Made by a program: the position numbers and the translations under genes
In this document: positions 1-57,497 of the stretch, one piece after another
Numbering within the stretch: the first letter of the stretch is position 1
Layout of the letters: every line of letters begins with the position of its first letter
Notes under the pieces: generated by a model
Database searches by the model: none
Seen by the model: only the letters and a program-made list of their open reading frames with translations
Told to the model about the DNA's origin: nothing
NCBI GenBank assembly: GCA_007693385.1
Contig: REDR01000097.1
Coordinates: 1-57,497 of the forward strand
Direction: 5' to 3'
Origin: Anaerolineaceae bacterium
GTDB lineage: Bacteria; Chloroflexota; Anaerolineae; Aggregatilineales; Phototrophicaceae
Length of the DNA: 57,497 nt

Positions 1-21
1 CCTCAAGGACTGGCAATTCTA

Positions 22-55
22 AGCTTCAGCGCCGGAGACTAAAGCCATCCGGCTA
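22..55. repeat. 34-bp repeat, copy 1 of a terminal direct pair
   Basis: These 34 bases recur base for base at 57464-57497, the last bases of the window. The core is GCGCCGG..ACTAAAGCC..CCGGC, an imperfect hairpin. It is related, in inverted orientation, to the hairpin at 135-156. It is likely a member of an interspersed palindromic repeat family. Confidence 0.8.
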
Positions 56-56
56 C

Positions 57-160
57 AAAAAGACAAGCCCCCTCAAGGGGACTGTTCAAAGCGCCTGCCT
101 AAAAGAGTCGCCTTTAGGCGGCTTGGACAGCTCAGCGCCGGGCTTTAGTCCGGCGCGGTA
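57..160. repeat. Nested inverted repeats in a non-coding stretch
   Basis: Bases 1-252 hold no convincing gene. The stretch contains a short CCCCT/AGGGG hairpin near 69-81, an imperfect CTGTTCAAAG/CTTGGACAG pair enclosing a stem-loop (about 82-131), and a perfect GCGCCGG/CCGGCGC stem (135-141/150-156) with loop GCTTTAGT. The last hairpin is an inverted relative of the 22-55 element. No T tract follows ccmB here on the minus strand, so none of these is a textbook terminator. Confidence 0.6.
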
Positions 161-252
161 AAAGGATGTGCAAATTCAATATTCATATGCCAACCACGAC
201 AACTTGTTTTCTTTTATCCACGAAGAAAATCATCCCGCCACCGGCCAGCCGA

Positions 253-930
253 TCAATCTTCGCCGGTGTACTCGAAGAGCAACGCGCCCAGCGTCAGGTA
301 GATGGTGTCGATGACCAAGAGGGCGGCCAGCCAGCCGCCCACGCCATCGCCCAGCAGGACATCGTTCGTCGCCCCCACCACGATGACCACTAGCGGCAAC
401 GCGGCGGGCAATAACACGATGGGCAGTAGCGTCTCGCGGGCGCGGGTTTGCGCGGTCATCGCTGATAGTAGCGTGCCGATAGCCGACAACCCCAGCACGC
501 CGCCGATCAACGTCAGCGCCAGCCCCACCCGAAACAGCGACACGTCATACAGCACGGTCATCACCGGCAACAAGATCAAGCCGACCAGCACGGTGAAAAT
601 CAGGTTGCCGGTCAGCTTACCGGCGTAAATGGCGACGCGGCTCACAGGGGCGATCAATAGCGCGTCCATGTTGGCCTGTTCGCGCTCCTGCGCCATACTG
701 CGATTCAGCCCTAAGATGCTGGCGAATACCAGCGTCACCCACAGCACCCCGCTGACCACTTCTTGCCGCACATCGCGGTTTAATTCCAGCGCGAAACTGA
801 ATATGAAGATGCTCAACAATGTGAAAAGCGCCATCGAGCCGACCAACTCGCGGCTACGCAATTCCGCCTGAAAGTCCTTGCGGACGATGGCGGTCACGGT
901 GCGGAAGAAATGCGCCACGTTGTCGATCAT
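253..930 (-). CDS. ccmB: Cytochrome c maturation haem exporter subunit CcmB
   Basis: This is a 225-aa inner-membrane protein with about six hydrophobic segments (roughly residues 30-48, 58-75, 102-127, 131-155, 168-187 and 200-218), the normal size and topology of CcmB. With CcmA it forms the ABC module that, in system I cytochrome c biogenesis, drives release of haem-loaded CcmE from its partners. The conserved cytoplasmic N-terminal stretch with acidic and basic residues (KDFQAELRSRE) and the loop NRSMAQEREQ are typical of the family. It is the last gene of a six-gene minus-strand operon, and its start overlaps the ccmA stop by 4 bases, which suggests translational coupling. ORFs on the opposite strand here are shadows. 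Confidence 0.9.
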   Translation of the reverse strand: MIDNVAHFFRTVTAIVRKDFQAELRSRELVGSMALFTLLSIFIFSFALELNRDVRQEVVSGVLWVTLVFASILGLNRSMAQEREQANMDALLIAPVSRVAIYAGKLTGNLIFTVLVGLILLPVMTVLYDVSLFRVGLALTLIGGVLGLSAIGTLLSAMTAQTRARETLLPIVLLPAALPLVVIVVGATNDVLLGDGVGGWLAALLVIDTIYLTLGALLFEYTGED

Positions 931-1643
931 CGCGCCGTCACCATTGATGTAACCCGCGTGTAGATCGCGGGCAGGTCGTCCAGTTCAGCCGTCGGCGAAT
1001 CGTGCGCGATGTCGCCCCGCGACAGGATAATCACCCGTTCGGCCAGCCGTGCGGCGCGGTCAAGCTGATGCGTCGCCATGATGATGGTGCGCCCCGCGTC
1101 GTTTCCGGTGGCGCTCAGCAGACCGTCGAGCATAAATGCCGCGCTCTGGTCGAGACCGGTATACGGTTCATCAAACAGCAACACATCCGGCTGATGCAAC
1201 AGGGCGCGGGCGATGCTCAAGCGCTGGAGCATCCCGCGTGAAAATGTGCGGACGAGATCATGAGCGCGGCGCTTAAGTCCGACTTGCGTTAACATGGCGT
1301 CGATGCGCTCGTCGGCGTCCGGCAAGCTATACAGGCGGGCGAAAAAGCGCAGATTCTCGCGGGCGGTCAGCGTCTCGTATAACAGCGCCTTGTGGCTGAC
1401 GAGGCCGATCTGTCGCCGCACCGCCGCCGCTTCGCCCGGAAGCTCCCAGCCACCGACGCGGATCACCCCCGCCGTAGGCCGCGCCAATCCAGCCAGCAGG
1501 CGCATCAACGTTGACTTGCCGCTACCGTTCGGCCCCAGCAACGCGACGAACTGCCCGCGCTCCACACGCAGATTCAACCCGCGCAGAACCGGCAGAAAGC
1601 CGAACGACTTGACCAGATCAACCGTCTCGATGATCGCGCTCAT
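927..1643 (-). CDS. ccmA: Cytochrome c maturation ABC ATPase CcmA
   Basis: A 238-aa ABC ATPase with Walker A (GPNGSGKST, about residues 38-46), signature FSRGMLQRLSIARAL (an R in place of the second G of SGG), Walker B DVLLFDEP, and a switch His in MATHQLD. It powers the CcmAB(CDE) complex and partners CcmB, encoded immediately downstream. The start overlaps the preceding lipoprotein gene by 4 bases. On sequence alone it could be any small exporter ATPase. The adjacency to ccmB, ccmE and ccmH makes the CcmA call firm. Confidence 0.9.
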   Translation of the reverse strand: MSAIIETVDLVKSFGFLPVLRGLNLRVERGQFVALLGPNGSGKSTLMRLLAGLARPTAGVIRVGGWELPGEAAAVRRQIGLVSHKALLYETLTARENLRFFARLYSLPDADERIDAMLTQVGLKRRAHDLVRTFSRGMLQRLSIARALLHQPDVLLFDEPYTGLDQSAAFMLDGLLSATGNDAGRTIIMATHQLDRAARLAERVIILSRGDIAHDSPTAELDDLPAIYTRVTSMVTAR

Positions 1644-2989
1644 ACGTCGCTTTTATCCGCCGGATGGTCGCCGCGTATCTGCGCCAGACGTTCGCGCAGT
1701 TCGGCTTTGCGGCGCTGATAAACATCGTGATTCATCGCGCCGGAGTCGTGCGCCGCTTCGATCTGGTCGATCTGGCGCAGGATGGAGTCGATCATCCGGT
1801 TCTGCGATGCGCCGCCACTATCGCCGCGCCGGAAAGCGGCGGTCACGCCGAGCAAGACCAGCGCCAACACCGTGATGGCGATCAGCACGACGGGCAACAG
1901 CACATCAGATGTGATGGTATCGCCGCGCTGTGACGAGCCGACGGCCAGCGCCGCCCCGCGTATCTCATACGTGATGAGGTCATCCGGCGCGGCGGTCAAC
2001 GGGCCGCCCAGCAAGCGCACGTTCTGGCCGTTGACGATGCGCGGCTCGTCGGTCAGTATCCAATCGGCCTGCGCGTTGAGGCTTTCGCGGCGCAATAAAA
2101 GCGCCATCGCCCCGTTGAGTTGATAGCGCGGCGTGAACGCGATCACCGCCCCATCGCCGCGATACGGGATGATGTATTGCAGATTGATCTGTACGGTTTG
2201 GCCGGGATAAATCGGCGTGGTCAAAAACACGTTGCGCGTCGCGTCGTCAAAGATGGCGTTGCGATCTGACGGTGCGCCGACGAATATCGCGCCCGGCGGC
2301 AACTCAAAAGTCAGCGAGACGCGCCGACTATCCGCGCCAAAACGCCGCCCCGTGAGGAACGTCTCCGTTCCGCTATTGACCACAGTGATGGTATCGGCAT
2401 ATTCGAGGAAGCCGCCCACCGCGTCGATCTGCGAAATCCAGCTTTCGATCTCGATAATCGCGGCGTCGTCGGTAGTATCGAACACCATCAGCGACAGGTC
2501 GATCTGTGACATAGCGGGCGCGGCGGATGCGGTCTCGCTGACGTATGGCACGCCATCATATTCGACCACCGCGAAATACACATAACCGCCGACGAACGGC
2601 ACATCATCGAACGTGAACGCGCCATCATCGCCCGATGTCGTCTCGCGGGTGGTGCGGCGCTCGGCGGTGTCCACGATGACCAGCGTCACATCCAGACCGG
2701 CGGGGCGTTCGCCGGTGCTGGCGTTGACCACATCACCCACCACGCGGCCATCCGTCGCAGAGGCTTCAGCCGGTGGCGCGGACATATCAATCGGCGCGGA
2801 TTGCGTCTCGATGCCGGCCATGATAACCGCGTCCGGCGTGGCGGTGGCGTCGATCACTTCCGGCGTGGGAGTCGGCGGGGGAAGCGTGGCGATGATGCGC
2901 GGCTCGCCGCCCAATCCCTGACACGCCGCTAGCCATAGCGAAAAAAACAATGAGATCAGCATGTAGTAGCGGGATGATTTTAAGGTCAT
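1640..2989 (-). CDS. Lipoprotein with carboxypeptidase-regulatory-like domain, embedded in ccm operon
   Basis: I do not recognise a named family for this 449-aa protein. It begins with a signal peptide and a lipobox (LAAC, Cys23), followed by a Thr-Pro-rich linker. Next comes a beta-rich region (about 80-165) resembling carboxypeptidase-regulatory or CnaB-like domains (VVGDVVNASTGERPAG). A long extracytoplasmic region follows, then a membrane segment (about 363-385) and a basic C-terminal helical tail (about 400-445) that resembles a SHOCT-type short domain. It overlaps its neighbours by 4 bases on both sides, so it is an integral member of the ccm operon. Having both a lipid anchor and a C-terminal membrane helix is unusual. 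A periplasmic role in apocytochrome or haem handling is inferred from position only. Confidence 0.75.
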   Translation of the reverse strand: MTLKSSRYYMLISLFFSLWLAACQGLGGEPRIIATLPPPTPTPEVIDATATPDAVIMAGIETQSAPIDMSAPPAEASATDGRVVGDVVNASTGERPAGLDVTLVIVDTAERRTTRETTSGDDGAFTFDDVPFVGGYVYFAVVEYDGVPYVSETASAAPAMSQIDLSLMVFDTTDDAAIIEIESWISQIDAVGGFLEYADTITVVNSGTETFLTGRRFGADSRRVSLTFELPPGAIFVGAPSDRNAIFDDATRNVFLTTPIYPGQTVQINLQYIIPYRGDGAVIAFTPRYQLNGAMALLLRRESLNAQADWILTDEPRIVNGQNVRLLGGPLTAAPDDLITYEIRGAALAVGSSQRGDTITSDVLLPVVLIAITVLALVLLGVTAAFRRGDSGGASQNRMIDSILRQIDQIEAAHDSGAMNHDVYQRRKAELRERLAQIRGDHPADKSDV

Positions 2990-3408
2990 GATGCGTCGGC
3001 GGGTGCGGCCTCGCGGTTGATAGTCTGCTCAATGTGATAGTCGATGATCTCGTCGATCTGCGCCGCGTCGGTATCCGATGGCGCGATCAGTTGGCCGGAG
3101 TCCAGCGTTTCCAGCCCCTTCAGCGCTTGCACGCCGCGTTGAACCCAGCGCTCACGATCAACGCGGTATTCGGCATCGTCTAGCTTGCCGATGGCGTAAT
3201 CCTCATCCAGATCGTGCAGATTAGCCAGCACGCGATCATAATATATCTGCAAGCGTTCGCGTTGCCCTGTGATCTGCGCCGCGATTTGCGAATCGGAGTC
3301 GGGCGCGGTGTCGGCCTGTTGCGGCGTGGAATCCCAGAACGGGTACAGCAAAAAGACCGCGAAAACCAGCACAACCAGCAAAGATAAAATCAAACCTTCA
3401 AGGCTCAT
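2986..3408 (-). CDS. CcmI-like membrane protein, N-terminal part only
   Basis: A 140-aa protein with one N-terminal membrane helix (about residues 5-24) followed by a charged helical region (RERLQIYYDRVLANLHDLDED, interrupted here) that resembles the first, membrane-anchored part of CcmI. It has the typical spacing of a helix that binds CcmH. The TPR part of full-length CcmI is absent. It lies directly after ccmH with a 4-base overlap, the place ccmI occupies in other bacteria. It probably assists the haem ligation complex as a CcmH partner. The family call rests on topology, position and weak similarity. Confidence 0.65.
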   Translation of the reverse strand: MSLEGLILSLLVVLVFAVFLLYPFWDSTPQQADTAPDSDSQIAAQITGQRERLQIYYDRVLANLHDLDEDYAIGKLDDAEYRVDRERWVQRGVQALKGLETLDSGQLIAPSDTDAAQIDEIIDYHIEQTINREAAPADAS

Positions 3409-3947
3409 CGGTGCAAATCTTCCTCGAGGCGGCTACGGTAATTATCATCAAGCGGCGAATCGGACGGCGGCAGATCGTCGGCGTCGTCCGGCTTGCGCCG
3501 CCAGCCGCGAAGCGTCATCAAGCCCAGCCCACCGGCCAGCACGACGGCGACCAGCGGCCCGGCCAGCGCCAGTCGACGCAATCCGCTACTCTGCGGCAAG
3601 CCGACCACCTGCTCGCCCGATTCCGCAACGAAGTAGTCGATGATCTCCTGCTCGGTGCGGCCATCGGCTAACTGACTGCGGATTTCCGCCCGCCACTCAA
3701 AGCAAGTCGGCGCCATGCAGGTGTGTAGCGGCTCGCTATCGCATACCGGACAGAAGATGCGCCGTGCAATCGCGTTGACTTCATCGTATGTGATTTCGGT
3801 CAATAGGCGCGTCTCGCCATCACCATCCGGCGCATCGTCCGGCGGTGCGGTCTGGGCGCTGAGCGTGGTATGGCCGACCAGCGCCAGCGCGACACACAAG
3901 CCAACCATAACCAGCCCGCGCCAGAAGTACGGAGCGTGCGTTTTCAT
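3405..3947 (-). CDS. ccmH: Cytochrome c maturation thiol oxidoreductase CcmH (four-cysteine variant)
   Basis: A 180-aa protein with a signal or anchor helix (about 10-31), a CcmH domain (about 50-120) and a C-terminal membrane helix (about 127-147). CcmH reduces apocytochrome CXXCH cysteines and works with CcmF. The usual LRCXXC motif reads FCPVC here (Cys66, Cys69). It is followed by an insertion with two more cysteines (Cys77, Cys82) before the conserved helix EIRSQLADGRTEQEIIDYFV. I recall this four-cysteine form from Chloroflexota and Deinococcus-like proteins, but could not check it. The start directly follows the ccmE stop (TAAATG), and the end overlaps the next gene by 4 bases. Confidence 0.85.
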   Translation of the reverse strand: MKTHAPYFWRGLVMVGLCVALALVGHTTLSAQTAPPDDAPDGDGETRLLTEITYDEVNAIARRIFCPVCDSEPLHTCMAPTCFEWRAEIRSQLADGRTEQEIIDYFVAESGEQVVGLPQSSGLRRLALAGPLVAVVLAGGLGLMTLRGWRRKPDDADDLPPSDSPLDDNYRSRLEEDLHR

Positions 3948-4526
3948 TTAGTTCGTGCCTGAAAATAGCTGAGCGCCCGGATGATCTTCCGCTAGATTAT
4001 TGCGCGAACCGCCATCTTCAAAGCGGCTGGGACATTTCAGCAGAAGTTCCGTCGCGTAAAACACGCCATCTTCGCCCAACGTGCCGGTCAGGATGGCCTG
4101 CGCTTCGTGGCGTAGCAGATCGGGCATCACCGTATTCGACACGAAAACCGGCACGCTAGCCGACGACGAATCGTTAGCGGCGATGAACAGCGCCTCCGCC
4201 AGATTATCGAATTGCGCCGGAATGTGGGCGATGGTGAAAGCGATGTCAAGATTTTCGCGGTCATAGCGGATGGTATCGCCGATCACCGCGCCACTAATAC
4301 GCACCGTGCGATCCGTGAATGCGGCGGGATCGTCGAGTATCTGTTCAATTGTGGTGAACGATTGCGCGGTGGCCGATGTGCTGGTCAGCACCAGAAAGCC
4401 TATTGAGGCGATAATCAGCAAGCCGCCGAGCATGAACTTCCAGCGCCCGCCGGTTTGTGTGGGGGCATTGGCGGCAACCTGTCCGCCTGCCTTAGCTTGC
4501 GGTTTTTCCCATGTAGCCTGCGTCAT
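3948..4526 (-). CDS. ccmE: Haem chaperone CcmE, cysteine-type
   Basis: A 192-aa haem chaperone with a short cytoplasmic N-terminus, one membrane helix (about 31-50) and a periplasmic OB-fold (about 56-165). Classical CcmE binds haem through His in HXXXY. Here the aligned site at the end of the barrel reads LLLKCPSRF, giving Cys165 and Phe169, so both His and Tyr are replaced. Cysteine-type CcmE is known in archaea and some bacteria as CXXXY; the Phe is a further change. The start chosen is the ATG at 4526, 8 bases after AAGGAG; a TTG lies just upstream. It is the first gene of the operon. The haem-loading partners ccmC and ccmF are not in this window. Confidence 0.88.
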   Translation of the reverse strand: MTQATWEKPQAKAGGQVAANAPTQTGGRWKFMLGGLLIIASIGFLVLTSTSATAQSFTTIEQILDDPAAFTDRTVRISGAVIGDTIRYDRENLDIAFTIAHIPAQFDNLAEALFIAANDSSSASVPVFVSNTVMPDLLRHEAQAILTGTLGEDGVFYATELLLKCPSRFEDGGSRNNLAEDHPGAQLFSGTN

Positions 4527-4706
4527 CAAAAACGCTCCTTAACGGTTAAGCTCAATTGCGTGGGATGAAAACCGACACAAAACGATCCAATGACGGAATC
4601 ACATCCCCTACCCGTATTCTATCTGATTCCGTGAACGCTGTCACGATTAATCGCAGACCGTCCATGTATTTCAGATTGTTGGCAATCATCGCAATGTCAC
4701 TATAAA

Positions 4707-4772
4707 GGGCGTAGCACGCTACGCCCCTACAGATTTTCGTTTTGGATTGTAGGGGCGCAAAGCATCGCGCCC
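4707..4772. repeat. Bipartite palindromic repeat element (copy a)
   Basis: Two hairpins stand side by side. One is GGGCGTAGC/GCTACGCCC (4707-4715/4718-4726) and the other is GGGCGC/GCGCCC (4753-4758/4767-4772). The inner edges are also inverted copies of each other (CGCCCCTAC at 4722-4730 and GTAGGGGCG at 4749-4757). The same arrangement recurs at 17645-17705 and, more degenerate, at 43350-43413. It lies between the ccm operon and the small membrane protein gene. The rest of 4527-4776 shows nothing codable. Confidence 0.75.
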
Positions 4773-4776
4773 GATG

Positions 4777-5079
4777 TTATCCGGCAGAGGGCGACTGCCC
4801 ACCGTTGCGGAAGCGGTCACGGCCAATCATCGCCATGCCGACGCCACCGATACCGGCCAGCCCCGCCAGCAGAAACAGGATGCTGAGTCCTTGCGGCGTG
4901 CTGGCTGTCTCTTCTTCGTCCTGATGCGTCAGCGCATCAATCGCCTCTTGCAATTCGGCGGCTGAGGTAGACACCGGATCATCAACCGGCGCGTCGTCAT
5001 CGGCCTGCGCGATAACCGGCACCGCGATCAACAAGACGATCAGCAAGGCGAGCCATAAAGAGCGCGTTTTCAGTCCCAT
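4777..5079 (-). CDS. Small secreted or membrane protein of unknown function
   Basis: I do not recognise this 100-aa protein. It has a clear signal peptide or N-terminal helix (about residues 6-24), an acidic middle section, and a second hydrophobic, Gly-rich segment (about 64-84) followed by a basic end (GRDRFRNGG). This looks like a small anchored protein with the middle part outside the cell. The start is the ATG at 5079, chosen because AAGGAG lies 6 bases upstream; an upstream in-frame ATG at 5118 has no ribosome site. It is downstream of tadA on the same strand with a 150-base gap. Confidence 0.6.
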   Translation of the reverse strand: MGLKTRSLWLALLIVLLIAVPVIAQADDDAPVDDPVSTSAAELQEAIDALTHQDEEETASTPQGLSILFLLAGLAGIGGVGMAMIGRDRFRNGGQSPSAG

Positions 5080-5205
5080 GTTTTTCTCCTTGATGTGTGT
5101 GTCGTTGTCAGCTTTCACGGGCGCGGATAAGCGCGACTGACAACAGCGTAATCACCTGTTATTGTACCGCGTTCACCCCGAAACGAGTAGGGAACGCCCG
5201 CCACT

Positions 5206-5225
5206 AGGCGCGATGGATTGCGCCT
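5206..5225. repeat. Short palindrome related to the GGGCGC..GCGCCC half-element
   Basis: AGGCGC (5206-5211) and GCGCCT (5220-5225) flank GATGGATT, just past the tadA stop codon. The sequence resembles the right half of the repeat at 4753-4772 and the single half at 23814-23838, so it may be a decayed member of that family. Confidence 0.45.
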
Positions 5226-5230
5226 TCACG

Positions 5231-5704
5231 TCAGGATTCATCGTGCGGATCGCGGCGTAAATCACGGAAGAACGCAGAGAGCAGAGCGCGGGCTTCATCG
5301 GCCAGCAAGCCGGGGTCCACGTCCACGCGATGATTGAGGCGATCATGGCGCAGGACATCAACGATACTGCCCGCGCATCCGGCCTTCGGATCAATGGCGG
5401 AATAGACCAATCGCGGCAGACGCGCCAGCACCATCGCCCCCGCGCACATACAACACGGTTCGAGCGTGCAATACAGCGTCACGCCATCCAGCCGCCAGCG
5501 TTGCAGATGCCGCGCCGCCTGACGTAGCGCGATGATTTCGGCGTGGGCGGTGGGGTCGTGGTCGGCTTCGCGGCGATTATGGCCGCGCCCGATGATTTGA
5601 TTCTGGTACACGGCGACAGCGCCGATGGGCACATCACCAGTCGGGAGCGCCCGTTGCGCTTCGGCCAGCGCTTGCCGCATCCAGTGTTCATCACCCCCGT
5701 TCAT
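5231..5704 (-). CDS. tadA: tRNA-specific adenosine deaminase TadA
   Basis: A 157-aa cytidine-deaminase-fold zinc enzyme that converts adenosine 34 of tRNA-Arg(ACG) to inosine. The zinc site is complete: His54-Ala-Glu56, with Glu56 as proton shuttle, and the Pro-Cys84-Cys-Met-Cys87 motif. Length is normal. It lies 12 bases after the clamp-motif protein gene and probably shares its operon with RNase D upstream. The start at 5704 has no strong ribosome site, and translational coupling to the preceding gene is likely. The window shows no second deaminase. Confidence 0.93.
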   Translation of the reverse strand: MNGGDEHWMRQALAEAQRALPTGDVPIGAVAVYQNQIIGRGHNRREADHDPTAHAEIIALRQAARHLQRWRLDGVTLYCTLEPCCMCAGAMVLARLPRLVYSAIDPKAGCAGSIVDVLRHDRLNHRVDVDPGLLADEARALLSAFFRDLRRDPHDES

Positions 5705-5716
5705 AGTGCGGGCGGC

Positions 5717-6106
5717 TCAGAACAGGCTCAATTGATTGGGGGCGTCGTCGTCCGGCGCTTCTTCGTCGTCGCGCTGTTCCGGCGGGATCGGCTGACCGTC
5801 CGCATCATGCGGCACGACATCCAGCTGGATACACGACGGGCATTGACATTCCGCCGGATGCGCGTTGCTGACCGGTTCCGGCGCGGCGTCCGGTTCGATG
5901 ATGTCGGCGGGCGGCACAAAATCGTCGGCGTTGTCGTCCTGCCGCATGGTGGCCTCGATGTAAAGCTGGCGCAATTCGTCCTCGCCGAAGCCCACTTTCT
6001 GCATGACATGGGTCAGCGTCGGGCGCGTCACTTCGTCGCCGGTGCGGGCGACATATTTATACTGTTCGCGCATACATCTGCGCCATTCGTCAGAGAATAC
6101 CGACAT
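5717..6106 (-). CDS. Unknown protein with C-terminal beta-clamp-type motif
   Basis: This 129-aa protein is not from a family I can name. The N-terminal 50 residues look helical and folded (SDEWRRCMREQYKYVARTGD). The middle and end are acidic and probably disordered. Near residues 92-97 there is a compact cysteine cluster (CQCPSC), a possible metal site. The last five residues are QLSLF, which matches the consensus by which many DNA repair and replication proteins bind the bacterial sliding clamp (QL[SD]LF). A terminal position after a flexible tail is the usual setting. It lies 6 bases after rnd and 12 before tadA. A ribosome site (GAGGG) precedes the start. Function is unknown; a clamp-linked role is inference. 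Confidence 0.75.
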   Translation of the reverse strand: MSVFSDEWRRCMREQYKYVARTGDEVTRPTLTHVMQKVGFGEDELRQLYIEATMRQDDNADDFVPPADIIEPDAAPEPVSNAHPAECQCPSCIQLDVVPHDADGQPIPPEQRDDEEAPDDDAPNQLSLF

Positions 6107-6112
6107 ACGCCC

Positions 6113-7285
6113 TCACCCTCTCGTTTGATTTGCATTGTGGCCGTCGTCGCCTTCGTAGGCGGCCAGCACGCTCAAAATCTCGTGTCCGTAGGCGTTGAAC
6201 TTCCACGGGCCGATGCTGTCAATCTGCCGCAGATCATCGAGCGTATGCGGGGCACGCTCCGCGATTTCCCACAGCGCCCGCTTGGGCATGATGACATCGG
6301 ACTCGACGCCGCGCTTGCTGGCGCGTTCCTTGCGCCAAGCCTGCAAACAGGCGTAACGATCCGCCGTGATCGGGTCAGGTGCGCTATGACGGCGCGGGCG
6401 TGGCGGTAGCCTGTTGGCTTGCTGGCCGCGCCGGATCGCCGACATGAGCGCCTTGCTGAACCATTGAAATTGACGGCAACTCAAGTTCTGCTTCAACCCT
6501 TTGCGTTCGGTAGGCGGGCGACGCGCCAGATTGACGAGCAATTTATTGTGCAGGATTCGGTGCGGCGGCTTGTCGTATTTCTGCGCCAGATGCTCGCGGG
6601 CGTCTATCAACTCGCGCAGGATCATCAATTCACGATCCTTGAGCATACGCGGCACGCCGATATTCCAGAAAGCGTGCGGGTCGGGTTGGCGCGGCGTGGC
6701 CGCCGGTGTCTGGCAGACCTCCGCGAAGGCTTCCCGCGCTTCGGCGATGCGGCCTTTTTCCTCTAAAACCAGCCGCAACGCATCGCGCAGGGTTGGTAGA
6801 TAGTGCGTGTCCATCTGTGCATAGCGCAAGCTGGCCTCAGATAGCGGGCGCTTGCCCCAGTTATCGCGCTGATGACGTTTGTTCAGCCTGATACCGATGT
6901 AACGCTTGATGAGTTCGCTGAGGCCGAAAGCGTCGAATCCGCATACCCGCGCCGCCACCATCGTATCGAACAGGTTGCAGAACACGAAGCCGTAATCACG
7001 CTTCAAACAGGTGATGTCGTATTCCGCCCCGTGAAATAGCTTTTCGATCTGCGGGTCGGCCATGATCGCGCCGAGTGGCGTGATGTCTACCGCTAGCGGG
7101 TCGATGATGTAATCCGCCTGACGGGTGGAGACTTGCACCAGACACACGCGCTCTTGATAGGCGTACATGCTGTTCGATTCGGTGTCGAAGGCCACGAGGG
7201 ACTGCGTTTTTAGGTGCTGTATCAGGTCATCCAGCGCTTGCGGCGTGTTGATCTGTTGGGCAGGCGTTAGTTTTGTCTGTGGCAT
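6113..7285 (-). CDS. rnd: Ribonuclease D-like 3'-5' exonuclease with HRDC domain
   Basis: A 390-aa DEDD-family exonuclease. The first motif VAFDTESNSM gives Asp34 and Glu36. Motif II contains FHGAEYDITCL, and motif III has the YAQMDTHYL form (DEDDy, with Tyr). A HRDC domain follows (about 205-290), then a second helical domain typical of RNase D ends the protein. It trims 3' ends of tRNA and other stable RNAs. It heads a likely operon with the clamp-motif protein and tadA, so two tRNA-related enzymes share a transcript. The ATG at 7285 has no strong ribosome site. Confidence 0.9.
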   Translation of the reverse strand: MPQTKLTPAQQINTPQALDDLIQHLKTQSLVAFDTESNSMYAYQERVCLVQVSTRQADYIIDPLAVDITPLGAIMADPQIEKLFHGAEYDITCLKRDYGFVFCNLFDTMVAARVCGFDAFGLSELIKRYIGIRLNKRHQRDNWGKRPLSEASLRYAQMDTHYLPTLRDALRLVLEEKGRIAEAREAFAEVCQTPAATPRQPDPHAFWNIGVPRMLKDRELMILRELIDAREHLAQKYDKPPHRILHNKLLVNLARRPPTERKGLKQNLSCRQFQWFSKALMSAIRRGQQANRLPPRPRRHSAPDPITADRYACLQAWRKERASKRGVESDVIMPKRALWEIAERAPHTLDDLRQIDSIGPWKFNAYGHEILSVLAAYEGDDGHNANQTRG

Positions 7286-7340
7286 AAGCTTGCAGTTAAT
7301 CAGCGATCAGATAGCCGCCACCGATGGCGGCACGCCTCCT

Positions 7341-7368
7341 ATTATAGAGTAAGAAAGGGATGCGTCGA
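7341..7368 (-). promoter_or_regulatory. Possible sigma-70 promoter for rnd
   Basis: On the minus strand a perfect TATAAT (7341-7346) has a weak TCGACG (7363-7368) 16 bases upstream. A small GCCGCC/GGCGGC hairpin (7314-7319/7326-7331) lies in the leader between it and rnd. Confidence 0.45.
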
Positions 7369-7395
7369 GGGGCAAGAAACGGTCTGCATTACATT

Positions 7396-7424
7396 TTGAC
7401 ACCCCCATGCGTTTGTGATATATT
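7396..7424 (+). promoter_or_regulatory. Sigma-70-type promoter of the Rieske/cytochrome b operon
   Basis: TTGACA (7396-7401), a 17-base spacer and TATATT (7419-7424) form a near-consensus promoter. The leader to the Rieske start at 7531 is about 100 bases. Confidence 0.8.
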
Positions 7425-7530
7425 CTACACATCCTGATGACCGGAGCATTTTATAGGGATTCGTAAACTAAATCGTATCCTGCACCGTTAATTTTATAAG
7501 AAGTAGCCTCAGTTAGCTTCTGGAGGTCAC

Positions 7531-8118
7531 ATGGCTACAGCTACAAAGCAGAGAAGCGCTATTGTTGACAAGGCGCAAAAGAAGGAAGTTGCGGTAGAGG
7601 TCGCCGGGCCGACTCGCCGTGAGTTCCTCTATTATATCTGGGGGGCATCGTTACTGATGTTTCTCGGGCAATCCACCGCATTCTTCATCTGGTTTGCGCT
7701 TCCCCGCTTTCGGGAAGGCGAATTCGGCGGCGTGTTCGTGTTTGACGGGAGCGAAGTTCCTGCACAGGGCACGAATCCTACCGAAATTCCGGCGGGTCGC
7801 CTGTGGATGGCGAACACCGGCGAGGGCTTTCTGGCATTGTACGCCGTTTGTACACATCTGGGATGCTTGCCGGGCTGGAACGAAAACACCTTCCGCTTTG
7901 AATGCCCGTGTCACGGCTCGCGGTTTGAGCTAAACGGCGACTTCATCACCGGCCCTGCGCCGCGTGGGTTGGATCGCTATAGCGTGACGCTGGTCTTCAC
8001 AAATGGCGAAGTCGTCGCCTCCACGGACGGCGAGCCGATCCCGCTACAGGGGCGGGAAATCGCAGAGGTACGGGTTGACACCGGAGCGCGTATCAACGGG
8101 CCACCCATTGGCTCGTAG
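7531..8118 (+). CDS. Rieske [2Fe-2S] subunit of quinol:cytochrome c oxidoreductase
   Basis: A 195-aa Rieske protein with a cytoplasmic tail, a Tat-like twin Arg (TRREFLYYIWG, Arg29-Arg30), one membrane helix (about 33-58) and the Rieske fold. Cluster ligands are complete: CTHLGC (Cys107, His109, and Cys112 for the disulfide) and CPCHGS (Cys125, His128, with Cys127 the disulfide partner). The following GPAPRGLDRY loop is typical. It carries electrons from quinol at the Qo site to cytochrome c. A strong ribosome site (GGAGG) lies 5 bases before the ATG. It is the first gene of a three-gene operon with cytochrome b and a dihaem cytochrome c. Confidence 0.93.
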   Translation: MATATKQRSAIVDKAQKKEVAVEVAGPTRREFLYYIWGASLLMFLGQSTAFFIWFALPRFREGEFGGVFVFDGSEVPAQGTNPTEIPAGRLWMANTGEGFLALYAVCTHLGCLPGWNENTFRFECPCHGSRFELNGDFITGPAPRGLDRYSVTLVFTNGEVVASTDGEPIPLQGREIAEVRVDTGARINGPPIGS

Positions 8119-8164
8119 AGTTGGGTTGTTACGTTAAGATTTTGGGCTTATTAGGAGAAACCGT

Positions 8165-9958
8165 ATGTCGATTATCCCTGTCCCACCCTTTCTGGAGGAC
8201 ATCCGGCGCAAAGGGCTAAAGCGGGCAACGTTTGAAGGTGTTGATAACGTCGTGGAACGTGTCACCGCCGGAATGAACGTGCAGGACATCCGCGAAGCGT
8301 TGCGTGGTGAAGCGCCGTCGCGCCGCCCGAACCCGCGCCTGCAACCGCACGCCGATAGCTTCTGGTTGCACATGCGCCCGAGCTATTTCCACCGTGATAT
8401 GACCGGCCTTTACCCGACTTTCCGGCTGGGTTGGCTGTCCACTTATTTTGTATTCTTCGAGACGCTGACCGGCATCTTCCTGATGATCTGGTACACGCCG
8501 TCGCCCGATGTCGCGTATGCCAACATGCTCAACATCATGAGCGGTGTGCCGATGGGTCAGCTGGTGCGTGACCTGCACCGTCTCGGCGCGGAGGCGATGG
8601 TGTTGATCGTCGTCTTGCACATGCTCCGAACGTTTTTTACCGGAAGTTATAAGAAACCCAGACAGTTCACATGGTTCACCGGCATGATTCTGCTGGTGGC
8701 AACCGGCTTCCTCAGCTTTAGCGGCTACCTGCTCCCGTGGGACCAGCTCGCGCTGTGGGCGGTGACGATTGGCGCTTCGATGGTTGAAGCCGCACCGCCG
8801 GAAGTCGTCGGCGAGAACTTGAACTTGCTGTTGCGCGGTGGCCCGGACATCGGCGCAAACGGTCTATTACGTTTCTATCTGCTTCATGTGCTAGCCGTGC
8901 CCGCTATCCTGTTCATCTTCACCGGCGTGCATTATTACAAGGTCATCATTCACGGCCACAGCTTGCCGCCACAAAAAGAGAACATCGGCGAAGATACCGC
9001 CAAGCGCGTGCCGCTTGACAAGCGCGTGTACTTCATCCCCGACGCGCTGACCAGCGAAATGATGTGGATTGGCGTGACGACGTTCATTCTGGTTCTGCTG
9101 TGTATCTGGTTCTTCCATGCGCCGCTTGAATCCCACGCCGACCCGCAGGTGACGCCGATGGGCACCACCGCGCCGTGGTACTTCCTGTGGATTCAGGGTG
9201 CGCTGAAGCTCGGCGATAAAGTGTTATGGGGCATCATCTTCCCGACGGTGGTTCTGGTCGTGTTCATGATTATCCCCTACATCGACGCCAACCCCAGCCG
9301 CCGCTATGCTGACCGCCGCTTCGCCCTCAGCGCGATGTTCGTGGTGATGTCCAGCATGACCGTGTTGAGCTATATGGGTCTGCCGGAGTACGGCGTGGCC
9401 TCCTCCGCCGACGAAGAAATCTTCTACGCGCTGACGCATGAACCGGCGCATAATAAGATGGGCTACATCCTGCCGATACCGTTCGAGCAGTTGGCGCCCG
9501 GCATGTATACGACATGCCAGTTCCAGCAATGTGAATTGGCCGATGGACAAAGTGGATCGGACGGCATCGCCGCGCTAAACGAAGAACTACAGGATAGCGC
9601 GTTAGGCCGCAGTGTGCTGGCGACGATGACCGGCACCGGCAATCCGGTCACCGCGCAGATGACCGCGCCGCGCTTCCGCGCTGTGCCGTCTAGCTCGCCG
9701 CAACTGGAAAGCGTGCTGAACCAATTCGCCGGTATGGTTGATGCGGCGGATGACGAACTGTTCAGTGGTTGGGGCGCTATCGTCATCACCGAAGCGCAAA
9801 ACAACCTGCGCCGCGTCGATGTGCTGATCGTCTTTGAAGAAGGCACACTAGACGAAAACGGCGATCTGGTCAGGGTTACGAACGAGGACGGCTCGCCGAG
9901 TTATCTGGTGCGCGAAGCTCACATCTTCATCCATCGTGATTCGGCTTACTTCCAATAA
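8165..9958 (+). CDS. Cytochrome b subunit (b6-type core with extra C-terminal domain)
   Basis: A 597-aa membrane protein combining cytochrome b6-like and subunit IV-like parts. Bis-His haem ligands are His138/His152 and His241/His256; the 14-residue gap of the second pair resembles b6 proteins. A soluble extension of about 65 residues precedes the first helix. The Qo-loop motif, PEWY in most family members, reads APWY (336-339). After the last helices (about 355-371 and 387-405) there is an extra domain of about 180 residues (about 415-597) without membrane segments, unlike ordinary cytochrome b. The start has AGGAG 8 bases upstream. It forms the quinol-oxidising core of the bc-type complex. 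Confidence 0.92.
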   Translation: MSIIPVPPFLEDIRRKGLKRATFEGVDNVVERVTAGMNVQDIREALRGEAPSRRPNPRLQPHADSFWLHMRPSYFHRDMTGLYPTFRLGWLSTYFVFFETLTGIFLMIWYTPSPDVAYANMLNIMSGVPMGQLVRDLHRLGAEAMVLIVVLHMLRTFFTGSYKKPRQFTWFTGMILLVATGFLSFSGYLLPWDQLALWAVTIGASMVEAAPPEVVGENLNLLLRGGPDIGANGLLRFYLLHVLAVPAILFIFTGVHYYKVIIHGHSLPPQKENIGEDTAKRVPLDKRVYFIPDALTSEMMWIGVTTFILVLLCIWFFHAPLESHADPQVTPMGTTAPWYFLWIQGALKLGDKVLWGIIFPTVVLVVFMIIPYIDANPSRRYADRRFALSAMFVVMSSMTVLSYMGLPEYGVASSADEEIFYALTHEPAHNKMGYILPIPFEQLAPGMYTTCQFQQCELADGQSGSDGIAALNEELQDSALGRSVLATMTGTGNPVTAQMTAPRFRAVPSSSPQLESVLNQFAGMVDAADDELFSGWGAIVITEAQNNLRRVDVLIVFEEGTLDENGDLVRVTNEDGSPSYLVREAHIFIHRDSAYFQ

Positions 9959-9970
9959 AAAGCTGTACAT

Positions 9971-10010
9971 AGCCCCCGTCCACCATACAATGATGGGCGG
10001 GGCTTGTTTT
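9971..10010 (+). terminator. Internal hairpin with T-rich tail between cytochrome b and cytochrome c genes
   Basis: AGCCCC..GTCCA and TGGGCGGGGCT form a long stem with one bulged C (9971-10004), followed by TGTTTT. It looks like a leaky terminator or mRNA stability element that could lower cytochrome c expression relative to the two upstream subunits. Confidence 0.55.
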
Positions 10011-10038
10011 GGTGAAACACCATCAGAGGGAAAATTAC

Positions 10039-11319
10039 ATGCTACAACGGATGCTGATTGATAAGATCGAGAACCGCATCCTCGTGGGCGTCGTGTCGTT
10101 TGTCGGGATCATGGTGCTTGTGGGGTGGGTTGCTATCAACGAAAGTGCGCGGATGCAATCGTTTGAACGGCAATATCTGGCGCGTTCTGTCGAGCGCGGC
10201 GCGGAGTTATACGCTTCAAACTGTGCCACCTGTCACGGCACGGATGGGCTGGGTATTGGCGGGCAAGGCCCGGCATTGAACAGCCCGCACATGTTCGGCT
10301 TTGACTATTTCGCCGAGTTCGTCACGGAGCGCACCCTGCTAGAGCAGGAAGAGCAACAGCTTAATAACGAACTGGACGACCTGCGCGAGGAACTGGTATC
10401 CGGCGACATCAACGAAGAGCGCCGCGCCGAAATCCTTGAGCGCCGTGACGCCATCAACGAGCGCATCACCGGCGACGATGGCATCCGCCAGCAGATCGCC
10501 ATGATCGACGAGGAGATGCTGACATTAGCCGACCAGCTATTGCCCGCGTCTGACAACGAATACCCCATCCGCATCACCGCCGACGGCGAAGTGCAATACA
10601 CGGCTGACCGTCTGGCGCAGGTGAGCTGGTCGGGCACGCTGTACGATTACGTCTTCACCACGCTGGTACATGGCCGCCCCACCAGCATCAGCTATTGGGG
10701 CAGTCCCGGCAATGAGGTTCAGATGGTGGCATGGTCTCAGCGTGCGGGCGGCCCGTTGCGCGATGACCAGATCGACGACCTGACGAACTTCATCCTCAAC
10801 TGGGATCGCGGTGACGACTGGACGATTGAGGACGCGCTGGCCGTGCGTCAATACGCTATCGTGCCCGGCATCGGGGGCGATGTTGAAGTGACCGGCGAAC
10901 CGGCGGGCACGGACGTTGCCGCGATCTTGCAGACCATCGCTGACGAAGGTATTCGCGGCGATGTCGCACGCGGCGAAGCGCTATACAATAACCGCCAGAC
11001 CAGCGAACTCGGGGCGCGTCTCGGTTGCTCCGGCTGTCATACCGGCGGCGTCGCTGGCCCGGCCACTGTGGACACATGGGACGCCACGCTCGAACTGCGG
11101 CTGAATGATCCGGCGCTGGCTGGCTATACTGCCGAAGAATACATCATCGAGAGTATTGTGCTACCGCAGGATTACATCGTCGAAGGCTGGGGCGCGAACA
11201 TGCCCGGCGGCTTCGGCCAGAGCATGAGCATTCAAGATATTGTTGACGTATCGCTATATCTGCGCTCCTACAGTGACGCCGACCACAGCGACGGCGTTAT
11301 GCAACCGGCAGACGGATAA
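10039..11319 (+). CDS. Membrane-anchored dihaem cytochrome c with coiled-coil insertion
   Basis: A 426-aa protein with an N-terminal membrane anchor (about 13-32) and two haem-c sites, CATCH (Cys62, Cys65, His66) and CSGCH (Cys330, Cys333, His334). Residues about 95-170 are strongly charged and helical with heptad-like spacing (EQEEQQLNNELDDLREELV), a probable coiled coil inserted inside the first cytochrome domain before its likely Met ligand (about Met229). It would accept electrons from the Rieske protein. The start is the ATG at 10039 behind AGAGGG; an upstream in-frame GTG-type start is less likely. It is the third gene of the operon and needs the Ccm system encoded at 253-4526. Confidence 0.9.
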   Translation: MLQRMLIDKIENRILVGVVSFVGIMVLVGWVAINESARMQSFERQYLARSVERGAELYASNCATCHGTDGLGIGGQGPALNSPHMFGFDYFAEFVTERTLLEQEEQQLNNELDDLREELVSGDINEERRAEILERRDAINERITGDDGIRQQIAMIDEEMLTLADQLLPASDNEYPIRITADGEVQYTADRLAQVSWSGTLYDYVFTTLVHGRPTSISYWGSPGNEVQMVAWSQRAGGPLRDDQIDDLTNFILNWDRGDDWTIEDALAVRQYAIVPGIGGDVEVTGEPAGTDVAAILQTIADEGIRGDVARGEALYNNRQTSELGARLGCSGCHTGGVAGPATVDTWDATLELRLNDPALAGYTAEEYIIESIVLPQDYIVEGWGANMPGGFGQSMSIQDIVDVSLYLRSYSDADHSDGVMQPADG

Positions 11320-11360
11320 AAATCCGCCTATCCCGCCGGATAAAAACACGAAACAACGTA

Positions 11361-11390
11361 GCCTCCGCACAGCGCGGGGGCTTTTTTTTA
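11361..11390 (+). terminator. Intrinsic terminator of the cytochrome operon
   Basis: GCCTCCGC and GCGGGGGC (one G-U pair) form an 8-bp stem with loop ACAGC, followed by a run of eight T. The T run reaches the stop codon of the convergent coaX gene. Confidence 0.85.
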
Positions 11391-12161
11391 TTTCGGCTGA
11401 TTCAGCGCGTAGATGATGCGTAAGCCGTCCAGCGTGAGGGCGGGCGCGATATGGTCGATAACATCGGTGTGCTGGTCGAATAATGGCGCTAACCCACCGG
11501 TGGCGATCACCGGCACCGCGTCCGCATCCATCGCGCCTTTGATGCGCCCGACCAACCCTTCGACCAGCGCCACGTAGCCCAGAAAAATCCCGCTTTGCAT
11601 GGCGTGGATGGTATTGCTACCGATGGGACTCGGCGGCGGCTGGAGGTCGATCTTGTGCAGGCGGGCGGCGCGGCTGACCAGCGCATCATGCGCCAGATTG
11701 AGGCCGGGCGCGATAGCGCCGCCGCGATATGCGCCATCGCCGGAGACGACATCAAACGTGGTCGCCGTGCCGAAGTCGATCACGATGGCCGGACTGCCAT
11801 ACAGCGCCACCGCCGCCGCGCTGTTCACAATGCGATCCGCGCCAGCCTGCTCCGGCTGGTCAATGGCGATCTGGATACCGGTTGGCGTCTGCGCGGTGAC
11901 GACGAGCGGCTCTATTTTGCCGTAACGCCGCACCAGCTCAACGAAAGCCAGCGTCAACGGCGGCACGACACTGCTGATCGCCACGCCGGTGACCATGCGC
12001 CAGCTAATGCCCACCCCCTCGAAGAAGTTACGCACCAGCACCGCGTATTCGTCCGGCATCTTGTCGGCTACCGTCCGCGCCCGCCAGTGATGCGCCCAGC
12101 GCCCGGCTTCCCACACGCCGAGATGTACATTTGTGTTGCCCACGTCGATTGCTATGAACAT
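11388..12161 (-). CDS. coaX: Type III pantothenate kinase
   Basis: A 257-aa ASKHA-fold kinase that phosphorylates pantothenate in the first step of coenzyme A synthesis. The family motifs are present: the phosphate loop IDVGNTNVHLG (about 4-14), the IDFGTATTFDVV segment (about 128-139) and GGAIAPGL. Length is normal for CoaX. It is a single minus-strand gene, convergent with the cytochrome operon and divergent from the acetyltransferase at 12327. Type III enzymes are not inhibited by CoA, unlike CoaA. Confidence 0.93.
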   Translation of the reverse strand: MFIAIDVGNTNVHLGVWEAGRWAHHWRARTVADKMPDEYAVLVRNFFEGVGISWRMVTGVAISSVVPPLTLAFVELVRRYGKIEPLVVTAQTPTGIQIAIDQPEQAGADRIVNSAAAVALYGSPAIVIDFGTATTFDVVSGDGAYRGGAIAPGLNLAHDALVSRAARLHKIDLQPPPSPIGSNTIHAMQSGIFLGYVALVEGLVGRIKGAMDADAVPVIATGGLAPLFDQHTDVIDHIAPALTLDGLRIIYALNQPK

Positions 12162-12258
12162 AATGTCGTGTTCCGTGTTGCGCGTCGCACGTCACGCCCC
12201 GCCGAATATTGAAATGCACCGGAATACTACCCCGTGATGGGCTAACTCGCAAGTGTCG

Positions 12259-12267
12259 TGCTAGAAT
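12259..12267 (+). promoter_or_regulatory. Possible extended -10 promoter
   Basis: TGC directly before TAGAAT (12262-12267) makes an extended -10 element, 60 bases upstream of the acetyltransferase start. No good -35 is visible. Confidence 0.4.
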
Positions 12268-12326
12268 AGAGGCGGGCTTGTGCTGGTGATCTTTGTACCG
12301 CCAGCTATGATGAGGACGGTGACACC

Positions 12327-13283
12327 GTGACAGGAAACACGACCACACAGACGCATATCCGCGCCGCCACACTGGACGATGTGCGCGGTATCGTCGATCT
12401 GTTCTGTCAGCGCATTGAACGCTGGCAGACTACCGGCGCGGATGGCCGCGCTGAGGAAGTCGCCCCCCACGACCTGAACATTTACGCTCGCTGGTTGCAT
12501 GGCATCACCATGCAGGCCGCGCCGTGGATGACCGTCGAGACCGGCGCTCTGTTACTCAGCTATCTAATCCGGCGGCGTTGCGTGGCGCTGGTCGCGGAGC
12601 ATGGCGGGCAGATCGTCGGTTACGCGGAGGCGTATCCCGGCGACGAAGCGCCGCCGTATGGCGCGATATTGCATGTGCTACATCTGGTCGGCGACTCGCC
12701 GCAGATCATCGCCGCGCTGTGGGACGAATTGACGGCGTGTGCCGGTAAGCGTCGCCTATCGGCCACCGCATCCAGCTATGACCGCGAAACCGCCGCCTTT
12801 TATGGCGAGTATGGCCTGTCGCGCTTTGAGCAGATCGAACAATATACGCTGGTCGCGCAAAGCGGGCGCGGCTTTTATCAGGCTACCGAGCATCATCGGC
12901 CACACGTTGACCAGATCGACGGCTGGCTGATGCCGGTGGGACGCGCTCAAAGCGCCGCGACACACTGGCATACATTGTGGCCGGGCATCTGGGACGCACT
13001 TGAGCCGATCCGCCAGCGCCGCACCCACCGCCTGCTATTCCACGCATCCGGCCAGCAAGCGATGGTTTGCATCCGACAACAGCTTTATACCGAGCGCGAC
13101 GCGGAGGTGTTCTGCTGGTCGCCGCGCCCGTTGAGTTCGCCGCTACTGGTCGCCATCCGCGATTGGAGCTACCGCGAAGGCTATCGCACATTGATCTTCA
13201 CCGTCACCGCGCAAACCGCCAAGCTATTCACCGCCGACGCGGAGACAACGCCGTATAAATTCGACATCTACCGGACTGAATAG
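12327..13283 (+). CDS. GNAT-like N-acetyltransferase
   Basis: A 318-aa protein whose N-terminal half has a GNAT layout: IRAATLDDVRGIVDLF at the start, a central strand LVAEHGGQIVGYAEA, and a helix after it. The usual acetyl-CoA loop R/QxxGxG/A is not obvious, so the first domain may be degenerate. The C-terminal half looks like a second, more distant GNAT-type repeat. The start is GTG at 12327, preceded by a GAGGA-like site. The next gene begins 9 bases after the stop, so the two are probably co-transcribed. Substrate is unknown. Confidence 0.65.
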   Translation: MTGNTTTQTHIRAATLDDVRGIVDLFCQRIERWQTTGADGRAEEVAPHDLNIYARWLHGITMQAAPWMTVETGALLLSYLIRRRCVALVAEHGGQIVGYAEAYPGDEAPPYGAILHVLHLVGDSPQIIAALWDELTACAGKRRLSATASSYDRETAAFYGEYGLSRFEQIEQYTLVAQSGRGFYQATEHHRPHVDQIDGWLMPVGRAQSAATHWHTLWPGIWDALEPIRQRRTHRLLFHASGQQAMVCIRQQLYTERDAEVFCWSPRPLSSPLLVAIRDWSYREGYRTLIFTVTAQTAKLFTADAETTPYKFDIYRTE

Positions 13284-13292
13284 GGGGCGGCC

Positions 13293-14045
13293 ATGCCTAT
13301 TTACGAACCCGATCATATTGAATACAGCATCACCGACGGCATGATCGGCATTACACTGGATGATGGCACACGCCTGCCAGCATACTGGGCACACCCGACG
13401 CTCGGCAATCGCTTTCCGGGCGCGGTACTGGTGCATGACTGGTGGGGGCTGACCGACATCGTGCGCCGCATGGCGGCTTTGTTCGCGCAGATGGGGCATT
13501 ACGTCATCGCGCCGGATTTATTCGGCGGCGAACAGCCGAAAGATAACGCGCAGGCGATGGCGCTCATCGAGCAGACCAGAGACAGCAATTACCAGCAGGT
13601 GAGCGATGCGCTGGATGTGTTGCGTAATCATCATCAGTGTAATAAGTCGATGGCGGTGATCGGTATTGGCATGGGCGGCAGTCTGGCATTCGAGGCGGCC
13701 ATCAAGCGCGAGGACTTGCAAGCGGCGGTGGCATACGCCGGATTCCCGCACCGTTTCATCGGCAAATTCGCGCAAGCTAACACGCCGATCTGCGCGTTTT
13801 ATGGCGAAAACGAGCCGCACATCAAATCGCGGGTGATCCAGCAGATGCGCCAGCAAATGCTGGAATCCGCCGAGCGCATACCGCACGAAATCCACATCAT
13901 CCCGCGCATCGCGCATGACTTCTTCTCGACGGAACTCTCGCCGGAGGCGCGGCAGGTCAGTCGCGGGGTGTTGAAATCGACATTTGATTTTCTGGACAAT
14001 CACCTCAAGCCACCGAAGCGAGCCGGTGATCGAAAGCGCTATTGA
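13293..14045 (+). CDS. Dienelactone hydrolase-family protein, apparently without catalytic nucleophile
   Basis: A 250-aa alpha/beta-hydrolase-fold protein of the DLH family: VLVHDWWGLTD near residue 50, the APDLFGG stretch, and a C-terminal IAHDFF with the expected His. The nucleophile elbow, normally GXCXGG, reads GIGMGG, with Gly where Cys should be. The acid position also looks altered (FYGENEPH). As read, the Cys-Asp-His triad is not intact, so it may be non-catalytic or use other chemistry. It follows the acetyltransferase gene by 9 bases. Confidence 0.75.
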   Translation: MPIYEPDHIEYSITDGMIGITLDDGTRLPAYWAHPTLGNRFPGAVLVHDWWGLTDIVRRMAALFAQMGHYVIAPDLFGGEQPKDNAQAMALIEQTRDSNYQQVSDALDVLRNHHQCNKSMAVIGIGMGGSLAFEAAIKREDLQAAVAYAGFPHRFIGKFAQANTPICAFYGENEPHIKSRVIQQMRQQMLESAERIPHEIHIIPRIAHDFFSTELSPEARQVSRGVLKSTFDFLDNHLKPPKRAGDRKRY

Positions 14046-14059
14046 ATCCGGCGCGGGGA

Positions 14060-14093
14060 AATAAAAATCCCGCCTGCATCGCATGACGGGATT
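14060..14093 (-). terminator. Intrinsic terminator of tRNA-Asn
   Basis: On the minus strand AATCCCG and CGGGATT form a 7-bp stem (14066-14072/14087-14093) followed by TTTTTATTT, directly downstream of tRNA-Asn. It lies just past the end of the DLH-like gene on the other strand. Confidence 0.7.
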
Positions 14094-14098
14094 GATAG

Positions 14099-14170
14099 CT
14101 CCACAGCCTGGATTCGAACCAGGAACCCATCGGTTAACAGCCGATTGCTCTGCCGTTGAGCTACTGTGGA
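14099..14170 (-). tRNA. tRNA-Asn(GTT)
   Basis: A 72-base cloverleaf on the minus strand: acceptor TCCACAG/CTGTGGA, anticodon stem TCGG/CCGA with loop CTGTTAA giving anticodon GTT, and T arm CCTGG TTCGAAT CCAGG. The 3' CCA is not encoded. Confidence 0.95.
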
Positions 14171-14296
14171 ATGTACAGACGGAATGTTAGCAAAGGCGTA
14201 TGTCATTGTCAAGTGGTCTTTTGCGACAGGGGATGTTTTGACGGAGCGATCAATCGGGCGCAATCAATAGCGCCGCCACAAACAAGGGGGAAATTC

Positions 14297-15469
14297 GTGA
14301 ACATGAGAGCATCTATCGAAGTGCGGCGCGTCGCTGATCGGCGCGATTTTGCGGCGTTCTTTCGCTTCCCGTGGACGCTGTACGCCGATGATCCACACTG
14401 GACACCGCTACTGTTGTCGATGCGGCGCGAAGTGCTGGATCAATCGCGTAATCCGTCGTGGGAATACATGGAGGGCGATTACTTCGTGGCGTGGCGCGGC
14501 GACCAACCGGCGGGCACGATTGCCGCTTTCGTCAACCATCGCCACAACGACTATCACGGCGAAAATATCGCCTGGTTCGGCTTCTTCGAGTGTTACGACG
14601 ATCAGGCGGTGGCCGACGCCCTGCTCCATACCGCGCTGACGTGGGCGCACGAGCGCGGCTTGAGCGCGTTGCGCGGCCCGCAGAGCTTCACCACGCATGA
14701 GGAGTGCGGCTTGCTGGTGGATGGCTTCGCGCGTCCGGTGATGCTGATGCCGTACAATCCGCCCTATTATCAGGCGTTGATCGAAAACGCGGGCGGCTTC
14801 CATAAGGTGATGGACACGTACAGCTATCACATGGACACCGAAGGCGGACGACTCAACGAGGCGCAGATAGCGCGGATGAGTCGCGTCGTCGAGCGTCTGC
14901 AACGGCAGATCAACGTGCGGTTGCGCGTCGGCGAGAAGGCGACAGCTAAGCAGGATTTCGCCATATTCAAGGCGCTCTATAATCAAGCATGGGAGAAAAA
15001 CTGGGGCTTCACGCCGATGACCGAGCGTGAATTGGATGCGCTGGTCAAAAGCCTGTCGCAATTCTATGATCCAAGGCTGGCGTGCTTTGTCGAAGTGGAT
15101 GGCGAGGCTGTCGCCTTCTCGCTGGCCGTTCCGGATTTCAACCAGATTTTACAACGCGCTTATCCGCGTCCCGGCGTGCCGGAGTTATTCACACTGCTCA
15201 AAGCGCTGTGGCATTGGAAGATTCGCCCCAAGATGGATTGGATGCGCCTGCCGTTGATGGGCGTCAAAGAAGCGTACCGCAACAAAGGGCTAGACATCAT
15301 GATGCACCAGCACCTTTATAATGTGCTGGTCGCGCCGGATACCCCGTATAAACATCTTGATGCTGGCTGGGTACTGGAAACCAACCAGCCACTGATCGGC
15401 CTATTGTCAAAATCTGGCATGAAGCGCTACCGCACCTATCGCTTTTACGAGAAGCCGACAGGCGCATAG
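14297..15469 (+). CDS. GNAT-fold protein resembling YghO family
   Basis: A 390-aa protein of a conserved family related to E. coli YghO, with a divergent N-acetyltransferase fold. Visible hallmarks are the N-terminal DPHWTPLLLSMRRE segment, FFECYDDQAVADALL, RGPQSFTTHEECGLLVDGF and MPYNPPYYQALIENAGF-like region (interrupted here), and a C-terminal domain ending in a GNAT-type strand with KEAYRNKGLD. The start is GTG at 14297, 6 bases after AAGGGGG; the ATG at 14303 is the alternative. An in-frame upstream ATG would run into the tRNA gene and was not used. The stop is one base from the convergent solute-binding protein gene. Substrate is unknown. Confidence 0.7.
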   Translation: MNMRASIEVRRVADRRDFAAFFRFPWTLYADDPHWTPLLLSMRREVLDQSRNPSWEYMEGDYFVAWRGDQPAGTIAAFVNHRHNDYHGENIAWFGFFECYDDQAVADALLHTALTWAHERGLSALRGPQSFTTHEECGLLVDGFARPVMLMPYNPPYYQALIENAGGFHKVMDTYSYHMDTEGGRLNEAQIARMSRVVERLQRQINVRLRVGEKATAKQDFAIFKALYNQAWEKNWGFTPMTERELDALVKSLSQFYDPRLACFVEVDGEAVAFSLAVPDFNQILQRAYPRPGVPELFTLLKALWHWKIRPKMDWMRLPLMGVKEAYRNKGLDIMMHQHLYNVLVAPDTPYKHLDAGWVLETNQPLIGLLSKSGMKRYRTYRFYEKPTGA

Positions 15470-15470
15470 A

Positions 15471-16820
15471 TCAGTCGTCGCGCAATTGCCCCATCACCCA
15501 CTCGACGGCCTGCTCCGCGCTCTCTTCACCGGTAATCACGTTCATGAAGGCGGTCTGTAGCGTGCGGGCGACGGTGGTGGCGAATGGCTCCGGCGGGGCG
15601 ATGATCGCCCCGTTCAGCATGGCATCATACGCCGTGACGGGCACGCGCTCGTCCGGAAAGTCGCGGAGCGCTCGCGGCTGTGAGGGGAGCATTCGGATCA
15701 CCCCCGCGAATTCAGCTTGCCGTCCGGCTTCCATCATCCAATTCAAGAAGCGTCCGACTAACACCTGTCGCTCGGTGTTGCCGGTGGTCATCACCCACAC
15801 CCAGCCGGACATGACGCCGGTTGGCTGGCCGTCGGCGGTGGCGATGGAAGCCGCCGCCAGTCCGTTCTCCGCGCTGATCTCGCTCAGGTACAGGTTGGAC
15901 GACACCAGCGCGGAACCAAACGCGCCGCCACTGGTGATGATCGCGGCGTAGTCGTTGATGCTGGTGTAATCCAGCGCCGCCTCATCGAGCAATCCGGCGC
16001 GGTACAGCGCTTCATAAAATGTCAGCACGTCGGTCAGCGCGTCGGCGTCCAGCGTCAGCGATTGATCCTGCTCCGGTTGCAGGCCGCTAGCGGCCAGATA
16101 TTGCGCGTAGAATGTCAGGTTGATGCTATTCGGGCGGCGCGTCGGCATCAATAGCGGAATTCCGGCTTCGATCACGTCATCAAATGCGGTGCTGATCGTC
16201 GTCAGTTCCGCCTCTTCCAGCACTGCCGCGCTATAGACGATGTGCTGAATATCGACCAGATACGGCAGGCCGTACAGCGTGTCGCCCACCTGCCCCATAC
16301 GCAACGCCGGGCCATATAATGCGGCGATGGTGGACGCGCTCACGATGCCGTCTAGCGGATAAACCAGACCGGCATCAACCGCCGCGACCAGATCGCTACG
16401 ACGGATCAGCGTCAGATCAGGCAGAGCGCCCGGCGCGACGCCGCTCGCGGTGCGTAGCGTCGGCATGATCGCGCCTTGTTCGCCGCCATAACGCTTCAAG
16501 CGGAAATCGACCTGTGTTTCGTCTTCTTCGGCTTCGACAAAGCCGTTGATCTGCGTGTTGATGATGTCGTTAACTTCGGTGCGATCAGAAGGATTCAGCG
16601 TGTCCGGCCACCACAGCGCCAGCGTCAGCGCTTCCGGGACGCTATCGGCGGCGGGCGTCACCGTGACCGCCGTCGTCGGGATCGGCGTTGATAAGTTGGC
16701 GTCCAGCGTCGGCGCGGAAGTCGCCGCCGTCAGTGACGTGGCGGAGTCGGCATCATCGCCGGAGCAAGCGGCCAGCAATAGCAGACAGGATAGGGCGAGG
16801 CACAGCGAACGCATACGCAT
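15471..16820 (-). CDS. Extracellular solute-binding lipoprotein (family 1-like)
   Basis: A 449-aa lipoprotein with a signal peptide and lipobox LLAAC (Cys19), a Thr-rich linker, then a periplasmic-binding-protein fold typical of ABC sugar-type binding proteins. Visible features are LALWWPDTLN at the first strand, YGLPYLVDIQHIVY, and a C-terminal GWVWVMTTGNTERQ section. No permease or ATPase gene is adjacent, so it is an orphan binding protein here and its ligand is unknown. AAAGG lies 3 bases before the first ATG and 9 before a second in-frame ATG at 16814, so the true start may be 16814. An extended -10 element lies upstream. Confidence 0.8.
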   Translation of the reverse strand: MRMRSLCLALSCLLLLAACSGDDADSATSLTAATSAPTLDANLSTPIPTTAVTVTPAADSVPEALTLALWWPDTLNPSDRTEVNDIINTQINGFVEAEEDETQVDFRLKRYGGEQGAIMPTLRTASGVAPGALPDLTLIRRSDLVAAVDAGLVYPLDGIVSASTIAALYGPALRMGQVGDTLYGLPYLVDIQHIVYSAAVLEEAELTTISTAFDDVIEAGIPLLMPTRRPNSINLTFYAQYLAASGLQPEQDQSLTLDADALTDVLTFYEALYRAGLLDEAALDYTSINDYAAIITSGGAFGSALVSSNLYLSEISAENGLAAASIATADGQPTGVMSGWVWVMTTGNTERQVLVGRFLNWMMEAGRQAEFAGVIRMLPSQPRALRDFPDERVPVTAYDAMLNGAIIAPPEPFATTVARTLQTAFMNVITGEESAEQAVEWVMGQLRDD

Positions 16821-16850
16821 TAACCTTTATGATCGGGCATGATAGGTTAC

Positions 16851-16859
16851 ATTGTAGCA
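16851..16859 (-). promoter_or_regulatory. Extended -10 promoter for the solute-binding protein gene
   Basis: On the minus strand TGC immediately precedes TACAAT (16851-16856). The predicted leader is about 25-30 bases. TTGATA lies upstream at a non-standard 14-base spacing. Confidence 0.5.
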
Positions 16860-16900
16860 CGACGCTACTGTATCAACATTATAGCGGATAATCCGCGTTG

Positions 16901-17425
16901 TCACTGCGCTTTTAGCCAGCGTTCCGGCGGCAACATCTCACCGGCACGGATGGCGACGGTGAGGCGGTTCTCGGCGGGCGGGATGGGGCAATCGTACCGG
17001 CTGTTATAGACGCAGTACGGATGATAAGCGCGGTTGAAGTCGATGCGAAATGTCGCGCCGTCGATCTGCGCCGCGTCGATATAGCGTCCGCCGCCGTATG
17101 TGTCGGGGTTGGTGTCGGTGAATGGCAAGAAGAACCCGTGATCGGTCTGGAACAACGTCAGCGTCACCGCCTGACCGTCGATCTGCACGGTGAAGCGTCC
17201 GGCGCGGCGATAATTGCGGATGGTGTTTTGTGTGGTGAAGATTTGCGCGGCCTGTTCATCGTCCGGCGCGTCTAACGTCACGTCGAAGACGAGTGTCTCG
17301 TCGTAATCGTAATACGCTAACCCATCGAAGGCGGCTTTTTGCGCGGTGGTTAGCGGGGACTGTCCGCTCGATGCGAACAACGCATCACGTGATTCGCGCC
17401 ACCGGATGTTTTCAGATTCGCTCAT
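16901..17425 (-). CDS. DUF1684 family protein
   Basis: A 174-aa cytoplasmic protein of the DUF1684 family, recognised by the C-terminal signature around NRAYHPYCVYNSRYDCP followed by PPAENRL and IRAGE, plus the TFRIDFNRAY strand. No catalytic function has been settled for the family, as far as I know. It lies between the solute-binding protein and tRNA-Ser on the same strand, with no close operon partner. The ATG at 17425 has no strong ribosome site. Confidence 0.85.
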   Translation of the reverse strand: MSESENIRWRESRDALFASSGQSPLTTAQKAAFDGLAYYDYDETLVFDVTLDAPDDEQAAQIFTTQNTIRNYRRAGRFTVQIDGQAVTLTLFQTDHGFFLPFTDTNPDTYGGGRYIDAAQIDGATFRIDFNRAYHPYCVYNSRYDCPIPPAENRLTVAIRAGEMLPPERWLKAQ

Positions 17426-17464
17426 GGCTCATTCTCGCAGATCAAACGGGGGATATAATCAAGA

Positions 17465-17554
<90 letters not shown>

Positions 17555-17644
17555 GCGTTGTGATGATTGCCATAGTCTACCGCAAAACCGCGCATAGATA
17601 AACCCCGTTTTGCCCGACAGCGCACGGATCATCGCGCTTATGTT

Positions 17645-17705
17645 GGGCATAGTACGCTACGCCGCTACAGATTATCGCTTGTAGGGGCGCGATCTATCGC
17701 GCCCT
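17645..17705. repeat. Bipartite palindromic repeat element (copy b)
   Basis: It has the same layout and orientation as 4707-4772: a GGGC.TAG..CTACGCC hairpin, the shared block CTACAGATT.TCG, then GTAGGGGCGC..GCGCCC. It sits between tRNA-Ser and the GH13 gene, just past the GH13 stop codon. Confidence 0.75.
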
Positions 17706-17723
17706 GCGCGATTTCTACTCAAA

Positions 17724-19541
17724 TCATTGCGTCAGCCACGCCGAGCCGTGCGCCGGTAGCTCGAACGTCAACGCGCCGTCCTGCGCGGTCAATTCCGGCA
17801 AGCCGCCCAGCAAGTCACGCCACGCGCCACCCTCACCTTCTGCCAGATTCAGCGTGACCGACTCCGGCTCGCGTCCGGCGTTGAATACCGCGTACACGGT
17901 GCGCCCATCCAGCCGCCGCGCCATGCCATACAGCCGCTTGTCATCGTCGATCAGCACCGCCTCAAAATCACCATAGCGCAAGATGTCGTTTTCATGGCGC
18001 AGTTTCATAATCATGCGGAAGAATTCACCCAGCGCCGGATCAAGGTCATCCCACATCACGCACCGGCGGCTATCTTCGGGGAATTTACCGGTTAATCCGG
18101 TTTCTGTGCCGTAGAAGATCGTCGGGGCACCCGGATAGGCGAACAGGAACGCGAACGCCTGCTTGAAGCGTTGCCGATTGCCGCCGCAAGCGGTCAGCAG
18201 GCGGTCAGTATCGTGCGAATCCAGCAAGTTCATCTGTGACTGGAGCGCGGGCGCGGGCGTATCGGAGCGCAGAACGAACAGCCGATCATCGAATTCTGAG
18301 GCGTTGAGATACTGCATGGCGAAGAAGCCGCGCACCGCCCACGCCAGCCGGTAGTTCATCGTCGCGTTGAACATATCGCCCAGCAGATAGTTCGACGCAT
18401 CGCGCCATTCTTCGGCAATCGTCCACGCTTCCGGCTTGACGGCGGCCACGCGCTCATTGAAGCGCATCCAGAACCAGTCGGTATTATCGAACGGCACATC
18501 CGCCCGCCAGCCGTCGATTCCTTTATTCAGCCAGTGTTCGGTGATGCCGCCCGCGCCGACGAAGAAGCGCACCATTTCCGGCGTTTCGACGAATTCCGGC
18601 ATGAAGCCCAGCCCCATCCAGCCGTCGAATTGCTTCGGCCATTTGCTGAAGTTGAACCAGCGATAATACGGCGATTGCCGCGATTGCGCCGCGCCGTCGC
18701 CGAATTTGCCGGTGACATCAAAGTAAACGCTATCCGATGAACAATGATTGAACACCGCGTCCAGCACAATCTTGATGCCGCGTTGATGGGCGGCCTGCAC
18801 CAGTTCATCGAAGTCGGTTTCTGTGCCCAGCATCCGGTCAATCTTCAAGAAGTCAATCGCCTCATAGCGATGATTAGACGACGCCTCAAAGATCGGATTC
18901 AAGTACACGCACTCCACGCCCAGATCAGCCAGATAGTCCATCTTCTCGATGATGCCGCGCAGGTCGCCGCCGAAGAAATCACGGCCAAGCGGCGGGTCTT
19001 CCGGCAAATCGCCCCACGCTTTGAACATCGGCTCGTGACCGTAGACGCCTTTCATCGCGGCGATGACGCTCTCATCGCTCTGCGACTTGGCGAAGCGATC
19101 CGGGAAAATCTGATAGACCACCATGCCCCGCGTCCATTCGGACGGCATCTTCTGCGGATCATACACCGCAAGGCGATACGGCGCAGTCGTCCATTCGCCA
19201 TACGCCGGACGGTTGCCGAATTCGCTATCCTGACTTTCCATCATGCGGCGCTCGTCGTATGTGCGCCCATCGACAAAGAAATAGTAGGTGATGACGGTGA
19301 TTTGATCCGGCAGGAGGATTTCCGCTTCCCAGACATCGTCTTGATCGCTGGCCTGTAGGCCGACGCGCCACGTATAGCCGCGCCGCCTATCGGTCAGGAC
19401 GACTTCCGGCTCGGCGCGGGCGGATACTGTCAGCTTGAGCGTCACCGTCGCGCCGATGGGCTGTGAGCCGGGCGGCACATGCGAAACCGGCGCATCTTGT
19501 CGTAGCCGGAGATAGTTCTGGTGGCTGAGGTTTTGCGGCAT
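17724..19541 (-). CDS. GH13 alpha-amylase family enzyme (cyclomaltodextrinase/neopullulanase-like)
   Basis: A 605-aa cytoplasmic GH13 enzyme with an N-terminal beta-sandwich (about 1-110), the catalytic barrel starting at VVYQIFPDRF, and a C-terminal beta domain. Catalytic residues are visible: nucleophile Asp in GWRADVPFD, acid/base Glu in WTIAEEWRDA, and the third Asp in LLDSHDTDR. It would cleave alpha-1,4 (and perhaps alpha-1,6) links in maltodextrins. No signal peptide is present. The start is the ATG at 19541, behind TAGGAG; upstream in-frame ATGs lack ribosome sites. It lies downstream of a second GH13 gene and malQ on the same strand. Exact substrate is not decidable here. Confidence 0.87.
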   Translation of the reverse strand: MPQNLSHQNYLRLRQDAPVSHVPPGSQPIGATVTLKLTVSARAEPEVVLTDRRRGYTWRVGLQASDQDDVWEAEILLPDQITVITYYFFVDGRTYDERRMMESQDSEFGNRPAYGEWTTAPYRLAVYDPQKMPSEWTRGMVVYQIFPDRFAKSQSDESVIAAMKGVYGHEPMFKAWGDLPEDPPLGRDFFGGDLRGIIEKMDYLADLGVECVYLNPIFEASSNHRYEAIDFLKIDRMLGTETDFDELVQAAHQRGIKIVLDAVFNHCSSDSVYFDVTGKFGDGAAQSRQSPYYRWFNFSKWPKQFDGWMGLGFMPEFVETPEMVRFFVGAGGITEHWLNKGIDGWRADVPFDNTDWFWMRFNERVAAVKPEAWTIAEEWRDASNYLLGDMFNATMNYRLAWAVRGFFAMQYLNASEFDDRLFVLRSDTPAPALQSQMNLLDSHDTDRLLTACGGNRQRFKQAFAFLFAYPGAPTIFYGTETGLTGKFPEDSRRCVMWDDLDPALGEFFRMIMKLRHENDILRYGDFEAVLIDDDKRLYGMARRLDGRTVYAVFNAGREPESVTLNLAEGEGGAWRDLLGGLPELTAQDGALTFELPAHGSAWLTQ

Positions 19542-19688
19542 GTTGCGTTTACTCCTAGTCATGCTTATCGTGTCCATGCCTTCGCATGGTATCTTGTAAC
19601 TACTCGGGTTGAAAAACAAAAGAAATTCTGAACTTTTGATTTCTTCCATTTTCAATCAGCCAATAAACCGTATCGCGCCCGCGATACA

Positions 19689-21551
19689 TCACGCGATTTC
19701 AAAGAAGAAGACCGCGCCATGCGCCACATCATGCAGGACGATCTCACCGGCAGACACCGTGACGCGCTCACCGCCTAGCAGATCGGTCAACTGTGCGCCG
19801 TCAGCGATGCCACCGGAGCGCACCGGCACGCGGATCGTCGCGCCGGATTCGCCGCGATAGCCGACCACAACCAGCCGTTGCTCCGGCGCTTCGCGCAGGA
19901 ACGCCCACACATCATCCGCGCCGTGCAAATCCTGATAGCCGCCTTCGCGGAGCGCGGGCGACGTTTTCCGGCAGGCGATCACCTGCTGATGGAACGCCCG
20001 CAGGTCAGCATCCCACGCGCTTTCATCCCAGATCATACAGCGCCGATTATCCGGATCGCCCTCCCCTTCGAGGCCGATCTCGTCGCCGTAGTACAGGCAC
20101 GGCACGCCCGGATACGCCATCAGCAGTGCCGTACCCAGCCGCACCAGCGCCACGTCTTTACCGGCCACGTTGTAGATGCGGTGCGTGTCGTGACTGCCGA
20201 GTTGATTGAATTGCATACGGGCGATCACCCACGGCACCGCCGCGCGGAAGTTGCGTAGTTGCTCCACCAGCGCGAATGTCGGTAGCAGATGCGTGTCGCT
20301 CATCTCTGGTAGCCAGTGTTGCTTGCCGTCGTGCCCGCCCAACCAGCGCCACATCGGAATGTTAAAGCCTTCGTAGTTCATGGTGGCGTCCATCTCGTCG
20401 CCCTGTAGACTCGGCGTGCCGTCGAAGAAATGCTCACCGAATAGATAGGCGTCGGGGTTCTCCTCTTTGACCGCCTGCCGGATGCCCTGCCCGACTTCCT
20501 TGTTCAACTGGATGCCACCCTGCCGTCCGGTCATGTTGTACACATCCAGCCGCCAGCCGTCAGCGTTATATGGCGGGCGCAACCAGTGGCGCAGTACCGC
20601 GTCGCGTCCGGCGTACATCGTCTGTTTCAGCGCGTCGCTGGCATAGTTCAGCTTGGGCAATGTCGGCACGCCCAGCCACGCCACATAATCATCCGGCCAT
20701 TCGTTGAACGTGTAGAAATCGGCATACGCGCTATCAGGATTCTCCGTCGCGTCGGTGAACCATTCGCCGGTGTTGCTGGTATGGTTGGGCGTCACGTCGA
20801 GGATCAGCCGCATATCGCGCTGATGCAGGGCGTCGGTCAGGTCGCTTAACGCCTGATTGCCGCCCAGATGCCGGTCTACGTTGTAGAAGTCGTCAATGTT
20901 ATAGCGATGATTGCTCTTGCTGGTGAAGATCGGCGTCAGATACAGCGCATTGACGCCGAGATCAGCCAGATAATCCAGCTTTTGCCGGATGCCGATCAGG
21001 TCACCGCCGAAGAAATCCATACTGCCGCTTTTCTCCCAGCGCTTGGGCAAATCGCCCCATTCGCGCCGCACGACGGCATGGCCTTTGTATTCCCATTCGC
21101 CATCATTCGGCGTCAGCGACGGGTCGCCATCGCAGAAGCGATCCGGGAAAATCTGGTAGAACACCGCGTCGGATGTCCAGCGCGGCGCGGCGAAGTCAGC
21201 CAGCAATTTGAAGTCGAACAAATCCGGCGTGATGGCGCGGCTGATGCCCAGCGCGTTGTAGATATACAGGCCGTGATCGCTGAGTAGCTCAAAGCGATAG
21301 TGCGTTAGCGGCATAGTCACGACGATTTGCGCCCGCCAGAAATCCGACAGCGTATCGGATTCCGCGATCTGCATAAAATCGCGGTGGCCTTCGCCGTCTG
21401 GCGTGGTGCGGATGGCGATATTCACCACCGGCGCATCTTTCGGCACGCGCAGGGTCAGCGTGACCGCCGTGCCCAGCGCCGGCAGTGGCTCCGAGACATA
21501 CCGCGCCGAGCCGTCATGATGCACACCATCAGTCCAATGAAATGAGGTCAT
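19689..21551 (-). CDS. GH13 alpha-amylase family enzyme, second paralogue
   Basis: A 620-aa GH13 enzyme with the same architecture as its neighbour: N-terminal beta-sandwich, a barrel opening with VFYQIFPDRFCDG, and a C-terminal domain. The triad is Asp in GWRLDVYNMT, Glu in YLFGEHFFDG and Asp in NQLGSHDTHR. Sequence differences between the two (for example the region around the acid/base Glu) suggest different chain-length or branch preference rather than a recent duplication. The start has AAGGAC 10 bases upstream. It begins 33 bases after the malQ stop, so malQ and this gene form an operon. It is cytoplasmic. Confidence 0.87.
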   Translation of the reverse strand: MTSFHWTDGVHHDGSARYVSEPLPALGTAVTLTLRVPKDAPVVNIAIRTTPDGEGHRDFMQIAESDTLSDFWRAQIVVTMPLTHYRFELLSDHGLYIYNALGISRAITPDLFDFKLLADFAAPRWTSDAVFYQIFPDRFCDGDPSLTPNDGEWEYKGHAVVRREWGDLPKRWEKSGSMDFFGGDLIGIRQKLDYLADLGVNALYLTPIFTSKSNHRYNIDDFYNVDRHLGGNQALSDLTDALHQRDMRLILDVTPNHTSNTGEWFTDATENPDSAYADFYTFNEWPDDYVAWLGVPTLPKLNYASDALKQTMYAGRDAVLRHWLRPPYNADGWRLDVYNMTGRQGGIQLNKEVGQGIRQAVKEENPDAYLFGEHFFDGTPSLQGDEMDATMNYEGFNIPMWRWLGGHDGKQHWLPEMSDTHLLPTFALVEQLRNFRAAVPWVIARMQFNQLGSHDTHRIYNVAGKDVALVRLGTALLMAYPGVPCLYYGDEIGLEGEGDPDNRRCMIWDESAWDADLRAFHQQVIACRKTSPALREGGYQDLHGADDVWAFLREAPEQRLVVVGYRGESGATIRVPVRSGGIADGAQLTDLLGGERVTVSAGEIVLHDVAHGAVFFFEIA

Positions 21552-21584
21552 GTTGTGTTGTTGTCCTTAACCGTATACAGCGCG

Positions 21585-23123
21585 TCAGCGCTTGGCGATG
21601 TCGCCATAAGATTCTTCTTGTTGGTCGGGGCGGCGGCGATACAGCCATGTGAAATGCGCCAGCCTATCCTTGCCTTCATCCTCGAACGCCTCCACGCCGA
21701 AGCGCCACGCCCAGTTGCCGCCTTGCTTGCCCGGCGTGTTCATGCGCGTGTCCGAGCCGTAGCCGAGAATATCTTGCAGAGGCATGACAAACGTATGAGC
21801 CGACGACGCCATGCCCAACCGGATCATCGTCCAGACCGGATCGACCACTTCGCCCTGAATATAGTCTGATACGAACTGTTGCGCGTGTTCACCGGCTTCG
21901 CCGTCCAGCCACCAGCCGAGCGTGGTGTTGTTGTCGTGCGTGCCAGTATAGGCCACGCAGTTGACGACGTAGTTATGCGGCAGGAACAGGTTTTCGGGGT
22001 CGCTCCACGCGAATTGTAAGATTTTCATGCCGGGCAAGCCCAGCGCATCACGCAATTCGATGACCGGCTTGGTGATCTCGCCTAAGTCCTCCGCGATGAT
22101 CGGCAGTTCTCCCAGCGCATCTTTCAGCGCGTGGAAGAAATCAATGCCCGGCCCTTCAACCCAGTGACCATTGACCGCCGTCGGTTCTTCGGCGGGGATT
22201 TCCCAGTAGGCTTCAAAGCCGCGAAAATGGTCGATGCGTACCATATCGACCAGTTCCAGACACGCCTTAAAGCGGGCGATCCACCACGCATAGCCGGTTG
22301 ATTTGACCACTTCCCAGTTATAAAGCGGGTTGCCCCAGCGCTGGCCGGTTTCGCTGAAGTAATCCGGCGGCACACCGGCGACCACCGTCGGGTTGCCGGA
22401 CTCATCCAGATAGAAGCGCTCGCGGTTCGCCCATACGTCACTGCTATCATGCGCGACGAAGATCGGCACATCGCCGATCAAGCGCACGCCGTTATCGTTG
22501 GCGTACCCGCGCAGTTCGCCCCATTGCCGGTAAAACAGCCATTGCAGGAACTTGTGCTTGTTGATTTCGTCGGCCAGCTTCTTGGCGGCGGATTCCAGCG
22601 CATCGGGTTCGCGCAAGGCCAGCCCGCGCTCCCACTCCGTCCACGGACGCCCGCCATGATCGTTCTTGATGGCGATATACAGCGCCCAATCGTCCAGCCA
22701 GTCAGCATTATCCGCCGCCCACTCCGCGAAGGCGGCGCGTTGCGCGTCCGTCGCGTTGGATTGATAGCGTTGATAAGCCAGATTCAGCTTGTGTTCGTGA
22801 TATTGAATCACCGGGCCGTAGTCCACGCGATAGCGCGGGAAGTTGGGCAGGTCGCTGAGGTCTTTTTTCTTCAGGAAGCCATCTTCGATCAGTTTATCGA
22901 AGCTGATGAGGTTGGTATTGCCCGCGAATGCCGAAAGACACTGATACGGCGAATCCCCGTAACTGGTCGGACCGAGCGGCAGTAATTGCCATATCGTCTG
23001 GCCGGATTCCACCAGCCAATCAACAAAGCGGAAGGCATTCGCCCCCAGATCGCCTATCCCGTACCGTCCGGGCAGGGATGTCGGATGCAGTAGCACGCCG
23101 CTAGAACGCGGGAACAAAGTCAT
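21585..23123 (-). CDS. malQ: 4-alpha-glucanotransferase (amylomaltase)
   Basis: A 512-aa GH77 enzyme that transfers glucan segments between maltodextrins. Family hallmarks are SSGVLLHPTSLPGRYGIGDLG-like N-terminus (interrupted here), WQLLPLGPTSYGDSPYQC, nucleophile Asp in MVRIDHFRGFEAYWEIPA, acid/base Glu in IIAEDLGEIT and the third Asp in YTGTHDNNTT. The start is the ATG at 23123, behind GAGAAAGG; the upstream in-frame ATG at 23168 was rejected for lack of a ribosome site. With the two GH13 enzymes downstream it forms a maltodextrin or glycogen breakdown set. No phosphorylase is in the window. Confidence 0.94.
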   Translation of the reverse strand: MTLFPRSSGVLLHPTSLPGRYGIGDLGANAFRFVDWLVESGQTIWQLLPLGPTSYGDSPYQCLSAFAGNTNLISFDKLIEDGFLKKKDLSDLPNFPRYRVDYGPVIQYHEHKLNLAYQRYQSNATDAQRAAFAEWAADNADWLDDWALYIAIKNDHGGRPWTEWERGLALREPDALESAAKKLADEINKHKFLQWLFYRQWGELRGYANDNGVRLIGDVPIFVAHDSSDVWANRERFYLDESGNPTVVAGVPPDYFSETGQRWGNPLYNWEVVKSTGYAWWIARFKACLELVDMVRIDHFRGFEAYWEIPAEEPTAVNGHWVEGPGIDFFHALKDALGELPIIAEDLGEITKPVIELRDALGLPGMKILQFAWSDPENLFLPHNYVVNCVAYTGTHDNNTTLGWWLDGEAGEHAQQFVSDYIQGEVVDPVWTMIRLGMASSAHTFVMPLQDILGYGSDTRMNTPGKQGGNWAWRFGVEAFEDEGKDRLAHFTWLYRRRPDQQEESYGDIAKR

Positions 23124-23245
23124 GTGTATCGCCTTTCTCAACTGGATGTTACGTTGCATACATCCCACTATGTTAGTCGAGAAAAGGCGCTATCGCAATG
23201 CGTTAAAGCGGCGGGTCATGCGGGGTGTTTTACACCACGCACCGC

Positions 23246-23629
23246 CTACGCGGTGATGCGATCCTGTGGCAAGAACTGGCGCACCGTCTCTAATAGATGC
23301 GTCGGGCTGACCGGCTTGCCGAGATAAGCGTCACAACCGGATTGGAAGCACAATTCGCGCACCGATTGCGTATCATCGGCGGTGATGGCGATAACCGGAA
23401 TATGGCACAGTTCAGGCGTGGCTTTTAGCTTGGCGGTGGCGACGGTGCCTTCTAATTCCGGCAAGTTGACATCCATCAAGATGAGGTCGGGGACTTCATT
23501 CGCGGCGATGTCCAGACCGGCTATTGCATCTTCCGCCTCGACGAGTATATAGCCCATGCCCACCAGCACGCGCCGCGCAAATTGACGGTTGGTTGCGTTG
23601 TCGTCCACATAGAGTATTGTGTGTGCCAT
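23246..23629 (-). CDS. Stand-alone response regulator receiver protein
   Basis: A 127-aa CheY-like protein with no output domain. The phospho-acceptor is Asp53 in LILMDVNLP, the acidic pair is Asp9-Asp10, and the conserved Thr and Lys are in IAITADD and YLGKPVSP. The start is the ATG at 23629, 7 bases after AAGGA; upstream in-frame candidates crowd the ribosome site. It precedes malQ on the same strand by 120 bases, so co-transcription is possible but not shown. No histidine kinase is in the window. It may act as a phosphate relay or protein-binding switch. Confidence 0.88.
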   Translation of the reverse strand: MAHTILYVDDNATNRQFARRVLVGMGYILVEAEDAIAGLDIAANEVPDLILMDVNLPELEGTVATAKLKATPELCHIPVIAITADDTQSVRELCFQSGCDAYLGKPVSPTHLLETVRQFLPQDRITA

Positions 23630-23813
23630 TTTCATTTCCTTAAAGTTTTGTACGGCCAAAACGCTATACAAAAGATTTATTTTGCGTATACGTTACGTTT
23701 GTTTATCAGGCGCGACACAGTTATATTCTAAGCGCTTTTGCGCCTGCCTCCGGTTAGAATGTTGTTACGCTTGTTCAATAAACGTAACAAACAGCCGTAC
23801 ATCCCGCGTGAAT

Positions 23814-23838
23814 TGCGCGCAATGGATTGCGCCCCTAC
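23814..23838. repeat. Half copy of the GGGGCGC palindromic repeat
   Basis: TGCGCGCAAT..ATTGCGCCCCTAC corresponds to the right half of the bipartite element at 4749-4772, in opposite orientation. It stands alone between the NmrA-like gene and the receiver gene. Confidence 0.55.
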
Positions 23839-23873
23839 CATCCGGATCATCAGAAAATCGTTGCGACGGCTAA

Positions 23874-24740
23874 CTATAGCTGGCCGTCACGTTTTTTGGT
23901 AAGCCACGTCCGCAAATCCATCACATCGGGGATGACGGCGCGTGTCTGTGCGACATCAACCGTATAACCGACATCGCGCAACCAGCGCCACATGACTACC
24001 ACCTCTTTCGCCATGAAACGCTCGAAAATCCACAACGGGAACGGGAATGACGACGGCTTCTTGCCCATCACATCGGCGTAGATTGCGCGACATTGGCCGA
24101 TGCTCTTTTGATCGCCGACTAGCGCGATCTTACGTCCGGCATATGCCGCCGGATCAGCGAAGACCGCCGCAGACGCCGCGCCGATGTCGTCCACCGCGAT
24201 CCAGCTTTGCGGCGCATCCTCTCCCATCACTCTCGGCTGTAGATGCCACGCAGTCATCGCCGGATAAAACGCCTTCTCGGTCAGCACTTCCATGAAGCCC
24301 ACCGGAAGCAGAATGGTATACGGAATACCCAGCGATTCGATGTAGGCTTCGATTTGCGTCTTGGAATCAAAATGCGGGATGCCGGTATTCTCGCCCTTCA
24401 TCGCCGACGTATACACCAGATGAGCGCCGCTATCACGGGCGAGATCGGCGACGTTCTTCCCCTGCGCGATTTCGCCTTCAACGCCGCTAATCTGCGTGTT
24501 CTGCACGCTGAAAACGCCCTGCACGCCGTCAAACGCCGCCTTGAGTGAATCCTTATCGCCCATGTCGCCCTGTACCACCGTCGCGCCAATTTCGCGCAGA
24601 GCTTTCGCGCCGTCACCCTCCGCATTGCGCGTCAGCGCCCGCACGTTGAATCCCTGCCGCAACAGATGGCGAACGGTCGCGCCGCCCTGCCCGCCCGTCG
24701 CACCACACACTAAAATCGTCTTTTCGCTGTTCGTCATCAT
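23874..24740 (-). CDS. NmrA/HSCARG-like NAD(P)-binding protein
   Basis: A 288-aa atypical short-chain dehydrogenase-type protein. The nucleotide-binding loop is VCGATGGQGGATVRHLL near the N-terminus, followed by Arg residues (RALTRN) that suggest NADPH preference. VQGDMGDKDSL is typical of NmrA-like proteins. The catalytic Tyr of classical dehydrogenases is not clearly placed, as usual in this group, which often senses redox state or reduces small substrates. The start is an ATG at 24740; GTG at 24743 and ATG at 24737 are alternatives. It is a single gene after hisS on the same strand. Confidence 0.8.
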   Translation of the reverse strand: MMTNSEKTILVCGATGGQGGATVRHLLRQGFNVRALTRNAEGDGAKALREIGATVVQGDMGDKDSLKAAFDGVQGVFSVQNTQISGVEGEIAQGKNVADLARDSGAHLVYTSAMKGENTGIPHFDSKTQIEAYIESLGIPYTILLPVGFMEVLTEKAFYPAMTAWHLQPRVMGEDAPQSWIAVDDIGAASAAVFADPAAYAGRKIALVGDQKSIGQCRAIYADVMGKKPSSFPFPLWIFERFMAKEVVVMWRWLRDVGYTVDVAQTRAVIPDVMDLRTWLTKKRDGQL

Positions 24741-24789
24741 CACGCTTTCATATAACTTACACCATGATGATTATGCGATAGAACGAAGC

Positions 24790-26124
24790 TCAACGCAAAT
24801 CAAGCAATTGACGGGCGGACGCCACAGCGTCGGCCAGCGCGACCACCTGCTCGTGGCCGTCCGCCAGCCGCTTGAGCTTGACCACACCCTGCGCCGCTTC
24901 GTCCGGGCCGATGACCGCCACCAGCCGCACGCCCTTCTTATCCGCATGGTTGAATTGTTTGCCCAGCTTTTTATCTTCCATGAATAACTCGGTGCGGATG
25001 CCGCCTTCGCGCAGTCGCGCCGCCAGCCGCGCCGAATCGCGGCGGGTGGATTCGTCAAACACCGTGACCAACGCCTGCACCACCGTCCCGCCGATGTCGT
25101 CCGGATACAGCGCGAACACGTCCATCAGATCAATGATGCGCTCAATGCCCAGCGAGACGCCCGTCGTCGGCAGGCTCTCGCGCCGGAATAGGCCGATCAG
25201 GTCATCGTAGCGCCCGCCGCCGCTAATACTGCCGATGTTCGGCTCGGTGATGACCGTCTCGAAGATCGGGCCGGTGTAATAGCCCAATCCGCGCACCATC
25301 GTCAGATCGAATGCGTAGTCGTCCGGCGTCACACCAGCATCTTCAAGGTCAACCGCCAGCCCGCGCAACTGCGCGATGCTAACTCGCGCCGCTTCCAGAT
25401 CACCCAGCGCGGACTCCAGAAAGTCGAGATTGCCGGTGCCCGGGCGCTGTTGCGTGATGAGGTCGAGCATCCGGCGCACCACATCCGGCGCGATGCCGCG
25501 TTCCTCTAGCTCGCGCCCGACGCCATCCGCGCCGATCTTATCGAATTTATCCACACTGCGATACAGGTCGGGCAGTTGCGCGTCCGGCACGCCGGAATAT
25601 TGGCCGATGGCGGTCAGCAGTTGGCGATGGTTGATCTTCACCGTGAATTGCGGGAAGCCCAGCCGCTTGAGCGCGGTAACGACGACGGCGATCACTTCCG
25701 CGTCGGCGCTGGTATCGGCGACGCCGACAATATCGACATCGCATTGATAGAACTCCCGATAGCGGCCTTTCTGCGGACGTTCCCCGCGAAATACCGGCGA
25801 CATCTGATAGCGCTTGAACGGGAACGACAGACTGCTCTCGTATTGCGCCACCACCCGCGCTAACGGTACGGTCAGGTCATAGCGCATGGATAGCGCCTCT
25901 TTACTGCCGCGCCCGTGCGAGACGCTGTAGATCAAATTCTCCGCTTCTTCGCCATATTTGCCGAACAAAGTCTCCTGTAGTTCGATGATCGGCGTCTGTA
26001 GCGGCTCGAAGCCGAACGTCTGGAAAACATCGCGCACCGTGTTCATCACATACTCGCGCTTGAGCATGTCGGCGGGCAGAAAATCGCGGAAGCCCTTCGG
26101 CGTGCGGGGATTGACTTTGCTCAT
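24790..26124 (-). CDS. hisS: Histidyl-tRNA synthetase
   Basis: A 444-aa class II synthetase that charges tRNA-His. Visible are motif 1 near the N-terminus (RTPKGFRDFLP), motif 2 in PQKGRYREFYQCDVDIVG, the His-specific segment GLGYYTGPIFE and motif 3 around TGVSLGIERI. The C-terminal anticodon-binding domain spans about 345-440. The ATG has CAGGAG 10 bases upstream. It starts 52 bases after the hyuA stop and may be read from the same transcript. Confidence 0.95.
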   Translation of the reverse strand: MSKVNPRTPKGFRDFLPADMLKREYVMNTVRDVFQTFGFEPLQTPIIELQETLFGKYGEEAENLIYSVSHGRGSKEALSMRYDLTVPLARVVAQYESSLSFPFKRYQMSPVFRGERPQKGRYREFYQCDVDIVGVADTSADAEVIAVVVTALKRLGFPQFTVKINHRQLLTAIGQYSGVPDAQLPDLYRSVDKFDKIGADGVGRELEERGIAPDVVRRMLDLITQQRPGTGNLDFLESALGDLEAARVSIAQLRGLAVDLEDAGVTPDDYAFDLTMVRGLGYYTGPIFETVITEPNIGSISGGGRYDDLIGLFRRESLPTTGVSLGIERIIDLMDVFALYPDDIGGTVVQALVTVFDESTRRDSARLAARLREGGIRTELFMEDKKLGKQFNHADKKGVRLVAVIGPDEAAQGVVKLKRLADGHEQVVALADAVASARQLLDLR

Positions 26125-26176
26125 GTGTTTTTGTCTCCTGTGCGGTTTGTCAATTGGTCATCAATCGGCGCGGACG

Positions 26177-28165
26177 TTATCGCGTGGCCGCCGCTTCAAG
26201 GATCAGATTATGCCACGCATCAACCCGCGCCATCCAGCCCGCCGGAACATACACCGTGCTATCCATCTGCAAGACCAGCGCCGCCCCCTCAAAGCGCGTG
26301 CCCGGCGTCAGGCGTTCGCGCTGAAGTAGCGCGTAGCGCGTGCCATCCGGCGCGGTCTTATCGCCCAGATAAGCGTCGCGGGGCGTCGGCGATTCGGCAA
26401 CCGGCGGGCTGTGCGGGCGCTCGATATGGCCGATAGCCTGCACGCGCAGGTTGACCACCTCCACCGGACGATCCAGCGCGTGCCCGTAGGCGCGGCGATG
26501 CGCGGCGTGAAACGCTTCTTCGATGCGCGTCGTGCCATCAAACGCGATGTTGAGTTCGTGCGCCTGCCCCTGATAGCGGGCGTCCAGCGACGGGTGATAG
26601 TCCCGCGCTTCGCGGGTGTTGATGCCCTCCGCGATGAGGTCGGCTTGCGCCTGCTGGAGCATATCCTGTAGCAGATCAGCCAGTTGACTCAGCGTGTCGC
26701 CGGTCACCGACTGCAAAACGGACTGCGAATAGTCGATCACCACATCGGCCATCAGCAAGCCATACGCACACAGCACGCCCGGATAGCGCGGCACGAACAC
26801 GCGCTCAATGCCCAGACGCGCCGCCACATCCGGCGCATGAAGTCCGCCCGCGCCACCGAACGCGACCAGCGTGAAATCTCGCGGATCATAGCCCCGCGCA
26901 ACGGTCACGCGGCGCACCGCCCGTTCGATATTGGCATTGGCGACATCGAGGACGCCGTGCGCGGCCTGCACGCGATCAAAGCCGATCTGCGCCGCCAGCG
27001 CATCCATCACGCTATGCGCCGCGTCCATGTCTAGCGGCATCGCCCCGCCTAGAAAATTGGCGGAATCCAGCCGCCCTAAAACCGCGTTGGCGTCGCTGAC
27101 GGTGGCGAGAGTCCCGCCGCGCCCGTAAGCCGCCGGGCCGGGTTCCGCACCGGCGCTCTGCGGGCCGACGCGCAACGCGCCGCCCGCGTCTATCCGCGCA
27201 ATTGAGCCGCCGCCCGCGCCGACCGTCTCAATATCCAGCAGACGAATCCGCAACGGCAAGCCGTCGATCTGCGATTGCGGACTGCGGATGATCTCGCCCG
27301 GACACACCGCGACATCCGTCGATGTGCCGCCCATGTCCAGCGTGATGACCGCCTCAAATCCGGCAGTTTGCGCGACGTGATACGCGCCGATGACGCCCGC
27401 CGCCGGGCCACTGAGCGCGGTCTGTACCGCCTGCTGTGCCACGCGCCCCGCGCTGACCACGCCGCCATCGGATTTCATGATGCGTAAGCCGCTATGCGCC
27501 GGTAATTCGGCCTGTATCTGCGCGACATAACGCGCCATCACCGGACGCACGTAAGCCTCCAGCGCGACGGTACTCGCCCGTTCATACTCGCGGAATTCCG
27601 GCAGGACATCGCAGGAGAGCGCCACCTGCTCCGGCGCGAACAGGCCGCGTTCGATGGCGCGTGCCTGAATCAAACGCTCGTGCGTCGGGTTGACATAGCT
27701 ATACAGCAAACACACCGCCAGCGACTCGACGCCTTGCGCCTGAATGTCATCCAGCACGGCATCCAGCACAGCCACGTCGAGCGCGGTCAGCACATCGCCG
27801 CGATGGTCGAGACGCTCCGGCACTTCATAGCACAATCGGCGCGGGATGAGGGGCGGCGGTAGTTGCGGGTGGAGCGCGTAAAGCGACGGGCGATTCTGCC
27901 TGCCGATGAACAGCAAGTCGCGGAATCCCTGCGTGGTGATGAACGCGGTCTTAGCGCCTTTGCGCTCTAAGATGGCATTCGTCGCCACCGTCGAGCCGTG
28001 CGCCACGCGCTCCAACGGGCGATCACCGGCCAGCCGCCGCACACCTTCCAGCAACGCCGCCGCCGGATTGCGCGGCGTGCTGGGTAATTTGTGGATGACC
28101 AGTTCGCCATCTTCAACGCGCACCAGATCGGTGAACGTGCCGCCGATGTCAACCCCTATCAGCAT
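26177..28165 (-). CDS. hyuA: Hydantoinase/oxoprolinase subunit A family protein
   Basis: A 662-aa ASKHA-fold protein of the HyuA family (ATP-dependent hydantoinase, 5-oxoprolinase or acetone-carboxylase-type subunits). It begins with the phosphate loop LIGVDIGGTFTDLV and contains DMGGTSTDVAVCPGE and GAGGGSIARID, characteristic of the family, followed by VAFGGAGGLHA. The start is the ATG at 28165 with AAGG upstream; a longer reading lacks support. Its usual partner HyuB is not next to it but about 8 kb away on the other strand (36022-37611). Substrate cannot be read from sequence. Confidence 0.87.
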   Translation of the reverse strand: MLIGVDIGGTFTDLVRVEDGELVIHKLPSTPRNPAAALLEGVRRLAGDRPLERVAHGSTVATNAILERKGAKTAFITTQGFRDLLFIGRQNRPSLYALHPQLPPPLIPRRLCYEVPERLDHRGDVLTALDVAVLDAVLDDIQAQGVESLAVCLLYSYVNPTHERLIQARAIERGLFAPEQVALSCDVLPEFREYERASTVALEAYVRPVMARYVAQIQAELPAHSGLRIMKSDGGVVSAGRVAQQAVQTALSGPAAGVIGAYHVAQTAGFEAVITLDMGGTSTDVAVCPGEIIRSPQSQIDGLPLRIRLLDIETVGAGGGSIARIDAGGALRVGPQSAGAEPGPAAYGRGGTLATVSDANAVLGRLDSANFLGGAMPLDMDAAHSVMDALAAQIGFDRVQAAHGVLDVANANIERAVRRVTVARGYDPRDFTLVAFGGAGGLHAPDVAARLGIERVFVPRYPGVLCAYGLLMADVVIDYSQSVLQSVTGDTLSQLADLLQDMLQQAQADLIAEGINTREARDYHPSLDARYQGQAHELNIAFDGTTRIEEAFHAAHRRAYGHALDRPVEVVNLRVQAIGHIERPHSPPVAESPTPRDAYLGDKTAPDGTRYALLQRERLTPGTRFEGAALVLQMDSTVYVPAGWMARVDAWHNLILEAAATR

Positions 28166-28188
28166 AAGCGCCTTCTTTCTGAATGATG

Positions 28189-28221
28189 CGCCGCAGATCA
28201 CCATGCGCGGCGTCTGCGGCG
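28189..28221. repeat. Perfect 9-bp hairpin between sucD and hyuA
   Basis: CGCCGCAGA (28189-28197) and TCTGCGGCG (28213-28221) enclose 15 bases in the 76-base gap. There is no T tract on either side, so it is more likely a processing or stability element than a terminator. Confidence 0.5.
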
Positions 28222-28241
28222 ACGTTGCATACGGTGGCGGT

Positions 28242-29135
28242 CTACAGCGCCCCGATTTCCTTGAGTGCTTCCTGTACCAGCCCGCCGATTTCCGTCGGGT
28301 TCTGCGCGACACGCGCACCGACAGCGGTCAGCGCGTCCATCTTCGCGGAGGCCGTGCCCTTGTTGCCGGAGATGATCGCGCCAGCGTGCCCCATCTTCTT
28401 ACCGGGCGGCGCGGTCACGCCAGCGATGTAGGCCACAACCGGCTTGCTGACGTTATCCTGTATGTATTCCGCCGCTTCTTCTTCCGCCGAGCCGCCAATC
28501 TCGCCGATCAGCACGATGGCTTTTGTCTCCGGATCAGCCTCAAACGCGGCCAGCGCATCGATGAAGCTGGTGCCCGGCACCGGATCGCCGCCGATGCCGA
28601 CACACGTCGTCTGGCCGATTCCGGCGGCGGTCAGTTCATACAGCGCTTGATAGGCCAGCGTACCGGAACGGCTGACCACACCGACCGGGCCGCCCGGCTT
28701 GGCGACTTCCGTCGGCGTAAAGCCGATGTTGGCCTTGCCCGGACTGAGGATACCGGCGCAGTTCGGGCCGAGCATGGTCACGTCGGGATAGTCGCGCTTC
28801 AGCGTGTTGTAGATGCGGGCTTGATCGTGCGCGGGGATGTGTTCCGTCACGCAGACGATCAGCTTGACGCCGCCCGCCGCCGCTTCTAGCACCGCATCCG
28901 CCGCGAAAGCCGACGGCACAATCACGAAGGACGTATTCGCGCCGGCCTGCTCCACCGCTTCGGCGACGGTGGCGTAAATCGGGATGCCTTCTACGTCCGT
29001 GCCCGCTTTGCGCGGGTTGGTACCGGCGACGATTTGCGTGCCGTAATCGCGGTTACGCAGACCGTAAAAGCGCCCCTGCGAGCCGGTCAGCCCTTGCACG
29101 ACGACGCGGGTATTCTCATCAACAAAAACAGCCAT
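28242..29135 (-). CDS. sucD: Succinyl-CoA ligase [ADP-forming] subunit alpha
   Basis: A 297-aa CoA-binding subunit of succinyl-CoA synthetase in the TCA cycle. The CoA-binding loop is [23 protein letters not shown] and LGPNCAGI are typical, and the active-site His that becomes phosphorylated is in [10 protein letters not shown]. The start lies 2 bases after the sucC stop, with a ribosome site (GGGGAGAG) inside the sucC end. It acts with SucC as alpha/beta pairs. Confidence 0.96.
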
Positions 29136-29137
29136 GT

Positions 29138-30286
29138 TTAACTCTCCCCTGCGATTTTGACGGCGGCATTGGCGGCGCTCAGCATGTCCTCGCGCATCTG
29201 CAACCGTTCGGACTCGTTCTCTTTGAGGATGGCGCGGCCTTCGGTGGCGTTGGTGCCATCCAGACGGGCGATAATCGGTGACTTGAGTTCGACGCGCTCC
29301 ATCGCCTGAATGATGCCGCGTGCAACCTCATCACAGCGCGTAATGCCGCCGAAGATGTTGATGAAGATGGCCTTCACGTTTTCGTCCTCATTGATGACGG
29401 TCAGCGCGTTCGCCATGTGATCGGCGCTAGCACCGCCGCCGATGTCAAGGAAGTTGGCCGGTTTGCCGCCCACCTGATTCACGATGTCCACCGTGCTCAT
29501 CGCCAGCCCCGCACCGTTAGCGATGATGCCGACAGAGCCTTCCAGCCCGACGTATTGCAGGCCGAGTTCGCTGGCGCGGCGTTCGCGCTCGTCGTGCGGT
29601 TCCAGACCATCGAACGCGCCCCATATTTCCTGATGGCGGTAGACGGCGGCGTAGTCCAGACTGACCTTCGCATCCAGCGCCCGCACTTCGCCGTCCGGCG
29701 TCAGGATCAACGGGTTGATCTCGGCTAGTGTCGCGTCGCCTTCGATGTAGCAGGTGTATAGCTTCTGCACGATGTCCACCGTCGCATCTTCGGCGCGGGG
29801 GTCGAGATCGGCGGCTTGCACCCATGCGCGGGCGGATTCCGGCGTCAGGCCATCTACCGGATCAATCCAGATTTTAGCGATGGCGTCCGGGCTTTCTTCC
29901 GCGACCTGCTCAATATCGACGCCGCCCTGCGCCGACAACATGCCGAAGTGTAGCTTCTTACTGCGATCCAGCGTCAGCGAGACGTAATATTCCGCTTCGA
30001 TGTCGGACGCCTGCTCGATCCACAGGCGGCGCACCACATGGCCTTTGATGTCCATGCCCAGAATATTACCGGCGTGCAGGCGCACCTCATCGGCGTCATT
30101 CGCCAGCTTGATACCGCCCGCCTTGCCGCGCCCGCCGACCTGCACCTGCGCTTTGACCACCACCGGATAGCCGATTTTCTCGGCCTGCTCGACGGCTTCT
30201 TCGACGCTATCGGCTACGCCGCCGGGCGAGATCGGAATGCCGAAGCGCTCGAAGTATTGCTTCCCCTGATATTCAAATAAATCCAC
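29138..30286 (-). CDS. sucC: Succinyl-CoA ligase [ADP-forming] subunit beta
   Basis: A 382-aa ATP-grasp subunit of succinyl-CoA synthetase. The N-terminus DLFEYQGKQYFERFGIP, the ATP-grasp segment VVVKAQVQVGGRGKAGG and the C-terminal loop FINIFGGITRCDEVA are typical. The start is GTG at 30286, 8 bases after AAGGAG. It is followed at once by sucD, and lpd ends 21 bases upstream, so lpd-sucC-sucD is a likely operon. Confidence 0.96.
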   Translation of the reverse strand: MDLFEYQGKQYFERFGIPISPGGVADSVEEAVEQAEKIGYPVVVKAQVQVGGRGKAGGIKLANDADEVRLHAGNILGMDIKGHVVRRLWIEQASDIEAEYYVSLTLDRSKKLHFGMLSAQGGVDIEQVAEESPDAIAKIWIDPVDGLTPESARAWVQAADLDPRAEDATVDIVQKLYTCYIEGDATLAEINPLILTPDGEVRALDAKVSLDYAAVYRHQEIWGAFDGLEPHDERERRASELGLQYVGLEGSVGIIANGAGLAMSTVDIVNQVGGKPANFLDIGGGASADHMANALTVINEDENVKAIFINIFGGITRCDEVARGIIQAMERVELKSPIIARLDGTNATEGRAILKENESERLQMREDMLSAANAAVKIAGES

Positions 30287-30307
30287 CGGTCTTTCTCCTT
30301 GTTGTAT

Positions 30308-31711
30308 TTAGAAATTAATCATGTGGCCTTCAAGACCGTGCGCCGCTTCTTTGATCGCCTCGCTGAGCGTCGGGTGCGCGTGAACATTGCGGGCGATTTC
30401 CTCCGGCGTTAATTCCGCCGAACGCGCCAGAGTCAACTCCGGCAGTAGCTCGGTGACATCCGGGCCGATCATGTGAGCGCCCAGCATTTCACCGTATTTC
30501 TTATCGCTAATCAGCTTGACAAAGCCCGCCGTCTCGCCCAGTCCCAACGATTTACCGTTCGCCATGAACGGGAACTTGGCGACGTTGACATCATAACCGG
30601 CTTCCCGCGCCTCTTTTTCGGTATAGCCGAAGCTAGCGACCTGCGGCTGGCAGTACGTCGCACGCGGCATCATGCGGAATTCCAGCCCGCGCGGGTTCTG
30701 TCCGGCGATGGCCTCCGCCGCGATAATGCCCATCGCTTCCGCCACATGCGCCAGCATCAGCTTCGCGGTGACATCACCGACGGCGTAGATGTGGGGGACG
30801 TTCGTCCGCATCTGGTCGTCAATCTGAATCGCGCCGCGCTCGGTCAACTCAACGCCGGTATTCTCCAGCCCGAAGCCATCGGTGCGCGGTTGGAATCCGA
30901 TCGCCTGCATCACGCGATCCGCCTCTAGCGTCTGCTCCTTGCCTTTGGAGTCGGTGACTTTGACCTTCACGCCGTCGCCGGTGTCCTCGATGCTCTCGAC
31001 CTTCGTGCCGGTCATCACCTTCACGCCCATCTTCTTGTAGGCTTTGTGAAGCTCTTTGGATACTTCCTCGTCTTCAAGCGGCAGGATGCGATCCATATAT
31101 TCGACCAGCGTCACCTCGACGCCGTAATTGCGATGCACATACGCGAATTCCACGCCAATCGCACCGGCACCGGCGATGATGATGCTGGCGGGTACGTTGT
31201 CCTCCATGATCTGCTCTTCATAGGTGACGACGTTCGCGCTCAACTCGGTATTGGGCAATAAACGGGTGGTCGCGCCGGTGGCGATGATGCAATGCTTGAA
31301 GCGCACCGTCTCGGATTCGCCCTCGTTCAGATCGACGCTGAGCGTGTTAGCATCCTGAAAAGTCGCCCAGCCGTCGTAGCTGTCGATTTTATTCTTCTTC
31401 ATCAGGAATTGCACGCCCTTGACCAGACGCCCGGCCACCTCGCGGCTACGGTCAAACGCCACGCCATAGTCGAATTTGACTTCGCCCTCAAATTTCATGC
31501 CGAATTTTTCGGCGTCATGCGTGACGATGTGGGCGAGTTCTGCATTACGCAACAGCGCCTTTGAAGGGATACAGCCGACATTCAAGCATACCCCGCCCCA
31601 ATATTTCTTCTCGATAATCGCGGTCTTGAGTCCTAGCTGACTGGCGCGGATGGCGGCTACGTACCCGCCCGGCCCGGCGCCCAGTACAACGACATCATAT
31701 TCTTTCGCCAT
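30308..31711 (-). CDS. lpd: Dihydrolipoyl dehydrogenase (E3)
   Basis: A 467-aa flavoprotein disulfide reductase that reoxidises lipoamide in 2-oxoacid dehydrogenase and glycine cleavage complexes. It has the FAD-binding [17 protein letters not shown], the redox-active pair in [18 protein letters not shown], the NAD-binding [12 protein letters not shown], and the C-terminal His-Glu in [13 protein letters not shown]. The start is the ATG at 31711, behind GAGGAGG; an upstream in-frame start was rejected. The other dehydrogenase subunits are not in the window. Confidence 0.95.
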
Positions 31712-31742
31712 AACGTTCCTCCTCAAAGTGAACTGTAAACGC

Positions 31743-31765
31743 GGGTAGCGCTATGAGCGCTACCC
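31743..31765. repeat. 10-bp perfect hairpin upstream of lpd
   Basis: GGGTAGCGCT and AGCGCTACCC flank ATG (31743-31752/31756-31765). It lies between the secreted-protein gene and lpd and resembles the left half of the bipartite repeats. No T tract follows on the minus strand. Confidence 0.55.
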
Positions 31766-31846
31766 TTTAGTCGTGTTGAACGCTTATTAGTTTACCGTAT
31801 GGTGTCGGGGATTGCCTACTACGGGGTATGCGGACTTAACTACTCA

Positions 31847-32911
31847 TCATGTGGAGTCGCTGTCGTCCGCGTCGTCATTGTCGTCGGCAGGCACTTCACA
31901 CAATGGGCGATCCGGCGCGGCATCCGGCGGACGTTTGCCGTCCGCGTCGGGGAATACACACGGCGTCCCACCGGCGATAGCGGGTAGATTCTCGCACGCG
32001 GGCAACAACCCCGCCTCATCACCGCACAGCGCCTCGCCCGCTTCCCAGCGCTCGATCAGCGCGTCGAATTCGGTCTTTTCTAGCGGCTGGCGTACCTCAA
32101 TCGGGCGATCCAACAGCGAAAGCGGCAACGCCTCCAACCGCGCCAGTTCATACGGTTCGGGCAATTCCGGCACCGGCACGATGCGCCAATCATCCGCCGT
32201 GATATTCATGCTGAAGCGCATCCCGGCCACCACCGGATAGACCGACGTATCGCGGCGCGTGCGGAGCGCGGCAGAACCTTCCAGCACGGTCACGTCCAGA
32301 TTGTGCGACGTGGCCGCCTGAAATAGCACCGTCGAACCCATGCTAATTTCTACTTCGTTGAGGACGAAGCTGACTTCACCGACGCCTCGCGGCGTCTGTA
32401 CCAGCAAGCCACTCTCCGGCGCTTCGCGGCAACGCGCATCACCGATTCCGGTTGTCAGATAAAATGACTGCATCGGCGTGAATTCGCCGCTTTCGACTTG
32501 CTCCGGCGTCACCTGATTGACCAGTTCAACATCACCGAAGATGATGAACGTCACGTTCTGGCCGGGCAACGTATCCGGCAGATTAGCCTGTAGGCGGGCG
32601 ATGGCGACGCCCCATTCGCCGGTTTCCTCGTTCATCGGCGCGACACGCAACGACGCCAGATTCAGCACGTCGGTGATGTCGCCGATTTGCTCAAAAGAGA
32701 ATGTTGCCTGTTCCTGCGCGGTGGCATCCAGCAGGACATTGCCATAACAGATTTGATTGCGGCCTGTGCCGGTGCAGAATTCATCGGCGGCCTGTAGCGC
32801 CGTCTCCACGATGAACGGACATGCGCCGCCTTCGTCGGCATCAGCCAGCACACCGCCGAAGCCAACCATCATAAAAACCAGCATGAATGAAATGAGCAGA
32901 TAACGTTTCAC
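31847..32911 (-). CDS. Secreted cysteine-containing protein, FecR-like segment, unknown function
   Basis: I do not recognise a named family for this 354-aa protein. It has a signal peptide (about 1-23) and then a mature part with several cysteines that could form disulfides (for example CPFIVETALQ, EFCTGTGRNQICYGN, GDARCRE). The segment TVLEGSAALRTRRDTSVYPV is like the FecR-type beta repeat found in many Chloroflexota secreted proteins. The C-terminus is acidic and rich in Asp/Ser. The start is GTG at 32911, 8 bases after TTGGAGA; a TTG at 33058 would give a longer N-terminus without a signal peptide. It sits between lpd and the Fe-S membrane oxidoreductase with gaps on both sides. Confidence 0.7.
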   Translation of the reverse strand: MKRYLLISFMLVFMMVGFGGVLADADEGGACPFIVETALQAADEFCTGTGRNQICYGNVLLDATAQEQATFSFEQIGDITDVLNLASLRVAPMNEETGEWGVAIARLQANLPDTLPGQNVTFIIFGDVELVNQVTPEQVESGEFTPMQSFYLTTGIGDARCREAPESGLLVQTPRGVGEVSFVLNEVEISMGSTVLFQAATSHNLDVTVLEGSAALRTRRDTSVYPVVAGMRFSMNITADDWRIVPVPELPEPYELARLEALPLSLLDRPIEVRQPLEKTEFDALIERWEAGEALCGDEAGLLPACENLPAIAGGTPCVFPDADGKRPPDAAPDRPLCEVPADDNDDADDSDST

Positions 32912-33100
32912 GGGAATTTCTCCAACGCTCGATACAGCAAAACGACAGCGACACAACGCACAATTCACGGGCGCAAGCCACCACCATGACGAAACGAAAC
33001 CACAGATGATAAGATGATTTCCTGTTTCTATTTCAGCGCAGGTGGGCCGTAAAATCAAGCGATTATTGCCGGTTTTTTATGATTGCCGCCATATATCGCA

Positions 33101-33134
33101 GAAAAATCACCGGATGCGCGGGGCATCCGGTGAT
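33101..33134 (-). terminator. Strong intrinsic terminator of the Fe-S oxidoreductase gene
   Basis: ATCACCGGATGC (33106-33117) and GCATCCGGTGAT (33123-33134) form a perfect 12-bp stem with a 5-base loop. On the minus strand it is followed by TTTTCT. Confidence 0.85.
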
Positions 33135-33148
33135 CGATAGTGCCAGAT

Positions 33149-35209
33149 TTAGTCGCCGACGACTGGCTCACTATCGCGCAGGCGATCCGCGATCAGTTCC
33201 GCCACATCTTTGACGACAGGACCTTGCGGCATTTCCGTCTGTGCGGACTCGAACATCTGCATACAGAACGGGCAACCCACCGCGACGATCTCAGCGCCGG
33301 TGCCGGTGGCCTCTTCGTAGCGCTCCACATTGACCGCCTTATCGCCGTGTTCTTCTTCCTTCCAGAACTGCGCCCCGCCCGCGCCACAGCACAGCGAGTT
33401 CTTCATGGTGCGCGGCATCTCGATCAGCTTTTCCTCGCCGCCGATCACGTTCAGCACATTACGCGGCGCTTGCACGATGTCGTTTTGCCGCCCCAGATAA
33501 CACGGATCATGGAAGGTGACATTCGGCTGATCCTTCGGCATGGCTTCCAGTGGCACGCGGCCTTGTTGGATCAACTCCTCGATCAATTCGGTGTGATGCA
33601 CCACGTTATAATCGCCGCCGAACTGGTGATATTCTTTCGCCAGATTGTGGAAGCAATGCGGGCACGTCACCACGATGCGCGGCGGGTTCACCTCGTTGAG
33701 CGTCTCGACATTGGTCGCCGCCAATTCTTGATACAGGAATTCGTTACCGGCACGCCGCGCACTATCGCCGGTGCATGTCTCGGCATCGCCCAACACCGCG
33801 AAGCTGACGCCGGAACGGTGCAGGATTTTGACCAGCGCACGGGCGGTCAACTGGGCGCGGGGATCGTAGCTGGCGGCGCATCCCACCCAGTACAGGATTT
33901 CATAATCGGGATTCTCCTCGATGGTGGGCACGTCGAAGTCCAACCCGTTCGCCCAACGGAAACGCGCCTCGCCGATCTGCCACGGGTTGCCCTGACGCTC
34001 CATGCCGTTGAAGGCGGTCTGTAGCTCGGCGGGGAATTCACCCTCCATCAAAACTTGACTGCGGCGGATGTCCAGAATATCCAGCATCGGCTCGTTACCG
34101 ACCGGGCAAATATCCACGCACGCGCCGCACGCGGTACACGCCCACACCGCCGACTCGGAGATGGCCGAGCCGATCAACGGCGACAGGCTGGCCTCGCCAT
34201 TGGACAGATCAACCATCTGATCTTTCATCAGAAAGCGCTTGTTGACCTCATACGCGGCGGGCGATAGCTCCTTGCCGGTGATATACGCCGGACACACATC
34301 CTGACAGCGATTACACATGATGCACGCGAAGCCGTCGAAGATGTTGGTCTTGGTCAGATGCTCCAGATTGGTCGCGCCGAATTGCTCTTTTTCTTCGTCC
34401 TCAAAATCCAGCTTCTCCATCTCGCCCAGCGATGTACGCTCCGGGCGTGTCAGGTAGTTGAGCGGCGCCATGAACAGATGCGCGTGCTTGGTATACGGGA
34501 AATACGGCAAGAACAGCAAAATGCCGCCCAGCGCCAGCCACCAGAACACATGCCGCATGATCTGTAGGCCGTCGGCGCTCATACCGGCGAAGAGCGGCGA
34601 AACCAGCGTGGCGAACGGCATCCACAGATCAACGCCGTCGTACTGTTGCACCACGATGACCGCCTCACCGAGAAAACGCGCCCCGACATGCACCAGAATG
34701 AAGATCGCCACGATCATTGAATCGGTGAAGACGCGGCCTTCTTTGACCTTCGGATGCAATAGCACGTTGTCGTGATATTGCAGTTCTTTCTTGCTGGGCA
34801 AGGAGATGCGGCGCACGATGAAGTAGGTCACGCCGACCAGCACCGCCACGCTCAACACATCGGCCAGCAGGCGATACACGTCATACACGATGCCGCCACT
34901 CTTCAGCGTATTCTCGAAGCCGCCGAAGTAGCCGATCATCACATCTAGCGCGTTAATCAGAAAATAGTAGGTGAAGCCCCACACCACCGCCAGATGAATC
35001 AAGCTGGTCAGTCGGCGTGTCTTGAGCGTGGTACTCTGCGTGATGTACACGCTAACTGCCGTCCATGCCCGTTTGGGTAAATTCTTCAGGTGCAGGCGGC
35101 CTTCTCCGCGATTGATAATCAACCACACTTCACGGAATCCGTGATACGCCGCGCCAATCGCCACTAAAGCCAATAGAAAAAATAGCAACTTTTCAACAGA
35201 TGTCAGCAT
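33149..35209 (-). CDS. Membrane-bound Fe-S oxidoreductase with HdrD-like CCG domains (EMO-like)
   Basis: A 686-aa fusion. Residues about 1-240 carry five to six membrane helices resembling the nitrate reductase gamma/HdrE family that binds haem b. Two [4Fe-4S] motifs follow: CIMCNRCQDVCP (Cys296, 299, 302, 306) and CTACGACVDICP (Cys358, 361, 364, 368). Two CCG domains end the protein (CPHCFHN and DPCYLGR; SLCCGAGGAQFW). Proteins with this layout are proposed to be electron-transfer-flavoprotein:menaquinone oxidoreductases. No etfAB is in the window, so the partner is unknown. The ATG has AAGGA upstream. A strong terminator lies just past the stop. Confidence 0.85.
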   Translation of the reverse strand: MLTSVEKLLFFLLALVAIGAAYHGFREVWLIINRGEGRLHLKNLPKRAWTAVSVYITQSTTLKTRRLTSLIHLAVVWGFTYYFLINALDVMIGYFGGFENTLKSGGIVYDVYRLLADVLSVAVLVGVTYFIVRRISLPSKKELQYHDNVLLHPKVKEGRVFTDSMIVAIFILVHVGARFLGEAVIVVQQYDGVDLWMPFATLVSPLFAGMSADGLQIMRHVFWWLALGGILLFLPYFPYTKHAHLFMAPLNYLTRPERTSLGEMEKLDFEDEEKEQFGATNLEHLTKTNIFDGFACIMCNRCQDVCPAYITGKELSPAAYEVNKRFLMKDQMVDLSNGEASLSPLIGSAISESAVWACTACGACVDICPVGNEPMLDILDIRRSQVLMEGEFPAELQTAFNGMERQGNPWQIGEARFRWANGLDFDVPTIEENPDYEILYWVGCAASYDPRAQLTARALVKILHRSGVSFAVLGDAETCTGDSARRAGNEFLYQELAATNVETLNEVNPPRIVVTCPHCFHNLAKEYHQFGGDYNVVHHTELIEELIQQGRVPLEAMPKDQPNVTFHDPCYLGRQNDIVQAPRNVLNVIGGEEKLIEMPRTMKNSLCCGAGGAQFWKEEEHGDKAVNVERYEEATGTGAEIVAVGCPFCMQMFESAQTEMPQGPVVKDVAELIADRLRDSEPVVGD

Positions 35210-35345
35210 GGAAACTCGTCCTTACCGTTCCAACACGATTTATTTGCGTTTAATTTAACCACAATTTGATTTCCCGCGCCACTGATTAAACACCCCAAAA
35301 ACCCATGATTCCCGCGCCCGCGGGCGGTCATGTGGCGGCGATGTC

Positions 35346-35354
35346 TGGTATAAT
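35346..35354 (+). promoter_or_regulatory. Extended -10 promoter for the DinB-like/hyuB pair
   Basis: TGG followed by a perfect TATAAT (35349-35354), about 50 bases before the ATG at 35405. No good -35 was seen. Confidence 0.55.
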
Positions 35355-35404
35355 TGGCTGGTTGACTATGTAGCTGTAATGAACCCTTCATTGAGGAGTA
35401 ACCC

Positions 35405-35998
35405 ATGTTGCCGGATTTTACCCCCCTACTTGAACGACAGACGACGCCGATAGAATTCGCCGCCAACTATACCGTTGACGATCTGCGGGCGATGACCGAC
35501 CCGAGCATCGACGCCATGCTCGGCTTTCTGGATGGTCTCGAAGACGCCGACGTAACATTCGACCCCATCGACCCGCACGCCGACGACCCTTACGCCGCGC
35601 CCGGCGAAGAGAACATCGGCTGGAGTCTGGCGCACCTGATCGTGCATGTGACCGCCAGCAGTGAAGAAGGCGCGGCGCTCAGTTCTCTGCTGGCGCGGGG
35701 CATCCCGACGAAGGAGCGCCCGCGCTACGAGACGCCATGGCGCGATGTGACCACCGTCGCGGGATGCGTGGCACGACTGGAAGAAAGCCGCCGGATGCGC
35801 CATGCGTATCTCGACACATGGCCGGATGCGCCATTTCTCGATGTTTACCGTGATGTGTCGGAGAAGTTCACCGCGCATTTCGGCCTGATGAACGCGCCCG
35901 CCGCCTACATCTTCGGGCTATCGCACGAAGTCGGCCATTTCGATCAATTCCGCGATGTTCGTCAGCAAGCATTAGCCGCCAGAAACAGGACGGGGTAG
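35405..35998 (+). CDS. DinB-like helical-bundle protein
   Basis: A 197-aa protein with the look of the DinB/YfiT four-helix bundle: SLAHLIVHVTASSEEG gives a first His-containing helix and FGLSHEVGHFDQFRDVRQQ a last helix with an HxxxH-type motif, which in this superfamily hold a metal. The middle segment with MRHAYLDTWPD is typical of the bundle. Members act on small thiols or stress-related substrates; no specific reaction can be assigned. GAGGAG lies 7 bases before the ATG. hyuB starts 23 bases after the stop, so they are likely co-transcribed. Confidence 0.65.
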   Translation: MLPDFTPLLERQTTPIEFAANYTVDDLRAMTDPSIDAMLGFLDGLEDADVTFDPIDPHADDPYAAPGEENIGWSLAHLIVHVTASSEEGAALSSLLARGIPTKERPRYETPWRDVTTVAGCVARLEESRRMRHAYLDTWPDAPFLDVYRDVSEKFTAHFGLMNAPAAYIFGLSHEVGHFDQFRDVRQQALAARNRTG

Positions 35999-36021
35999 AA
36001 GATTAGCCGGAGGATCGCCCG

Positions 36022-37611
36022 ATGCCCGTAGACGCCATCAGCCTTGAAGTGTTCAAGAACCTGTTCGCATCCGTCGCCGAAGAGATGGGAGTCACCCTGC
36101 AACGGGCGGCCTTCAGCCCCAACATCCGCGAACGGCTGGATTTCAGTTGCGCGATGTTCACCGGCGATGGCCGGATGGTCGCGCAAGCCGCCCATATTCC
36201 GGTACATCTGGGGAGCATGGGCGCGTCGGTGCGGGCCGCGATGGATGCGTTCGACGACATCCTGCCCGGCGACGTGATCGTGCTGAATGACCCGTATCGC
36301 GGCGGGACTCATCTGCCGGATGTGACCATGATTTCGCCGGTTTTCGCCGGTGGCGAGATCGCCTATTTCATCGCCAGCCGCGCCCATCATGCCGACGTGG
36401 GCGGGATGTCGCCCGGCTCTTTGCCGCTGAGTACCGAGCTGTATCAGGAAGGCATCATCATCCCGCCGGTCAAGCTGATTTTAAGCGGCTGGCTGAACGA
36501 TGGCGTGCTGGATTTGATCGCCGCCAACAGCCGCGCCCCGCAGGAGCGCATCGGCGATTTAGAAGCGCAACTCGCCGCGCATCGCATCGGCGCGAATCGC
36601 CTGCTGGATATACTGGTCGAGCAAAGCGTAGAACGCGCCGCCGAACATGCCGAAGCATTGATCGACTACGCCCGCGCCATGACCGAATCGGCCATCGCCC
36701 GCATACCGGACGGCGAATATCGCTTCACTGACTATCTGGAAGGCGACGGACAGGCCGACTTCGACATCGCGATTCATGTGACTGCCCGCGTGACGGGCGC
36801 ATCGCTGACGGTTGACTTCACCGGAAGCGCGGCGCAGGTCGCCGGCAATGTCAACGCGGTGGCCGCCATCGTGCGCTCCGCGACGTGGTACTGCGTGCGC
36901 CTGCTGGCCGATGACGAAATTCCGGTGAATGATGGCTGTTATCAGCCGGTGACAGTCATCACGCCGCCGCACAGCGTCGTGAATCCGGATTTTCCGGCGG
37001 CGGTGGCCGTCGGCAATACTGAGACCGGCCAGCGCGTGGTCGATGCGGTATTGGGGGCGCTATCGCAAGCACACCCCGACATCATACCCGCCGCCAGTCA
37101 GGGCACGATGAACAACCTGACGATTGGCGGCGCAGGCGTGGACGGTCAGCCGTTCGTCTACTATGAGACGATTGGCGGTGGTTGCGGCGCGAGTCCCTCC
37201 GGCGATGGCCTGAGCGGGCGGCACAGCCACATGACCAACACGCTCAACACGCCGGTTGAAGCGTTGGAGAACGCGCTCCCCCTGCGCGTGACCGCTTACG
37301 CGCTACGCGACGAAAGCGGCGGCGCGGGACGGCATCGCGGCGGCGACGGCATCGTGCGGCGCTACCAATTTCTGCGGCCAGCCAATGTCACCATCAACAG
37401 CGAACGGCGGCGACGCTCACCTTACGGGCTGGGCGGCGGTGCGGACGGCAAAAGCGGCAGAAACACGGTGACGCGGGAACGTGACGGGAAAACCGAGACG
37501 CTAGGCGCGAAACAAAACGTGCGCGTGGCGGCTGGCGATCAACTGACGATTGAGACGCCGGGCGGCGGCGGCTGGGGCAAGCCGACCAAAGCTAAGGCGC
37601 GTCGTCGTTAA
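36022..37611 (+). CDS. hyuB: Hydantoinase/oxoprolinase subunit B family protein
   Basis: A 529-aa HyuB-family protein. Hallmarks are AISLEVFKNLFASVAEEMG at the start, FSCAMFTGDGRMVAQAAHIPVHLG, VIVLNDPYRGGTHLPDVT, the segment YETIGGGCGASPSGDG and GGAGRHRGGDGIVRRY near the end. Metal-binding residues are probably in the HADVGG region. Together with HyuA it would form an ATP-dependent amidohydrolase acting on a 5-oxoproline- or hydantoin-like ring. Here the A gene lies about 8 kb away on the opposite strand. GGAGG lies 8 bases before the ATG. Its last 20 bases overlap the convergent glycosyltransferase gene. Confidence 0.88.
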   Translation: MPVDAISLEVFKNLFASVAEEMGVTLQRAAFSPNIRERLDFSCAMFTGDGRMVAQAAHIPVHLGSMGASVRAAMDAFDDILPGDVIVLNDPYRGGTHLPDVTMISPVFAGGEIAYFIASRAHHADVGGMSPGSLPLSTELYQEGIIIPPVKLILSGWLNDGVLDLIAANSRAPQERIGDLEAQLAAHRIGANRLLDILVEQSVERAAEHAEALIDYARAMTESAIARIPDGEYRFTDYLEGDGQADFDIAIHVTARVTGASLTVDFTGSAAQVAGNVNAVAAIVRSATWYCVRLLADDEIPVNDGCYQPVTVITPPHSVVNPDFPAAVAVGNTETGQRVVDAVLGALSQAHPDIIPAASQGTMNNLTIGGAGVDGQPFVYYETIGGGCGASPSGDGLSGRHSHMTNTLNTPVEALENALPLRVTAYALRDESGGAGRHRGGDGIVRRYQFLRPANVTINSERRRRSPYGLGGGADGKSGRNTVTRERDGKTETLGAKQNVRVAAGDQLTIETPGGGGWGKPTKAKARRR

Positions 37612-39415
37612 CCCTGCAGGCTTCGGCACGCGGCGGGACGCAATCGGCCAGCCACGATTGCTCATGATCGAACACGATGTCGATCACCTGCCGTTCGGGA
37701 TGCGCCGCGATCAGTCGCTCGCGCAGGTTGGTATCCGGCGCATAGTTCCACACCGCGATGATGTCGCTCCTGAAATACGGATCGGTCAGCGCCATGAACG
37801 CGCCATAGGAGCGCCACACCATGTTATCGCCGGACGCGATGACCAGAATCGGGCGCTCATCGACGGCCTGATCGCGGACGCGCTCGATCACCTCCGCCGA
37901 CACATAATTAAACCCTTGCAGAACGCTGATGCGCGGCGTGCTGTAAGCGTATAATCCCCACAATAACAAGCCCAACACCAGCGCATGGATCATCAGCGCC
38001 CAGTAGCGCGGCGGGCGCGTGCCGATCACCCACGCGAACGGCAAAGCGCCCAATATCGCCAGTGCGGAGAGCGATTCGGAATAGTAGCGCGTGCTGTAGC
38101 GCTGTGTGCCCACCCAATACGCCATATACATCAAGATCAAGCTGACGGCCACCATACCCAACAGCCACGTCCACATGATGCGGCGGTCTGGCTCGTGGCG
38201 CGGCGCGTAACGCAAAAGCGGCAAGCTCAGCAGGACGACGCCACCGGCCAGCCATAGCCATATCCGGCTATGATCGTCGTGCAGATGAAATGCGCTGAGG
38301 AAATCCGCAGACGCGGCCAGCGGCCAGCCGAACCAGACCACCACCGCGATCAACAGCAGGCGCGGGACGGCGCGACGTAAGCCGATGAAAACGCCGATCA
38401 AGATCAGCGCGAAGGCCGCCCCCGTCGGGCCGGGATAGTACGTCTGCCGTGATAGCCAATGTTCGCGGATCGTCCCGTCAAGCTCGCCGTCGTCAGCCAT
38501 CACCGCCCCCGCCGACCAGCCGAACAAATCAGCCGCCATCATCGACAGATCATAGCGGGCACTGCGAACGCCTTTGCCGATGGTGTGCCCGTTGATGCCG
38601 TATCCCTCACCGAAGCCCAGCCGGTCATAGTCCCACACCATACGGTACAGATTGCGCGACGGGTCGCCGGTGGTCGCATAGCTGAAAAGCGGCAAGACCG
38701 GCGCGAAGGCCAGCGCACAGACCGCCAGCAGGAGATACGGCGCGGCGGAGCGCATCAGGCGGCGCGGGTCGGTAATCGCGGGCAGAAGGCTGACCAGCGT
38801 CCACAGCGCGAACGGGAGCGCCACCGCCACCGCCGTTGATGGCCGGATGATGAGCAGACATCCCAGCGACAGACCGGCCAACGCGCCCCACGCCAACCGC
38901 CGTTCGGCGCGTGTCGTGCGCCAGTAACCATACATGAAGCCAATCGCAAACAGCGACGCGGCGCTATGCGCCATCAATGTCCCGTTGAGCAATAGCGCCA
39001 TCGGCGAGAAGGCGACCAGTGCGGCGGCGATCAATCCGGTATCCGCGCCGAATATCTCGCGGCCTAGCCGGTACGTCAAAGCGACGGTCAGCATGGCGCA
39101 AAAGCCATTGACCAGCCACATCTGCCCCATCCACAGACCGAACGCCAGCAATAGCGGCCAGCCCGGATGATATTTGCCGAAACGCCCGCCTGCCGCGTGG
39201 TCGGTGATGACGAACGGTTGCCAGTAGGCGCGAAAGTCGGCGGGGATCGGCGCGGTGATCTCGCCATTAGCGAAGATGTGCGCCTGATATTGATAGGCCA
39301 ATTCGTCCTCAAGATGCGGCAAGCGGTCAAAAACGCGGTCACTCACCAGCGCCGCCATCACCAGCGCGAAGAAAGCCAATGCTAGTGCCGCGCCGTTATG
39401 CCAGTTTATCGCCAT
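37592..39415 (-). CDS. GT39-type membrane glycosyltransferase (ArnT/PMT-like)
   Basis: A 607-aa protein with about 11-12 membrane helices. The first periplasmic loop carries an acidic pair in HLEDELAYQYQAHIF, the position of the catalytic carboxylate in lipid-phosphosugar-dependent GT39/GT83 enzymes. The rest matches the ArnT/DUF2029-like layout, with a C-terminal soluble part (about 510-607). It would move a sugar from a polyprenyl-phosphate donor to a protein or lipid acceptor outside the membrane. The start is the ATG at 39415; a longer frame to 39436 is possible. It is a single gene, convergent with hyuB (20-base overlap) and divergent from rplI. Confidence 0.78.
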   Translation of the reverse strand: MAINWHNGAALALAFFALVMAALVSDRVFDRLPHLEDELAYQYQAHIFANGEITAPIPADFRAYWQPFVITDHAAGGRFGKYHPGWPLLLAFGLWMGQMWLVNGFCAMLTVALTYRLGREIFGADTGLIAAALVAFSPMALLLNGTLMAHSAASLFAIGFMYGYWRTTRAERRLAWGALAGLSLGCLLIIRPSTAVAVALPFALWTLVSLLPAITDPRRLMRSAAPYLLLAVCALAFAPVLPLFSYATTGDPSRNLYRMVWDYDRLGFGEGYGINGHTIGKGVRSARYDLSMMAADLFGWSAGAVMADDGELDGTIREHWLSRQTYYPGPTGAAFALILIGVFIGLRRAVPRLLLIAVVVWFGWPLAASADFLSAFHLHDDHSRIWLWLAGGVVLLSLPLLRYAPRHEPDRRIMWTWLLGMVAVSLILMYMAYWVGTQRYSTRYYSESLSALAILGALPFAWVIGTRPPRYWALMIHALVLGLLLWGLYAYSTPRISVLQGFNYVSAEVIERVRDQAVDERPILVIASGDNMVWRSYGAFMALTDPYFRSDIIAVWNYAPDTNLRERLIAAHPERQVIDIVFDHEQSWLADCVPPRAEACRVNDDAP

Positions 39416-39475
39416 GTGTTTCACCGCCCTCCGCATAATTATGTACTAAACCGCACTGCTACGAATAATCGCCAC

Positions 39476-39504
39476 TTGGCACGCGCATAGCCCTCCGATA
39501 TAAT
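39476..39504 (+). promoter_or_regulatory. Near-consensus sigma-70 promoter of rplI
   Basis: TTGGCA (39476-39481), a 17-base spacer and a perfect TATAAT (39499-39504). The leader is about 95 bases and holds a GTGGCT/AGCCAC hairpin (39544-39549/39553-39558) inside a CCCGT/ACGGG pair (39533-39537/39568-39572). Confidence 0.8.
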
Positions 39505-39605
39505 ACCGACATTTCGTAAGTGTTGAAAGATACCCGTCCCGCAGTGGCTTAAAGCCACACCGCAATCACGGGGCGCTGACCAGTTTCAAAAAGGAAGTCG
39601 TACTC

Positions 39606-40334
39606 ATGAAGGTTATCCTGTTAGATTACGTGTACAAACACGGCGTCGCGGGCGAAGTGATTGACGTAGCGGACGGTTTCGCACGCAATTATCTAATCCC
39701 GAAGAAGCTCGCGGTGCAAGCCACCGAAACCGAGTTGAAACGCGCCAAGAAATTGCGCGAGCAAGCGGCGGCCAAACGCGCCATGCTTGAAGACCGCATG
39801 AACGAGATCGCCCGCCAGATCGACGGCGTGGAATTGATCTTCGGGCGGCGTGCCGCCTCCACCGGCAAGCTGTTCGGCTCGGTGACATCGCAAGACATCG
39901 CCGATGAACTGCTGGAAAAGACCGGCATCGACATCAACCGTCGCCGCGTCAGCCAGCAAGGTGTCCGCGAGATCGGCACGCATGAAGTCACCGTGCGGCT
40001 GGGTAATGAGATCGCGCCGGTCTTGCGTGTGACCGTCGTCCGTGAGGATGAGATGGAAGAATTCCTCGCCCAGCGTGAAGCTGGTGGCGACGCCCCCGCC
40101 GAAGGCGCGGAAACCGCCACAGCCGATGAGCCGGTAGCCGAAACCGTCGTCGAGCAAGCGCAAGAGATGGCCGCCGACGCCGCCGCATCTGTGGCGTCAG
40201 CCGTCGAGAGCGCCGTCGAAACCGTCACCGATACCGTACAATCTGCCGCGTCAGCCGTCGCAGACGCGGTAAGCGGCGACGATTCCGCAGTATCGGCGGA
40301 AGAACAAGACGACGACACAGCAGACAAAGCCTAA
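39606..40334 (+). CDS. rplI: Ribosomal protein L9 with long acidic Ala-rich tail
   Basis: A 242-aa protein. Residues 1-148 are a standard bL9: MKVILLDYVYKHGVAGEVID, the GFARNYLIPKKLA motif, the connecting helix (KRAKKLREQAAAKRAM) and the C-terminal domain. Ordinary L9 ends near residue 150. Here another 94 residues follow, rich in Ala, Glu, Asp and Val with repeated amphipathic-looking stretches (AASVASAVESAVETVTDTV), probably a helical or disordered tail. The start has AAGGA 11 bases upstream. The gene has its own promoter and a strong terminator at 40375-40418. The usual rpsF-ssb-rpsR neighbours are absent. Confidence 0.93.
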   Translation: MKVILLDYVYKHGVAGEVIDVADGFARNYLIPKKLAVQATETELKRAKKLREQAAAKRAMLEDRMNEIARQIDGVELIFGRRAASTGKLFGSVTSQDIADELLEKTGIDINRRRVSQQGVREIGTHEVTVRLGNEIAPVLRVTVVREDEMEEFLAQREAGGDAPAEGAETATADEPVAETVVEQAQEMAADAAASVASAVESAVETVTDTVQSAASAVADAVSGDDSAVSAEEQDDDTADKA

Positions 40335-40374
40335 CGGCGCTGTCTGTCTGAAATCGTTCGCCTCTTAAAATGCG

Positions 40375-40418
40375 AGTGGCCCCGCCGGTTCTTTGCGGCT
40401 TTAGGGGTCACTTTTTTT
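40375..40418 (+). terminator. Intrinsic terminator of rplI, ending 5 bases before the next start codon
   Basis: AGTGGCCCC (40375-40383) and GGGGTCACT (40404-40412) pair, with an inner GCCG/CGGC stem (40384-40387/40396-40399), followed by seven T ending at 40418. The ATG of the RodZ-like gene is at 40423. Confidence 0.85.
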
Positions 40419-40422
40419 GAAT

Positions 40423-41862
40423 ATGGACGCCTACTCACTCGGAACCTACCTGCGCGAAGCCCGCGAAAAGCTGGAGCTAACGCTGGATGATGCGGTGCAG
40501 ACGCTCCGCATCAAGCGGCAGTTCTTGGAGTCCTTTGAGGGGGGCGAGTTTGAAATCGGTGATCGCTCGGAGATGCAAGTTCGCGGCCTGCTCCGCAACT
40601 ATGCGCGTTTCCTGCGCCTCGATGAAGAGACGGTCATCCGCTACTACGAATCAACCAAAGGCGGCGGGCGCGATAGACGACGCGGACGCGGCAGACGGCG
40701 CGAAACCCCGCCACCAGAACCGCGCCCCCCGCGCACGCGACGCGGCAAAACATCCCGCGATAGGCGCAGAAGGCGACCACCCGATCAACCGGACGACGCG
40801 ACAACGCCTAACCCGACGCGCATCACCCCGCCACCGGCGGACAACGCGACAACCGCCACCCCGATGTGGGGCGAACAACGACAGGCCGAACGGCAACGAC
40901 TGGGCGGCGTGCTGAACGTCATCGCGTTTCTGCTGATCGGCGGCGTCGCGCTGGCGGTGATCTTCTTCGTGGCGATGCAGGTCATCAATCAATCAGCATT
41001 CGATAGCGACGATAGCTCGCCCGACATCCTGCGCGAGCTACCCGCACAGCCGACGCGCACACCGGCACCGACGTTCACGCCGCGCCCCGTCGCCACCGAC
41101 CAGCCCAGCCTGCAACACATCTACACCGGAAGCGGCGTCGCGCTAACTATCGAAATGCAACAACGCGGCTTCGTCAGCATCCGCACCGACGGACGCGACC
41201 AGATGGCGCGGCTGTTCACGCCCGGCGAAATCATCGAATTCAACGCACTAGAGGAGATCGTCGTGGAGACATCCAACGCGGCGGCGCTCAATGTCATCTA
41301 CAACGGCCAGCAACAGGGATCATTCGGCGCACGCGGGCAGGCGGCCACCATCACCTTCACGGAGGAACGCTACAACATCAGCACCGGGCCCGGCCCACAG
41401 CCGATCATCCCGCCGACGTCTACCATCCCGCCCACAGCCGACAATCTGGCCGCTACATTGATGTTCATTCGCACGCCGACGGCCACCGATGGCCCCAGCC
41501 CGACGCCAACCGACACGCCGACCATCACGCCAACGGCGACCATCACCCCGACGCCAACCGATACGCCGACGGTCACGCCGACGCCAACCATCACCGACAC
41601 GCCGACCATCACGCCGACGCCGGCAGCCACGCCCAAGATGACGCCGCCCACCACCACGCCATACAAGCCGCCGACGACCGCGGAGGCGCCCCCGACCGCC
41701 GAGCATCACCCCGACGCCATCAGCGACGGCCATCTTGCCGCCGCGCAACACGCCGGAAAACATCACGCCGACGCCGACGAAAAGCCCCTGACGCTGGACG
41801 AAAAGCGCCGAATCCGTGTATGGTTAGGTATCACGGTTAACGATAGCAAGCACGATCATTGA
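40423..41862 (+). CDS. RodZ-like HTH membrane protein with Thr-Pro linker, probable frameshift near the end
   Basis: A 479-aa reading frame with an N-terminal HTH domain of the RodZ/HTH_25 type (about 4-70), an Arg-rich stretch (about 80-125), one membrane helix (about 161-182), a beta-rich C-terminal domain (about 235-320) like the RodZ DUF4115 domain, and a Thr-Pro repeat region (about 355-420). From about 41690 the frame loses the TPTP pattern, which continues in the +1 frame (SITPTPSATAILPP) to a TGA at 41789-41791. A one-base indel at the C5 run near 41690 would explain this. In RodZ the DUF4115 domain faces outside and the HTH binds MreB. An rimO gene follows, a known pairing. Confidence 0.8.
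   Translation: MDAYSLGTYLREAREKLELTLDDAVQTLRIKRQFLESFEGGEFEIGDRSEMQVRGLLRNYARFLRLDEETVIRYYESTKGGGRDRRRGRGRRRETPPPEPRPPRTRRGKTSRDRRRRRPPDQPDDATTPNPTRITPPPADNATTATPMWGEQRQAERQRLGGVLNVIAFLLIGGVALAVIFFVAMQVINQSAFDSDDSSPDILRELPAQPTRTPAPTFTPRPVATDQPSLQHIYTGSGVALTIEMQQRGFVSIRTDGRDQMARLFTPGEIIEFNALEEIVVETSNAAALNVIYNGQQQGSFGARGQAATITFTEERYNISTGPGPQPIIPPTSTIPPTADNLAATLMFIRTPTATDGPSPTPTDTPTITPTATITPTPTDTPTVTPTPTITDTPTITPTPAATPKMTPPTTTPYKPPTTAEAPPTAEHHPDAISDGHLAAAQHAGKHHADADEKPLTLDEKRRIRVWLGITVNDSKHDH
41500..41640 (+). repeat. Coding tandem repeats for Thr-Pro motifs
   Basis: Repeated ACGCCGACC/CCGACGCCAACC-type units encode TPTPTDTPTITPT-like runs. Such tracts are hotspots for slippage and assembly error, relevant to the frameshift just downstream. 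Confidence 0.7.
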
Positions 41863-41910
41863 CCGGCGTCGGGCATGGCGCGGTCATCTTATGGGAATGG
41901 GTAGAAAAAC

Positions 41911-43353
41911 ATGAGTAAACGTAACGGCAATTACTATCTGGTCAGTCTGGGATGCAGTAAAAACACCGTCGATTCCGAGAGCATAGCGCAGATTTTGAAC
42001 CAGAACGGCCTACGCGGAGTCGGTGATCCCGATAGCGCGGAGGTGATGATCGTCAATACTTGCGGCTTCATTGACGCCGCCAAAGAAGAATCCATCGAGA
42101 TGTTGAAGGCGCTGGTCAACATGCGCCAGCCGCATCAAATGGTGATCGCCGCCGGATGCCTCAGCCAGCGTTACGGCGCGGATTTGATTCAGCACGTGCC
42201 CGGTCTGGATGGCGTCATCGGCACGCGGCGCTGGATGGATATTTTCGACTTGATCCGGCGACTACGCGCTCGCAAGCATCCGGAGCCGCTGTATCATCTG
42301 CCCACCGAAGCGCACACCGTCGGGAGCGACGAGCGCGGCGTCTTGCGTGCCAGCATACAGGGCGCTAGCGCCTATCTCAAGATCGCCGATGGTTGCCGCC
42401 GCCCGTGCGCCTTCTGCGCCATTCCCAAGATCAAGGGCACGGCGGTCAGCCGTCCGGTAGAGAGCATCGTCGCCGAAGCGGTACGCCTGCAAGAACTCGG
42501 CGTCAAAGAGATCATGCTGATCGCGCAGGATAGCACCGACTACGGGCACGATCTCGGCCTCAAAGATGGGCTGGCGCATCTGCTGGACGCCATCGTGCAG
42601 GCCGCGCCGCATATCCCGTGGTTACGCATCATGTACGCTTATCCGGGCTACGTCACGCCGCGCCTGATGGAGACGATGGCCGAGCATCCGCAGGTACTGC
42701 CCTATCTGGACATCCCGCTACAGCACGGCCACCGCGAGACGCTGAAGCGGATGCGCCGTCCGGCCAATGTCGATTGGGTATACGACACCATCGGCCAGCT
42801 ACGCGAGAAGATGCCCGATCTGGCGGTGCGGACGACGTTCATCGTCGGCTATCCGGGCGAGACGGATGAAGAATTCGACGGCTTGCTACAGATGGTGCGC
42901 GACCTGCAATTTGACCGCGTGGGCGCGTTCCGTTATTCGTATGAGATCGGCACGCCGTCGGCGGAACTGCCGAACCATGTGCCCGACGACATCAAACAGG
43001 CGCGATGGGAAACGCTGATGGAACTGCAACAGGGCATCAGCCTATCGCGCAATCAGGCGTTCATCGGTAAGACGCTGGAAATACTGGTCGAGGGACACGG
43101 CGAAGGCGAGGACGAGGACGGCCAGCCGGTCGGCGAGATGGTCAGTTTGGGGCGCAGTTACCGCGACGCGCCGGAGATTGACGGTTACGTGCTGGTGGAG
43201 GGGGAATTGCCCGTCGGCGAAATCGTGCCGGTACGCATCACCGGCGCGACCACATACGACCTGATCGGCACGGTAGACACCGGCGGGGCACAGGTCATCC
43301 AGCCCGGCCAGATCATCCGCGATGGCATGATTGATCTGGATTCCATCACGTAG
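41911..43353 (+). CDS. rimO: Ribosomal protein S12 methylthiotransferase RimO
   Basis: A 480-aa radical-SAM enzyme that adds a methylthio group to an Asp of ribosomal protein S12. The N-terminal cluster cysteines are in VSLGCSKNTVDSE, NTCGFIDAA and AAGCLSQRY. The radical-SAM motif CRRPCAFC follows at about 161-168. YAYPGYVTPRL and PLQHGHRETLKRM are family hallmarks. A C-terminal TRAM domain (about 380-450) binds RNA or protein. The stop codon is the TAG inside GTAGGGGCG, the first bases of a dispersed repeat. Confidence 0.95.
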   Translation: MSKRNGNYYLVSLGCSKNTVDSESIAQILNQNGLRGVGDPDSAEVMIVNTCGFIDAAKEESIEMLKALVNMRQPHQMVIAAGCLSQRYGADLIQHVPGLDGVIGTRRWMDIFDLIRRLRARKHPEPLYHLPTEAHTVGSDERGVLRASIQGASAYLKIADGCRRPCAFCAIPKIKGTAVSRPVESIVAEAVRLQELGVKEIMLIAQDSTDYGHDLGLKDGLAHLLDAIVQAAPHIPWLRIMYAYPGYVTPRLMETMAEHPQVLPYLDIPLQHGHRETLKRMRRPANVDWVYDTIGQLREKMPDLAVRTTFIVGYPGETDEEFDGLLQMVRDLQFDRVGAFRYSYEIGTPSAELPNHVPDDIKQARWETLMELQQGISLSRNQAFIGKTLEILVEGHGEGEDEDGQPVGEMVSLGRSYRDAPEIDGYVLVEGELPVGEIVPVRITGATTYDLIGTVDTGGAQVIQPGQIIRDGMIDLDSIT

Positions 43354-43413
43354 GGGCGTAGCGTACTACGTCGCACACGGGCAAAATTTACGGGGCGCAA
43401 CATATTGCGCCCC
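43350..43413. repeat. Bipartite palindromic repeat element (copy c), overlapping the rimO stop codon
   Basis: It starts GTAGGGGCGTAGCGTACTACG and ends GGGGCGCAA..TTGCGCCCC, a rearranged version of the elements at 4707 and 17645. Its first bases supply the rimO TAG stop. Confidence 0.65.
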
Positions 43414-43424
43414 ACATAACACAG

Positions 43425-44684
43425 CTACTCGTATTTGAAACGGGTGATCGCCAGCGCGAAGATCACCGCCGACGCCCCCAGCAGAACCGCCACCGGAAGC
43501 AGGATGTCAGTCAGCCCGCCGCCATAAAACAGCAATTCACCGAAGCCGCGCATCGCCCAGCCTATCGGCGTGAGCAAGGCGAGCGTCTGCATGAACGGTG
43601 GCACGATTTCCAGCGGCCACCATGCCCCGCCCAACGGCGCGGTAATCAGCACGAAGAAAGTCACGAGGCCGCTAGCCTGCATCTCCGTCTCGATGAACGT
43701 GCCCAGCAAGAAGGTGATAGCGGTCATGCACAGCACGAACGACATCATCAGCAGTAATAGCGGGATGATCTGATCGCCGAAGTTGACGCCGAGCATAGCG
43801 CCGAACGTGAAGGCCACCGCGTACTGGATCATGCCCATCGCAAAACGCGCCGTCATCTTGCCGCCCAATACCTGAGCGCGGGATACCGGCATGGTAATCA
43901 AGCGTTGCAGAGTCCATTGTTTGCGCTCCTGCAATAGCAAGACCGCCCCCGCCAGCACGGTGAACATCACGTACATGCTACCCATGCCGGGCACCGATTG
44001 CCGGAAGCCGATATTATCGCTAGAGGACTCGTCTTCGTCGTTGACGCGAAACGCGATAGTCTCCGCCAGCGCCGCCCAGTTCGCTTCGGCCTGTGTGTAG
44101 ACCGCCGCGCCGAACGCTTCCGCGTCGCCGTCGCTCAACGTGCTGAACGCATCCGCGCCGACTCGCGCCGCGACACTAGCCGCGCCCACGCGCTGGACGG
44201 CGACCTGTACATTCTGCACCAGAAAATCCGGTTGGAGCGGATCAACGTCAGAGCGATAGATCACGTCCACGGCTGAGCCGGACAGCACCGCCGCCTCAAA
44301 CCCCGCCGGAATAATCAGCGTGCCGCGCACCGTCCCCGCTGAGAGCCGTTCGGTCTGCGCCGCTTCGCTGAGCGTCGTCGCGTCGTCTAACGCGCAGATG
44401 TCGTCCGCGTCATTGTCCATCGGACATAGCACAATGCGCTCGCTGGTCTGGCGGATGGTCTGCAAGAAGCCATCAGCCAGCGCGGACGGTTCGCCGTCCT
44501 CACCCACATCCAGATTGACGACATCCATCAAAATCTGCGTCGTGCCGCCGCCCACCGTCTGCCCGTTGACAAAGCCAATGAGCAGAATCAGCAGAACCGG
44601 AATGACAACCAGATTCATCCAGATGCCTTTTTCACGAAAGCTGATCGTCAGATCGTTCAACGCCACATGAATCACTTTGTTCAT
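43425..44684 (-). CDS. ABC-2 type exporter permease
   Basis: A 419-aa permease of the ABC-2 family: a membrane helix near the N-terminus (about 22-42), a large extracytoplasmic region (about 45-225), and then five to six helices (about 235-410). The loop QERKQWTLQRLITMPVSRAQVLGGK is the typical coupling region of this family. Tied to the second permease and ATPase upstream (gap 15 bases). The substrate is unknown; antibiotic, lipid or small-molecule export are all possible. Confidence 0.85.
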   Translation of the reverse strand: MNKVIHVALNDLTISFREKGIWMNLVVIPVLLILLIGFVNGQTVGGGTTQILMDVVNLDVGEDGEPSALADGFLQTIRQTSERIVLCPMDNDADDICALDDATTLSEAAQTERLSAGTVRGTLIIPAGFEAAVLSGSAVDVIYRSDVDPLQPDFLVQNVQVAVQRVGAASVAARVGADAFSTLSDGDAEAFGAAVYTQAEANWAALAETIAFRVNDEDESSSDNIGFRQSVPGMGSMYVMFTVLAGAVLLLQERKQWTLQRLITMPVSRAQVLGGKMTARFAMGMIQYAVAFTFGAMLGVNFGDQIIPLLLLMMSFVLCMTAITFLLGTFIETEMQASGLVTFFVLITAPLGGAWWPLEIVPPFMQTLALLTPIGWAMRGFGELLFYGGGLTDILLPVAVLLGASAVIFALAITRFKYE

Positions 44685-44699
44685 GATAGATAGTCCTCC

Positions 44700-46028
44700 C
44701 TATACATCTTCGCGGCGCAGGAAAATAACCGCGCTGACCGCGAAGAACACCGCGCCGATCAATCCCATCGCGGCGGCGTCTAGCCAGATGTCGCTACTGC
44801 CAGCCGCCAACGTGGAGAAGGCGCTTTCGCCCCAGCGCACGATGGACAACCGCGTGATGGCCTCAAACAGAGGCGGCAATTCGCCAATCTGGAAGAAAGC
44901 GCCACCCGCCGCGCCCATGAATAGCGCGATCACACTGCCGACGATGTTGGCTTGCTCCGCCGTCTTCGCCAGCGCGGTGATAATCATGCCGATGCTAGCC
45001 GCCGCCAGTGATAGCACCAGCAACATCAGCGCGATTAACGGCCAGTTCGTGCCCCAGATCAGCAACAATTCGCCTTCAAGCGCGCTGGCGACACCGACAA
45101 ACGCGATGAACAAGAAGACCAGTTGAAGCAACACGTTCGAGAACGTGGACAACAGCTTGCCGATGAGAATTTGCCAGCGCGGGGTCGGCGTGACCGTCAG
45201 GCGTTGCAATGTGCCGTTGCGCCGTTCTTCCAGAATACTCGCCGCGCTACCGCTAGCGGTGAACAGCGCGAAAAAGACCGCCTGCGCCGCGCCGAAGATC
45301 ACCAGCAGGTTCAACGGCTCTTCGTCCTCCGCGATGGATTGCTGAGCGATGCCGACGGTGTACGCATCCGGGCCGAAGGCCGGCGCGAACACGCACGGAT
45401 CAAGCGCCAAACTCTGCGCCGCCATGCCCTGATCGAACAGCGTTTGATAGGTGGACGCGATGGCGATTTGCCCCAATAGCATCTGATTGACGATGCTCTG
45501 CGTCACGGAGCGGATAACATCCGACGAGATCGGCCTGTTCAGGTCGGCGTAGACCTCCACCGGCGGCGGATCAACGTTCATATTCTGCGGCGTGAATTCC
45601 AGACCGGCGCTGAAGTCCGGCGGGATGATGATCGCGGCAGAATAGCGTCCGCTATCCACCTGACGGCGGGCGGTTTCCGCATCAGCGACCAGCACGGTAT
45701 CGGTCAGCTCTAGTAAGATATTGTCTTCAGTGGTGGCGGGCGGCGTCTCGTCGCCGCAATCCAGCGCGGGGGCTGGCCGTTCGGCGTCGCCGTTTTGCGC
45801 CGGAATCAGCAGATCGACGAATATCTGGCCGTTGTCGCCTTCGTCGAGATTGACCAGCGCCACCGGAATATCACGGATCGGAGCGCCCGCCCCGCTAGCA
45901 ATATCGCCGAACGCCACCGCGATGATCGTCGCCAGCGCTAACGGCGTAGCAAACATCAGCAGAAGTAGGCTTCTATCGGTGAATGTGGTGTAAACGTCTA
46001 AAGAGATGATCGTCCAAATTTTACGCAT
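44700..46028 (-). CDS. ABC-2 type exporter permease
   Basis: A 442-aa ABC-2 permease with the same layout as its downstream neighbour: first helix about 18-40, extracytoplasmic part about 42-240, and a C-terminal six-helix half opening with ILEERRNGTLQRLTVTPTPRWQILIGK. The two permeases probably make a heterodimer with the ATPase encoded 5 bases upstream. The large external domain contains cysteine pairs (DCGDETPP, LDPCVFAP). Confidence 0.85.
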   Translation of the reverse strand: MRKIWTIISLDVYTTFTDRSLLLLMFATPLALATIIAVAFGDIASGAGAPIRDIPVALVNLDEGDNGQIFVDLLIPAQNGDAERPAPALDCGDETPPATTEDNILLELTDTVLVADAETARRQVDSGRYSAAIIIPPDFSAGLEFTPQNMNVDPPPVEVYADLNRPISSDVIRSVTQSIVNQMLLGQIAIASTYQTLFDQGMAAQSLALDPCVFAPAFGPDAYTVGIAQQSIAEDEEPLNLLVIFGAAQAVFFALFTASGSAASILEERRNGTLQRLTVTPTPRWQILIGKLLSTFSNVLLQLVFLFIAFVGVASALEGELLLIWGTNWPLIALMLLVLSLAAASIGMIITALAKTAEQANIVGSVIALFMGAAGGAFFQIGELPPLFEAITRLSIVRWGESAFSTLAAGSSDIWLDAAAMGLIGAVFFAVSAVIFLRREDV

Positions 46029-46033
46029 GGCGT

Positions 46034-47095
46034 TCAGTCCCTCAGCGCTCGTCCGGTCAGGTTCAGGAATACCGCTTCCAGATCAGGCTCGCGCACTTCT
46101 ACGGACTGAATCGGGATGCCGTTTAGCGCGGTGATGATCTGCGATAGCACCTTGCGCCCGCCTAGCGCGGTGATGGTGATGATCGTCTCGGTGGTCTGGC
46201 CGGAGCGTACCGCCAGCATCGAGCCGGTGCCGCGCTTATCGACCACCGCTTCATCGTCATTTTCAACGATGGGGAGCGCATCCAGCCGGATGACTTCGTG
46301 GCGGACGCTCTGCACATTGGTCAATTGGCGGATCGGCTCCAGATTGGCCTCTTCGATTTGCTCTTCGCCCAGACTGATGATGATGCGGTCTTCTTCGCCG
46401 ACCTGCTTGGTCAATTCTGCCTGTGTGCCCATGGCGATGACATCGCCGTGATCGATGATGCCCACGCGGTCACTGAGTTCCTGCGCTTCTTCCATGAGGT
46501 GCGTCGTGTAAAGCACGGTCATGTCGTACTCGTCACGCAGGCGGAAAACCGTGTCCAGAATACGGCGGCGGTTCTGCGGGTCGATGCCCACCGTCGGCTC
46601 GTCCATGTAAACCAGTTGCGGGCGATGCAACAGCCCGACGCCGATATTGACGCGGCGCTTCATACCGCCGGAGAACGTGTCCACGCGGTCTTTCTGGCGG
46701 TCAGTCAGGTCGATGAAATCCAGCACTTCATCGACACGCGCCGCCAGTTCTTTACCGAACAGCCCGTACATCTTGCCGAAGAATTCCAGATTCGCCCGCG
46801 CCGATAGCGTCGGATACAGCGCGATCTCCTGCGGGATGACGCCGATCAAGCGCTTGGCTTCCAGTGGTTGCTTGGTGATGCTATAGCCGCCGATCAGCGC
46901 ATCGCCACTCGTCGGTTTTATCAATCCGCTAATCATGGAGATGGTGGTGGTTTTGCCCGCGCCATTCGGCCCCAGCAAGCTGAATATCTCCCCCTTTTGA
47001 ATATCCAGATCAACGCCTTTAACGGCCTGCACTTCTGTGCCGTCATTGCGGCGGTAAGTCTTGACTAATCCGCGTGCTTCAACAATTGTCTGCAT
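46034..47095 (-). CDS. ABC exporter ATP-binding protein
   Basis: A 353-aa ATPase of the drug/ABC-2 exporter type. Walker A is GPNGAGKTTT, the Q-loop is in VIPQEIALYP, the signature is FSGGMKRRVNIG, Walker B is QLVYMDEPTVG, and the switch His is in YTTHLMEEAQ. The extra C-terminal 100 residues form the domain typical of these exporters. The first gene of a three-gene minus-strand operon. No regulatory gene is adjacent. Confidence 0.9.
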   Translation of the reverse strand: MQTIVEARGLVKTYRRNDGTEVQAVKGVDLDIQKGEIFSLLGPNGAGKTTTISMISGLIKPTSGDALIGGYSITKQPLEAKRLIGVIPQEIALYPTLSARANLEFFGKMYGLFGKELAARVDEVLDFIDLTDRQKDRVDTFSGGMKRRVNIGVGLLHRPQLVYMDEPTVGIDPQNRRRILDTVFRLRDEYDMTVLYTTHLMEEAQELSDRVGIIDHGDVIAMGTQAELTKQVGEEDRIIISLGEEQIEEANLEPIRQLTNVQSVRHEVIRLDALPIVENDDEAVVDKRGTGSMLAVRSGQTTETIITITALGGRKVLSQIITALNGIPIQSVEVREPDLEAVFLNLTGRALRD

Positions 47096-47360
47096 GTATA
47101 TCCCCTCCCTTAAAACAGGTGATTGTGTGCTATCGCGGGCGTGATGCCCTGAAAAATATTACGCAAAAATCCGGCCATCGTTGCACACAAATTCATTGTG
47201 CCGCATACGTCACCGTATTAAATCCACCATCTGGCGGATAGCGCAATTGAACAATAACGCCGGGATAGGCATTTCAGGGGGGTATTTTGCAGGGACAAAA
47301 GGCGTCAAACGGTGTTCTTAGGCGGCCTGATGCCCCGTTGAACGGCCATCAAGATGATGT
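47096..47360. other. Non-coding stretch upstream of the ABC exporter operon
   Basis: No supportable gene or clear sigma-70 promoter was found here. The opposite-strand reading frame from 47287 is a shadow of the HNH gene. Together with the tandem repeat it forms a 347-base gap between ATPase and HNH genes. Confidence 0.5.
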
Positions 47361-47440
47361 GTGCGATGGCGCACGAAATCATGTGCGATGGCGCACGAAA
47401 TCATGTGCGATGGCGCACGAAATCACGTGCGATGGCGCGA
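47361..47440. repeat. 22-bp tandem repeat with internal palindrome
   Basis: The unit GTGCGATGGCGCACGAAATCAT occurs at 47361, 47383 and 47405 (the third copy with C for the final T), with a partial fourth copy from 47427. Each unit contains GTGCG..CGCAC, so each transcript copy can form a hairpin. The array stops 2 bases from the HNH stop codon at 47443. Confidence 0.9.
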
Positions 47441-47442
47441 TG

Positions 47443-48003
47443 TTAATATTCGACGTAGCGCTTCCACGCATCCGGGCCGCTACCCACTGCGATCACCAGA
47501 TAGCTGGTGCGCGGGGTTTTCGGCTCCCAGCGCAGGCGCAAACCGGCTTCGGTGGGCGTGCGGTTGCCCTTGCGATGATTGCACGACGCACAGGCGCAAG
47601 CGGTATTCGTCCATGTATCGCGCCCACCCCGCGAGCGCGGGATGATGTGGTCGATGCTGAAGTCGCTTTTTGTCAGCACTTTGTTCTTGACGATAGAGCC
47701 GGGCTGTACGCCGCAATAAACACAGATGTATTTATCGCGCACCAGCACGCCCTTACGACTCCAGTGGGCGCGACGGCGCGGCACATTGACGTAAGCGCGG
47801 AGGGCGATCACGGAGGGCACGGGGAACTTATCGCGCACCGTCCGCAAGAAGCGCCCGGTCTCTTCTACCATGATGGCTTTTTCGGCTAGTATCAGGCCGA
47901 TGGCGCGGGGGACACTGATGATCGACAACGGCTCCCACGTACTGCCGTTCAGCAACAGCACTCTGTTCTGAGAGATAGCCAGTTGAGACACAGGTTCGGT
48001 CAC
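47443..48003 (-). CDS. HNH endonuclease family protein
   Basis: A 186-aa protein with an HNH nuclease domain in its C-terminal half: CVYCG at about 96-100, SIDHIIPRSRGG with the catalytic His pair region, and CASCNHRKGNRTP carrying the second zinc-knuckle Cys pair and the N-H. The N-terminal part (VLLLNGSTWEPL) is shared with many free-standing bacterial HNH proteins of unknown role. The start is taken as GTG at 48003; GTG at 47991 is an alternative, with AAAGG 11 bases upstream. No methylase or phage gene is adjacent. Downstream lies a 22-bp tandem repeat. Confidence 0.83.
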   Translation of the reverse strand: MTEPVSQLAISQNRVLLLNGSTWEPLSIISVPRAIGLILAEKAIMVEETGRFLRTVRDKFPVPSVIALRAYVNVPRRRAHWSRKGVLVRDKYICVYCGVQPGSIVKNKVLTKSDFSIDHIIPRSRGGRDTWTNTACACASCNHRKGNRTPTEAGLRLRWEPKTPRTSYLVIAVGSGPDAWKRYVEY

Positions 48004-48290
48004 CTTTCAAAAAACTCGAAAATGCTTTTCGACAATCTAATTATAACGCGAATCGCGCCCGCGTGTGCAAATTGGCGGTTCTATCCGGCGCAGTGCGCTA
48101 TCGGGAATCCCCGCGTGGAACCCCCGACAGAACACCCCGACACACCACATCTGATCTACCAATAAATCGCTTGAAATATCGTCTAACGTTCTGTATCGCT
48201 GTTAATCTGTTAGTCAAGTAAAAGGGCGATGGACACCACACATCATCAAGATGATTGCGGCGATGTCCCCGTCTTGGTGGCCGATGTCGC
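48004..48290. other. Non-coding stretch upstream of the HNH gene
   Basis: No gene or RNA was recognised here. It is AT-richer than its surroundings. The promoter of the HNH gene presumably lies in it. Confidence 0.4.
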
Positions 48291-48340
48291 GGTGAAAACA
48301 AAAAGGGCGTGAGCTGTTTTTTTAACCAGTCTCACGCCCT
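48291..48340 (-). terminator. Intrinsic terminator of the HTH/small-ORF unit
   Basis: On the minus strand AGGGCGTGAG and CTCACGCCCT form a 10-bp stem (48331-48340/48304-48313) followed by TTTTGTTTT. It closes a unit that starts at the promoter 48873-48902. Confidence 0.85.
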
Positions 48341-48405
48341 CAATATTGTGAATCCAGAAGGACGATTTTCACCTTAACATCATGCAAAGTTGGAAGTCAG
48401 TCGTG

Positions 48406-48579
48406 CTAATGACCTCCTGTATTCATGATGATGCGGGCGGACTGGCACGCGCCAAAATCAGCACTGATTCCCATCTCATTGCCGATTTTCACCGACAAGG
48501 GGTGACGGGACGCGAACAGATGCCATATGCTGGCCTGTTCGGAATAAATTTTGCTGAATAGTCGCCCGTAGTTTTGCAT
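48406..48579 (-). CDS. Possible 57-aa small protein of unknown function
   Basis: An open frame of 57 codons from ATG at 48579 to TAG at 48406, in the stretch between the HTH gene and the terminator. The product starts MQNYGRLFSKIYSEQ and ends IIMNTGGH. It has no membrane segment and mixed charge. No strong ribosome site is visible (weak AGAGAC 13 bases upstream). It lies 48 bases after the HTH stop on the same strand and inside the same promoter-terminator unit, which is the main support. It may instead be untranslated RNA or a gene remnant. Confidence 0.4.
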   Translation of the reverse strand: MQNYGRLFSKIYSEQASIWHLFASRHPLSVKIGNEMGISADFGACQSARIIMNTGGH

Positions 48580-48627
48580 GATGTTTATGTTGTCTCTAAA
48601 ATTTGTCCGTCATGGGCTTAAGCGAGC

Positions 48628-48831
48628 TTAAGCGCCTTTGATTGATGTTGAATTGAGCATCGCCAGAATGCTATCGCCGGTGATGAACACCCGCCGCATA
48701 CCGTCAGGCCGACTGGCCTGTAGATGCCCCTTCTTGATGAGTCGCTTCAATGTGCTCAGGCTGATGCCTAGTGCGTCTGCCGCTTCCTGCCGCGAGTAGA
48801 TCGCTCCCGGCTCAATCCGTGCTTTCTCCAT
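48628..48831 (-). CDS. Small HTH DNA-binding protein (excisionase/MerR-like HTH_17)
   Basis: A 67-aa protein consisting almost wholly of a winged-helix HTH of the excisionase/MerR type: IYSRQEAADALGISLSTLKR (HTH), KKGHLQASRPDGMRRVF (wing) and a short C-terminal helix. Such small proteins act as transcription factors or recombination directionality factors. No integrase is nearby. The start is the ATG at 48831 with AAGGA upstream; ATG at 48864 would give 78 residues. Its promoter is at 48873-48902. Confidence 0.75.
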   Translation of the reverse strand: MEKARIEPGAIYSRQEAADALGISLSTLKRLIKKGHLQASRPDGMRRVFITGDSILAMLNSTSIKGA

Positions 48832-48872
48832 GATGTGACCATCCTTTCCTACTATTTCAGACATTAGCATAT

Positions 48873-48902
48873 AGTATAACGGGCGTCAAGGGATTTAATC
48901 AA
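48873..48902 (-). promoter_or_regulatory. Sigma-70-type promoter for the HTH gene
   Basis: On the minus strand TTGATT (48897-48902), an 18-base spacer and TATACT (48873-48878). The -10 is about 40 bases from the ATG at 48831. Confidence 0.6.
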
Positions 48903-48993
48903 CCCTTAAATGGCCTCTACGGGTCAGGCGGGGTAAATCGGCGCGTGGGCGTTACGGATTTTTGGAAACCATCCCCCGCGCATCGACGGCGGC

Positions 48994-49023
48994 TTGACAA
49001 CATCGCCCGCCCTACCGCATAAT
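48994..49023 (+). promoter_or_regulatory. Sigma-70-type promoter of pheST
   Basis: TTGACA (48994-48999), an 18-base spacer and CATAAT (49018-49023). It starts the T-box leader at about 49030. Confidence 0.75.
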
Positions 49024-49029
49024 ACGCCG

Positions 49030-49371
49030 TGTCGAGAATCGACTGCAAAGGCGATGAAAGAGACAGTCCGCGAGACTTCGCGCCGACAGGGAGCCAACAG
49101 CCTTAGACTGTGAGCTGTGGCCGGCATGAACGCGGAATTCCCTCTGGAGCCGGGAGGTGAACGAGCGCCGTCACCAGATGGCGTTGCCAGTAGTCTGCCC
49201 CGCATCGCGCCAGCGTGAACGGCGCACCCGATAGCGCGTTTGTCGGGATTAAGTGGGTGATGTGGTGAACGCATCATCAATCAGGGTGGTACCGCGAAAG
49301 ATAACGCTTTCGTCCCTGAATGGCATCATGCGCGTGTATGCGTGATGCGGTTCTGTGGCGGGGCGTTTTTT
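49030..49371 (+). promoter_or_regulatory. T-box leader of pheST
   Basis: A tRNA-sensing leader. The T-box sequence AGGGTGGTACCGCG is at 49283-49296, and the 5' stem I motif GCGATGAAAGAGACAGT is near 49051. A candidate Phe specifier codon TTC lies at 49138-49140 in GGAATTCCC. Uncharged tRNA-Phe would favour pheST expression. The classical terminator 3' side (CGCTTTCGTCCCT) is present but is not followed by T. The T run is at 49366-49371, after a CGTCCC/GGGGCG stem (49311-49316/49360-49365) that encloses a 10-bp hairpin (49323-49348). Confidence 0.9.
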
Positions 49372-49422
49372 GTTTTGATGCACCATGCAGATTTATTCGT
49401 TGGCGTGAAGGGGCGCAGATTT

Positions 49423-50457
49423 ATGTTAGAACAACTGCAAGCTATCGAAGAGGAGGCGCTGGCCGCGCTAGAGGCGGCGAGCGACGAAGAGGCGCTGAAG
49501 GCGTGGTCGAGCCGTTACATCGGCAAGAAAGGCGCGGTCACACAGGTTCTGCGCGGGATGGGCGGCCTGCCCGCCGAAGAACGCCCGCGCATGGGCAAGG
49601 CGGCCAACGAAGCCAAAGTCCGGCTAGAGGCGGCCTACGAACAACGGGCTGAACAGGTCGAGGCGGAGGCGCTGGCGCGGGATTTAGCGGCGGGGGCGGT
49701 AGACATCAGCTTGCCCGGACGCACGCGCAAACGGGGCGGATTGCACCCATCGACGCGCACGCTGAGGCGCTTCTATGAAATATGGGGCGATATGGGCTTT
49801 CAGGTGTACCGTAGCCGTGATGTGGAGCTGGACGACATCAACTTCACCGCGCTGAACATCCCGCCACACCACCCCGCCCGCGATATGCAGGACACGTTTT
49901 ACACCACCGACGAAGGCGTGATCCTCCGCACGCACACATCGCCCGGCCAGATTCACGCCATGCGCGAGCTAGGCGCGGACGGCACACAGCCCATCCGCGT
50001 GATCTTGCCCGGCATGTGCTATCGCTACGAGCAGATCACAGCGCGGAGCGAAGTGCAATTTCATCAGGTGGAGGGGCTGGTCGTCGGGCGCAACATCCGC
50101 ATGAGCGACCTGAAAGGCACGATCACCGAATTCGCCAAACGGATGTTCAATCCATCGGCACAGGTGCGCTTCCGCGCTTCGTATTTCCCGTTCACCGAGC
50201 CGAGCATGGAAATTGATGTCGAGTGCTTCCTGTGTGCGGGTAAGGGCTGTAATGTGTGCAAATATACCGGCTGGCTGGAAATCGCGGGGTGCGGGATGGT
50301 GAATCCGGTTGTCCTGCGGAACGGCGGATATGATCCGAGCGAGTGGAGCGGGTTCGCGTTCGGCATGGGGCCGGAGCGCATCACGATGCTGAAACATGGC
50401 ATCACCGATATTCGCTATTTCTGGGGCAATGACCTGCGCTTTTTGGAGCAGTTCTAA
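49423..50457 (+). CDS. pheS: Phenylalanyl-tRNA synthetase alpha subunit
   Basis: A 344-aa class II synthetase subunit. The N-terminal coiled coil (about 1-85) is followed by the catalytic domain with HPARDMQDTFY, LRTHTSPGQIHAM, the motif 2 region YRYEQITARSEVQFHQVEG and a motif 3 segment FAFGMGPERITMLKHG. An internal Cys cluster (CFLCAGKGCNVCKYTGW) is found in many PheS proteins. It aminoacylates tRNA-Phe as alpha2beta2 with PheT. The start is the ATG at 49423 with AAGGGG upstream; the ATG at 49342 lies within the T-box region. pheT begins 57 bases after the stop. Confidence 0.95.
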   Translation: MLEQLQAIEEEALAALEAASDEEALKAWSSRYIGKKGAVTQVLRGMGGLPAEERPRMGKAANEAKVRLEAAYEQRAEQVEAEALARDLAAGAVDISLPGRTRKRGGLHPSTRTLRRFYEIWGDMGFQVYRSRDVELDDINFTALNIPPHHPARDMQDTFYTTDEGVILRTHTSPGQIHAMRELGADGTQPIRVILPGMCYRYEQITARSEVQFHQVEGLVVGRNIRMSDLKGTITEFAKRMFNPSAQVRFRASYFPFTEPSMEIDVECFLCAGKGCNVCKYTGWLEIAGCGMVNPVVLRNGGYDPSEWSGFAFGMGPERITMLKHGITDIRYFWGNDLRFLEQF

Positions 50458-50514
50458 GCCCGCCCGCCCCTTAACATGAGCCGATAAACCGATAGAGTGA
50501 GAGACTAGACTAAA

Positions 50515-53088
50515 ATGCTTGTACCTGTTTCGTGGATCAAAGAATTCGTTGAGATTGATATTCCGGTGGAATTGTTGGCCGAGAAGCTGACCGTCGCCGG
50601 TCTGGAAGTGGCGCACCTGAACTACATCGGCCTACCGCAGGAGACTGTGGACGGGGTGCGCTGGCCGGAGTCGCATCATCTGGTGTGGGATCGTGAAAAG
50701 CTGGTGCTGGGCGCGATCCGTGAGGTGAAACCGCACCCCGACGCGGATCGGCTGGTGCTGGCGATGGTGGATTATGGCGGCGACGAGTTGGAGCAATGCG
50801 TCACCGGAGCGCCCAATCTGTTCCCGTATAAGGGCAAAGGCGCGTTAGAGTCGCCATTGTGGACGGCATTCGCCGCCGAAGGCGCGGAAGTGTGGGACGG
50901 ACACAGCGAAGAACCCCAGCGCATGACGCTAAAGGGGCGCAAACTGCGCGGAATCTACAACAAGAGTATGGTCTGCTCCGAGAAGGAGCTAGGCATCAGC
51001 GACGAACACGAGGGCGTCATCCTGCTCGATCAACAGCCGACCACATCGGACGGCAGGCCGTATCCGGCGGGCACACCGCTTCAGGACGTGATGGGCGATG
51101 TGGTGCTAGACATCGAGTTAACGCCGAATCTAGCGCGATGCTTTAGCGTGCTGGGTGTGGCGCGGGAGGTGGCCGCCCTGCTGGATAAGCCGATCCGACA
51201 GCCGTCGTATGACTTCATCGCGGAGGGCGCTCCGATTGACGGGCAGGCGGCGATCCAGATACACAACGCGGAACTGAACCCGCGCTTCACGCTGACGCTA
51301 TTACGCGATACCGTGGTGCAACCATCGCCGGAATGGATGCAACGCCGTTTGAAGCTGGTCGGCCAGCGTCCGATCAACAATATCGTGGACGTGACCAACT
51401 ACATCACATTTGAGATCGGCCAGCCGTTGCACGCTTTCGACTACGACAAGCTGAAAGCGCGTGCCGGTGGGAACACGCCGACGATCATCACGCGCCTGCC
51501 GGAATCCGGCGAAACGCTGGACACGCTGGACGAAGTATCACGGGAATTAGAGCCGCACAACATTCTGGTATGCGATACGGCGGGCGTGCTGAGTCTGGGC
51601 GGCGTGATCGGTGGCGCGGAGACGGAAATCAGCGACCAGACGACCAACGTCCTGCTAGAGGCGGCGAACTGGAATTTCATCAATATCCGGCGCACGATGC
51701 AATCGCAGAAAGTATTCACCGACGCCGGAACGCGCTTTAGTCGGGGCGTGCATCCGAGTCAGGCGATTCTCGGCGTGGGACGCGGTATTGAGTTGATGCG
51801 ACAGACCGGCGGCGGGCAAATCGCGCAGGGCGTGATCGACGAGTACCCGCAACCACCGGCCACCATCACTATCGACCTGCACATCGCGGAAGTCGAGCGC
51901 CTGCTGGGAATGGCGTTGCCGATTGACGATGTGGCCGACATGCTGACGCGACTGGGCTTCGAGTTGACGCTGAAAAGCGAGATGATGCGCGTCACCGTGC
52001 CCGATCACCGCATGGACATCAGCGATGATCCGGTAGTCGGTCAGGCGGATTTGATCGAAGAAGTCGCCCGCATTTATGGCTACGACGCGATCCCGAATAC
52101 CATCATGGACGATGCGATGCCGCCCCAGTGGGAGAACACCGCGCTAGAGCGCGAAGAAGCGACACGCGATCTGCTGGTGGCGCTCGGCCTGCGCGAGATC
52201 ATCAGCTATCGGTTCACGACGCCCGCACGCGAGGCCGTGCTGGTTCCGGCGGGTGGGAAGCCCGCGCCATGGGCGGATGCCGGATATGTGACGATGGCGA
52301 ATCCCATCGCTAGCGATAAAACCGTCCTGCGCCATTCGTTGTTGACCAGCTTGCTAGAGAGTGCGGTGAATAACCAGCGTTACCAGCAAAGCCAGCAGAT
52401 TTTTGAGATTGGCGCGGTGTACTTCAAGCGGACGGGCGAGACGCTCCCGCAAGAGCCGCGCCGGTTGGGATTGCTCATCAGTGGTGAGCGCGGGCTGGCG
52501 GAATGGATGGGCGATCAGGCGCCGGGCGCGTTCGACTTCTTCGATGTGAAGGGCGTCGTGGAGGCGCTGATCGACGGGTTGCATGTGGACGGCGTGACGT
52601 TCCAGCGCACGGCGCATCCGAGCTTCCATCCGGGACGATCCGCCGACATGGTGCGCGATGGCGTGACGCTGGGGACGTTCGGCGAGTTGCATCCGCTAGT
52701 CGGGCGGGCGTTCGAGTTGAAGTCACCGGCGTTCGTCGCGGAGATTGATCTGGATGGCCTGCTGACCGCTTCTAACGCCGATTTCAAGTCGCGTTCATTG
52801 CCGATCACGCCGGCGGTCTACGAGGACATCGCGCTGATCGTGCCGGAGGATATGCCCGCCGATGACGTGCTGAATGTGATCCGGCAGGCGGGCGGCGACC
52901 TGTTGAAAGATGCGGTGCTGTTCGACGTGTATCGCGGCGCATCGATCCCGGAAGGCACAAAGAGTCTGGCGTATAGCCTGACGTACCAGACGGACGAGCG
53001 CACGCTGAAGGACAAAGAGGCGGCGAGCATCCGTAAGAAGATCGTCAAGGCGGCGGAGAAACGTCTGGGCGCGAAACTGCGCGGTTGA
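50515..53088 (+). CDS. pheT: Phenylalanyl-tRNA synthetase beta subunit
   Basis: An 857-aa subunit with an N-terminal tRNA-binding OB domain (GAIREVKPHPDADRLVLA, about 60-165), B3/B4 editing domain, B5 domain, a synthetase-like core and a C-terminal FDX-ACB anticodon-binding domain (about 760-857). The editing domain clears mis-charged Tyr-tRNA-Phe. Length is near 800, normal. The ribosome site before the ATG is weak (GTGAGAGAC). It is the second gene of the T-box-regulated pheST operon. Confidence 0.95.
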   Translation: MLVPVSWIKEFVEIDIPVELLAEKLTVAGLEVAHLNYIGLPQETVDGVRWPESHHLVWDREKLVLGAIREVKPHPDADRLVLAMVDYGGDELEQCVTGAPNLFPYKGKGALESPLWTAFAAEGAEVWDGHSEEPQRMTLKGRKLRGIYNKSMVCSEKELGISDEHEGVILLDQQPTTSDGRPYPAGTPLQDVMGDVVLDIELTPNLARCFSVLGVAREVAALLDKPIRQPSYDFIAEGAPIDGQAAIQIHNAELNPRFTLTLLRDTVVQPSPEWMQRRLKLVGQRPINNIVDVTNYITFEIGQPLHAFDYDKLKARAGGNTPTIITRLPESGETLDTLDEVSRELEPHNILVCDTAGVLSLGGVIGGAETEISDQTTNVLLEAANWNFINIRRTMQSQKVFTDAGTRFSRGVHPSQAILGVGRGIELMRQTGGGQIAQGVIDEYPQPPATITIDLHIAEVERLLGMALPIDDVADMLTRLGFELTLKSEMMRVTVPDHRMDISDDPVVGQADLIEEVARIYGYDAIPNTIMDDAMPPQWENTALEREEATRDLLVALGLREIISYRFTTPAREAVLVPAGGKPAPWADAGYVTMANPIASDKTVLRHSLLTSLLESAVNNQRYQQSQQIFEIGAVYFKRTGETLPQEPRRLGLLISGERGLAEWMGDQAPGAFDFFDVKGVVEALIDGLHVDGVTFQRTAHPSFHPGRSADMVRDGVTLGTFGELHPLVGRAFELKSPAFVAEIDLDGLLTASNADFKSRSLPITPAVYEDIALIVPEDMPADDVLNVIRQAGGDLLKDAVLFDVYRGASIPEGTKSLAYSLTYQTDERTLKDKEAASIRKKIVKAAEKRLGAKLRG

Positions 53089-53341
53089 GTTGTAGCGGCG
53101 GCGCACCGGATTTTTTCCGCGCAACAACAGGCGAGAAATGCGCGGGAACGCGCAACAACGCGCAGGAAATAATGGGCGCGGGGGCGGTTCATTGTGCCCG
53201 CGTCCGTACATCATCATAAACGGTCGGGCGCATGGACGGCGGAACGTGTGTTCAGCCAGAATGTCGGGGCGGGCGGTATTCGTCCCCGACAACCGCCCAA
53301 GACTGGCAAAAGCAAAAAGATTATTGTTCTTTTTTCAAAAA
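53089..53341. other. Non-coding stretch after pheT
   Basis: No gene is supported in it. It contains two GCGCAACAAC copies near 53119 and 53151, and T-rich runs that may serve pheT termination. Confidence 0.4.
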
Positions 53342-53395
53342 AGGTAGCAAAAGAAACTACCTGATTAGTTGCCTGTGCGGTACAAAAGCACAGGC
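53337..53395 (-). terminator. Double-hairpin terminator of the 53398 lipoprotein gene
   Basis: On the minus strand an 8-bp GCCTGTGC/GCACAGGC hairpin (53371-53395) is followed by AGGTAG/CTACCT (53342-53362), then TTTTTG. Confidence 0.7.
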
Positions 53396-53397
53396 GG

Positions 53398-54399
53398 TTA
53401 GTCGTCGTCATCCAGACCTAAATCCAGATCAAGGTCGAGGTCAAAGCCGCCGATGGGGGCGTCGATGTCGGGGTCGATCAGTTGCGACGGGTCGAAATCG
53501 AAGAAGGGGTCGTCAAGCGGGAGCGGCGTCAATTCTTCGATGAGGACATCGCGCAACCAGTCGATGATTTGCGAGTCGAGGCCGTCCGCCGCCGCTAACA
53601 TCGACGCGCCGCGTCCGGCATTGAGCAACAGCGCGGCGTCGGCGTGGTCGCCAGCCACCGCGAGCAATTCACCGGCGGATTGATAGGTGGTGGGGTCGTC
53701 GTTGCTGGCGACGATCAGCGACGGGCGCGGGTTGTAGGTTTCCAGCGCGGCACGCATGGCGGCGTTCATCACGGGCGGGCTGAGCATGACCAGCGCATCG
53801 CATCCGATGAGCGCGGAACAACCGACTAACGCGAGTTCCGCGCTGGATTCCGCGCCGATGACGGCCATCGCGCCGGGATCGACTGATCCGGTCTCCTGCA
53901 ATGAGATGAACACATCTTCAAAATCTTCGATGAATAGCGGTTCGTCCGGCTCGACGATCAAGACGCTGTTGCCGGATTGCACCAGACCGGCGGGCAGTCT
54001 GCCCCATTCTTCGCGGGTCGCGCCGAGCAGAAGCACGCCGGGATAGCGGGCGGGCACGATGCGGCCTTCGATCTCTAGCGGCGGGTTCTCGTACAGGTAG
54101 CCGATGGCATGGCGTCCGCCGGAAAGCGTGACGCGCACCGAACGCACACCGGAGCCGACATCGCCGACGATGACCGGCGGCAGGCTACTGCCGGGCGGCA
54201 AGGCGGCGGCGGTGGGGTCATTTTGTCCGGGGGCGGAGAGGATGTTGTCCGCCGGATTGGTGGGGAAAGATTGTATCGGCGCGACGGTGGGCGCGAGAGT
54301 CGGCCCGGTCATCTCCCATGTGGGCGTGGGCGGGTCGTCGAACAGCACGCCGGAACAGGCGGTCAGCGCCGCGATCATCACCAGCAGAAGCCATCGCAT
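53398..54399 (-). CDS. Lipoprotein with hydrolase-like domain and Asp-Leu tail, unknown function
   Basis: A 333-aa lipoprotein: signal peptide with lipobox LTAC (Cys15), a Pro/Thr linker, then an alpha/beta-hydrolase-like domain (about 90-285). Visible are a strand GVLLLGATREEWG, an elbow-like VIGAESSAELALV with Ser in the nucleophile place, and a LIVASNDDPTTY segment where the acid would lie. The final His of a triad is not clear. The C-terminus is a striking Asp-rich alternating run (GGFDLDLDLDLGLDDDD), unlike its neighbours. The start is the ATG at 54399 behind GAGGGGA. The methyltransferase gene ends 22 bases upstream. Catalytic activity is uncertain. Confidence 0.65.
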   Translation of the reverse strand: MRWLLLVMIAALTACSGVLFDDPPTPTWEMTGPTLAPTVAPIQSFPTNPADNILSAPGQNDPTAAALPPGSSLPPVIVGDVGSGVRSVRVTLSGGRHAIGYLYENPPLEIEGRIVPARYPGVLLLGATREEWGRLPAGLVQSGNSVLIVEPDEPLFIEDFEDVFISLQETGSVDPGAMAVIGAESSAELALVGCSALIGCDALVMLSPPVMNAAMRAALETYNPRPSLIVASNDDPTTYQSAGELLAVAGDHADAALLLNAGRGASMLAAADGLDSQIIDWLRDVLIEELTPLPLDDPFFDFDPSQLIDPDIDAPIGGFDLDLDLDLGLDDDD

Positions 54400-54421
54400 G
54401 GCAGGAAATCCCCTCATAAAA

Positions 54422-55192
54422 TCAGGCTGGACGCGCAAAAACGATCATGCGCTCAGAGCCATCTTCAAACGGGTTGTATTCGGTGTCGCCATATACCGCT
54501 TCGACGGCAAAGCCGCCCCTCTCCAACAGCAAGCGCAATTCCGATTGAAAGTAGTAATGCAGTACAAGCGGCGCTGTGGTGCGGACAACCGCGCCGTCGG
54601 CGGTGATTTCGTCGTAAATCCATTGGACGCGGAGCAATTGCGTCACGCGGTCAAGCTGGCTGTGCGACATCTGCATGACGAGATGGCCGCTTTCCGGCTC
54701 AAGGAAGGTGCGATCAAGGATCAGCGCGTCGGTTTCCGGCGTGGCGAAAATCTCGCCCGCGTTGGGCAGGTCGAGAACGAGCAGGCCATCGGCGGTGATC
54801 CACTGGCGCAAGCGCTGAATCACCGCGATTTGCTCCGCTTGCTCGTGGAAGTGCATCAGGCCGTTGTAGGGCACAAGGATCATGTCGAAGCGCTGGTCGA
54901 GAGTGTACGTTCGCACGTCGCCCTGATGCAGGATGACGCGCCCGCGCAGGTCGGGCGATGCGTCGCGGTAGGCTTCGGCGCGTTGGAGCATAGCCGGTTC
55001 GTTGTCGATGCCGTGAACGGTGTGGCCGCGTTCGGCTAGCGGGAGCATGACGCGCCCGGTGCCGCATCCGATGTCCATGATGGCGTTCGGCTGGTACTGC
55101 TCCGCTAATTCGATATAGAGCGCGATGTCGTCGTCTTTGCCTTTGTTTTCCGCATCATAGAAGCGGGCGATGGTGTGATAGAAGCCAGTCAT
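54422..55192 (-). CDS. Class I SAM-dependent methyltransferase
   Basis: A 256-aa Rossmann-fold methyltransferase. Motif I is AIMDIGCGTGRVMLPLA (about residues 36-52), the acidic ligand is in VHGIDNEPAML, and motif II/III are in YTLDQRFDMILVPYNGLMHF and LVLDLPN. It lacks markers of a named subfamily, and the substrate could be a small molecule, lipid or protein. It is preceded by an enoyl-CoA hydratase-family gene (gap 8 bases) and followed by the lipoprotein, all on the minus strand. Confidence 0.85.
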   Translation of the reverse strand: MTGFYHTIARFYDAENKGKDDDIALYIELAEQYQPNAIMDIGCGTGRVMLPLAERGHTVHGIDNEPAMLQRAEAYRDASPDLRGRVILHQGDVRTYTLDQRFDMILVPYNGLMHFHEQAEQIAVIQRLRQWITADGLLVLDLPNAGEIFATPETDALILDRTFLEPESGHLVMQMSHSQLDRVTQLLRVQWIYDEITADGAVVRTTAPLVLHYYFQSELRLLLERGGFAVEAVYGDTEYNPFEDGSERMIVFARPA

Positions 55193-55200
55193 GGCGCTGT

Positions 55201-55986
55201 TTAATCTCCCTTTTTCTGCTTCTGCGCGTGTAAGAAATCAGCGACGGCGTTCAGATGGGCGTCCGCCGCCCATAGTGGCGGGAAGATGTCGCGCTCGATC
55301 TGCGCGGCGTCGGCGGGTGGCCGTTCGATTCCGGCGCGTAGCAGGCGTTTGATGCTGATGATGACCTGATGATCCCAGCGCGTGAAACTGCGGGCAAGCG
55401 CTAGCGCGGCGTCCAGCGCGCCGCCGGATGCTGTGACGCGGTTAACCAGATTGAGCGCCAGCAGTTCATCGGCGGGGAGCGGTTCGGCGCGGAGCAGTAG
55501 CTCCATCGCCCGCGCATAGCCGACGACGGCCAGCAAGCGCTGACCGGCACCCCAGCCCGGCGTCAATGCCAGCCGCGCCTGCACGAATCCCATGCGGGCG
55601 GCGCTATCGACAATACGCATATCGCACGCCATCGCAATCTCGCTTCCGCCGCCGAGCGCGTAGCCGTTAATGGCGGCGATGACCGGCACGGGCAACGTCT
55701 CCAGACGGCGCAGGGCGTCGCCCATCAGCGTGATGAAGTCGAGCGCTTGATCCTGTGTGGTGAGTTGGCTCAACTCTTGCAGGTCGCCGCCGCTACAGAA
55801 TGCCCGCGTGCCCGCGCCGGTGAGGATGACGGCGCGTAGCGTTTCGACATCGGCCAGATCAGCGACAACCGCCGCGAAACGCTCCATCGCAGAGCGGTTG
55901 AGCGCGTTCATCACATGCGGGCGATTGAAGTAAATGACGGCGATGCGCCCGTCGTCCAGATAATCAGTGTATATTGTCTCGTTCAT
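55201..55986 (-). CDS. Enoyl-CoA hydratase/isomerase family protein
   Basis: A 261-aa crotonase-fold enzyme. Oxyanion-hole segments are AFCSGGDLQEL and NGYALGGGSEIAMACDMRI. Of the two catalytic Glu of classical hydratases, the first (in a QPE-type segment) is replaced by Arg (GFVQARLALTPGWG), while the second (AMELLL) is kept. So simple hydration of enoyl-CoA is doubtful; the TPGWG segment is more like malonyl-CoA-type decarboxylases of the superfamily. The start is the ATG at 55986; an in-frame TTG at 56004 is less likely. Substrate is unknown. Confidence 0.82.
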   Translation of the reverse strand: MNETIYTDYLDDGRIAVIYFNRPHVMNALNRSAMERFAAVVADLADVETLRAVILTGAGTRAFCSGGDLQELSQLTTQDQALDFITLMGDALRRLETLPVPVIAAINGYALGGGSEIAMACDMRIVDSAARMGFVQARLALTPGWGAGQRLLAVVGYARAMELLLRAEPLPADELLALNLVNRVTASGGALDAALALARSFTRWDHQVIISIKRLLRAGIERPPADAAQIERDIFPPLWAADAHLNAVADFLHAQKQKKGD

Positions 55987-56122
55987 GGCGGTAGTGTAGC
56001 GCAATCGCGGCGCATTCTAAAGGACGACTTGCGCGGCGCAGGTACGTAGGGCAAACGGCGTTTGCAGTTAGATGAGCGTTTGATAAAATTCAACTATTGA
56101 TAGATGCTGAGGACACAAGATT

Positions 56123-57454
56123 ATGTTGAGAAGCAAACGATTGATTATCGCTATATTGTCCCTGCTGGCGCTAGCGGGCGGGTTGGTGGTCAACGCGCAG
56201 TATGAACGCACGGTGACATTGCGGCAGAATGTGAATCTGCGTGCCGCGCCGAGCGCTGATGCGGAGTTGATCCAGACAGCACGCGCCGGGATGAACTTCA
56301 AGATAGGCGGGCGCACCGAGACGGGCGAATGGGTGCGCGGGATACTGGAGACCGGCGCGGTGGGCTGGATGGTCAACGGGCCGACGGGGTTAACGACGGG
56401 CGAATTGGTGGAAATCCCGATCACCCGTGCTGATGCGCCGTTCACGCTATCGCCGCCGCCTGCCGCTATCGCCGCGCCCGCAGGGACCGCGCCGGATGTT
56501 GCGGTGCCGGTTGCGCCGCGTCGTGCGGTGGGTGGCTTCGGGTATGGCGGTCACATGGCGGGGATGGACGGCGGCGCGTTCGACTGGATGCGGCGGGCTG
56601 GTATGACGTGGGTCAAGAAGCAGGTGCGTTATAGTGACGGACAGAGCGCGGGCGGTTATGCGGAATGGATCAATCGGGCGCACGAGAACGGCTTCCAGAT
56701 TTTGCTGGGCGTGGTCGGGCAGGCCGGACAGATCAATAATCCGGGATACTTCGAGCGTTACGCGCAGTTCAATGCGGAGCTAGCCGCACTGGGCGCGGAC
56801 GCCATCGAAGTGTGGAATGAGCCGAACATCGATCATGAATGGCCTGCCGGACAGATCGACCCGGCACGCTATACGGAGATGTTGCGCCTATCCTACAACG
56901 CGATCAAGGCGGCGAATCCGGGCACAATGGTCATCAGCGCCGCCCCTGCCCCGACGGGCGCGGAAGGCGCATTCCCGGGACGGGTGATGAACGATAACCG
57001 CTTCATCGCGGGGATGGCGGCGGCGGGCGCGGCCAACTATATGGATTGCGTGGGGGTGCATTACAACGAGGGCATCGTGCCGCCCACTGCGCGTAGTGGC
57101 GATCCGCGTGAACCGTCGGACTATTACACGCGCTATCTACCGGCGATGATCGACGTGTATCATGGCGCGTTCGGCGGGCGCGTGCCGTTGTGCTTCACGG
57201 AGTTGGGGTATCTGACGCCGGAAGGACTGGGGCCGTTACCGGGCGCGTTCGCGTGGGCGGGCAATGTGACGCTGGCGCAACAGGCGGCATGGGTGGCCGG
57301 TGCGGTCAACGTGGCGCAGAATTCGCGGCGGGTGCGGATGGTGATTATCTGGAACATCAACTTCACCAATTACGGCGCGGACCCGATGGCGGGATTTGCG
57401 ATCATCCGTCCGGGCAATACCTGCCCGGCATGTGAGGCGCTGGCGAATCGGTAA
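56123..57454 (+). CDS. Secreted SH3-domain glycoside hydrolase (clan GH-A-like)
   Basis: A 443-aa secreted protein: signal peptide (about 1-25), bacterial SH3 domain (about 28-85, VTLRQNVNLRAAPSADAEL), a Pro/Ala linker (about 110-130), and a (beta/alpha)8-like hydrolase domain (about 135-443). The clan GH-A acid/base Glu is in AIEVWNEPNIDHEW and the nucleophile Glu is probably in LCFTELGYLTP. The layout resembles GH5/GH39-type proteins common in Chloroflexota. The SH3 domain may bind the cell wall. The start has GAGGA 9 bases upstream. The C-terminus has two Cys (CPAC). Substrate is unknown. Confidence 0.8.
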   Translation: MLRSKRLIIAILSLLALAGGLVVNAQYERTVTLRQNVNLRAAPSADAELIQTARAGMNFKIGGRTETGEWVRGILETGAVGWMVNGPTGLTTGELVEIPITRADAPFTLSPPPAAIAAPAGTAPDVAVPVAPRRAVGGFGYGGHMAGMDGGAFDWMRRAGMTWVKKQVRYSDGQSAGGYAEWINRAHENGFQILLGVVGQAGQINNPGYFERYAQFNAELAALGADAIEVWNEPNIDHEWPAGQIDPARYTEMLRLSYNAIKAANPGTMVISAAPAPTGAEGAFPGRVMNDNRFIAGMAAAGAANYMDCVGVHYNEGIVPPTARSGDPREPSDYYTRYLPAMIDVYHGAFGGRVPLCFTELGYLTPEGLGPLPGAFAWAGNVTLAQQAAWVAGAVNVAQNSRRVRMVIIWNINFTNYGADPMAGFAIIRPGNTCPACEALANR

Positions 57455-57463
57455 ACGGTGAAC

Positions 57464-57497
57464 AGCTTCAGCGCCGGAGACTAAAGCCATCCGGCTA
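57464..57497. repeat. 34-bp repeat, copy 2, at the end of the window
   Basis: An exact copy of bases 22-55. The window ends on its last base, so how far the similarity extends beyond the window cannot be seen. Confidence 0.85.

Follow-up and report, generated by a model that had tools for sequence, protein, structure and literature searches.

A new family of small proteins in one order of Anaerolineae with a conserved C-terminal peptide that very probably binds the sliding clamp

Gene X and its locus

The window, by which we mean the whole analysed stretch of 57,497 nucleotides, carries on its minus strand a short gene, here denoted X, between a gene for an RNase D-like protein (rnd) and one for a tRNA deaminase (tadA) (Table 1). 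The preliminary description had reported an open reading frame ending in QLSLF, and this was correct, as the frame is intact and its translation closes with NQLSLF. The coupling of X to rnd and tadA was also real, since the three genes follow one another along the minus strand with gaps of 6 nt (rnd to X) and 12 nt (X to tadA). The best NCBIfam match of the rnd product was TIGR01388 (rnd), but under its cut-off. The parts of X that had been pointed out earlier were recovered as well: a helical N-terminus, which is real as a prediction, an acidic tail, and the CQCPSC cluster, which reads HPAECQCPSC and follows the pattern H-x3-C-x-C-x2-C.

Table 1. Gene X, the parts of its product and the adjoining genes in the window.
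Feature	Position	Strand	Basis and remarks
Gene X (clamp-motif protein)	5717..6106	-	Intact ORF, 129 aa, ATG start, TGA stop
N-terminal three-helix domain of X, residues 1-58	5933..6106	-	AlphaFold2 and alignments (predicted)
Acidic, Pro-rich linker of X, residues 59-124	5735..5932	-	pLDDT mostly 57-85; probably disordered
HPAECQCPSC cluster of X, residues 83-92	5831..5860	-	Possible metal site
HDADGQP motif of X, residues 100-106	5789..5809	-	Alignment
C-terminal putative clamp-binding pentapeptide QLSLF of X, residues 125-129	5720..5734	-	Conservation in homologues; DnaE and Y-family polymerases from the group share the motif
rnd, RNase D-like, DEDD exonuclease and HRDC	6113..7285	-	Pfam PF01612 and PF00570 over cut-off; synteny
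tadA, tRNA adenosine(34) deaminase	5231..5704	-	NCBIfam NF008113 above cut-off; synteny

X is predicted to consist of a three-helix domain and an acidic linker

AlphaFold2 placed three helices in X (residues 3-22, 27-38 and 42-53), with pLDDT values of 96-97 over residues 11-50. The values were 57-85 over residues 61-110 (74-85 within residues 81-110) and averaged 64 over residues 111-120 and 68 over residues 121-129, and the model had no helix or strand of four or more residues after residue 58 and none at all after residue 111. By this prediction only, the clamp motif would sit in an exposed, unstructured segment. A model of the isolated N-terminal domain, built on a family f4 protein (its first 68 residues) with 71 sequences, showed the same three helices, with a mean pLDDT of 86 and a pTM of 0.71. 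Residues F4, W8, C11, L12, L31 and G39 are shared by 90% or more of 58 members. In 66 of the 72 clusters, residues 1-60 carry a net negative charge, which speaks against a nucleic-acid binder. The domain is confidently predicted to comprise three helices, and it is net acidic.

The linker ranges from 7 to 138 aa across homologues, and its net charge is negative in 63 of the 64 motif-bearing cluster representatives (range -48 to 0); it is probably disordered. One homologue (L050:5992-6609) has tandem repeats in its linker (DMPIEADDDL...), so that linker length seems to change freely with the QLSLF end kept. The Cys cluster is more restricted. CxCxxC occurs in 51 of 127 homologues, with three changes on the N-domain tree, and the longer HxxxCxCxxC in 19 of the 72 clusters, while HDADGQP comes after the cluster in most of the members that bear it, as judged from the alignment. 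On the sequences compared, the cluster is limited to part of the family and is not needed for the tail; it is possibly a metal site. Considering the moderate pLDDT of the middle of X (74-85 over residues 81-110), this region may not be a plain tether in the Cys-cluster clade.

The protein of the window matched no Pfam or NCBIfam family, and no entry of the plasmid or phage collections at E 0.01. Searching 58 members against Pfam and PHROGs gave scattered weak matches only, each in one or two members, the best being E 0.001 to Zn_ribbon_Thio2 in Pfam and E 0.0088 in PHROGs, in one member each; the 71 N-domains gave no convincing Pfam family match. Against PDB sequences, the best E value of the X profile was 0.21, and a PDB profile search gave E 0.00046 and 0.00087 to two designed-looking entries, of which no stretch passes alone. 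With an E limit of 0.001, Foldseek matched the model of whole X to nothing in the PDB or a viral library, and the domain model to nothing in the PDB. The best VIA row, in a re-look confined to Foldseek's own list, was 3bey (Z 8.2, rmsd 4.3 Å over 65 residues, Foldseek E 1.0), which is within the chance range for helical models; we take 3bey, RclX, 1vke and 2cwq to be AhpD/CMD-like helical proteins. A literature search on titles and abstract openings, with subscription journals mostly outside its scope, found no paper on the family. Taken all together, X represents a new protein family, for which Pfam, PHROGs and the PDB offered no convincing match.

X is spread through the order of the window

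A search with the X protein found relatives in 41 of the 61 genomes near that of the window, its own included, and missed a divergent copy after the β-CASP gene in G042, G048 and G053. Using a 58-member profile, X was found in 130 of the 154 genomes of the order, and in 81 of its 90 genomes at ≥90% completeness and ≤5% contamination, although these genome counts are not independent of each other. Since 5 of the 141 columns of the A2 profile are those of the motif, membership is slightly biased toward motif-bearing proteins. In a class-wide sample, at least 31 of 396 genomes matched, and all 31, the own genome among them, belong to the order of the window; in a phylum sample, searched with an earlier, narrower profile, at least 2 of 400 matched, namely the own genome and one of its family. 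Up to nine candidates were scored per genome in both samples. Of 37 named contigs bearing X, 20 are labelled Anaerolineae and 10 Chloroflexi, the other seven being labelled Aggregatilineales, Phototrophicales, Anaerolineales, Anaerolineaceae or Ardenticatenia, so that the order is probably Aggregatilineales or one close to it.

Five genomes of genus g31, which are 96-97% complete, had no X match, so the gene is dispensable within the order. By eye, a surE-like gene follows β-CASP instead in four of these (G043, G049, G054 and G059). Absences of X are to be read as upper bounds, considering that contigs of G020, G032 and G046 end in or just after the β-CASP gene, where X would have its place. 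At three loci of family f2 (L109, L116 and L117, from G044, G055 and G050, respectively) X was not found, and another small protein (WQYCQ[IV]EVG...) lies after β-CASP. Two of these three proteins have a Pro-rich linker and a common acidic C-terminal tip, DFEPLDF, a layout like that of X with another terminal peptide.

The last five residues are conserved among homologues

The preliminary description had proposed to check whether the last five residues are conserved, and we did so in the 127 readable homologues, that is, the 130 matched genomes minus two in which the end lies off the contig (G473 and G543) and one in which it is masked (G010). Q-x-x-[LMFIV]-F forms the exact last five residues in 115 of them, and three further members carry one to three residues past the motif, giving 118 of 127 in total, so the proposal withstood the check. 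Counted by clusters at 70% N-domain identity, the motif is present in 64 of 72. Among the 115 exact endings, QLSLF is the most frequent (49), followed by QMSLF (15), QMNLF (5) and QLSFF, QLALF and QLSMF (4 each). The information content is 3.25 bits at Q(-5), 3.22 bits at F(-1) and 2.2-2.6 bits at the three positions between, compared with 0.6-1.8 bits at the 15 positions preceding the motif. The 49 QLSLF ends comprise 35 different 15-mers, which argues that selection acts on the peptide. Even the divergent copies in G042, G048 and G053 keep it, ending in TQLSLF, KQLAFF and KQLSFF, respectively.

As a background, the motif closes none of 427 other ORFs taken from the first 14 kb of the window and from 36 homologous loci, these being the frames of at least 80 aa from a simple longest-ORF caller with antisense frames left in. 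In the genome of the window, the DNA pattern for a C-terminal Q[hydrophobic]xLF and stop occurred six times, compared with 12 times for the reversed pattern, and the motif closes just two open frames of 30 codons or more, X itself and a hydrophobic frame of 53 codons. A motif match in a single genome therefore means little, and it is the depth of orthologues that makes it more than chance; a terminal five-residue motif, though meaningless in one genome, can be validated in this way.

The C-terminal peptide matches the clamp-binding motif

The bacterial clamp-binding motif has the consensus QL[S/D]LF or QxxLF, as given in the excerpt of PMC12309361, and Q125-F129 of X fits both forms. According to the same excerpt, the peptide of B. 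subtilis PolC, which is identical to that of X and likewise stands at the free C-terminus, binds DnaN with a KD of 3.8 µM, and the DnaE motif QMGLF is about 20-fold weaker (PMC12309361), so that a good motif match is no guarantee of tight binding. In the group of the window, the DnaE motif was found at one aligned position in five of six genomes, as QMSMF (the own genome), QITMF, QLSLF, QMSLF and QLGMF; in the sixth, G037, this stretch was not readable in the fetched piece. The search for Y-family proteins gave 10, from 8 of the 16 genomes tried, and all 10 have a Q[LM]xL[FW] close to the C-terminus, such as RQLSLW or QQLSLF. In the replicative and Y-family polymerases of the group, the motif is thus internal. 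A particular pairing of X with Y-family polymerases was rejected, as IMS_C was found in 8 of the 16 genomes tried and not in that of the window.

DnaN was present in all six genomes tried (PF02768 over cut-off), and that of the window genome matched solved β clamps with a best E of 1.3e-49. The stretches DG[YF]R[LM] and V[IV]MPM, which we take to line the peptide cleft of DnaN, were found in all six, reading DGYRL and VIMPM in the own protein.

The ending could be kept for a reason other than DnaN, such as another partner or a proteolytic signal, considering that a five-residue match is cheap in one sequence. We hold this to be very improbable. The variants among the X endings are those of clamp motifs and overlap the motifs of the group's polymerases, and the identical PolC peptide binds DnaN in the excerpted text (PMC12309361). 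The conserved tail, the motif in the group's polymerases and the binding of QLSLF from PolC together make clamp binding very likely, and we would expect with high confidence that X binds DnaN. The clamp-binding reading of the preliminary description is thus strongly supported, with the motif conserved, the consensus matched and the motif carried by DnaE and Y-family polymerases.

Clamp clients with a QLSLF-type tail are a known kind, to which X very probably belongs. PolC is a polymerase, in contrast with X, which has no recognised catalytic domain. Several IS-family transposases end, like X, in Q-L-x-L-F behind a variable context (excerpt of PMC4549789); transposases are mobile-element enzymes, whereas X is kept order-wide beside housekeeping genes and had no phage or plasmid match at E 0.01. 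Actinobacterial NucS/EndoMS also contacts the clamp via its C-terminal region, with [E/K]-[L/Y]-[T/R]-L-F (excerpt of PMC8228993), but it is a nuclease and its motif is spelled differently from that of X.

The domain persists in members without the motif

Nine of the 127 readable members lack the motif (G013, G037, G039, G052, G057, G060, G469, G476 and G477). All three readable members of family f4 (G039, G052 and G057) belong to these, and their proteins end just after the helices. On the 127-row N-domain tree, motif loss took six changes by parsimony, of which the starred branches force only two; because the resolution of the tree is poor, with 61 of its 124 inner branches open, the six changes are to be taken as a parsimony figure. 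The N-domain is still recognisable in all nine members, and a domain that persists without the motif probably has a function of its own that outlives the tail.

We considered whether a frameshift hides the motif and found none in eight of the nine by reading three frames (G469 offered only 84 nt of flank). In the ninth, G477 (L218), X ends in an unrelated tail and another frame reads QKSLF before the stop, so its motif loss may be a frameshift, either real or from assembly; G477 is still counted as motif-less here. A transfer of the motif to a neighbouring gene was likewise rejected, as none of nine callable C-termini (Rnd, β-CASP, TadA and CorA) carries it, four of the five motif-less loci tried having yielded any.

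X as a candidate clamp-tethered adaptor

A small acidic folded domain, a long acidic tether and a terminal clamp peptide constitute the layout of a clamp-tethered adaptor. In the mechanism that we propose, the C-terminal QLSLF would dock in the hydrophobic cleft of DnaN, the long acidic, Pro-rich and probably disordered tether would let the three-helix domain reach out from the clamp, and this domain would bind a partner, which X would thereby keep on clamps at the replication fork or on those in its wake. If the N-domain binds a partner, X would act as an adaptor, and because a three-helix domain of about 55 aa, matching no family convincingly, is the only fold predicted, an adaptor seems more plausible than an enzyme. 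On balance, we favor X as a non-enzymatic adaptor tethered to the DnaN clamp on behalf of a partner, with a good deal less confidence than we have in the binding.

The main rival is a clamp competitor, in which X would occupy DnaN clefts and so make them less accessible to polymerases or other clients. Its acidic tether and its domain would then serve only to modulate affinity or to mimic the charge of DNA. Competition of this sort is known from eukaryotes, where p21 or PAF15, which are small, non-enzymatic proteins with a short clamp peptide of the PIP-box type, act on PCNA; we know of no domain that they share with X. X would suit such a role by its small size and strong acidity (63 of 64 representatives have a negative linker), by its lack of a recognised enzymatic domain and by its QLSLF, which fits the consensus better than QMSMF of the own DnaE. 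A pure competitor, however, needs no folded domain that is better conserved than its linker, and nine of the 127 members retain the domain without the motif. We therefore regard the competitor as rather unlikely; the adaptor role as against simple clamp competition, which has less support than binding, is given about two thirds of the remainder.

X could also regulate replication initiation like YabA or Hda, bound to the clamp with its N-domain touching DnaA. YabA of low-GC Gram-positives resembles X in size and layout, being small with N-terminal helices and a flexible linker, and it contacts DnaN and shares a Cys/His element with part of the X family (excerpt of PMC4705661). As described in that excerpt, though, YabA binds DnaN by its C-terminal zinc domain and has no classical pentapeptide, in contrast with X (PMC4705661), and the Cys cluster is found in only 51 of the 127 members of the X family. 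Furthermore, the 58 members searched matched 19 Pfam families in all at an E limit of 0.5, none of them YabA, and no AAA+ domain (Hda/DnaA-like) was among the Pfam matches of X and the 58 members, X having only 129 aa. An initiation regulator of this kind thus seems quite improbable.

Returning to the clamp-tethered adaptor, X is a probable new passenger of the replication machinery. The best-known clamp partners of bacteria come mostly from work on E. coli and B. subtilis, and the majority are enzymes. An order-wide and apparently non-enzymatic clamp client would add a partner in a phylum whose replication is little studied, and X would also provide a ready bait, as any partner of its N-domain probably ends up at replicating DNA.

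Neighboring genes do not single out a partner

In many relatives, the genes are arranged as corA, rnd, β-CASP RNase, X, (a membrane gene) and tadA, and cytochrome b/Rieske genes lie divergently upstream of this array, again in many relatives. Gene order, as well as queries, background and C-termini, relied on a simple ORF caller that sometimes took antisense frames at homologous loci. Taking the nearest same-strand gene among the genes tested, X is preceded within 400 nt by β-CASP in 54 of the 130 genomes and by rnd in another 15; in 57 neither gene is found there, and the remaining four have a contig end. Where β-CASP or rnd precedes X (69 of 130), the median gap is 14 nt. Downstream, tadA follows X in the same orientation in 86 of the 130 genomes; in 27 the flank lacks it, and in 17 the flank is shorter than 2 kb. 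In genus g17, tadA overlaps or abuts X. Two groups, one of 17 genomes and one of 16, have other enzymes upstream of X, which by eye belong to α-glucan metabolism; every genome listed for these groups is of genus g17. The arrangement of rnd, β-CASP and tadA around X is thus old but not constant, and because the neighbors vary among genomes, gene order singles out no partner.

The β-CASP protein (for example L044:4580-5989) is homologous to RNase TTHA0252 (E 4.3e-82) and to archaeal FttA (E 6.1e-51), the latter of which we take to be a transcription terminator. X might then tie RNA nucleases to the replisome, its three-helix domain holding RNase D and the FttA-related β-CASP RNase of the operon on clamps, where they would clear RNA or stalled transcription complexes at forks. 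The old gene order, the close upstream position in 69 of 130 genomes and the homology to TTHA0252 and FttA are consistent with such a tether, and RNases do work at B. subtilis forks, the excerpt of PMC11352351 naming no clamp adaptor. The own genome, on the other hand, has no β-CASP match at E 1e-60, neither gene lies within 400 nt upstream in 57 of 130, and genus g17 has α-glucan-like enzymes in that place, and we would be surprised if X held these nucleases. The link between replication or repair and RNA enzymes that the preliminary description had raised accordingly finds no support beyond gene order. β-CASP as an obligate partner was rejected on the lack of a match in the own genome at that cut-off, with the reservation that the cut is strict and a distant copy could escape it.

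Between X and tadA, several genomes encode a probable membrane protein with a Cys-rich stretch (L038:6467-7282 and L056:7625-8419), and its L038 copy had no NCBIfam match. Another probable membrane protein, of 113 aa and without a Pfam match, is encoded between tadA and ccmE in the window (4777-5118). Homologues of CcmH (3408-3947) and CcmE (3951-4529) lie downstream of tadA, and the CcmH-like protein contains an extended Cys region, CPVCDSEPLHTCMAPTC.
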